A stretch of DNA of 31,669 bases from a virus, in the IMG/VR virus record IMGVR_UViG_3300025879_000062, positions 1 to 31,669 of that record; one strand, given 5' to 3'. How positions within the stretch are numbered: position 1 is the first letter of the stretch; each line of letters begins with the position of its first letter. The translations under genes and the position numbers were made by a program. Below are positions 1-31,669 of the stretch, one piece after another. Under the pieces are notes generated by a model. The model worked only from the letters and a program-made list of their open reading frames with translations, did not search any database and was not told the DNA's origin.

Positions 1-52
1 TATCGTACAGGGATCTTTTGCAACTGCTAAAGCTGCTTTAGAGACTGCTTAA
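1..52 (+). CDS. Major capsid protein, C-terminal end (duplicate of right-end gene)
   Basis: The first complete codon begins at base 2 and the frame ends at the TAA at 50-52. The encoded tail is identical to the last residues of the complete capsid gene at 30277-31470. It is a gene fragment only because the circular genome was opened here, not a pseudogene. Confidence 0.9.
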   Translation, partial: IVQGSFATAKAALETA

Positions 53-73
53 TACTTATATAGCTAAAACAAG

Positions 74-102
74 AAAGAGGCCTCTGTAGGGCCTCTTTTT
101 TA
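74..102. terminator. Two-way intrinsic terminator between capsid gene and leftward cassette
   Basis: A perfect 9-bp stem (AAAGAGGCC at 74-82, GGCCTCTTT at 90-98) with a 7-base loop is followed by a T run on the plus strand. On the minus strand the same hairpin is followed by a T-rich stretch. It lies between the rightward capsid gene and the converging leftward gene that ends at 119, so it can stop transcription from both sides. The same structure recurs at 31492-31520. Confidence 0.85.
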
Positions 103-118
103 TTTGTAGTAGTTTGGA

Positions 119-388
119 TCAGAAATTGATCCCAAGTCTCAGACTCATGAGCCTTTTAGCATCATAGATCTCCAGCTTATCAAAGAGCTTGATAATTTTT
201 CTGTAAGGCTTATGATCTCTCCAGTGATTCTCCTCGAAAGCAAAGAACTTAGTCCCAGTCAGCTCACAGATCGCACAGGCGTGTAGTGCAGCTGGTCCAT
301 AATTCTGAAAGCTCTGGATAAAGCGAGTGCTAGAGTACAGATCAAAAGTATCTCCAGCCTTATTGAATTTGATGACTACTCTTTCCAT
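119..388 (-). CDS. Hypothetical protein, 89 aa
   Basis: I do not recognise this protein. It is basic and mixed alpha/beta in appearance, with two nearby cysteines (residues 38 and 41), no signal peptide and no membrane segment. Its start codon shares one base with the stop of the upstream leftward gene (TAATG), which suggests translational coupling in a two-gene operon. The partial second copy at the right end differs from this one at two coding positions. Both fall in third positions and change AGA to AGG in arginine codons 63 and 84. That supports a real, selected coding region. The function is unknown. Confidence 0.8.
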   Translation of the reverse strand: MERVVIKFNKAGDTFDLYSSTRFIQSFQNYGPAALHACAICELTGTKFFAFEENHWRDHKPYRKIIKLFDKLEIYDAKRLMSLRLGINF

Positions 389-645
389 TACTTTACAAAT
401 TGGCGATAATTCATAGCCTTAGCATCCTCGATGTAGCGAGCAGATAGAGTCTTAGAGATCGCTCTAAGCAGCTCGATAAAATACGCCATATCCCAAGCCT
501 GTGACTCGATCTTATACTCAACTCTCTTAGAGATCTTAGCATGATGGATCTCCAGATCCTCAGTACTATAATCGTTAAACTGAGGCGCTAACCAGAGCAG
601 CCTCTTAACTTGTTCGTTAGTCATTTGTGGTGAATTTTGTGACAT
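388..645 (-). CDS. Hypothetical protein, 85 aa
   Basis: This is the first gene of the leftward pair. The protein appears mostly helical, with charged helices in the first half and a YFIELLRAISKTLSARY-like helix in the second. It has no motif I can assign. The one-base TAATG overlap with the next gene argues for co-translation. Its orientation is opposite to all structural genes around it, and it reads away from the intergenic region at 646-782. That is typical of an accessory or early-expressed phage gene, but the sequence shows no specific role. Confidence 0.75.
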   Translation of the reverse strand: MSQNSPQMTNEQVKRLLWLAPQFNDYSTEDLEIHHAKISKRVEYKIESQAWDMAYFIELLRAISKTLSARYIEDAKAMNYRQFVK

Positions 646-782
646 AATGTGATAATTTAATTAGAAATCATTTAGTTAATCGAGAGCAATATACAGAAAA
701 TCTACAAATACACAAAATATCTACAATATGTAAATGATAGAGATTTTTCTATACCTTTGGATAAATCCTTAAATCAAACACT
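646..782. promoter_or_regulatory. Divergent intergenic region with short repeats
   Basis: This AT-rich region separates the leftward pair from the rightward small-gene operon. It holds a rightward TAnnTTTG promoter element at 752-759. A weaker leftward candidate is TGTATTTG, read on the minus strand at 712-705. The heptamer TCTACAA occurs at 701-707 and 720-726, 19 bases apart, inside similar AAAAT-rich flanks. These repeats could be operator half-sites, but they are short and unproven. Confidence 0.5.
752..759 (+). promoter_or_regulatory. Bacteroidota-type promoter -7 element (TACCTTTG)
   Basis: TACCTTTG matches the TAnnTTTG consensus and ends 24 bases before the start codon at 783. It is the likely promoter for the rightward cassette 783-1729. 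Confidence 0.65.
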
Positions 783-920
783 ATGAACTTTGATCTATAC
801 TATGATCGCCTTTTATCTGAGCATCTTTCTGATGATCACAGATGTCCAGAATGTGACAAACCAGTAAAAAAAGAGGGAGAGTACTGCTCCAGTAACTGCT
901 TTGATGCCAGCATGAGATGA
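783..920 (+). CDS. Small zinc-ribbon protein, 45 aa
   Basis: This short gene encodes a 45-residue acidic protein with CPEC at residues 21-24 and CSSNC at 35-39. The two cysteine pairs, separated by about ten residues, are the pattern of a zinc ribbon or treble-clef knuckle. Its ATG lies 24 bases after a TAnnTTTG element. Its TGA overlaps the next gene's ATG by four bases (ATGA), which supports both reading frames. Such mini zinc fingers in phages often bind nucleic acid or host proteins, but the target here is unknown. Coding status is supported by the promoter spacing, the overlap and the ordered cysteine pattern. Confidence 0.75.
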   Translation: MNFDLYYDRLLSEHLSDDHRCPECDKPVKKEGEYCSSNCFDASMR

Positions 921-1168
921 GAGCTGCTGTATCATTTATCGCCAAAGAGACAGATTCTGTGGAGATCATGGAGGCTGTCCAGATGTACGACATAGTCTAT
1001 CTAGAGCATGATGATGTATACTATGCTTTATACATCTCTGGAGAGGAGGGTATCATTGAGAAGCGCTACAGGATCGAGGGTAGCTATTACACTCTTAATA
1101 CATACAAGGGTAGATTAGAGTTTGCATACGCCATCTACAGACTAATTAAAACGACTAAATATGAATAG
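917..1168 (+). CDS. Hypothetical protein, 83 aa
   Basis: I do not recognise this protein. It is rich in Tyr, Glu and Ile, with alternating patterns that suggest beta strands, and it ends in a helix. There is no signal peptide, membrane segment or metal motif. It overlaps the zinc-ribbon gene by four bases upstream and a small membrane-protein gene by eight bases downstream, so it is in the middle of a tightly packed operon. Context suggests an accessory role expressed with its neighbours. Confidence 0.75.
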   Translation: MRAAVSFIAKETDSVEIMEAVQMYDIVYLEHDDVYYALYISGEEGIIEKRYRIEGSYYTLNTYKGRLEFAYAIYRLIKTTKYE

Positions 1169-1298
1169 GATTCTACTACCTATAGTGATCGTGATCTTAC
1201 TTTATGTCTTTGATATGATCTGGATCACACTAGGCTGTATAGCAGCTGCTGTGATCACTAGTTACCTATACGATAAGTATCTAAAACACTGGCACTAG
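1161..1298 (+). CDS. Small membrane protein, 45 aa
   Basis: This 45-residue frame begins with MNRI and is hydrophobic from about residue 4 to 34, enough for one long or two short membrane segments. It ends in a polar tail rich in Tyr, Lys and His. It overlaps the preceding gene by eight bases and is followed by the nuclease gene after 32 bases. It was judged real from its operon position and its membrane-like composition. The function is unknown. Small inner-membrane proteins in such cassettes can act in exclusion or host takeover, which is only a possibility here. Confidence 0.6.
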   Translation: MNRILLPIVIVILLYVFDMIWITLGCIAAAVITSYLYDKYLKHWH

Positions 1299-1330
1299 AC
1301 AAGTAGCTGATTTTTAGTTACTTTAGTGGC

Positions 1331-1729
1331 ATGACCTCTAACCAATTTGGCTGTCTAGGCGAGCATAAGTTTGCTCTAGAGTGCATGTCCAGAGGATTTG
1401 ATGTGTCCATGCCTCTGAGACACTCTAGTCCCTATGATCTCATAGTGGATGTAGATCACCAGCTGCTTAAGATCCAAGTCAAGTCTCTTAGTCAAGAGAA
1501 AGAGAAAGGAAGGCATACGATCAAATATGTGATCGATTCAAAGAATAAAGATCGATACTATAACGCTGCTGATGTCGATTATTTTGCACTGTACTCTAGT
1601 TTTTTTGATGGTTTCTTTGTGATCCATTTCAGTGTAATAGGAGGTCAATCATCTGTCAGAGTCAGTCCAGACAATCAGTATGGGATCTACTTCAATGACT
1701 ACAGCTTTACTCAGCACACTACACTATAA
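1331..1729 (+). CDS. PD-(D/E)XK endonuclease-like protein, 132 aa
   Basis: The protein opens with a helix carrying GExxFALE (Glu11). Then come YDLIVD (Asp36) and a strand with IQVK (Gln49-Val-Lys51), in the order and spacing of the PD-(D/E)XK nuclease core (Glu, Asp, Q/E-x-Lys). This resembles the small PDDEXK_5-type endonucleases and archaeal resolvase-like enzymes. It is the last gene of the rightward cassette and is followed directly by a terminator. It may cut or process DNA during recombination or host genome attack. The Gln in place of the usual acidic residue is common in this subfamily. Activity and substrate cannot be read from the sequence. Confidence 0.75.
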   Translation: MTSNQFGCLGEHKFALECMSRGFDVSMPLRHSSPYDLIVDVDHQLLKIQVKSLSQEKEKGRHTIKYVIDSKNKDRYYNAADVDYFALYSSFFDGFFVIHFSVIGGQSSVRVSPDNQYGIYFNDYSFTQHTTL

Positions 1730-1757
1730 GCGCTATCAGAGGAGGTGGCGCTTTTTT
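1728..1757 (+). terminator. Intrinsic terminator closing the small-gene cassette
   Basis: AAGCGCTATC (1728-1737) and GGTGGCGCTT (1744-1753) form a 10-bp stem including two G-T pairs, with a six-base loop and a T run. It overlaps the nuclease stop codon and lies directly before the next promoter. Confidence 0.8.
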
Positions 1758-1759
1758 AG

Positions 1760-1767
1760 TACCTTTG
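1760..1767 (+). promoter_or_regulatory. Promoter -7 element (TACCTTTG) for head-tail operon
   Basis: This TAnnTTTG match lies between the cassette terminator and the gene starting at 1786, with 18 bases to the ATG. It would restart transcription for the connector and lysis genes, and it favours the downstream start over the ATG at 1765. Confidence 0.7.
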
Positions 1768-1785
1768 TTTTTAAAGATTATAGCA

Positions 1786-1998
1786 ATGAAAGTCAAAATC
1801 ATCAAACAGGTTTTTAATGGCCAGAGGTTACTCAGAGAGGGCGAGATCTTACAGATCATTGACAAAACAGCAAAGCAGTATATCCAGAAAGGTATCGCTG
1901 TCGAAGTCAAAGAAGCGCCAGCAAAGAAAGAGCAGAAACCAGCTGAAACCAAAGAAAATAAGACAGTATCTAAGAGAACAACTAAAAGCGCTAAATAA
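1786..1998 (+). CDS. Small head-associated protein, 70 aa
   Basis: The N-terminal 40 residues form a compact beta-rich motif (hydrophobic strand, then a LLREGEILQI-type turn, then a helix and KGIAVEV). Small proteins next to capsid genes in many phages look like this. The last 25 residues are a Lys/Glu/Ala/Thr-rich, probably disordered tail. An earlier in-frame ATG at 1765 lies inside the promoter element, so 1786 was chosen. The stop overlaps the next start (TAATG). It probably belongs to head completion, but the specific role is unknown. Confidence 0.75.
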   Translation: MKVKIIKQVFNGQRLLREGEILQIIDKTAKQYIQKGIAVEVKEAPAKKEQKPAETKENKTVSKRTTKSAK

Positions 1999-2513
1999 TG
2001 CCAGAGATGCTAATTAACTCAGTAGTAGGATCAGAGCCTTTGACTGAGACAGATTTTAAAAACTACATCAGGATCGACACTGATGCAGATGATGGTCTGC
2101 TAGAGAATATGATCGTGACTGCCAGAGAATGGTGTGAGATGTATATCAGCTCAGACATCGTGGCTAAGTCTCGTACCTACTATCAAGAGGAGGTACAGTA
2201 TGGAGAGGTCATTGATCTACCTTTTGGCGATGTATCATCTATCAGCTCAGTAACTGCTGAGGGTACTGCTGTAGAATACACTACAAAGGGTGTAGGATCT
2301 AACAGACTTATTTTAAACAGTCTACCAGCAAAGGATGTAAAGATCACCTATACTACTGCTGGATTAAATAATCAAGTGATCAAAAGCGCACTGAAAATGT
2401 TTGTCTCTACTCTGTATGATAATAGAGCATCATTTGTGACTGGTACTATCGTGACAGAAGTACCTCTAAATATCCAGAGCATCCTTGATCCATACAAACA
2501 GATGTACATCTAA
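1998..2513 (+). CDS. Head-tail connector (gp6-like adaptor)
   Basis: The 171-aa protein begins with the typical pattern of phage adaptor proteins: LTETDFKNYIRIDTDADDGLLENMIVTAREWCE, described here as an acidic loop followed by a helix that packs against the portal ring. A beta-rich middle and a C-terminal helical segment with IDPY-like ending (ILDPYKQMYI) complete the HK97 gp6/SPP1 gp15 type fold. It would form the ring under the portal. TAATG overlaps at both ends place it in a tightly coupled operon with the stopper gene. Confidence 0.8.
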   Translation: MPEMLINSVVGSEPLTETDFKNYIRIDTDADDGLLENMIVTAREWCEMYISSDIVAKSRTYYQEEVQYGEVIDLPFGDVSSISSVTAEGTAVEYTTKGVGSNRLILNSLPAKDVKITYTTAGLNNQVIKSALKMFVSTLYDNRASFVTGTIVTEVPLNIQSILDPYKQMYI

Positions 2514-2848
2514 TGCAAGCTGGAAAACTAAATAAAAGAGTCAGAGTCTATCGCCAGACTACACAATCTGATGGATATGGTGGTCTGACTGAGTCTGCTC
2601 TTATTTTAAATAGGACTATATGGGCGCACAAAAAAGAGCTGCGAAGCGAAATACAAGACCAAGACAACAGTCAAAAAAGAGTAACACAGCTGGAGCTTAT
2701 TGTAAGGAAAAACACTGCCAATGCTCTGGACATGAAAACAGATGTACTGGAGCTGGAGAGCCAGTCAGGAAAGTACAGGATCAACGCCATCGAGGAATAC
2801 GATCAAGATTTTTACAGCTTAGTCAAATGTTCAAAGCATGGAGATTAA
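2513..2848 (+). CDS. Head-tail joining (stopper) protein
   Basis: The 111-aa product starts MQAGKLNKRVRVYRQ and continues with a DGYGG motif, tryptophan in a WAHKKELRSE segment, and a final strand pattern around YRINAIEEYD. This is the profile of the phage head-tail joining family (SPP1 gp16 or HK97 gp7 type), small beta-barrel proteins that close the head channel below the adaptor. Position between the adaptor and the HK97 gp10-like gene agrees. The stop overlaps the following start by eleven bases. Confidence 0.8.
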   Translation: MQAGKLNKRVRVYRQTTQSDGYGGLTESALILNRTIWAHKKELRSEIQDQDNSQKRVTQLELIVRKNTANALDMKTDVLELESQSGKYRINAIEEYDQDFYSLVKCSKHGD

Positions 2849-3194
2849 GATTAATCCAAAAGATCACAAAGAGCTGGCTGCCAAGTTTAAGAAACTTCTG
2901 GCTGTGGATGAGCGTGAAGCTCACAAGATCCTTAACGAGGAGTCTAGAGCTATTGCGAGTAATGCTCAGAAAGATTCGCCTATTGATACTGGGAATCTAA
3001 GGCGCAATATAGGGTATGACTACACTAGGGAATATAAAGAGGCTGTCATTTACGCTAAAGCTCCATACTCTGGATACCTAGAATATGGTACAAGGTTTCA
3101 GCCAGCACAGCCTTATTTTGAGCCTAATGTCGATAAAGGAATTAAAAGGATCATCAGACGATTTGAGATCGCATTAAAAAACGCTATTAAATGA
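2838..3194 (+). CDS. HK97 gp10-like head-tail or tail completion protein
   Basis: A clear family signature is present: SPIDTGNLRRNI in the middle (residues 46-57) followed by APYSGYLEYGT and QPYFEPNV. These are the conserved blocks of the HK97 gp10-like family, which acts at the head-tail junction or in tail completion. The length of 118 aa is normal. It overlaps its neighbours by 11 and 4 bases, as expected in a late structural operon. Confidence 0.88.
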   Translation: MEIKINPKDHKELAAKFKKLLAVDEREAHKILNEESRAIASNAQKDSPIDTGNLRRNIGYDYTREYKEAVIYAKAPYSGYLEYGTRFQPAQPYFEPNVDKGIKRIIRRFEIALKNAIK

Positions 3195-3628
3195 AAGAGC
3201 CAGCACATCATCTCAGAAAGGCCATAATAGACGATCTAACAGGAGCAATCCAGTTAAATGGATCTAATGTCCAGATCTATAATAAAGTGCCTCTAAACGC
3301 CTCTGAGCCTTTTATAAAGGTCTACACTATTAGCTCTGGAGAATCAGAGTTCAATAGAAACAGTAAAATGGTAGACACTGTACTTAGGATCGAGTGTGTT
3401 ACTTCTTATGACTCTGGATCTGGAGGTGAGCTGCAAGTTAATCAGCTAGTCTCTCAGGTCTATGATCGTTTAAGAGTATCGCCAGAGAATTATTATGATC
3501 TAAGTGCAGAGGGACTGTACATTTACTCACTTCTAATAGGACAGACTACTTATCTAGAGGAGTACACAAATGGAAAGACTTATCACAGAGCTGTGATCAG
3601 AGTAGAAATTAAAACAAATGAGCAATGA
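3191..3628 (+). CDS. Tail terminator-like protein (DUF3168 type)
   Basis: The 145-aa protein has an N-terminal helix (LRKAIIDDLTGAI), an early NKVPLNASEPFIKV strand segment, a central DTVLRIECVT strand, a helix with QLVSQVYDRL, and a C-terminal YHRAVIRVEI strand. This is the layout of DUF3168/gp17-like tail completion proteins that cap the tail tube. ATGA overlaps on both sides link it to the gp10-like gene and to the endolysin gene. Assignment rests on layout and neighbourhood. Confidence 0.75.
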   Translation: MKEPAHHLRKAIIDDLTGAIQLNGSNVQIYNKVPLNASEPFIKVYTISSGESEFNRNSKMVDTVLRIECVTSYDSGSGGELQVNQLVSQVYDRLRVSPENYYDLSAEGLYIYSLLIGQTTYLEEYTNGKTYHRAVIRVEIKTNEQ

Positions 3629-4119
3629 CATATATCAGCGAACACATCAGCTGGGATGAGGCAACTAGATCTCAGACAGCAGAGGAGCAAGGAATTGAAA
3701 ACACTCCAGATGCTCAGCAACTAAAACACATGAGAGTACTAGCTCGCAATGTATTTGAGCCTCTTAGAGAATGGGCAGCTGAGCCAATTAGAGTAAACAG
3801 CTTTTTTAGATCTGAGGCGCTTAATGCTGCTATAGGTGGATCACACAGATCACTACACATGAGAGGTAGTGCTATTGACATTGATGCTACTGGATCTAAG
3901 ACTAATGCTGATCTATTTCACTACATCAGAGAAAATCTATGCTTTGATCAACTGATCTGGGAATTTGGCGATGACTCTAATCCTGACTGGATTCATGTGA
4001 GCTACATCAATGATAGCCAGAATAGACAGGAGATTCTACAGGCATATAAAGACAAGAAAGGAAAGACCAAGTATAAATTTTACGAGGTAGCTCCAGAAAA
4101 ATCAGAGGACAATGCTTAA
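3625..4119 (+). CDS. Endolysin-like peptidase M15 (D,D/L,D-carboxy- or endopeptidase)
   Basis: The zinc-site motif SxHxxGxAxD is present (Ser76, His78, Gly81, Ala83, Asp85), followed by WIHVS with His124, the third zinc ligand of M15 peptidases. Upstream, IRVNSFFRSEALNAAIGGS is the usual substrate-side segment of the M15A subfamily. The enzyme would cut peptidoglycan stem peptides or cross-links for lysis. There is no signal peptide, so it probably relies on the holin-like protein encoded next (8-base overlap). A location inside the late operon, between tail completion and fibre genes, is unusual but seen in small Bacteroidota phages. Confidence 0.88.
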   Translation: MTYISEHISWDEATRSQTAEEQGIENTPDAQQLKHMRVLARNVFEPLREWAAEPIRVNSFFRSEALNAAIGGSHRSLHMRGSAIDIDATGSKTNADLFHYIRENLCFDQLIWEFGDDSNPDWIHVSYINDSQNRQEILQAYKDKKGKTKYKFYEVAPEKSEDNA

Positions 4120-4522
4120 GATCTTTACTAAATTATTTGGCGCTACAGGTGGAGCTGTAGCTGAAAAGATAGGAGGCTTAGTAGATAAGTTTGTCCAGAC
4201 CAAAGACGAAAAGGCTCAATTTGAGAAAGAGATGGAGCTGATCTTTCAGGAGCATGAGCTGTCTCTGGAAAAGGAGATCACAGCTCGCCATAAAGCTGAT
4301 ATGTCATCAGACTCGTGGCTATCTAAAAATATCAGACCAATGATCACACTTTTCGCTCTGGGTATATATACAATCTTTGCGATCACTGATGGAAACATCA
4401 AAGGATTTAACATCGCTAATCAATATGTAGAGCTGATGGGACAGATCCTTTCTTATGCGCTGGGATTCTATTTTACATCCAGAGGTCTAGAGAAAGTGGC
4501 GAGCATCGTAAAAAAGAAATAA
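4112..4522 (+). CDS. Holin-like membrane protein (3TM GTA-holin type)
   Basis: The 136-aa protein has an amphipathic N-terminus, a charged coiled-coil-like helix (residues 30-62), then DSWLSKNIRPMITL (67-80) leading into a membrane segment at about 76-92 and another at 105-122, with a basic C-terminus (KKK). The WLSK-x-IRP block before the first membrane helix is typical of the family called holin of 3TMs, GTA-holin. Its gene overlaps the M15 peptidase gene by eight bases, as expected for a lysis pair. Pore formation is inferred. Confidence 0.78.
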   Translation: MLKIFTKLFGATGGAVAEKIGGLVDKFVQTKDEKAQFEKEMELIFQEHELSLEKEITARHKADMSSDSWLSKNIRPMITLFALGIYTIFAITDGNIKGFNIANQYVELMGQILSYALGFYFTSRGLEKVASIVKKK

Positions 4523-4524
4523 AG

Positions 4525-4532
4525 TACCTTTG
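4525..4532 (+). promoter_or_regulatory. Promoter -7 element (TACCTTTG) for fibre genes
   Basis: This TAnnTTTG match begins three bases after the holin-like gene and ends 24 bases before the GTG start at 4556. It is the likely promoter of the fibre block. Confidence 0.65.
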
Positions 4533-4555
4533 TTAAAGCAAAATCAGAGTAAATA

Positions 4556-4909
4556 GTGGCTGCTACATACAACATACCAACACAGTACAATGGTGATACT
4601 TTCGAGATCATCGACTTTAAATTTTATGAGGGATCAGCAGAATCTGGCAATGAGCTAGATCTAACTACTGGAGTCCCAAAAATGCAAGTTAGGAGAGGAT
4701 CTGTGACTGGTGAAATTGTACAGACTTTTACTATAGGCGATGGACTAGAATGGGTAGATCAAGATGCTGGACATTTTCGTACTACTGAATTTCTGATCAC
4801 ATGGGGTGGTGGAACTTATTACTATGATCTCCAGATCACCTATACAGCTACTCTGGTTAAGACTTATGTGAAAGGTAGTATAGTAGTAGAGGAGGATGTG
4901 ACTGACTAA
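4556..4909 (+). CDS. Putative baseplate or fibre structural protein, 117 aa
   Basis: The start is a GTG, placed 24 bases after a promoter element; no in-frame ATG offers a better start. The protein looks all-beta, with alternating hydrophobic residues and many Thr, Gly and Tyr (GGGTYYYDLQITYT), like the N-terminal sandwich of fibre-holding baseplate proteins. I cannot name the family with certainty. TAATG overlap to the next fibre-like gene and position at the head of the fibre block suggest a virion component that anchors or carries the receptor-binding proteins. Confidence 0.6.
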   Translation: MAATYNIPTQYNGDTFEIIDFKFYEGSAESGNELDLTTGVPKMQVRRGSVTGEIVQTFTIGDGLEWVDQDAGHFRTTEFLITWGGGTYYYDLQITYTATLVKTYVKGSIVVEEDVTD

Positions 4910-5247
4910 TGGCGAGTATAGTAAACATAGTAGATAGTACCAGTGCAGTTACACTAAATGTAGTAGAGACCTTAAATGGGCCTACAGTAAATGTAGCTCA
5001 GCAGTCAGGGCCTACAGTCAATGTAGTACTGTCTGGAGGTTTACTGAATAGAGATTTAAATTATGTGCATAATCAACTCGCAGCGAGCAGCTCATGGGAC
5101 ATCACTCATGATCTGAATAAGTTTCCAGCTGTGTCTGTAGTAGACAGCTCTGGTAACATCGTGATAGGTGATGTGCAGCACATAACTAATAAAAGAGTAA
5201 TAATAACATTTAACGCCTCATTTAGTGGCAAAGCATATTTTAATTAG
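4909..5247 (+). CDS. Small tail fibre or tip protein, 112 aa
   Basis: The first 40 residues carry a repeated GPTVNV motif (residues 24-29 and 34-39). The last 60 residues match a small beta domain common at the ends of phage fibres: WDITHDLNKFPAVSVVDSSGN, then IGDVQHI and ITFNASFSGKAYFN. A related domain closes the next protein. It may be a short fibre or a tip subunit on the virion surface. It starts with a one-base overlap to the previous gene and is five bases from the next. Confidence 0.65.
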   Translation: MASIVNIVDSTSAVTLNVVETLNGPTVNVAQQSGPTVNVVLSGGLLNRDLNYVHNQLAASSSWDITHDLNKFPAVSVVDSSGNIVIGDVQHITNKRVIITFNASFSGKAYFN

Positions 5248-5252
5248 AAGCT

Positions 5253-6308
5253 ATGGCAAAGTACTTATCTCACATTGATCTTAATCAGAATCAGCTCCAA
5301 AATGCAGTAGTGCATCCTTTAGGATCAGCGCCATCTACTCCAGTAGAGGGACAGATCTATTTTAACTCTACAGCTGGAAACAAAAAACTATATGTCTATA
5401 ATGGCACAGCATGGACTGATCTAGCTGGTGTATACTCAATTCTAGAGGGAGATGGTATCTCAGTCTCTGGATCATCTGGAGAGGTAACTATTTCAGTAGA
5501 TGCCTCAGCTACCTATTTTGAATTTAGCTCTGGATCTTTAAGCATCAAGGCTGGATCAATAGGTGCAACTGAGTTAGATGCTACAGGTGTTACAGCTGAC
5601 TCTTATGGATCTGGATCTGCTATCCCTACTTTCACAGTAGATGCTAATGGGCGATTAACAGCTGCTGGAGAGGTTAGTATCTCATCTACTTTAGACATCG
5701 CTGCTGATGCTGGTACTGACGATGGAGTAGTACTAGGAACTGATACGCTTACTATTGCTGGAGGCACTAACATTAACACATCTGTCTCTGGAGATACGAT
5801 CACAGTCAATCTAGATGCTAGTCCTACTATTGGTGGAGATCTAGTGGTAGAAGGTAACTTAACTGTCTCTGGTACGACTACTACAGTCAATACTGAGACA
5901 ATCAACTTAGCTGATAATATCATCACGCTAAACTCGAATGAGACTGGAACGCCATCAGAGGATGCTGGTATCGAAGTAGAAAGAGGTACATCAACAAATG
6001 TAGCTGTGATCTGGGATGAGTCTGCTGATCGCTGGGCATTTACTAACGATGGATCTACCTATTTTAATATCCCAGTACCTAGTGAGTATGATACCTCTGC
6101 ATCCAGAGAACATGCTGCTACTATTGCTGATACAGCTACTGTGACTCATAACTTAGGATCTAGAGATGTAATCGTACAGCTTTTTGATACAGTTACCTAT
6201 GAGACAGTATTTGCTGATGTAGAGCGTAGCACTACTAACGCTGTAGATGTTACCTTTGCTAGTACTCCTACCAATAGTGTAAGAGTGCTGATCAGCAAAA
6301 TTGGATAA
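5253..6308 (+). CDS. Tail fibre protein, 351 aa
   Basis: The N-terminus holds a short module typical of fibre proteins of marine and Bacteroidota phages: PSTPVEGQIYFNSTAGNKKLYVYNG, followed by WTDLAG. The centre is a long Thr/Ser/Gly/Asp-rich beta-helical or triple-spiral-like stretch with little Lys or Arg. A second typical module (ETINLADNIITLNSNETGTPSEDAGIEVERG region, about residues 213-245) precedes a C-terminal beta domain of the TATVTHNLGSRDVIVQLFD type, which probably contributes to host contact. It lies sixteen bases before the S74 fibre gene. Confidence 0.78.
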   Translation: MAKYLSHIDLNQNQLQNAVVHPLGSAPSTPVEGQIYFNSTAGNKKLYVYNGTAWTDLAGVYSILEGDGISVSGSSGEVTISVDASATYFEFSSGSLSIKAGSIGATELDATGVTADSYGSGSAIPTFTVDANGRLTAAGEVSISSTLDIAADAGTDDGVVLGTDTLTIAGGTNINTSVSGDTITVNLDASPTIGGDLVVEGNLTVSGTTTTVNTETINLADNIITLNSNETGTPSEDAGIEVERGTSTNVAVIWDESADRWAFTNDGSTYFNIPVPSEYDTSASREHAATIADTATVTHNLGSRDVIVQLFDTVTYETVFADVERSTTNAVDVTFASTPTNSVRVLISKIG

Positions 6309-6324
6309 TATATAAAATAGCGAC

Positions 6325-9300
6325 ATGGCGAATAAGTTTCTCAATGGTATTGATACTACATCACTTAGTGTCAATAGCCAGTACTCTCTACCTACAAGTG
6401 ATGGATCTAATAAACAAGTACTAACTACTGATGGTAATGGTAATGTCACCTTTTCAGATGTAGATCTAGTAGGCGCACAGGCTCATTATGTTTATTATGA
6501 GGTCAAAAACTCTACTGGGGTAACTATCCCAAAAGGAACAGGAGTAATGGCTGTGGGTACAGATGGAAACTCAGGCCATATCTTAATATCGCCAATGGTA
6601 GCAGATGGCTCAATAGAGCCTCAATACTTTATAGGGATCACTGCTGATGCTATAGGTAATGGACAGACTGGGAATGTGATTCACTTTGGGATGCTTTCTA
6701 GTGTCAATACTACTGCATTTAATGATGGCGATGTATTATACTGTGATCCAGCTAATGATGGTGGATTTACTGTTACAGAGCCAGATGGTCCTAATCTTAA
6801 ATTAGCTGTAGCTTTTATAGTAAACTCTGCAACAAATGGTAAGATGTTTATCAGAGTACAGGGCAATGAGGGACTGCATCAGTTACATGATGTAAGCGCT
6901 AGTCCAGTATCTACTGCTGATGGAGATCTACTACAGTGGAACGCTACCTCTAAAGTCTGGGAAAACAAAACACTAGCTGATATAGCTGACTCACGCTATG
7001 TCAATGTATCTGGAGATACGATGTCTGGAAACTTAACAATTTCAGGATCTGGATATCGAGAATTAAAAGTAGATCAGACAGATAGCGCATCAGTTAGGTT
7101 AGGGGTATCATCAGGATCTACTGAGGCTTTTGTGTTTGCTGATAATACTGGAGCTGGTCATGTTACTGGGAACGCATCTATTAAGATGCTAATGTATGAT
7201 AGTAATTCTAACATAGTAGAATCTGGTAGATTTACTACTACTGGTTTAGATGTGACTGGTAATGTTTTAGCCAGCTCATTTATAAAAGATGGAGGCACAA
7301 GCTCTCAGTTTTTAAAAGCTGATGGATCTGTAGATTCAAACAGCTACATCACAGACATTACTACTCAGACAGATCCTAAGTATTTACGATCTGATACAAA
7401 TGACTTTTTTACTGGTAGACTAGCTAATATAAGTCTAAATCAAACTCCAGCCTATGGAGGTGGTGCTATTAATTTACAGCCAGCTACAGCTGGTGGATCT
7501 ACAGGAATTGTATTAAGATCTAAAGTTAATGATGGATCTGATTTTGGATTTATCTGGTGGTATGATGATAATGATCACTATAATACTTTAAACTCTACAG
7601 AAAATGGAGTTTTAGTAATAGGTATACAAAACGATGGAGGCGCTACCTCAATGGACTCTATCGCTATTGAATCAACTGGAGACATATATCTTAACGCTGG
7701 AGTAGCATCTGGAGATCAAGGCGCTGGAACATACGACACAGCTAGAGGTGATGTTTATGTAGGAGATGGGACTACTAGATATAAAGTATGGCACTCAGGA
7801 AACAGCTCTTTTACATCAAATGGTTTAGGCGCTAACTTCACTGATCCAGTGACTATTTATGATGCAAGTACTACAGAGAATCCTAGACTTTCAGTAGGTA
7901 GAGGAGACACTCAAAGGCTTAGCTTTAGTGTAGATGATGGTAATGCATATATAACTCATAGACAAGACGAAACTAATGCGCCTCATGCTCTTTATTTCAC
8001 TATAGATTCACCAACTACATCTGGAAAAGGATTCTACTGGCACTCTAGGTTGGCTGATGGTACTTCAGCTAATGAATATATGCATGTAGACTCTACTGGT
8101 TTAGATGTTAATGGCAGTGTAGTAGCTACATCTTTTAGTGGTAATGGAGCTAATGTTACTAATGTAAATGCTGATCTATGGGATGGTTATCAATTTGCTG
8201 ACTATTTAAATCAAGGCGTAAGAACATCAGATAGTCCATCATGGGGATCTATAAAAGTAACTAGTACAGCTGATGCTACTGGTATAGAGCTTAGAAATAG
8301 TAACGAGGTGATCTCTGGAGAGTCATGGTGTACTGCTTTTTATTCTATTAATGATAATGATGGATGGTTATTTGTAGGTAGAGATGCATCAGATAATCCT
8401 CATCCTATCTTTCACATAGGTGGATATAACAACGCTGGTAATGGTGGATATGATGCAAATGATTCTATTATCACGCTTTCTAGAAACAATGGTACTAAAG
8501 CTACTGGAGCTGGTGATTCTGATAATGGTTTATCTACCAGCACTGAGTTTATAAATATCGTTAAAAGGTCAGACTATACTTACTTTAAAGATAATCAAGG
8601 TGAGTATCGATTTAGTGGTCTTTTAAGAGCAGAGAATATGATCACTGTAAATGGTGATTATTTGATAAAAGAGTTAGGTACTCCATATTTTACTAATGGT
8701 GTAGCTAATCTAGCCTGTGATATACATTTTGGAAACAACTCTTTTTGGGGTTATATAGAGGTACATATCACTAGTACATACTCAAACCAGAATAGCGCTG
8801 GATCTTTAATTTATAGATACTCTGTAGGTACTAATCCAAATGGATCTATTTATGTAAACAGTAAAGAGTGTATTGCAGCTGATGGTACTATTACATCTAA
8901 TATAAATCTAGACAACTTTTACTGGGATTCTACTAATTCTACTTATGCGATACCTATATCTCATATAGTATCTACTGGTAATAGCTACTCTGTACTAATT
9001 AAAATGTTTACTCACAGCTCAGGAGCTTATGGAGCTGCTGATGACATAACAATAGGAGGTTTATATACTAAGACTGCTTTAAATGCGCCATATCAATACA
9101 ATAATGGGCCTTTGGGTGTAGGAGGTACATCTGGAGTAAAGCTTATAGGAGACAGTGGTAGCTTTGAGGTACAAAACGCATCTGGTACAGGTACATTCAA
9201 AGTCTACACTACTGGATATACTTCTATAGGTGGCGCTCATACAGCTGACTCTCCAGTACACATGAAGTTTTCTACTACTGGTGAATTACTACAGCTTTCT

Positions 9301-10272
9301 AATACTAGCTCTGGAGCTTATACTCAAATAGGTTTTCAGCAGCAAGACAGTGATGGACTGCATCATAGAGCTTATATAAGAGCTGAAAGAGATCCAGATG
9401 GTGGTAATGCTGCTGGTACACTACATCTTATGAATAGGGGTGTAGGAGCTGGACAGCAGAAAACGATGACTCTTAGAGCTAGTGGAAAGGTGGGTATTTT
9501 GCAAGAATCACCAAACAGAGAGCTTACTGTAAATGGAGAGGTATCTGGAACTAGATTCTATAAATATGGCAATGAGAGTTATTATTTAGATCCTAATTCT
9601 GAAAGCATTTTAAAAAGAATCAGATGTGGTACTAGTACATCAGACAATAATGGAACTGTATCTCTATCGTTAAATGATGGATCGCTGCACATGAGATCAG
9701 TCACTGATTATAATCACAAAATGTGGTATTATGATGGTATTGCTTTCTCTACTAATCCTAGTCATGGGCATTTTAGATTTTATGGTGACTCAGTACAGCG
9801 AAATAACGCTACTGGTGGATCTACTTTAAGATTTGATATCGATGTACAAAATGCGATCACTACTTGTCATGGAGAGCTTAGATCTACTGGCGATGTTATT
9901 GCATACTCATCAGATGAGCGCCTAAAAACAAATATCAAACAGATCCCAGATGCTATTGAAAAAGTAAAAGCTCTGAAAGGGGTGACATACGACTGGGTAG
10001 AAAATATCGAAGATCTAGGATTTAAGCCTAGAAATAAGAAAGATGATGTAGGTCTAATCGCTCAGGATCTGGAAAAGGTTTTACCTCAAGTAGTAGCACC
10101 AGCTCCATTTGATCATGAAATGGATGACGAAAAAGGAGAGATGGTATCTAAGTCTGGAGAGGGATATAAGACTGTCCAGTATGATAAGGTAGTACCTTTA
10201 CTAATCGAGGCGATTAAAGAGCAACAGAAACAAATTGACGAACTAAAAGCGATGATCTATGGCGATGCCTAG
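6325..10272 (+). CDS. Long tail fibre with C-terminal S74 self-cleaving chaperone
   Basis: At 1315 residues this is the longest gene. The N-terminal ~190 residues form a module with STGVTIPKGTGVMAVGTDGN and GITADAIGNGQTGNV blocks. The long middle has repeated fibre units, including two similar segments beginning GLDVTGNV and GLDVNGSV, each followed by S-F-rich strands. The last ~120 residues are a Peptidase_S74 intramolecular chaperone: SSDERLKTNI with the candidate catalytic Ser1196 and Lys1201 at the same five-residue spacing as the endosialidase Ser-Lys dyad. IAQDLEKVLP, VPLLIEAIKE and a final coiled coil follow. The chaperone trims itself off after trimer folding. Its 3-prime end overlaps the next gene by 8-14 bases. 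Confidence 0.9.
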   Translation: MANKFLNGIDTTSLSVNSQYSLPTSDGSNKQVLTTDGNGNVTFSDVDLVGAQAHYVYYEVKNSTGVTIPKGTGVMAVGTDGNSGHILISPMVADGSIEPQYFIGITADAIGNGQTGNVIHFGMLSSVNTTAFNDGDVLYCDPANDGGFTVTEPDGPNLKLAVAFIVNSATNGKMFIRVQGNEGLHQLHDVSASPVSTADGDLLQWNATSKVWENKTLADIADSRYVNVSGDTMSGNLTISGSGYRELKVDQTDSASVRLGVSSGSTEAFVFADNTGAGHVTGNASIKMLMYDSNSNIVESGRFTTTGLDVTGNVLASSFIKDGGTSSQFLKADGSVDSNSYITDITTQTDPKYLRSDTNDFFTGRLANISLNQTPAYGGGAINLQPATAGGSTGIVLRSKVNDGSDFGFIWWYDDNDHYNTLNSTENGVLVIGIQNDGGATSMDSIAIESTGDIYLNAGVASGDQGAGTYDTARGDVYVGDGTTRYKVWHSGNSSFTSNGLGANFTDPVTIYDASTTENPRLSVGRGDTQRLSFSVDDGNAYITHRQDETNAPHALYFTIDSPTTSGKGFYWHSRLADGTSANEYMHVDSTGLDVNGSVVATSFSGNGANVTNVNADLWDGYQFADYLNQGVRTSDSPSWGSIKVTSTADATGIELRNSNEVISGESWCTAFYSINDNDGWLFVGRDASDNPHPIFHIGGYNNAGNGGYDANDSIITLSRNNGTKATGAGDSDNGLSTSTEFINIVKRSDYTYFKDNQGEYRFSGLLRAENMITVNGDYLIKELGTPYFTNGVANLACDIHFGNNSFWGYIEVHITSTYSNQNSAGSLIYRYSVGTNPNGSIYVNSKECIAADGTITSNINLDNFYWDSTNSTYAIPISHIVSTGNSYSVLIKMFTHSSGAYGAADDITIGGLYTKTALNAPYQYNNGPLGVGGTSGVKLIGDSGSFEVQNASGTGTFKVYTTGYTSIGGAHTADSPVHMKFSTTGELLQLSNTSSGAYTQIGFQQQDSDGLHHRAYIRAERDPDGGNAAGTLHLMNRGVGAGQQKTMTLRASGKVGILQESPNRELTVNGEVSGTRFYKYGNESYYLDPNSESILKRIRCGTSTSDNNGTVSLSLNDGSLHMRSVTDYNHKMWYYDGIAFSTNPSHGHFRFYGDSVQRNNATGGSTLRFDIDVQNAITTCHGELRSTGDVIAYSSDERLKTNIKQIPDAIEKVKALKGVTYDWVENIEDLGFKPRNKKDDVGLIAQDLEKVLPQVVAPAPFDHEMDDEKGEMVSKSGEGYKTVQYDKVVPLLIEAIKEQQKQIDELKAMIYGDA

Positions 10273-11203
10273 TTTAGGACAGTTAAGTCTTTTCGATGCT
10301 GGGAAAGAAGTAGTAGTAGGAGCTAGAGAAGCTCCTATAGCTGACTCGACTGTACTGCTAAACTTTCCTAATGGCATAAGTCTCACAGAGATCAGTACTG
10401 GCACTGGAGCAGCAGCTGATGATCCTATTAATTGGCGTAATACTACTAATGCTCCAAATGAGCAAACTCCTCACGCCTTATCTGAATTTTATGGATATGA
10501 TGATGACTACATCTTTACATTTAACACTTCTACTAATGTAGGATACTATTATAGAGGTGATTCTGATACTAATATAACAGTAGACACAGTGTATGGTAGA
10601 ATTAGTAGAGGATTTACTAGTACGACCAATACAGATAATATTGATCCTATTGCTAAAGCTGGATATAAATGGAGAGAGCTGACATTTAAAGTATCTGCTG
10701 GTCAGTCTGTACTATATCGACCAGTGATCATTTTCAGAGCTGCTGGCACAGATTATAGGAGGGATTTTGCTTTTAACTCTTTAAGATCTGGCACTACTCA
10801 CTACTATGCTGGAAACACAGCATCTGTAAGATTTGAAAACGCCTCTAGTGATGCGCTACCTATTAGTGAGTCATCATGGACTACTGTCACTACTGGATCT
10901 ACAGCTGGTAGATTTAACATAGAAAATGGTGGAGGTACTCCATCAACTGGTACTGGACCAGATACAGGTTTAGTATATAGTAGTATAACTGGAAACTATG
11001 AAACTACTACAGGGCCATATTGGTACTATGAGTCATCTAGTAGCGCTACAGGATGGGCAATGTGGAAACCAAGCGCCACAAAATCAATAGGTGGTGGAAG
11101 TACAGATACATGGACTTTGATTTATTCTGCATGGTCAGATAATGTAGTGACATGGGATAACTGCTATTTTGAGATAGTGATACAAGTCACAGCGATCATT
11201 TAA
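10265..11203 (+). CDS. Putative receptor-binding or tail fibre protein, 312 aa
   Basis: Two in-frame ATGs, at 10259 and 10265, both overlap the preceding gene. The second gives the more usual MPSLGQ start and the shorter overlap, but the choice is open. The N-terminal 80 residues (an SLTEI segment, then ALSEFYGYDDDY) match a short attachment-type region found at the start of many Bacteroidota phage tail proteins. The remainder is Gly/Ser/Thr/Tyr-rich and beta-rich, with several Trp residues near the C-terminus. It follows the S74 fibre directly and probably belongs to the adsorption apparatus. No enzyme motif is visible. Confidence 0.65.
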   Translation: MPSLGQLSLFDAGKEVVVGAREAPIADSTVLLNFPNGISLTEISTGTGAAADDPINWRNTTNAPNEQTPHALSEFYGYDDDYIFTFNTSTNVGYYYRGDSDTNITVDTVYGRISRGFTSTTNTDNIDPIAKAGYKWRELTFKVSAGQSVLYRPVIIFRAAGTDYRRDFAFNSLRSGTTHYYAGNTASVRFENASSDALPISESSWTTVTTGSTAGRFNIENGGGTPSTGTGPDTGLVYSSITGNYETTTGPYWYYESSSSATGWAMWKPSATKSIGGGSTDTWTLIYSAWSDNVVTWDNCYFEIVIQVTAII

Positions 11204-11209
11204 AATACT

Positions 11210-11217
11210 TAACTTTG
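11210..11217 (+). promoter_or_regulatory. Promoter -7 element (TAACTTTG)
   Basis: This TAnnTTTG match seven bases after the fibre gene stop ends 15 bases before the ATG at 11232. It is the likely promoter for 11232-12271. Confidence 0.6.
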
Positions 11218-11231
11218 TAAAAATTATAGCA

Positions 11232-11612
11232 ATGGCGAACACTTACAAATACAGAGTAAATCATGTCAGATGTAAAGTACAGGATGGTGATTTAAAAAAA
11301 GTAATTAAACAGGTAGACTGGACTATTGAAGCTACCTCTGAAAATCACACTTTTGTAGACACAGGATTTACTACTTTCTTACCAGATCCAGATCCTAATT
11401 CTTTTTTAGATTTTGATGTGATCTATAATGATCAAGTGATCGAATGGGTTAAAGAGGTGGAAGGTGAAAATATACAGGAGCATCTTAATCGCTTAGATGA
11501 GCTTTTATATGCTAAAGAAAATCCTACAGAGATCATCACCAGATTAAATATAGATCCAGCTTTATTAGCATCAGATGAGTCAGAAGCTACAGCACAAGAG
11601 GAAGTAATTTAA
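11232..11612 (+). CDS. Hypothetical phage protein, 126 aa
   Basis: The product begins with beta-type sequence (YKYRVNHVRCKVQDGDLKKVIKQVDWTIEA) and continues with acidic, mostly helical sequence ending in a Glu-rich tail. The first half resembles small proteins encoded beside tail fibre genes, whose role is not settled. A promoter element sits 15 bases upstream. It may be a virion-associated or fibre-assembly protein, by position only. Confidence 0.65.
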   Translation: MANTYKYRVNHVRCKVQDGDLKKVIKQVDWTIEATSENHTFVDTGFTTFLPDPDPNSFLDFDVIYNDQVIEWVKEVEGENIQEHLNRLDELLYAKENPTEIITRLNIDPALLASDESEATAQEEVI

Positions 11613-11627
11613 TTAAATCTAAATAAA

Positions 11628-11885
11628 ATGTCACAAGGAAAAATCGAGCAGAGCGAACTAGAAGCGCTAAAAGCTCAAGAACAAAAAGGCTCAGCTCTAA
11701 TCAATGAGCTGGCAAATGTCAAACTAGCAGAATCTGATATCGTTTCAGCTCTTAAAGATCTAAGATCAGAGCGCCAGAAATTATTTGATGAGCTAAAGGA
11801 AAAGTATGGTCCTATTAATATCAATATCAATGATGGATCATACGAAGTAGACGAAGCTCCAGAAGTAGAAGTAGAGGAGGCTTAA
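11628..11885 (+). CDS. Hypothetical coiled-coil protein, 85 aa
   Basis: Residues 5-60 are dominated by Glu, Lys, Gln, Leu and Ala in heptad-like order, a likely coiled coil. They are followed by a short beta hairpin (GPININI, DGSY) and an acidic tail. Proteins with this layout are common in tail regions of phages of this type, but I know of no assigned function. The stop overlaps the next start (TAATG). Confidence 0.65.
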   Translation: MSQGKIEQSELEALKAQEQKGSALINELANVKLAESDIVSALKDLRSERQKLFDELKEKYGPINININDGSYEVDEAPEVEVEEA

Positions 11886-12271
11886 TGCAGCTACATAAGC
11901 TCAGACCTATCGTTAAGTATTCAGATAAGACTCTGGATGCTTTTTCATGGTTTTTTAAAGTAGGAGGCATCGCACTGTTTCCTTTTGTGATCCTCAGAGA
12001 GAAGTATAGAGATAGCTCAGAGGACTTCTGGCGTACTAGAAACAGAAAGGTCATCAATCACGAGTCAATACATTTTCAGCAAGCTCTGGAGCTGTTAGTG
12101 ATCCCTTTCTACTTTCTGTATGTTTTAGAGTGGTTTGTCAAGCTATTTATCTACAGATCTAAGGCGTATCAAAATATCTCTTTCGAGAGAGAAGCCTATG
12201 CTAATGATGGTGATCTAAACTATCTAAGCCACAGGAAACGATACAACTGGATCAAGAGAATACTGAGATAG
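11885..12271 (+). CDS. Membrane protein with HExxH metallopeptidase-like motif, 128 aa
   Basis: The protein carries HESIH at residues 59-63, a zincin-type motif, directly before a hydrophobic helix (about 66-92, rich in Leu, Phe, Tyr and Val). FEREAYAN follows at 100-107, where Glu101 or Glu103 could serve as a third zinc ligand. An earlier hydrophobic segment lies at about 20-37. The order HExxH, membrane helix, Glu resembles minimal membrane-linked metallopeptidases, but at 128 residues it is very short and catalysis is unproven. It is coupled by TAATG to the coiled-coil gene and followed by a terminator. Confidence 0.6.
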   Translation: MQLHKLRPIVKYSDKTLDAFSWFFKVGGIALFPFVILREKYRDSSEDFWRTRNRKVINHESIHFQQALELLVIPFYFLYVLEWFVKLFIYRSKAYQNISFEREAYANDGDLNYLSHRKRYNWIKRILR

Positions 12272-12293
12272 GTTTTCTATTAGAAAACTTTTT

Positions 12294-12322
12294 AAAGGTG
12301 GCCAGATGGCTGCCTTTTTTTA
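12294..12322 (+). terminator. Intrinsic terminator
   Basis: A 10-bp stem (12294-12303 with 12308-12317, including two G-T pairs) with an AGAT loop is followed by seven T residues. A second perfect hairpin, GTTTTCTA-T-TAGAAAAC, lies just upstream at 12272-12288. Together they separate the HExxH gene from the next transcription unit. Confidence 0.8.
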
Positions 12323-12366
12323 TTTGGGTACTGATCCAGAGGCAAATAACAAAAATCACGATTTGC

Positions 12367-12374
12367 TATCTTTG
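12367..12374 (+). promoter_or_regulatory. Promoter -7 element (TATCTTTG)
   Basis: This TAnnTTTG match lies downstream of the terminator and 25 bases before the ATG at 12399. It shows that the earlier in-frame ATG at 12306, which lies within the terminator hairpin, is not the true start. Confidence 0.7.
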
Positions 12375-12398
12375 TACTACAAATACAATACGCTATCA

Positions 12399-12680
12399 AT
12401 GGCACACGAAATCAGCGAAAACACAAAGCTAACTCTAGATCTTAAAACTATCGCCATAGTGATAGGAGGGGTGGCATCTTTGATATTAATGTACACTACA
12501 CTCCAGAAAGACATCGAGCTGGCTAAGGAGCTACCTAAACCAGAGATCTCTCGAACAGAGTATGATCTAAAAGATGAGCTGGTCAGAGAGACGATCATGA
12601 ACACTCAGAAAAAGGTGGATGAGATAGGTAGTAAGCTGGACAAGATCGAGGAGCGTTTATTTAAAATAAGCACAAAATAA
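12399..12680 (+). CDS. Membrane-anchored coiled-coil protein, 93 aa
   Basis: With the start at 12399 the protein has a short polar N-terminus, one membrane helix (about residues 17-35, IAIVIGGVASLILMYTTL) and a charged, heptad-like C-terminal half that probably forms a coiled coil. The likely topology is N-in with the coil outside, or the reverse. It resembles small membrane proteins that some annotators call holins in Bacteroidota phages, but a spanin-like or membrane scaffold role is equally possible. Its stop overlaps the start of the exported thioredoxin-fold gene (TAATG), suggesting that the two work together. Confidence 0.7.
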   Translation: MAHEISENTKLTLDLKTIAIVIGGVASLILMYTTLQKDIELAKELPKPEISRTEYDLKDELVRETIMNTQKKVDEIGSKLDKIEERLFKISTK

Positions 12681-12994
12681 TGAGAGCGCTGATATTTCTT
12701 TTCTGGTTACTGTCAATGTTTAAAATCTATGGTCAAGGCATAGCTGTCATACAGGTCAATGCAGAGTGGAATATGCGCAATAGTATAGATCTTAATGGGA
12801 TCAAAGGAGCTAGAGTGCAATTTGCTTATCTTAATGAGCAGCCAGAGGCTCTCAGAGAAAGGATCAAAGCTGTACCAGCGATCTGGGTATTTAAAGATGG
12901 TCAGCTGATTAAGTACTGGGAGGCTGATATTTCATTTAAATTAAGAGTCAGGAGAGAGGAGATACAGGAGTATATAGACTCGATCAAGGACTAA
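12680..12994 (+). CDS. Exported thioredoxin-fold protein lacking the CxxC site, 104 aa
   Basis: Residues 1-19 form a signal peptide or membrane anchor (hydrophobic LIFLFWLLSMF, then IYGQ). The rest follows the thioredoxin fold: strand AVIQVNAEW, helix, strand ARVQFAYLNEQP, then AVPAIWVFKDGQLIKYWEA with the cis-proline loop at Val65-Pro66, and a C-terminal helix EEIQEYIDSIKD. At the active site the usual WCxxC reads W30-N-M-R-N34, so both redox cysteines are replaced by asparagine. A disulfide role is therefore unlikely; binding or structural use in the periplasm is more plausible. It lies between a membrane coiled-coil gene and the major tail protein gene. Confidence 0.75.
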   Translation: MRALIFLFWLLSMFKIYGQGIAVIQVNAEWNMRNSIDLNGIKGARVQFAYLNEQPEALRERIKAVPAIWVFKDGQLIKYWEADISFKLRVRREEIQEYIDSIKD

Positions 12995-13006
12995 ATTTTA
13001 TAGTAG

Positions 13007-13014
13007 TATATTTG
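13007..13014 (+). promoter_or_regulatory. Promoter -7 element (TATATTTG) for major tail protein
   Basis: This TAnnTTTG match ends 21 bases before the ATG at 13035. A private promoter fits a protein needed in many copies. Confidence 0.7.
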
Positions 13015-13034
13015 TAAAGTAAAAACATAATAAC

Positions 13035-13445
13035 ATGGCATCTAGCGTATTTAATGGTACTAACCTATTAGTTAAAATCGATGGCACAGCTGTAGGTCAC
13101 ACTACATCATGTGAGATCTCACTTTCTGTAGACATGCCAGAGGCTACTTCTAAAGACTCGTCAGGTTTTCAGGAAGTAATCGCTGGAGTTATCTCTGGAT
13201 CTATCTCTTTTGATGGTCTAGTAGACTACACTGATACTAACGACAATGTAGATGATCTAGCGACTGCTTTATTAGGGCGCACTTCTATTGAGGCTGTATT
13301 TGGTACAGCTGTATCTGGAGATCAGATCTACACTGCTGATGGATTTATCAGCGAGCTGTCTGTATCTGGTGATATGGAAGCTGCTGCTACCTACTCTGGG
13401 ACTATCACACTTACTGGTCCTATCGTAGCATCGACTAACGCATAA
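13035..13445 (+). CDS. Major tail (tube) protein
   Basis: The 136-aa product has the TP901-1/lambda gpV-like tube pattern: FNGTNLLVKIDGTAVGHTTSCEISLSVDMPEATSKDSSGF at the N-terminus, then ISGSISFDGLVDYTD, and a C-terminal GFISELSVSGDMEAAATYSGTITLTG. It is all-beta with an early loop rich in Ser, Thr and Asp. Codons are more regular here than in the fibres. It has its own promoter upstream and a strong hairpin downstream, and it lies directly before the tail assembly chaperone, the classical order. Confidence 0.85.
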   Translation: MASSVFNGTNLLVKIDGTAVGHTTSCEISLSVDMPEATSKDSSGFQEVIAGVISGSISFDGLVDYTDTNDNVDDLATALLGRTSIEAVFGTAVSGDQIYTADGFISELSVSGDMEAAATYSGTITLTGPIVASTNA

Positions 13446-13456
13446 GGAATAAAATC

Positions 13457-13489
13457 GATACCTCATCTGGATCTACTGGGTGAGGTGTC
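13457..13489 (+). terminator. Stem-loop after major tail protein gene
   Basis: An 11-bp stem (13457-13467 with 13479-13489, including two G-T pairs) closes an 11-base loop and is followed by the weak T-rich tract TCTTATTTAT. It could be a partial terminator or a 3-prime end protecting the abundant tail protein mRNA, leaving lower expression of the chaperone. Confidence 0.6.
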
Positions 13490-13504
13490 TCTTATTTATA
13501 CATC

Positions 13505-13873
13505 ATGGCAAACAAGAAACGAGGGTACATTTCAGTGAAGCTGGGAGGGAAACAGCGCACACTACACTTTTCTATGAACTTCTGGGCAGCTCTTACTGAT
13601 GATCTAAACATCAGACTTGATGAGCTGGGATCTATTTTTGAAAATGGCGTATCACTTAACGCTGTTAGATCTATTGTTTATTGTGGTCTACTCGCCTATG
13701 ATCAAGAGGAGGGCAATGAGATCGAATACAATAAATTTAAAGTAGGATCATGGCTAGAGGATCTGGATGCTGATGGACTCAATAAGATCATCCTAGCAAT
13801 GGGTGAGTCTAGAATACTAGGCAATGATCTTAACATGGGCATCGAACGAAATCCAGACTCTGAGGGAAAGTAG
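13505..13873 (+). CDS. Tail assembly chaperone, short form (gpG-like)
   Basis: The 122-aa protein starts ANKKRGYISVKLGGKQRTLHFSMNFWAALTDDL, a layout typical of phage tail assembly chaperones, and is helical in its second half. It lies between the major tail protein and the tape measure gene. Its stop codon TAG at 13871 directly follows the slippery heptamer at 13864-13870, so ribosomes that do not slip make this form and the rest make the extended form. It would coat the tape measure protein during tail assembly and be absent from the virion. Confidence 0.8.
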   Translation: MANKKRGYISVKLGGKQRTLHFSMNFWAALTDDLNIRLDELGSIFENGVSLNAVRSIVYCGLLAYDQEEGNEIEYNKFKVGSWLEDLDADGLNKIILAMGESRILGNDLNMGIERNPDSEGK

Positions 13874-14211
13874 AAAAGCCTCTCTCATGGGATGATCTAC
13901 TAGACTACTACATAGGTCAAGTAGGCATAGATCCAGACAAATTCTGGAGATACACATGGAGTGAAAATCAGAGGCTAGGAGAGGCTCATGCCATACGCCT
14001 CAATATGGAATGGGAACAGACTCGATTTGTTTCTACTATGCTGTACAATGTCAATACTTCTAAAAAGCAGCATTTAATTAAGCCTCACGAACTTTTTTCT
14101 CTACCACAGGACAAAATAGTCCACAAGAAAAAAAATGCTCCTAAATCGACTAGAGAGCAATATGAGGCATTTCTGGATCGAGCTAATAGCGCCAAATTCA
14201 AAAAGCGCTAA
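13505..14211 (+). CDS. Tail assembly chaperone, long form by -1 frameshift (gpGT-like)
   Basis: Slippage at GGGAAAG (13864-13870) would move ribosomes from the frame of the short chaperone into the -1 frame, which is open without a stop to 14211. The product would be 122 residues of the short form plus 113 new residues starting VEKPLSWDDLLDYYIGQ, about 235 aa in total. The extension is rich in Trp and Tyr and ends in a basic tail, like the T domain of lambda gpGT that recruits major tail protein. The first ATG in the extension frame is far downstream (about 14005), so the long form is best explained by frameshifting and not by a separate gene. Confidence 0.85.
13864..13870 (+). promoter_or_regulatory. 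Programmed -1 frameshift site GGGAAAG
   Basis: In the zero frame the heptamer reads G GGA AAG and fits X XXY YYZ; the TAG stop comes next. It is the same heptamer that lambda uses in its G-T overlap. AGCCTCTC at 13877-13884 could pair with GAGAGGCT at 13979-13986 as a long-range stimulator, which is speculative. Confidence 0.85.
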
Positions 14212-14216
14212 ATGGT

Positions 14217-14224
14217 TACCTTTG
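14217..14224 (+). promoter_or_regulatory. Promoter -7 element (TACCTTTG) for tape measure gene
   Basis: This TAnnTTTG match six bases after the chaperone stop ends 17 bases before the ATG at 14241. Confidence 0.65.
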
Positions 14225-14240
14225 TAGTAAATCTCAATAC

Positions 14241-16247
14241 ATGGCTGACACTAATCTAAGAGTCATCATATCTGCTGAACTCAAGAAGTTTGAGCAATCG
14301 ATGTCTAGAGCTGAGAAAAGGCTTGACTCATTTGGTAACGAATTAGGAAAAATTGGAGCTGGACTAACAGCATCAATCACAGTACCTATAGGGTTAGCTG
14401 GAGCTAAAGCTCTTAAGACTGCTGCAAACTTTGAAAAGCTACAGATGCAGCTTAATGTACTTGAGGGATCTGCTGCTAAAGGAGCTAAATCTTTTGAGCG
14501 ACTAGTTAAGTTTTCTGCTGCTACTCCTTTCCAATTAGATGAGCTGGTCAAGGCGAATAATACACTGTTAGGATTTGGAGTCAGCTCTGATGTAGCATTT
14601 CAATCTCTTAAAGCTATTGGTGATATTGCTGCTGTCTCTGGTGGAGACATGCAAGGGATCACTGTGGCCTTTGGTCAGGCTGCTGCTGCTGGTAGATTAA
14701 TGGGACAGGATTTACTACAGTTAGTAAATAATGGAGTACCTATTATCGATCTATTAGCTGAGTCAATGGGCGTAGCTAAAGAGGAGATCAAAGAGCTGGT
14801 CTCTGAGGGAGCTGTGACATTTGATGTCTTACTAAAGGCGTTTAAAGATGCTACTAGTGAAGGTGGAAAATTTGAGGGTGGTATGAAAAAGCTCTCTACT
14901 ACTCTTTCTGGACTCGCCAGTACACTACAGGATAATGTAAATATCGCATTTGCTGAGCTGGGTAAAGCTCTAATAGAGGACTATGATCTAGTCAATAACA
15001 CTAAGAATCTTACAGAGAATATCCAGAAACTGACTGAGTCATTTAAGGATATGAATCCAGAGACTAGACGATTTTATTCAAATCTAGTACTGGTCAGTGG
15101 TATAGTGCCTCTGGTACTTACAGGAATCGCTGGACTAAGCAAAGTAGCTAGTGTAGCTGCTAAAGGAGCTAAAGTACTTGCTAAAGGTCTTAGGCTCATA
15201 GGTATGAATGTAGTGGTACAGGGTATTCTATTAGCTGTAAATGCCTTAGACATGATCACTAAAGCCATAGCGCCAAATCTCAACTTTTTTGAGCGCATGT
15301 TCAAGGTACTTGAGAACTATGGTAATGTAGCTGATCCATTTGGAGTATTTGCACTGTCAATCAATAGTGCAGTTAAACCAATGGCGAAACTTGCCAAAGA
15401 AAGTAAAGCAGCTAGAGAAGCTGCTGATAAGGCTTTTGGAGGTATGTCTGGTCTGGCAGCTCCATCGCTACCTTTTGGTAGAGGAGATAAGGTTAAAATG
15501 CCAACTATCAGAGAAGTAGATACTGATCCTATGGTAGCTGCTGCTAATGCACAGGCTAAAGCTGTAGATGATCTGATCGCTGCTGATACCAATCTGATCT
15601 ATGCGAATGCTGCTGGAGAGGCTAGTCAAAAGTCTTTCGCTAATCATGTAAGAGACACAGCTGATGCTTTTAGAGAGATCAAAGATGTCACCAAAGAAGC
15701 AACAGAGGAGTTTGATCAATTAAGTGCCTTACTATCTGAGGCTGCTGCTGGAGCTTTAACTGGTCTAGGAGAGGCTCTAGGAAACGCTATGAGTGGCATA
15801 GGTAGTCTGGGTGGTAACATGGGAGAAGTGCTAGGAGGCGCTTTCTCACAGCTACTGATCGATGTAGGTAAAGCAGCTATCAAAATTGGTGCTGCTATTG
15901 CTGGTATTAAAAAGGCTTTAGAGAGCCTGAATCCAGCTGTAGCTATTGCTGCTGGTGTCGCTTTAGTAGGACTAGGAACATACTTTAAAAACAGGATGCA
16001 GAAAGCATCTGAGGGAGTTAAGGCTTTTGCTAATGGTGGTATCATATCTGGACCAACTCTAGGACTCATGGGTGAATACGCTGGAGCTAAATCAAATCCA
16101 GAAGTAGTAGCTCCTCTGGATCGTCTTAAAAACTTAATAGGTGGATCACAAGGTAATGTCAATGTCTCTGGAGAGTTTAGAGTACAAGGTCAGGATCTAG
16201 TGGTAGCACTTGAAAGAGCTAATAAGCAACGAGGTAATTTCTTATAA
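14241..16247 (+). CDS. Tail tape measure protein
   Basis: The 668-aa protein has a helical N-terminus (ELKKFEQSMSRAEKRL), then the conserved tape measure domain at about residues 60-240 (GSAAKGAKSFERLVKFSAATPFQLDELVKANNTLLGFG, GQAAAAGRLMGQDLLQLVNNGVP, FDVLLKAF; cited here as short blocks). Hydrophobic segments near 275-345 follow, with Ala/Gly-rich helices at 495-590. The C-terminus carries FANGGIISGPTLGLMGEY, the usual ending. Using the general figure of about 1.5 angstrom per residue, the tail would be near 100 nm, right for a siphovirus. The order chaperone, tape measure, distal tail protein is canonical. Confidence 0.92.
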   Translation: MADTNLRVIISAELKKFEQSMSRAEKRLDSFGNELGKIGAGLTASITVPIGLAGAKALKTAANFEKLQMQLNVLEGSAAKGAKSFERLVKFSAATPFQLDELVKANNTLLGFGVSSDVAFQSLKAIGDIAAVSGGDMQGITVAFGQAAAAGRLMGQDLLQLVNNGVPIIDLLAESMGVAKEEIKELVSEGAVTFDVLLKAFKDATSEGGKFEGGMKKLSTTLSGLASTLQDNVNIAFAELGKALIEDYDLVNNTKNLTENIQKLTESFKDMNPETRRFYSNLVLVSGIVPLVLTGIAGLSKVASVAAKGAKVLAKGLRLIGMNVVVQGILLAVNALDMITKAIAPNLNFFERMFKVLENYGNVADPFGVFALSINSAVKPMAKLAKESKAAREAADKAFGGMSGLAAPSLPFGRGDKVKMPTIREVDTDPMVAAANAQAKAVDDLIAADTNLIYANAAGEASQKSFANHVRDTADAFREIKDVTKEATEEFDQLSALLSEAAAGALTGLGEALGNAMSGIGSLGGNMGEVLGGAFSQLLIDVGKAAIKIGAAIAGIKKALESLNPAVAIAAGVALVGLGTYFKNRMQKASEGVKAFANGGIISGPTLGLMGEYAGAKSNPEVVAPLDRLKNLIGGSQGNVNVSGEFRVQGQDLVVALERANKQRGNFL

Positions 16248-16248
16248 T

Positions 16249-18435
16249 ATGCCAATACCAAACGCTGGACTTCTTTATAACTTAAATTTTTCAGATGTAC
16301 ATGCATCTGGATCAGCATCTACTAGTAGAAAGCATAGGCTATCTATATACAAGCTGTATCACACGCCTACAATCACAGAGGATGATAATAACATACTAGG
16401 CGATGTAGAGCCAGCTGTACTGATCTGGGATAATTCTGATGACATCTACAATAACATCATGTCATCCAGACTAGAGATCAATCTGCTTAATGATGGCAGC
16501 TCTAATGTGATCGATGTACAGGAGATCCTCAGTACAAATAGCTCCAGCACTTTTCCAGTGGAGCTGTATGTCCAGAATGGAGTAGATGAGTTTGATGAGC
16601 CTATTATGGAGCTTTACTGGAGAGGATATCTATCCAATGCAGAGTACAAAGAAAATATCTCTAGTACGCCTCAGAAGTATCAGCTAGTGGCAACTGATAT
16701 GCTGGCTACACTAAAAAACATATCTACTAGTCAGGGTACTGCTACAGTTACTCCTAAAAGCGACACGATCCAGTACCTATATAACATTTTAGGCTTTCTA
16801 CCTTATGGCATAGGGATCAGAGTAAACCAGCCAATAGAGATACTAGACTATAGATTTGGAGACACTCCTACTGGAGACTGGGAATACTTGCACAAGATCC
16901 AGCATGCCTATCTATACACTGGAGGCTTTGATCTTATAGGAGACAATGTCTATGACTATCTGGTAAATACCTTAAAGGCGTTTAATGCCAGACTATTCTA
17001 TGCTCAGGAAAAGTGGTACATGATCCCAAATGCACTCTATACTGATAAAGCTACAGACGATGCGATAGTAGCTGGTACGATCACATCTGACTACAATGAT
17101 TATGAAAATCAGAGTTTGATCGACACAGGAGAGTCAGAGGTAGTATTTGAGAACTATATCTCTGGTGGGATCTATGACAGCTCTGAGACAGTCAATGTCT
17201 TAAAGATCATCCCTACACAGTACAAAGCACTAAAAAATGATCTGAGTGTACGATATGAAACTCCAGTAGACAGGGTACAGATCAATGCTAAAGTGAACAA
17301 ATACACTCCATCCTTTAGAAACATGGGAGAGTTTGAGATCTGGGCGAATAACCTAAATAATGATCCATCCTTTGAGCTTAAATATGGAGGGGTGCTATTT
17401 AATAATACCTACTATAGCGACTACATCAATCTAGCTGCTCCATACACTGACTATATCAATCAGTCCAGAGTACTGTCTGGAAACTACTCGATCAAGACAC
17501 AGTCATGGATCACAACTGGAACTCCAGCTCTAGCAACAGATAAGATCCTAGATTCTGGATTTGATGGTGACTACCAGTACTATCTAGTCAAAGACTCGTA
17601 TTTGAGGATCAGTTTCTATCATCAATCAGATGCTGTAAGTGATACCTCAGATATCACGATATACTATGCGCTCATGCGCCAGAATGAGTTTTCTGGAGGT
17701 AGTACATCTACAGAATACTGGACTGGATCTGCATGGACCAGCTATACCAATGAGTCTAGCGTAGTGGTACACTCTGAGACCTTTACTGGATCACAAAATA
17801 ACTCATGGCAAGAGCTAAATAAAACAATCGCAGCAGCTACTGATACCTCTGGAGCTTATGTCAAAAAACAGCGATACAGAGTAGTGATCCTTAAACCTAA
17901 GATCACCAATGCTCAGGCGAATAGCGTATTTTATATCGACAGGGTAGTACTGGATCGATTTGCTCAACAAGGCCAGACTGATATCGATAGAAACACTGAA
18001 CACTATGTCATAGGCGTAAACAGACGAAACTCATCAAAGAGCTTAGAATTTAATGCGCCATTTTATACTAGAGTCTTTGGCTTTGGAGGTATTCAACATA
18101 GAACGCCTAGAATGGTAGACACTTCTGGAACTGGACTCGATTATAACTCGATCAACAAGATCCATGCTCAGTCTATGCTAAATGATAATAGAGTACATTT
18201 ACAGAGATACTCAATCAGCTGTAAGATGCTGGATGGTGTCACTGATCTGATACAGCCTTATCATAAGATCTGGATCAACTTTTCTGGTTTTCAGACCAAA
18301 GTAGGAGGTATGATCGATAGGCTTAAATACAGTGCAAAATCTGGGGTATATGAGATAGAGTTTCATTTACCTAATCAAGACGATAATGTCTCAATGACTA
18401 CAAGGTATGTAGGCGATCACGATCTGCTACCTTAG
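16249..18435 (+). CDS. Distal tail or baseplate hub protein, 728 aa
   Basis: The start at 16249 lies one base after the tape measure stop. An upstream in-frame ATG at 16210 would overlap that gene by 38 bases and was not chosen. The protein is beta-rich and acidic with many Tyr, Asn and Thr. It includes RKHRLSIYKLYHTPTITED early on, a YLYNILGFLPYGIGIRV segment near residue 180, and a C-terminal IWINFSGFQTKVGGMIDRL block. I cannot match it to a named domain, but its place directly after the tape measure gene and its size suggest the tail tip hub that fibres attach to. A terminator follows. Confidence 0.7.
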   Translation: MPIPNAGLLYNLNFSDVHASGSASTSRKHRLSIYKLYHTPTITEDDNNILGDVEPAVLIWDNSDDIYNNIMSSRLEINLLNDGSSNVIDVQEILSTNSSSTFPVELYVQNGVDEFDEPIMELYWRGYLSNAEYKENISSTPQKYQLVATDMLATLKNISTSQGTATVTPKSDTIQYLYNILGFLPYGIGIRVNQPIEILDYRFGDTPTGDWEYLHKIQHAYLYTGGFDLIGDNVYDYLVNTLKAFNARLFYAQEKWYMIPNALYTDKATDDAIVAGTITSDYNDYENQSLIDTGESEVVFENYISGGIYDSSETVNVLKIIPTQYKALKNDLSVRYETPVDRVQINAKVNKYTPSFRNMGEFEIWANNLNNDPSFELKYGGVLFNNTYYSDYINLAAPYTDYINQSRVLSGNYSIKTQSWITTGTPALATDKILDSGFDGDYQYYLVKDSYLRISFYHQSDAVSDTSDITIYYALMRQNEFSGGSTSTEYWTGSAWTSYTNESSVVVHSETFTGSQNNSWQELNKTIAAATDTSGAYVKKQRYRVVILKPKITNAQANSVFYIDRVVLDRFAQQGQTDIDRNTEHYVIGVNRRNSSKSLEFNAPFYTRVFGFGGIQHRTPRMVDTSGTGLDYNSINKIHAQSMLNDNRVHLQRYSISCKMLDGVTDLIQPYHKIWINFSGFQTKVGGMIDRLKYSAKSGVYEIEFHLPNQDDNVSMTTRYVGDHDLLP

Positions 18436-18460
18436 AACTCTCTGCTTTTCCTTGTTTGCT

Positions 18461-18504
18461 ACCTCTCTCTGACTAGAATTTTTCTGGCTGGGGAGAGGTT
18501 TTTG
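18461..18504 (+). terminator. Terminator of the tail operon
   Basis: ACCTCTC (18461-18467) pairs with GAGAGGT (18493-18499) around a 25-base loop, followed by a T run. It separates late tail genes from the replication operon. The large loop makes it less ideal than the other terminators. Confidence 0.6.
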
Positions 18505-18533
18505 TACTTGTAAAATCGTGATTTATTTATTAG

Positions 18534-18552
18534 TTTTACAAAAAATGTAAAA
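18534..18552. promoter_or_regulatory. Palindromic operator candidate
   Basis: TTTTACA and TGTAAAA form a perfect inverted repeat around five A residues, ending one base before the ATG at 18554. A further half-site TGTAAAA occurs at 18509-18515. Its position suggests control of the replication operon, perhaps by the helix-turn-helix protein it precedes. No good TAnnTTTG element was found here (TAGTTTTA at 18531-18538 is imperfect). Confidence 0.6.
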
Positions 18553-18553
18553 A

Positions 18554-18745
18554 ATGACAGAATTTGAATTTAGGTTTGTCAATGAATGTAAGCGCTTAAA
18601 TCTGAAAAGATCAGATGTAGCTCAGGCGTTAGGCATCACTGTGCAAACTTTAAAAAGGAAGTTAGAAAATCCAGATCGTATGACTCTGGGTGATCTAAAA
18701 GTTTTCGATGAGTTAGGCTTTAATTTAAACCAAATAGCACTATGA
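18554..18745 (+). CDS. Small helix-turn-helix regulator, 63 aa
   Basis: Residues 17-40 form a helix-turn-helix of XRE or phage Cro type: LKRSDVAQALGITVQTLKRKL, with the usual Ala-Leu-Gly-Ile turn. The protein is only 63 residues, close to the size of a Cro-like regulator. It is the first gene of the replication operon and sits directly after a palindromic operator, so autoregulation or timing of early transcription is plausible. Its stop overlaps the next start by four bases (ATGA). No partner repressor or integrase was seen. Confidence 0.75.
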   Translation: MTEFEFRFVNECKRLNLKRSDVAQALGITVQTLKRKLENPDRMTLGDLKVFDELGFNLNQIAL

Positions 18746-19221
18746 AAAAAATCCAAATTAAGGGAAAAGACTACATCACAGTCAATGAGCGACTGATCCA
18801 TTTTAGGACAGATCCTCAGTTTAAGAATTGGACTATCGAGGAAACTCTAGTCAAAGTAGACAGCGATGAGGGGATCTTTAAGATCTCGATCAAGAGTCCA
18901 GAGGGTACAGTGATGGCCTCTGCTCATGCTCATGAAAAGAGAGACAGCTCTCACATTAATCAAACCAGCTTTTTAGAGAATGGATTTACCTCTGCACTAG
19001 GGCGAGCTTTAGGCTACTTAGGCATAGGGATCGATACCTCTATAGCTAGCGCTGAGGAGGTAGCAAATGCGATCCATCAGCAGCAAAATGATCAATGGCT
19101 TACTGAGGCACAGCTCCAGAAAGTATTAAAAGGAACAAAGGAACAGGCTCAAAAGGTGCTGAGCATGTATAAAATGAAGCGCCAATACAGAGAAGTAATT
19201 AATTCTAAATTTAATTTTTAA
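18742..19221 (+). CDS. Putative single-strand annealing or recombination protein, 159 aa
   Basis: The N-terminal half is a mixed beta-alpha region (YITVNERLIHFR, WTIEETLVKVD, FKISIKSPEGTVMASAHAHE). It is followed by FLENGFTSALGRALGYLGIGIDTSIASAEEVANAI at about residues 76-110, quoted in shortened form as the ENxxTSALGRALGxxGIG motif. Similar motifs occur in phage proteins encoded beside SSB and RecE-type exonucleases, some linked to Rad52-like annealing. The C-terminus is basic and helical. Its neighbours (SSB-like and exonuclease genes) fit a recombination module, but the family assignment is tentative. Confidence 0.55.
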   Translation: MKKIQIKGKDYITVNERLIHFRTDPQFKNWTIEETLVKVDSDEGIFKISIKSPEGTVMASAHAHEKRDSSHINQTSFLENGFTSALGRALGYLGIGIDTSIASAEEVANAIHQQQNDQWLTEAQLQKVLKGTKEQAQKVLSMYKMKRQYREVINSKFNF

Positions 19222-19223
19222 TC

Positions 19224-19535
19224 ATGCAACAAGAGAAAATTTTTCCAGAGGGAGTATCAGTAGATGTACCTCAAAATGGTCCAGACTTTGTGATCGCAAA
19301 GATGGGATTTAACGCTGAGCTGTTTACAGCCTTTTTAGAGAAGCACAAAAACTACAGAGGATGGATCAATGTAGACATCCTAAGAGGTAAATCTGGCAAG
19401 CCTTATGCTGTGCTAAACACATGGAAACCAGATAATGCTAAGCAAGTGGATAGTCCCTATCCTAAAGCAGCTCCTCTATCTACAGGAGAGGTAATTAGTG
19501 ACACTTCAATAGATGATAACGATTTACCTTTCTAG
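19224..19535 (+). CDS. Putative single-stranded DNA-binding protein, 103 aa
   Basis: The protein has a beta-rich core (VSVDVPQNGPDFVIAKMGFN, RGWINVDILRGKSGKPYAVLNTW) followed by a flexible Pro/Ser-rich linker. It ends in DDNDLPF, the acidic tail with terminal Pro-Phe that bacterial and phage SSBs use to recruit partners. It lies between the putative annealing protein and the exonuclease genes, two bases after the former. At 103 aa it is shorter than typical SSB and the core is divergent, so it may be an SSB analogue with its own fold. Confidence 0.65.
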   Translation: MQQEKIFPEGVSVDVPQNGPDFVIAKMGFNAELFTAFLEKHKNYRGWINVDILRGKSGKPYAVLNTWKPDNAKQVDSPYPKAAPLSTGEVISDTSIDDNDLPF

Positions 19536-19538
19536 ATT

Positions 19539-20300
19539 ATGTTAGCCAAAAAAGACACTAATAGTGAATATCACAGCCATCCAGCTGTAAGCTCCAGTAC
19601 TTTCAAGGAGATTTGGAAAAAGAGCGTTTATCACGCCATCAATAAGGAGTGGGACTCTACAGCATCTATGGATTTAGGGACAGCTGTACACACTATGATT
19701 CTAGAGCCAGAGGAGTTTAATGATCAGATCTATGTAATGCCTAAGATCGACAGGCGTACAAAAGAGGGAAAAGAGGAGTATCAAAAAGTACTCCTCAAAT
19801 CTCAAGGTAAGGTCATTATCACTCCAGAGCAAATGCAGATCGTTAAGAAAATTACTCACAATGCTTTAGGCGATGATAAAGTACTTGATCTACTAAAAGG
19901 CGAGAGAGAGATCTCTCACTACTCAGAGATCGATGGCGTACAGATCAAAGCTAGACCAGATGTGTATAATCCTGAGACTGGGATGATCGCAGACATCAAA
20001 ACATGTCAAGACAATAGTCCCAGAGCATTTAGATCAGATGTTAAGAAGTTTGCCTATCATTTACAGGCTGTTTTCTACTGTAGAGTGCTGGGCCTAGATC
20101 CTTTAAACTGGAGATTTATTGCAGTGGAAACAAAACATCCCTATACTTGCCAAGTGTATGCACTTAATGATGAGCAGATCGATGATGGAGAGATCGCATT
20201 TGAGAGAGTTTTTAAAGACTGGAAGTTTTATCTAGAGACAGGTATCGCTGTAGGCTATAATGGCTATGATACTACTCCAGATGGAGCTATAATTTTATAA
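19539..20300 (+). CDS. RecE/Cas4-like PD-(D/E)XK exonuclease, 253 aa
   Basis: Conserved parts appear in order: MDLGTAVHTMILEP with His51, then KARPDVY with Asp141, ADIKT with Asp152 and Lys154, and HLQAVFYCRVLG carrying the QxxxY signature (Gln176, Tyr180) of RecB-family nucleases. This matches the phage PDDEXK exonucleases related to RecE (the PF12684 type), which resect double-stranded ends for annealing-driven recombination. The length of 253 is normal. With the neighbouring annealing and SSB-like proteins it forms a recombination set like lambda Red. Confidence 0.82.
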   Translation: MLAKKDTNSEYHSHPAVSSSTFKEIWKKSVYHAINKEWDSTASMDLGTAVHTMILEPEEFNDQIYVMPKIDRRTKEGKEEYQKVLLKSQGKVIITPEQMQIVKKITHNALGDDKVLDLLKGEREISHYSEIDGVQIKARPDVYNPETGMIADIKTCQDNSPRAFRSDVKKFAYHLQAVFYCRVLGLDPLNWRFIAVETKHPYTCQVYALNDEQIDDGEIAFERVFKDWKFYLETGIAVGYNGYDTTPDGAIIL

Positions 20301-20303
20301 GGT

Positions 20304-20675
20304 ATGGCTGGAGGTTTCCATAAGTATTTAAGCAAAGAGGACAAGCTACAGAGAGAGGTGATAGTCTATCTACAGCTCCAATATCCTCAAGCGCTCGTAA
20401 TTCATGTAGCGAACGAGGGAAAGCGTACTCCTTTCGAGCGTTTTAAATTTAAGTACTTAGGAGGCCTCTCTGGCGTACCAGATATACTGATATTTAATCC
20501 AAACAATAAATTTCATGGCCTTGCCATTGAGCTAAAAGTAGGCTACAATAAACCAACTCAGAATCAAAAGGAGATACTACAGGATCTCTCTGATCTAGGA
20601 TGGTTTGCTGTCTGGCTTAACTCTTTTGATAAAGCACAGGATCTAATCGATAAATACTTTAACAATGAGCTATAG
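20304..20675 (+). CDS. VRR-NUC domain nuclease, 123 aa
   Basis: The sequence follows the VRR-NUC pattern: an N-terminal helix with LQREVIVYLQ (Glu18), HVANEGKR, GGLSGVPDILIF with Asp60, GLAIELKVG with Glu76 and Lys78, and TQNQKEILQDL after the core. Such standalone phage VRR-NUC enzymes are structure-selective nucleases, often suggested to resolve branched DNA. The gene lies three bases after the exonuclease gene and overlaps the next by eleven bases, all within the replication operon. Confidence 0.85.
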   Translation: MAGGFHKYLSKEDKLQREVIVYLQLQYPQALVIHVANEGKRTPFERFKFKYLGGLSGVPDILIFNPNNKFHGLAIELKVGYNKPTQNQKEILQDLSDLGWFAVWLNSFDKAQDLIDKYFNNEL

Positions 20676-20913
20676 CAAATACACAAAGGTCTACTATTCA
20701 GAGATCGATGACAAAGTATGGCGCACTGACTCAACTCTGGATCATAATCCTAAATTTGTCTATTATGGCAAAATGACTAGGGTAGAATTTGATCTATTAG
20801 TAGAGTGTCTTTTTACAATTTTTGGGGATGACAAAATCCCAGCCAAAGATTTTAAAAAGGTTTTTGACGAAATACGAGTCTTTTGTGACGAGATCAAGGA
20901 CATGATCGAATAA
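20665..20913 (+). CDS. Hypothetical protein, 82 aa
   Basis: I do not recognise this small acidic protein. It has an N-terminal beta hairpin rich in Tyr and Trp and a helical second half (VEFDLLVECLFTIFGDD, DFKKVFDEIRVFCDEI). It overlaps the VRR-NUC gene by eleven bases and precedes the replication initiator gene by nine, so it is translated as part of the replication operon. A helper role in replication is possible from position only. Confidence 0.7.
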   Translation: MSYSKYTKVYYSEIDDKVWRTDSTLDHNPKFVYYGKMTRVEFDLLVECLFTIFGDDKIPAKDFKKVFDEIRVFCDEIKDMIE

Positions 20914-20922
20914 CACACGATT

Positions 20923-21615
20923 ATGGATAGAAACTACTGGGCTTTCATACCAGCTGATGTTAGGTATGATGATCGCCTGTCCCCTAATGCTAAATTATTC
21001 TATGCTGAGATCACAGCGCTAACAAATCAAGAAGGCTACTGCTGGGCCTCTAATGAGTTTTTTTCTAACATCTATAAGGTAAGTCCAAAGACGATCTCAA
21101 GATGGATCTCAGAGCTTAAAAAAGCAGATCACATTGAAGTGGAGTACCAGTACAATGACAAGAAAGTATCTGGCAGATATATCACTGTAAGAGGGGTAGA
21201 CAAAAATGTCCATAGGGGTGGACAAAAATGTCTAGGGGGGGTAGACAAAAATGTCCCAGTATTATATACTAGTATAACTACTAATAATAAAGAAGAATAT
21301 AAAGCGCCTGAAAATTTAAAGAAAGCATATAAGCATATCCTACCTCTTTTTCCAGAAAGGTATCGACCAAAGACTAAGGCTCAGCATATCAAATGGATCA
21401 AAGAGCTGGAGCGTTTAGAGAAACAGTATGGCTACAATCCCAGACAAGTCTATGTCATACTCCAGAAAGCAATGGCTGATCAATTCTGGGCAAAGAACAT
21501 CAGATCACTAATCAAGCTCACACAGCTCAATAAAGAAGGCGTAAGATATATCGACATCTTTGCTGAGACTTTCACTCCAGACATCAATCGCTATGAGTTT
21601 AGATCCAAAGATTAA
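20923..21615 (+). CDS. Replication initiator-like helix-turn-helix protein, 230 aa
   Basis: Residues 1-75 form a winged helix of the HTH_36 type common in phage replication proteins: LSPNAKLFYAEITALTNQEG, CWASNEFF, then SPKTISRWISELKKADHIEV. A linker encoded by three DNA repeats (about residues 91-111) and an AT-rich tract follows. A basic C-terminal helical domain (about 125-225) resembles DnaD/lambda O partners that load helicase. The next-but-one gene encodes a primase-helicase, a fitting partner. Iterons inside the initiator gene recall lambda O. The gene overlaps the next by 23 bases. Confidence 0.75.
   Translation: MDRNYWAFIPADVRYDDRLSPNAKLFYAEITALTNQEGYCWASNEFFSNIYKVSPKTISRWISELKKADHIEVEYQYNDKKVSGRYITVRGVDKNVHRGGQKCLGGVDKNVPVLYTSITTNNKEEYKAPENLKKAYKHILPLFPERYRPKTKAQHIKWIKELERLEKQYGYNPRQVYVILQKAMADQFWAKNIRSLIKLTQLNKEGVRYIDIFAETFTPDINRYEFRSKD
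21193..21303. repeat. Three iterons and AT-rich tract: candidate replication origin
   Basis: GGGGTRGACAAAAATGTC occurs at 21193-21210, 21215-21232 and 21238-21255 (R is G in the middle copy, A in the others). Each copy contains GACA-AAAA-TGTC, a short palindrome. The 45 bases from 21259 to 21303 hold only seven G or C and include the perfect palindrome TATACTAGTATA at 21265-21276, suitable for strand opening. The middle copy is read in another codon frame, so the repeat is kept at DNA level. Confidence 0.7.
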
Positions 21616-22048
21616 GGCAAAACAGGATCTGGATCTGGAGATAGGTAGATCCTTTGAGAGAAAGTTTGCAGAGAAACTAGGAGGCGATGTGATCTGGGCA
21701 ACTAAGGAACAGGATATCTATGATCACTGGGATCTGGAGCATAATGGGATCAAATACGATGTCAAAGGCGATAAAGGAGATCATCACTGGATCGAGTTTC
21801 AGAATGTGATAGGTAGAAAAGGCTGGATCTATGGCAAAGCTGATGCTATTGCTTTTTATATTTATGATCTCTGGGTGATCGTAGACAGACTAGAACTCCT
21901 AGAATGGTGTCGAGTTAAGATCCCAAACATACCAGCAAAACATGAGAAAGGTTTGTATAAGCCTTACAGACGAAAAAAGAGAAAAGATATAGCTGTGATG
22001 GTCAAGCACAGTGATTTAATTAACCTAGCAAACAGAATAATAGAATGA
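21593..22048 (+). CDS. PD-(D/E)XK nuclease-like protein, 151 aa
   Basis: The start at 21593 (MSLDPKI) was preferred over the ATG at 21560 because it shortens the overlap with the initiator gene to 23 bases. The core reads LEIGRSFERKFAEKLGG (Glu22), then DHWDLEHNGIKYDVKG with Asp47 and Asp56-Val-Lys58, consistent with a PD-(D/E)XK fold. IAFYIYDLWVIVDR forms later strands, and the C-terminus is basic. It may cut or bind branched DNA. The motif is recognisable but not decisive, and an inactive or non-nuclease member is possible. It overlaps the primase-helicase gene by four bases. Confidence 0.6.
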   Translation: MSLDPKIKAKQDLDLEIGRSFERKFAEKLGGDVIWATKEQDIYDHWDLEHNGIKYDVKGDKGDHHWIEFQNVIGRKGWIYGKADAIAFYIYDLWVIVDRLELLEWCRVKIPNIPAKHEKGLYKPYRRKKRKDIAVMVKHSDLINLANRIIE

Positions 22049-23715
22049 TCGAACAATTTACAGCTCTAGGCATTGAGATCAAGAGCAACGCAGTAGAACA
22101 AAAAACACTATGTCCAAAATGCTCACACACGAGAAAAAACAAAAAAGACAAATGTCTATCCCTGAATCTGGAAAAAGGCGTATACAACTGTCATAATTGT
22201 GGATTTTCTGGTAATGTCAAGCTCCAGCCTAAAGAGGAGTATATCTTACCAGATGCACATGGCGTAGAATTATCAGAGCGTACTATAGCGTATTTTAAAA
22301 AGAGAGGTATCTCAGAGGCTACTTTAGCTAATTGGGGTATCACAGAGTCAGTAGAGTGGTTTCCACAGGTAGACAAGCGCAGAAAGGCGATTAATTTTAA
22401 CTACTACAGAGATGGCCAGCTGGTAAATGTGAAGTTTAGAGATGCAGAGAAAAACTTTAAAATGGTCTCTGGAGCTGAGCTGATCTTTTATGGTATCGAT
22501 AATATCAAAGACTCAAAGCACTGCTACATCGTGGAGGGTGAGATGGATGCACTGTCACTACATGAGGCTGGGATCTATTCAGTGGTCTCTGTACCAAATG
22601 GCGCATCTAAAGGAAACCAGAGTCTAAAGTATCTGGATAACTGCTGGCAGTATTTTGAGAACATGGAGTCTATTGTATTATTTACTGATAATGATGAGGC
22701 TGGAATGTCTTTAAGGAATGAGCTGGCAAGAAGATTAGGTAGACATCGATGCAAATATGTCGAAATAAGCGATTTTAAGGATGCTAACGATCTTTTAGGT
22801 ATGCAAGGTCCAGAAGCATTGAGAAAGTGTCTTAAAGAGGCTAAAAACTTCCCTATAGAGGGTGTATTAAATATCAATGACATCTGGAGTAGTGTACTTA
22901 ACTATTCTGAATTTGGAATCAAAAACTATTCTCTGGGACTTGCAGAGAGCGATGACTACTTTAAGATAGCTCTGGGAGAGTGGACAGTAGTCACAGGCAT
23001 ACCTAACTCTGGTAAGTCAGATGTAATCGATCAGATAGCAGTCAATATGGCTACTATGCATGGATTTAAAACTGCTTTTTTTGCTCCAGAGTCTTTCCCT
23101 TTTGAGGGACATATCAAACGCATCGCAAATAAGCTCAATGAGTCAGAATGTGATCGTGATAAGCTCAACAGATCTAAAGCCTTTATAGAGGATCATTTTC
23201 ATTTTGTTAAGATCGATCTGGAAAACCTAACACTCAAGGCGATCCTAAATAAGTTTAGAGAGCTGGTACTCCAAAAAGGAATTAATATCTGTGTGATAGA
23301 TCCATACAATATGCTGGATCACTCAGCTCAGCGAGATCTAAACTATGTGTCTAAGATCCTATCAGAGATCACTCAATTTGTCCAGCAGACAAACACTCAT
23401 CTTTTTCTTATAGCGCATCCCAGAAAAATGGAAGTCAATCCTCAAGGTGGATTTAAAGTGCCAACGCCATACGACATCTCTGGATCATCAGACTTTTTCA
23501 ATAAATCTTATGGATGTCTGACTGTCTACAGAGAGCTAGGTCACAAGACTAAATATGGATCTGATGCAGTTACTATCCATGTCCAGAAAGTAAAGCGCAA
23601 AGAAAATGGCAGACAGGGTAAATTTGCCATAGCTCCAGATTTTAAAAATGGTGGAGTCTATCGTCATGCAGATGGAGGTAGAGGATTTACAGTAGTCACT
23701 GATGTGCCTTTCTAA
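22045..23715 (+). CDS. Bifunctional DNA primase-helicase (T7 gp4-like)
   Basis: All parts of a T7 gp4-type enzyme are visible in 556 residues. A zinc-binding domain has Cys23, Cys26, Cys49 and Cys52 (CPKC, CHNC). A TOPRIM primase domain has VEGEMDAL (Glu164) and FTDNDEAG (Asp215, Asp217). A RecA-like helicase domain has Walker A GIPNSGKS at 318-325 and a Walker B-like NICVIDPYN near 425. It unwinds the fork and makes primers, probably loaded by the initiator protein encoded upstream. It is the last gene of the replication operon. No DNA polymerase gene was recognised, so host polymerase is presumably used. Confidence 0.92.
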   Translation: MIEQFTALGIEIKSNAVEQKTLCPKCSHTRKNKKDKCLSLNLEKGVYNCHNCGFSGNVKLQPKEEYILPDAHGVELSERTIAYFKKRGISEATLANWGITESVEWFPQVDKRRKAINFNYYRDGQLVNVKFRDAEKNFKMVSGAELIFYGIDNIKDSKHCYIVEGEMDALSLHEAGIYSVVSVPNGASKGNQSLKYLDNCWQYFENMESIVLFTDNDEAGMSLRNELARRLGRHRCKYVEISDFKDANDLLGMQGPEALRKCLKEAKNFPIEGVLNINDIWSSVLNYSEFGIKNYSLGLAESDDYFKIALGEWTVVTGIPNSGKSDVIDQIAVNMATMHGFKTAFFAPESFPFEGHIKRIANKLNESECDRDKLNRSKAFIEDHFHFVKIDLENLTLKAILNKFRELVLQKGINICVIDPYNMLDHSAQRDLNYVSKILSEITQFVQQTNTHLFLIAHPRKMEVNPQGGFKVPTPYDISGSSDFFNKSYGCLTVYRELGHKTKYGSDAVTIHVQKVKRKENGRQGKFAIAPDFKNGGVYRHADGGRGFTVVTDVPF

Positions 23716-23759
23716 TCAATCCTTTTGTTAAGAAAATGAATTTTTTTATACATAACATT

Positions 23760-23830
23760 TGATCTTTGTATAGATTTTCTGATCTATTCACCAAATATCT
23801 AGATAATCAGTGAACATAATCACCAAATAT
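23760..23830 (+). promoter_or_regulatory. Promoter/operator region with direct repeats
   Basis: TCACCAAATAT occurs at 23788-23798 and 23820-23830, 32 bases apart, about three helical turns; the second copy runs into the start codon of the next gene. TTCAC at 23787-23791 also forms an inverted pair with GTGAA at 23810-23814. GATCTTTG at 23761-23768 is close to the TAnnTTTG consensus. This looks like a regulated promoter, but no regulator can be named. Confidence 0.5.
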
Positions 23831-24083
23831 GAAAGCTCCTAAAAGACGAAAAATGCCAAGAGTAACAGACAAACACTATGAAGCTATGGCGTGGTGTTTC
23901 AGAAATGGCATCCATATTCTGGAGTTTCCAGTAGATCCAATACCACAGTCTGATGTCACACTAAAGCTCAGAGTGAATGGTAGGATCATCAGAGAAGGCG
24001 ATGAGATCATCAGATGGTCAGAAGCTGCTCAAAAGATCTGGGATTATTATCTGCACATCTATGAAAGAAATGTAGATATTTAG
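23829..24083 (+). CDS. Hypothetical basic protein, 84 aa
   Basis: The N-terminus is strongly basic (KAPKRRKMPR). A helix with HYEAMAWCFRNGI and a beta-hairpin around VTLKLRVNGRIIREGDEIIRW follow. I do not recognise it. The basic start suggests nucleic acid binding. It stands alone after the replication operon, with repeats around its start that may be its operator, and a new promoter overlaps its end. Autoregulation is possible but unproven. Confidence 0.7.
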   Translation: MKAPKRRKMPRVTDKHYEAMAWCFRNGIHILEFPVDPIPQSDVTLKLRVNGRIIREGDEIIRWSEAAQKIWDYYLHIYERNVDI

Positions 24084-24091
24084 TATATTTG
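24084..24091 (+). promoter_or_regulatory. Promoter -7 element (TATATTTG)
   Basis: This TAnnTTTG match begins directly after the TAG of the preceding gene and ends 14 bases before the ATG at 24106. It is the likely promoter for the 56-aa gene. Confidence 0.6.
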
Positions 24092-24105
24092 TAAAAAAGC
24101 TACAC

Positions 24106-24276
24106 ATGGAGATTCAATTACAAGGGAGACAACTATTAACCTACTGGTATAACACAGGTCAGATCAGTTTAGAGGACTGGACAAGAGTCATGAACAGGCT
24201 ACTATTCTATAGATCCTCAGAGTATAGACTAGAGCTAAAAGATGGTCAAATCATTATCTATTTCAAGAATAAATAG
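24106..24276 (+). CDS. Small hypothetical protein, 56 aa
   Basis: This short frame begins MEIQLQGRQLLTYWYNTG, has a helix with DWTRVMNRLLFYRSS, and ends in a strand (YRLELKDGQIIIYF) and a basic tail. It starts 14 bases after a consensus promoter element and is followed by a terminator further on, which supports it as a separate transcription unit. I know of no function. The regular amphipathic pattern favours a real, folded protein. Confidence 0.6.
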   Translation: MEIQLQGRQLLTYWYNTGQISLEDWTRVMNRLLFYRSSEYRLELKDGQIIIYFKNK

Positions 24277-24339
24277 TATATTTACACTGATTCATAGTGT
24301 AATTCATTTTCATTAGAGTTAATTGTTTGGTTAATCGTT

Positions 24340-24366
24340 AGAGGGCAGCTTATGGCTGCTCTTTTT
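24340..24366 (+). terminator. Intrinsic terminator before packaging genes
   Basis: A 10-bp stem (24340-24349 with 24355-24364, including two G-T pairs) with a five-base loop is followed by a T run. The 63 bases between the small gene and this hairpin hold no visible gene. The terminator separates the small gene from the terminase operon. Confidence 0.85.
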
Positions 24367-24374
24367 CGTTTTAA

Positions 24375-24382
24375 TACCTTTG
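24375..24382 (+). promoter_or_regulatory. Promoter -7 element (TACCTTTG) for terminase genes
   Basis: This TAnnTTTG match ends only four bases before the ATG at 24387 and 13 before the ATG at 24396. Transcription would begin at or near the first ATG. Confidence 0.7.
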
Positions 24383-24386
24383 TACT

Positions 24387-24737
24387 ATGAAACAGATGGA
24401 ACAAACTAAAAAAGAAGTACTAAAAGCTCTGGAGAGATCTCTGGGGGTAGTTTCAACTGCATGTAAAAAAGCAAACATAGGGCGCACTACTTTCTACAGA
24501 TGGATTCAGGATGATCCAGACTTCAAAGCTGCTGTAGATGATATCAATGAGATGGCTGTGGACACAGTAGAGTCTAAGCTATTTGATCTGATCACTAAAG
24601 AGGAAAATGTCACAGCGACAATTTTCTACCTTAAGACCAAAGGAAAGTCTAGAGGGTATGTAGAGAAACAGGAGATCGATCTGGGAGGTGGCGTTACCTC
24701 AACACTAGTAGAATGGAAACCAGCAGAAAAAGAGTAG
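24387..24737 (+). CDS. Terminase small subunit
   Basis: The 116-aa protein has an N-terminal helix-turn-helix (KKEVLKALERSLGVVSTACKKANIGRTTFYRWIQDDPDF), the usual DNA-binding module of the small terminase that marks the packaging site. An oligomerisation segment follows (FKAAVDDINEMAVDTVESKLFDLI) and then a C-terminal region with ATIFYLKTKGKSRGYVEK, as in phBC6A51-type subunits. If 24387 is the start the mRNA would be almost leaderless; an ATG at 24396 (MEQTKK) is the alternative. Its gene overlaps the large subunit by 25 bases. Confidence 0.85.
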   Translation: MKQMEQTKKEVLKALERSLGVVSTACKKANIGRTTFYRWIQDDPDFKAAVDDINEMAVDTVESKLFDLITKEENVTATIFYLKTKGKSRGYVEKQEIDLGGGVTSTLVEWKPAEKE

Positions 24738-25891
24738 AGCAGCTCTGTAATAGACAGTTTTACGATCTTATCAATTCAGATGCCAGAATCAGAGTCCATC
24801 AAGGTGGTACTCGATCTGGGAAAACTTATGCGATCATACAGTACCTATGCTATGTCCTATCTACAGCGACAGAGCCTCTGGTGATCTCCATCGTCAGAAA
24901 GACACTGCCATCACTTAAAGGATCAGTACTCAGAGACTTTCTAAAGATCACTCAGGAGATAGGGATCTACCAGCTGGGTACTTATAATAAATCCAGTCAG
25001 GAGTTTTACTATAATGGCCATGTGGTAGAGTTTACTTCAATCGATGATCCAGCTAAGATCAGAGGTAGAAAGAGAAACATCGCTTTTCTTAATGAGGCGA
25101 ATGAGTTTCATTTAGAGGACTTTCGCCAGATCAATATGCGTACTACAGACTATGTGATCATAGACTTTAATCCATCAGAGCCTGTACACTGGCTATACAG
25201 TGAGGTGATAGATCGTGATGACTGTGACACATGGATCACTACCTACAATGACAATAAGTTTCTATCTAAAGAGCTGATCTTTGAGATCGAGCGAATGAAA
25301 GAGAGAGATCCAGACTACTGGAGAGTATATGGTGAGGGACAGCGAGCTGTATTCAGTCAGCGCCAGATCTTTAATAACTGGTCTTTTATACCAGAGTCAG
25401 AGTTTCCAGAGTTTGATGATCCAGTGATAGGACTTGACTTTGGATATAGTGTAGATCCATCAGCTAGTGTACTGGTCCAGAAGCATGGCGATAAGCTCTA
25501 TGTCAAGGAGCTGCTATACAGCAAGGGACTCACTAACTATGATCTCTATGACTTTTATAAGAGTAAAGGTCTGGATCAAGTACTGATCTTTGCTGACTCA
25601 GCTGAGCCTAAGAGTATCGATGAGCTTAAGCAATTAGGATGCTGGATCAAGCCAGCGATCAAAGGTACTGGATCTATTAACGCTGGGATCTCACTCCTGA
25701 AAGAGTTTGATGTGATCTGCTCAAAGGAAAGCACAAACCTATACACTGAATACCTCAACTACTACTGGACTGAGCTTAAGGATGGAACAATAGTAAATAA
25801 GCCAGTAGATAAGTTTAATCACCTAATCGATAGCCTCAGATACGCTACCTATAGCCAGTACTCTAAGCGCATCGACTTCTTTGTAATTTAA
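24713..25891 (+). CDS. Terminase large subunit
   Basis: The ATPase half has Walker A GGTRSGKT at 31-38 and Walker B IAFLNEAN at 123-130 with the catalytic Glu128. FNPSEPVHWLY at 152-162 is the usual post-ATPase motif. The nuclease half has Asp242 (GLDFGYS), Asp295 (IFADSAEPKS) and Asp373 (NHLIDSLRYA), the acidic triad of the RNase H-like terminase nuclease. The 392-residue length matches the Terminase_3 (PBSX/SPP1-like) family, which often uses headful packaging. That would agree with the circularly permuted appearance of the sequence. Confidence 0.93.
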   Translation: METSRKRVEQLCNRQFYDLINSDARIRVHQGGTRSGKTYAIIQYLCYVLSTATEPLVISIVRKTLPSLKGSVLRDFLKITQEIGIYQLGTYNKSSQEFYYNGHVVEFTSIDDPAKIRGRKRNIAFLNEANEFHLEDFRQINMRTTDYVIIDFNPSEPVHWLYSEVIDRDDCDTWITTYNDNKFLSKELIFEIERMKERDPDYWRVYGEGQRAVFSQRQIFNNWSFIPESEFPEFDDPVIGLDFGYSVDPSASVLVQKHGDKLYVKELLYSKGLTNYDLYDFYKSKGLDQVLIFADSAEPKSIDELKQLGCWIKPAIKGTGSINAGISLLKEFDVICSKESTNLYTEYLNYYWTELKDGTIVNKPVDKFNHLIDSLRYATYSQYSKRIDFFVI

Positions 25892-25895
25892 ATAG

Positions 25896-25903
25896 TACTT
25901 TTG
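25896..25903 (+). promoter_or_regulatory. Promoter -7 element (TACTTTTG) for portal gene
   Basis: This TAnnTTTG match directly follows the large terminase stop and ends 21 bases before the ATG at 25924. Confidence 0.65.
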
Positions 25904-25923
25904 TATGTAAATAATTATTTTGT

Positions 25924-27672
25924 ATGGCCTCACTATTGGATAGACTCAAAGGTCTAGTCTCTAAGAATAATCAGAGTACTCATGAGCAGTTTAACAGGGC
26001 GATCTACAACTATCTAGGAGATACGCTAGTTTGGAATCCAGAGAATGACGATACCTACATCAATAAGGGATATCGCTATAATGCTACTGTCTACTCTATC
26101 ATCAATCTGATCACTAAGTCTGCTGCTGTGATCCCTTTCTCTGTTTATGAGGTCAAGTCAGAGAATGAGCTTAAACGCTACAAGGCGATGACCTCTGGCA
26201 CTTACAATGACACAGTGATGCACAAGTCATCTCTGATGAGAAAGTCTGCTCTGATCGAGCTAGATGATACAGATCTACATGAGCTACTCAATAGACCTAA
26301 TCCAGCACAGTCTTATAACAGCTGGATTCAGGAGGTGATCGCATTTGGTAAATTGACTGGTAACAGATATGTCTATGGTATTGGTCCAGATACAGGCGCT
26401 AATAGAAACAAATACAATGAGCTGTATGTACTGCCATCACAGAATGTAGAGATCCACAGTGGTGGGATCATGCAGCCAGTGAAAGAGTACACACTTAGCT
26501 ATAATGGTACATATCGCATCCCAGCTGAGGCTGTTATGCACATCAAAGACTTCAATCCATACTATGATGGTACTGGATCTCACTTGTATGGTATGTCTCC
26601 TTTAAAGGCTGGACTCAGAGTACTACAGACCAATAACGAGGCTGTAGTGACTGGAATGAAGTATCTCCAGAATCAGAGCGCCAGAGGAATCTTAATGAGT
26701 GAGGAGGGTGATATCAATGAGATGCAAGCTAAGCAGCTAAAACAGAAATTTAAAGAGCAGTATCAGAATGAGAACGCTAGAGGTGATGTAATGATCACTC
26801 CTAAAAAACTGAGCTGGATCAACTTTGGACTGTCTGCTGCTGATCTATCACTGATCGAACAATACAACGCCTCAGTTAAGGATCTGGCTAACATCTACCA
26901 AGTACCAGTACAGTTACTTAATAACACTGAATCATCTAGTTACAATAACATGAAAGAGGCTAAAAAGGCACTCTATCAAAACGCTATTATACCAGAGCTA
27001 GTTAAGATCAGAGAGGAGCTAAACAGATGGCTCACTCCTAAGTATGGCGATAAATTATACATCGACTTTGACTTCTCTGTGATCCCTGAACTCCAAGAGG
27101 AGATGGACAAGGTAGTAAACCAGATGTCTCAGGCATGGTGGCTAACTCCTAACGAAAAGAGAGAGGCTATGTCTTATGGTATGGATGATGACACTGCATT
27201 AATGAATGATTACTATGTGCCATCGTCACTGATCCCTTTAGCTAACGAGCCAGATCTATCTGATGAGATCCTACTAGCTGCATCTAAAAGACCAGAGCCA
27301 GTAGCTGCTCCAGAGCCAGAAAATGATCCAGAAGATGAGGTCACTAAAGCTCAATCCTATTCAGACTATCCTCAAGGCGCTACTAATAACGCCAGACGAA
27401 TGTTAGAATGGAGAGAGAAGTATGGTAGAGATGTCGTACAGGGTGGCACTAGAGTAGGCTGGGAAAGAGCTAATCAGTTAGCTAATCGTGAGGCGCTATC
27501 TCTGGACACAGTAAAACGCATCCACAGCTTTCTAAGCAGACACAAGGATAACGCTGCTATTGATCCAGAATACAGAGACGAGCCTTACAGAGATAAAGGC
27601 TATGTAGCTTACAATCTCTGGGGAGGTGAAGCTATGGTATCATGGGCAAAGAAAATAGCAGAAAATGAATAA
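25924..27672 (+). CDS. Portal protein with extra C-terminal domain
   Basis: Residues 1-450 are an HK97/SPP1-type portal: NATVYSIINLITKSAAVIPFSVYE, then ELLNRPNPAQSYNSWIQEVI, MHIKDFNP, GMSPLKAGLRVL, and a C-terminal QVPVQLLNN segment followed by a stem helix. After an acidic Pro-rich linker (about 455-476), residues 478-582 form a separate domain with SDYPQGATNNARRMLEWREKYG, GGTRVGWERANQLANRE, VKRIHSFLSRH and YVAYNLWGGEAMVSWAKK, shown here in blocks. Similar domains are found attached to various phage head proteins, and their role is unknown. The gene has its own promoter and precedes the MuF gene by two bases. Confidence 0.87.
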   Translation: MASLLDRLKGLVSKNNQSTHEQFNRAIYNYLGDTLVWNPENDDTYINKGYRYNATVYSIINLITKSAAVIPFSVYEVKSENELKRYKAMTSGTYNDTVMHKSSLMRKSALIELDDTDLHELLNRPNPAQSYNSWIQEVIAFGKLTGNRYVYGIGPDTGANRNKYNELYVLPSQNVEIHSGGIMQPVKEYTLSYNGTYRIPAEAVMHIKDFNPYYDGTGSHLYGMSPLKAGLRVLQTNNEAVVTGMKYLQNQSARGILMSEEGDINEMQAKQLKQKFKEQYQNENARGDVMITPKKLSWINFGLSAADLSLIEQYNASVKDLANIYQVPVQLLNNTESSSYNNMKEAKKALYQNAIIPELVKIREELNRWLTPKYGDKLYIDFDFSVIPELQEEMDKVVNQMSQAWWLTPNEKREAMSYGMDDDTALMNDYYVPSSLIPLANEPDLSDEILLAASKRPEPVAAPEPENDPEDEVTKAQSYSDYPQGATNNARRMLEWREKYGRDVVQGGTRVGWERANQLANREALSLDTVKRIHSFLSRHKDNAAIDPEYRDEPYRDKGYVAYNLWGGEAMVSWAKKIAENE

Positions 27673-27674
27673 CT

Positions 27675-29564
27675 ATGCCTCTACCAACGCCAAGAGCAAA
27701 CGAGACTAGAGAGGACTTTGTAGATCGATGTGTATCTAATATCGATATGATACTGGAGTTTCCAGAAGCTGGACAGCGAGTGGCTGTCTGTTACAATCTG
27801 TACACAGCTGAAACTACTAAGGCTCAAGCTACAGTAGCTCCTAAGATCAATAAAGCAGAATACATCAGAGAAGCAAATCGCCAGCTCCAGTTAGCTGAGA
27901 CAGAGCAATACCTCAAATTTTATAACTACTTCAAGCGTGAATACTTCAAAGGCGCTGATCGTTTCTTACAGACCAGATCACTACCAGAGACTGTAGATCT
28001 ATTTAAAGAGTCAGACATCGCTCAACTCTATGAGGATCTGTATATCGAGGTAGGTCTTAGGTTTCTGAGATGGTATCAAAAGAATTTCGAGAAGTTTACA
28101 GAAAAGAATCAGAGTGAGACAGTCTATGTGGATCGTTTCGCCAGACGAGCTAAGAAAGTAGCTGGAGAAAAGGTATCTCTGGTATCTGGATCTAGAAAGA
28201 AAGAACTCCAGAAGTTTCTAAAGCAGCAGCTATCAAATCCTGAATTTATGGCTATGAATGAGCGCCAAGCTCAACGCATCCTCAGATCTAAATTTGATGG
28301 CTACTCAAAGTCACAAGCTCAGAGACTTATAAGGACTGAGTCTAATGGCGCTGGTAACTATGCTAGTCAGGAGGCAGCTCGTGAGATGTTTGGTGGTACT
28401 GTCTGGAAAGAATGGATCACAGCCAGAGATACTAGAGTACGAGATATCCATGCAGCAATGGAGGGAGTAGATGGGCAGCGAGTTAAGATCGATGAGAAAT
28501 TCTATGTAGGTGGCGAGTATCTGGATCATCCTAGTGATCTGGCTAATTCTGGTAATCCCAGAAATGTGATCAACTGTAGATGTCAAGCTGTATACTATCC
28601 AGAGGACACACTGATAGATCTGGATGATGTAGTATCTCAGGGTACAGCTCTGGCAGCAGAAGCAGTAGCTAACAAAGGGCCTAAATTTTATGATACTACT
28701 AATAGAAAAGAAATAGAGAAGGCATTTAAAGATGATTTAGGCATAGATGCAGATCTGTCTGGTTTAGATCCTAAAATAGCTCAGCAATACATTAACACTA
28801 TATCTCAAATGAAAAATGACTTTCCAGAGCTACAGGTGGACAATGTATTAAGTCAAAAAGCATACAAGAAAAGGATTAAAGAAGCTATCAGAGCAGAGGT
28901 AAATAAAGAATTTGGAGACAATGAGTCTCTGGTAACAAGGATCTATAATCATTATATGAAATTTCAGGATCTGACTGGAGATGATGGTAAGAAAGTCCAA
29001 GCCTTTGCACAGAAATCAAAAGTGTTTCCTTTACAGGTGGGTAGTAAAACTATAGAAATAGATTTATCTAGAACTAAAGGAATTACTCACTGGAGTGCTA
29101 GAAATTATGATCAATTAGAACTAGCAAACTACAGACAGTATGATATAGGATTTTATGCTGGAGTAGATGAGGGAGCAGACTATGTGATTAAGCATGAGCT
29201 AGGTCATATTTTGGATTATTCAAAAGGTGATTTTGTAAATAAAAAAGAATTTGAGGCGCTACTGTCTAAATATAAAATAGGCGAGACCAGCTTTGATTTT
29301 GATAAGATAGAGAGAGATCTATCTGGTTATGCAGCTTATTATGGTAGACGAAATAATTTCAAAACTATGAAAAGAGAAATAATAGCAGAGGCTATAGCTG
29401 AGGTATACTCTATGGGCGAACAAGCTAGGCCTTTTGCTAGATCTATTTATGAAGCTATGAAAAACTATAAAAAGTCTGCTGATCTACCTATAATAGACAA
29501 GACAGAGCCTATGAGCATATTTATAGCTCCCCCAACAAAACACGATCCAAGTGATTATTTTTAA
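27675..29564 (+). CDS. MuF-type minor head protein fused to metallopeptidase-like domain
   Basis: Residues 1-45 form a small module with DRC and RVAVCYNLY (Cys19 and Cys39). Residues 60-315 are a MuF minor head protein, with AQRLIRTESNGAGNYASQEAA, WITARDTRVRDIHAAMEGV and NCRCQAVYYPED as landmarks. Residues about 335-629 are unrelated to the capsid part. They contain HELGH at 507-511 followed by ILD, and REIIAEAIAE at 567-576, a zincin-type zinc site with Glu572 or Glu576 as a possible third ligand. The Ile codons switch from mainly ATC to ATA/ATT in this part, a sign of separate origin. Phage MuF proteins with C-terminal effector domains are known. Injection with the DNA is inferred. Confidence 0.83.
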   Translation: MPLPTPRANETREDFVDRCVSNIDMILEFPEAGQRVAVCYNLYTAETTKAQATVAPKINKAEYIREANRQLQLAETEQYLKFYNYFKREYFKGADRFLQTRSLPETVDLFKESDIAQLYEDLYIEVGLRFLRWYQKNFEKFTEKNQSETVYVDRFARRAKKVAGEKVSLVSGSRKKELQKFLKQQLSNPEFMAMNERQAQRILRSKFDGYSKSQAQRLIRTESNGAGNYASQEAAREMFGGTVWKEWITARDTRVRDIHAAMEGVDGQRVKIDEKFYVGGEYLDHPSDLANSGNPRNVINCRCQAVYYPEDTLIDLDDVVSQGTALAAEAVANKGPKFYDTTNRKEIEKAFKDDLGIDADLSGLDPKIAQQYINTISQMKNDFPELQVDNVLSQKAYKKRIKEAIRAEVNKEFGDNESLVTRIYNHYMKFQDLTGDDGKKVQAFAQKSKVFPLQVGSKTIEIDLSRTKGITHWSARNYDQLELANYRQYDIGFYAGVDEGADYVIKHELGHILDYSKGDFVNKKEFEALLSKYKIGETSFDFDKIERDLSGYAAYYGRRNNFKTMKREIIAEAIAEVYSMGEQARPFARSIYEAMKNYKKSADLPIIDKTEPMSIFIAPPTKHDPSDYF

Positions 29565-29570
29565 ATATCT

Positions 29571-29578
29571 ATTTTTGT
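29571..29578 (+). promoter_or_regulatory. Promoter -7 element (TATTTTTG) for protease and capsid genes
   Basis: This TAnnTTTG match lies after the MuF stop and ends three bases before the ATG at 29582, so the transcript would start at or very near the start codon. Confidence 0.65.
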
Positions 29579-29581
29579 AGT

Positions 29582-30274
29582 ATGAATACAATTCTATATA
29601 AGAGTACACAGTTAGGAGAGCTAATCGATGCAGACGAAAAGTTTGGAATCGTTAAAGGTTATGGCTCAGTGTTTGGTAACATGGACTCTGATGGTGACAT
29701 CATCACCAGAGGAGCATACAAAAAGACTATCGCTGAGAATGGTAGCAGAGTCAAGTATCTCTACCAGCATGACATGGACAAGCCTCTAGGAAAGATGGTC
29801 AATCTGTATGAGGATGAGAAAGGTCTCGTATTTGAGGCGCAAATCCCAAAGACCAGACTAGGAAAGGATGTACTGGAGCTAATGAAAGCTGGAGTAATTA
29901 CTGAGAACAGTGTAGGGATCTTACCAATTCAGAAAGAGTGGAAAGGTGACTATAGAGAGATCTCAGAAGTTAAGCTCTTTGAAGTTAGCGCTGTTACCTT
30001 AGCAGCTAATGATCAAGCTAAGATCATGAATGTGAAAGGAAACAGAAAAGAGGAGGTAGCTGAGCGCTTTGATCGTCTAGCTAAGCTCCTAAGAAAAGGA
30101 GATATCTCAGATGAGATGGGTTATGCCATTGAAGCTGAAATCTATAAGTTAAAGTCTTACTTTGTTAATTTATCTACTCAGCCAACTGACATAGAGGTTA
30201 CTGAGCCAGAGGTAGTGAAGCCAGACTCTAGCGAGATCTATAAACATATTTTACAATCTTTAAAATCACACTAA
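29582..30274 (+). CDS. Prohead protease (HK97 gp4/U35 family)
   Basis: The 230-aa enzyme shows the U35 signature: GIVKGYGSVFGNMDSDGDIITRGAY at the N-terminus, YLYQHDMDKPLGKM with the catalytic His63, and GVITENSVGI with the nucleophile Ser110. FEVSAVTLAAN follows, where Glu134 is the probable third member. It cuts the scaffold part of the capsid protein and itself during head maturation. The C-terminal 60 residues are a linker and helix. No ATG precedes 29582 closely, so translation probably starts right at the promoter's transcription start. The capsid gene follows after two bases. Confidence 0.9.
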   Translation: MNTILYKSTQLGELIDADEKFGIVKGYGSVFGNMDSDGDIITRGAYKKTIAENGSRVKYLYQHDMDKPLGKMVNLYEDEKGLVFEAQIPKTRLGKDVLELMKAGVITENSVGILPIQKEWKGDYREISEVKLFEVSAVTLAANDQAKIMNVKGNRKEEVAERFDRLAKLLRKGDISDEMGYAIEAEIYKLKSYFVNLSTQPTDIEVTEPEVVKPDSSEIYKHILQSLKSH

Positions 30275-30276
30275 TC

Positions 30277-31470
30277 GTGGAAAATTTAAACGAAATCAAA
30301 AGCCAAATCTCTGAGGTTTTAGATGCTAAAATCGAGAAAGCATTTAACCAAGCTCAAGAGAACGCAAAAGGACAGGTAGATTCTGTACTTAAAGGCGAAA
30401 TCAAAAATCTTACTGATCAAGTAGTAGGAATGAACGAAAGACTAGATCAAGCTGAGGTAGCTGCTAAAAAATCTGCTGCTGGATCTGAGCCTAAGTCTTT
30501 CAAAGGATCTTTACTAAAAGCTCTTAAAGAGGGTGCAGTAGAGGGACTAGTTAAAGGTGACTCTAACGCTGCTCGTTTCGAGATCAAAGCTGGAGACATG
30601 ACTATGGCTAACTCTTACACTGGAGTAGTAGCTGCTGAGCAAGTGATCTCAGACATCAAGTTTGATCCTACTCGTAGAGTACATATTCGCCAGTTAATCC
30701 CTAATGGATCTACTGATGCTCAAACTATTCGCTATCCAAAAGAGTCTGCATACGATGATGGAGCTGCTGCTAAAGCTCAAGGTGCTACTCTAGGACAGTC
30801 TGATTTTGACATCGCTGCTAGCTCTGTAAACATGGAGAAAATAGGTACATTTATGAGAATCACTGAGGAGATGTTAAATGATACTCCACAGTTATTATCT
30901 TACCTATCAGCTCGTGTACCAGAGAAGATTTTATCTCTAGAGGATGCTCAGATCTTAAATGGTGATGGTACATCTCCAAACTTAGATGGTCTTTTCACTG
31001 ATGGATCTGCTTTCGCTGCTGGTGGTTTCGCTGCTGGTATCGAGTCTGCTAACGAGTACGATGTACTAGTAGTAGCTCTAAACCAATTAGCACTAGCTAA
31101 CTACAGCGCTGATACTATCCTAGTGAATCCTACAGATCTACACAAGATCGCTCTACTTAAGTCTACTGCTAATGAGTACCTAAGACAGCAAATCTACTCA
31201 GGTCTACAGCCTAACATCATGGGCGTGCCTGTAACTGCTAGCACTGCTGTTGCTGCTGGATCTTTCCTAGTAGGTAACTTAGCTGTAGCTACTCAGCTAT
31301 GGATTCGTGAGAATTTAGCTGTAGAGTTTTCTCGTGAGGATTCTACTAACTTTAGAGATGGATTTGTAACTGTGAAAGCTAGCGAGCGTGTAGCACTTAC
31401 TAACTATCTACCTAACGCTATCGTACAGGGATCTTTTGCAACTGCTAAAGCTGCTTTAGAGACTGCTTAA
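30277..31470 (+). CDS. Major capsid protein (HK97 fold)
   Basis: The start is a GTG two bases after the protease stop; no better ATG is in frame. Residues 1-80 are a charged coiled-coil (ENLNEIKSQISEVLDAKIEKAF and on), the delta or scaffold part removed by the protease. Then the HK97-fold body begins, with MTMANSYTGVVAAEQVISDIKF, RRVHIRQLIPNGSTDAQTIRYPKE, ITEEMLNDTPQLLSYL and LEDAQILNGDGTSPNLDGLF as landmarks. The C-terminus has VEFSREDSTNFRDGFVTVKASERVALTNYLP, a typical ending. Codons are more uniform, as expected for an abundant protein. A two-way terminator follows. Confidence 0.93.
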   Translation: MENLNEIKSQISEVLDAKIEKAFNQAQENAKGQVDSVLKGEIKNLTDQVVGMNERLDQAEVAAKKSAAGSEPKSFKGSLLKALKEGAVEGLVKGDSNAARFEIKAGDMTMANSYTGVVAAEQVISDIKFDPTRRVHIRQLIPNGSTDAQTIRYPKESAYDDGAAAKAQGATLGQSDFDIAASSVNMEKIGTFMRITEEMLNDTPQLLSYLSARVPEKILSLEDAQILNGDGTSPNLDGLFTDGSAFAAGGFAAGIESANEYDVLVVALNQLALANYSADTILVNPTDLHKIALLKSTANEYLRQQIYSGLQPNIMGVPVTASTAVAAGSFLVGNLAVATQLWIRENLAVEFSREDSTNFRDGFVTVKASERVALTNYLPNAIVQGSFATAKAALETA

Positions 31471-31491
31471 TACTTATATAGCTAAAACAAG

Positions 31492-31520
31492 AAAGAGGCC
31501 TCTGTAGGGCCTCTTTTTTA
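31492..31520. terminator. Two-way terminator after major capsid gene (right copy)
   Basis: The same perfect 9-bp stem as at 74-98 occurs here (31492-31500 with 31508-31516), followed by a T run. No substitution falls in the stem or loop. Confidence 0.85.
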
Positions 31521-31536
31521 TTTGTGGTAGTTTGGA

Positions 31537-31669
31537 TCAGAAATTGATCCCAAGCCTCAGACTCATGAGCCTTTTAGCATCATAGATCTCCAGCTTATCA
31601 AAGAGCTTGATAATTTTCCTGTAAGGCTTATGATCTCTCCAGTGATTCTCCTCGAAAGCAAAGAACTTA
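31537..31669 (-). CDS. Hypothetical protein, C-terminal 44 residues (partial, right copy)
   Basis: This is the end of the leftward 89-aa gene, cut by the window edge. Its protein sequence is the same as that of the left copy over the shared part; two codons differ only in the third base (AGA versus AGG arginine). Confidence 0.85.
   Translation of the reverse strand, partial: KFFAFEENHWRDHKPYRKIIKLFDKLEIYDAKRLMSLRLGINF

Follow-up and report, generated by a model that had tools for sequence, protein, structure and literature searches.

An I-Ssp6803I-type endonuclease gene fixed between the capsid and connector genes of an uncultured phage group, a candidate domesticated homing nuclease

Genes and signals between the capsid and connector genes

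The DNA analysed here (the window) is the 31,669-base IMG/VR record of a marine bacterial virus. Positions 1-251 match positions 31419-31669 at 98.8%, a 251-base overlap of the two record ends with three mismatches, so the record covers a genome of roughly 31.4 kb at least once. This imperfect overlap may come from circular permutation or from a mixture of strains in the assembly. The right end of the record carries the portal, head morphogenesis, protease and capsid genes, and because the ends overlap the capsid gene lies directly upstream of position 1. Six open reading frames occupy positions 119-1729, bounded by a two-way terminator and an intrinsic terminator, with the major capsid gene upstream in circular order and the head-tail adaptor gene downstream. 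The earlier note had described these six small genes, terminators at both sides and a placement between capsid and connector genes, and all three were recovered, as listed below.

30277 to 31470, plus strand: major capsid protein of HK97 type, upstream of the cassette in circular order (PHROG_10 major head protein, 4e-54)
73 to 99, both strands: predicted two-way intrinsic terminator 3' of the capsid gene, equivalent in 37 of 49 relatives
119 to 388, minus strand: leftward gene 1, 89 aa, no known family; dN/dS 0.02 against relatives L003, L005 and L015
388 to 645, minus strand: leftward gene 2, 85 aa, no known family; dN/dS 0.16-0.41
646 to 782, no strand: divergent intergenic region holding the -7 element at 752-759 (sequence comparison, promoter scan)
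752 to 759, plus strand: putative -7 element TACCTTTG ahead of the first rightward gene at 783 (TAnnTTTG motif)
783 to 920, plus strand: mini zinc ribbon, 45 aa (CPEC...CSSNC, tail FDASMR), with weak zinc-finger matches
917 to 1168, plus strand: alpha/beta protein, 83 aa, clade-specific, with an ATGA overlap with the zinc-ribbon gene; dN/dS 0.08-0.19, model pLDDT 85
1161 to 1298, plus strand: single-pass membrane protein of 45 aa; L003 encodes the same protein sequence despite 8 third-position changes
1331 to 1729, plus strand: PD-(D/E)XK endonuclease of I-Ssp6803I type, 132 aa (PF11645; PHROG_5018; 2OST match)
1729 to 1752, plus strand: predicted intrinsic terminator 3' of the nuclease gene, equivalent in 44 of 49 relatives
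1760 to 1767, plus strand: putative -7 element TACCTTTG restarting transcription for the connector genes (TAnnTTTG motif)
1786 to 1998, plus strand: conserved small protein (MKVKIIKQVF...) whose gene opens the connector operon, between nuclease and adaptor, missing from the earlier list (cluster of 46 loci)
1998 to 2513, plus strand: head-tail adaptor (PHROG_442, 1e-18)
20304 to 20675, plus strand: VRR-Nuc protein, likely a junction resolvase (PF08774, 9.7e-7)

The nucleotide search of isolate phages returned no relative of this region, and the best isolate matches of the capsid protein were HK97-like with only about 32% identity, which leaves no cultured relative for comparison. A scan of genomes with the capsid alignment gave no prophage. 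The relatives compared here are metagenomic contigs throughout, many of them fragmentary.

The terminators 3' of the capsid gene and 3' of the nuclease gene, with equivalents in 37/49 and 44/49 loci, compare with 0.1 and 0.0 loci expected from 20 shuffles per locus, the loci being related and not independent of each other. The promoter consensus of Bacteroidota is TTTG/TANNTTTG, and TAnnTTTG is its known -7 element (PMC6847099). A TAnnTTTG element and an open ATG frame (median 24 bp downstream) were found 3' of the nuclease in all 51 loci compared, and within the record the motif lies 12-31 bp upstream of 10 of the 41 rightward gene starts, where 1.0 is expected (starts at 783, 1786, 4556, 11232, 13035, 14241, 24106, 24387, 25924 and 29582). 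These elements suggest a genome with about ten such promoters and a host among the Bacteroidota. No site within the record combined a TTG -33 element with a TAnnTTTG -7 element at the tested spacing, so the promoters were called from the -7 element; the sigma-70 style scan (14 found against 10.8 expected) is uninformative for a genome with promoters of the Bacteroidota type. The shared intergenic region had been credited with its own promoter, which holds for the rightward genes, with the -7 element at 752-759; for the leftward pair, inspection of the sequence gave near-matches only and no promoter equally clear. Further strong terminators were predicted at 12294, 13457 and 24340, the last of them followed by a promoter element and then by the small terminase gene. 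Terminator/promoter junctions are thus a general style of this phage genome, and insulation, which the earlier note had counted as part of an architecture typical of accessory loci, does not by itself identify a moron.

Turnover of the genes around the nuclease

All six cassette genes have dN/dS of 0-0.41 in relatives with one exception, the zinc ribbon, whose value of 0.81 against the closest relative is noisy since it comes from 45 codons with few changes; the comparisons indicate that all six genes are under purifying selection. The possibility that the two leftward genes are chance reading frames was rejected on their dN/dS. The product of 119-388 had no match in Pfam, PHROGs, PADLOC or NCBIfam, and this gene was found in only five contigs and its neighbour at 388-645 in only four, all belonging to the record's own clade. 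Relatives L003, L005 and L015 carry about 290 bp of extra DNA in the divergent region, including a third leftward gene of 82 aa that is absent from the record, and on inspection the sequence upstream of 388-645 in the record seems to correspond to the region preceding the 82-aa gene in these relatives, the arrangement that a deletion would produce.

On the rightward side, the membrane gene at 1161-1298 is absent from L005 and L015, and the model of the 83-aa protein had no significant match in a fold search (best E value 0.017). Judged by their distribution, the leftward genes at 119-645 and the genes at 917-1168 and 1161-1298, which are confined to the clade or lost within it, are the accessory part of the cassette. 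Zinc-ribbon relatives were present in 16 clustered loci, and the same kind of zinc ribbon was seen in many other loci, frequently as the third gene of a series that starts with a membrane protein and a small helical protein and ends with the nuclease. As compared to L005, the genes from 388 to 1168 have dS of 0.97-2.47 and the head and tail genes 0.21-0.74, so that this stretch has been exchanged or is older.

Family and fold of the nuclease

The PD-(D/E)XK nuclease-like protein of the earlier note was confirmed by its match to Pfam PF11645 (PDDEXK_5; 5.5e-16, 59.3 bits against a cut-off of 26.1), and it also matched PHROG_5018 (3e-24). The sole good match in the PDB sequence search was the homing endonuclease I-Ssp6803I (2OST, 4e-5), and the AlphaFold2 model (pLDDT 88) matched the same enzyme in Foldseek (7e-9) and by structural superposition (Z 15.9, 2.6 A over 127 residues). 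Archaeal Hjc resolvase (Z 10.8) and SPARDA (Z 10.6; Foldseek 4e-6 to its DREN domain) both scored below it. The predicted catalytic residues E11, D36, Q49 and K51 were kept in 116 of 117 nuclease sequences, and the remaining one has an alignment gap at its start. By sequence, modelled fold and active-site residues, the protein is assigned to the PDDEXK_5 family and the I-Ssp6803I type, and specificity for a duplex site would be expected by analogy with that family.

I-Ssp6803I shares with the phage nuclease its fold, active-site residues and length, and its gene sits in a group I intron of tRNA-fMet (PMC1995217). Unlike this intron-encoded enzyme, the phage nuclease is free-standing and fixed in all relatives, and no match to a group I intron or any other Rfam family was found in the record. 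The SPARDA DREN domain has the PD-(D/E)XK fold and D...QxK active site (D41, Q60, K62) in common with the phage nuclease, and it forms a tetramer similar to the one of I-Ssp6803I (PMC12205087); DREN belongs, as one domain, to a defence protein associated with Argonaute, whereas the phage nuclease is a stand-alone protein of 132 aa. Among the PADLOC models, which describe defence proteins, the nuclease matched a homing endonuclease model (7e-7), and nothing convincing was obtained for the other cassette proteins.

Searches of isolate phages with the nuclease gave distant homologues only. In two contigs, nuclease homologues adjoin lysis genes instead of capsid genes (L129, 2067-2429; L150, 4986-5378), so over longer times the nuclease family does change its place. 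In a third contig (L011), a distant homologue at 5998-6366 is followed by a CxxC...CSxKC zinc-finger gene at 6464-6814, echoing the pair of zinc ribbon and nuclease. The family itself is not new, and public structure sets already label members from phages as PD-(D/E)XK proteins; a few open-licence papers were found that name PF11645 or PDDEXK_5 in connection with phages, and their abstracts make no mention of a fixed place between the capsid and adaptor genes.

Fixation of the nuclease and its possible roles

The nuclease gene was found between the capsid and adaptor genes in 51 of 51 non-identical spanning loci of a first set, chosen by capsid relatedness and blind to the nuclease, to which a few near relatives were added via other cassette proteins; the only miss scored by the script was the record itself, owing to its circular order. 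A second set with more distant capsids gave 63 of 63, of which 62 were called by script and the last (L215) had its nuclease hidden by an overlong adaptor frame. All 114 spanning loci were thus occupied, with capsid identity down to 48%, although the query of the second set was a locus first found via the nuclease and some contigs are common to both sets, so that the two counts are not independent. No empty site or degenerate nuclease copy was seen among the 114 loci, no locus had capsid and adaptor genes directly adjacent, and in the first set capsid and nuclease were separated by 601 bp or more. Exactly one PF11645 match was present in each of 24 long related genomes. The distances of the nuclease track those of the capsid (r=0.74) as well as the distances of the adaptor do (r=0.72), which indicates that it is inherited together with its neighbours, though it changes faster (mean distances of 0.76 for the nuclease, 0.55 for the adaptor and 0.39 for the capsid). 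Two contigs carry two capsid-nuclease loci each (L123/L145 and L207/L211); they either exceed a single turn of the genome or combine two phages.

Lambdoid morons have their own promoter and terminator between structural genes and are absent from close relatives. The cassette resembles them in its promoter and terminators, but its nuclease is present in close relatives. The earlier note had taken the whole cassette for an accessory (moron) locus of anti-defence, exclusion or takeover genes, in which the nuclease would be one passenger. Its view of the genes as non-structural is supported, and the turnover around the nuclease, together with the membrane and zinc-ribbon proteins and the separate transcription signals, agrees with the accessory reading for part of the cassette. 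On the other hand, the note had expected related genomes in which the cassette is variable or absent while capsid and connector genes remain adjacent, which was seen only for individual clade-specific genes, and it had named conservation at this site in all relatives, together with late expression and virion location, as evidence against its proposal; the nuclease occupies the site in every spanning locus of both sets and by the first of these marks is no moron. In addition, searches of Pfam, PHROGs, PADLOC and NCBIfam linked none of the cassette proteins to a known anti-defence family, and similar terminator/promoter junctions occur elsewhere in the genome. We regard a moron cassette with the nuclease as passenger as quite improbable.

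Free-standing homing-type phage nucleases are usually read as optional selfish genes, and homing genes normally come and go. An active selfish homing endonuclease at this locus would cut relatives that lack the gene and co-convert the flanks, which would give matching trees for nuclease and neighbours. The family match to homing enzymes, the free-standing homologues beside lysis genes in other contigs and the raised dS against L005 in 388-1168 between conserved flanks, as at an exchange hot spot, are all in line with such a gene. However, the patchy distribution of a homing gene is not what was found: occupation is complete down to 48% capsid identity, and each of the 24 long genomes carries a single copy. 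Ongoing selfish homing is therefore considered unlikely.

A further explanation is that the nuclease serves a core task on the DNA of the phage itself, either the resolution of branched DNA or trimming or nicking during packaging or maturation. It would account for a gene that is never lost in 114 loci and that adjoins the head genes, the fold is also near that of archaeal Hjc, and in HK97 an HNH protein works together with terminase at cos (PMC10448857). Resolution of branched DNA seems to be provided for in another way, because a match to VRR-Nuc, a family with cleavage activity on four-way junctions (PMC4103454), was found in all 24 related long genomes, in 21 of them above the curated cut-off; a junction-resolvase role for the PDDEXK_5 nuclease therefore looks unnecessary. 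RusA was absent from the 24 genomes. In the record the VRR-Nuc gene follows that of a DUF3799 PD-(D/E)XK protein (19539-20300), and genes for an HTH protein and a T7-like primase-helicase adjoin them. The closest match of the nuclease is also a sequence-specific homing enzyme and not Hjc, its gene is insulated from the structural transcripts, and the terminase gene lies about 7 kb away. Although a core job on phage DNA is on the whole rather unlikely in our estimate, its packaging or maturation form is the strongest remaining rival, because a weapon used in competition should sometimes be lost.

The reading that we tentatively prefer, at somewhat less than even confidence, is that the locus is no typical moron and is instead a conserved, separately transcribed unit of a domesticated homing-type endonuclease that probably cuts non-self DNA. 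The core of the unit would be a sequence-specific double-strand DNA endonuclease with the fold, family membership and active site of I-Ssp6803I. Domestication by the phage group would fit a gene that is constant, single-copy and co-inherited with the capsid gene, and the promoter and terminator signals predict that the nuclease is expressed from its own unit, separated from the capsid and connector transcripts. The enzyme is probably tetrameric, like I-Ssp6803I and SPARDA DREN, and may cut pseudo-palindromic sites in foreign DNA, which could come from a co-infecting satellite or related phage, or from the host chromosome. The zinc ribbon encoded upstream may help DNA binding or regulation, and the leftward genes, the 83-aa protein and the membrane protein, whose turnover is observed, may be quickly changing passengers or allele-specific partners.

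There is precedent for a homing nuclease turned on satellites in Odn of ICP1 (PMC10448857). Odn and the HNH protein next to the HK97 terminase are similar to the nuclease described here in being homing-type nucleases used by a phage (PMC10448857), but they have other nuclease folds and other genome positions, and Odn-like genes are variable whereas this nuclease is invariant. Gp5 of ICP1, a comparable case, is frameshifted in over half of the isolates (PMC10448857). Against the reading as a weapon, a gene that is never lost is unusual for competition and a core DNA-processing role fits as well, and the site beside the head genes could reflect a role in maturation.

Our results show a homing-type nuclease that is never missing in more than 100 loci of a large phage group, with its active site kept and a transcription boundary conserved on each side. 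An insulated block amid head genes need not be a moron, and this locus is a good test of how phages make selfish nucleases into fixed functions. As a speculation to which we give a low probability, this uncultured phage group may depend on a domesticated homing endonuclease in its head gene cluster, as a built-in weapon or DNA-processing enzyme under a switch of its own, with fast-evolving tiny partners that tune its specificity or control.
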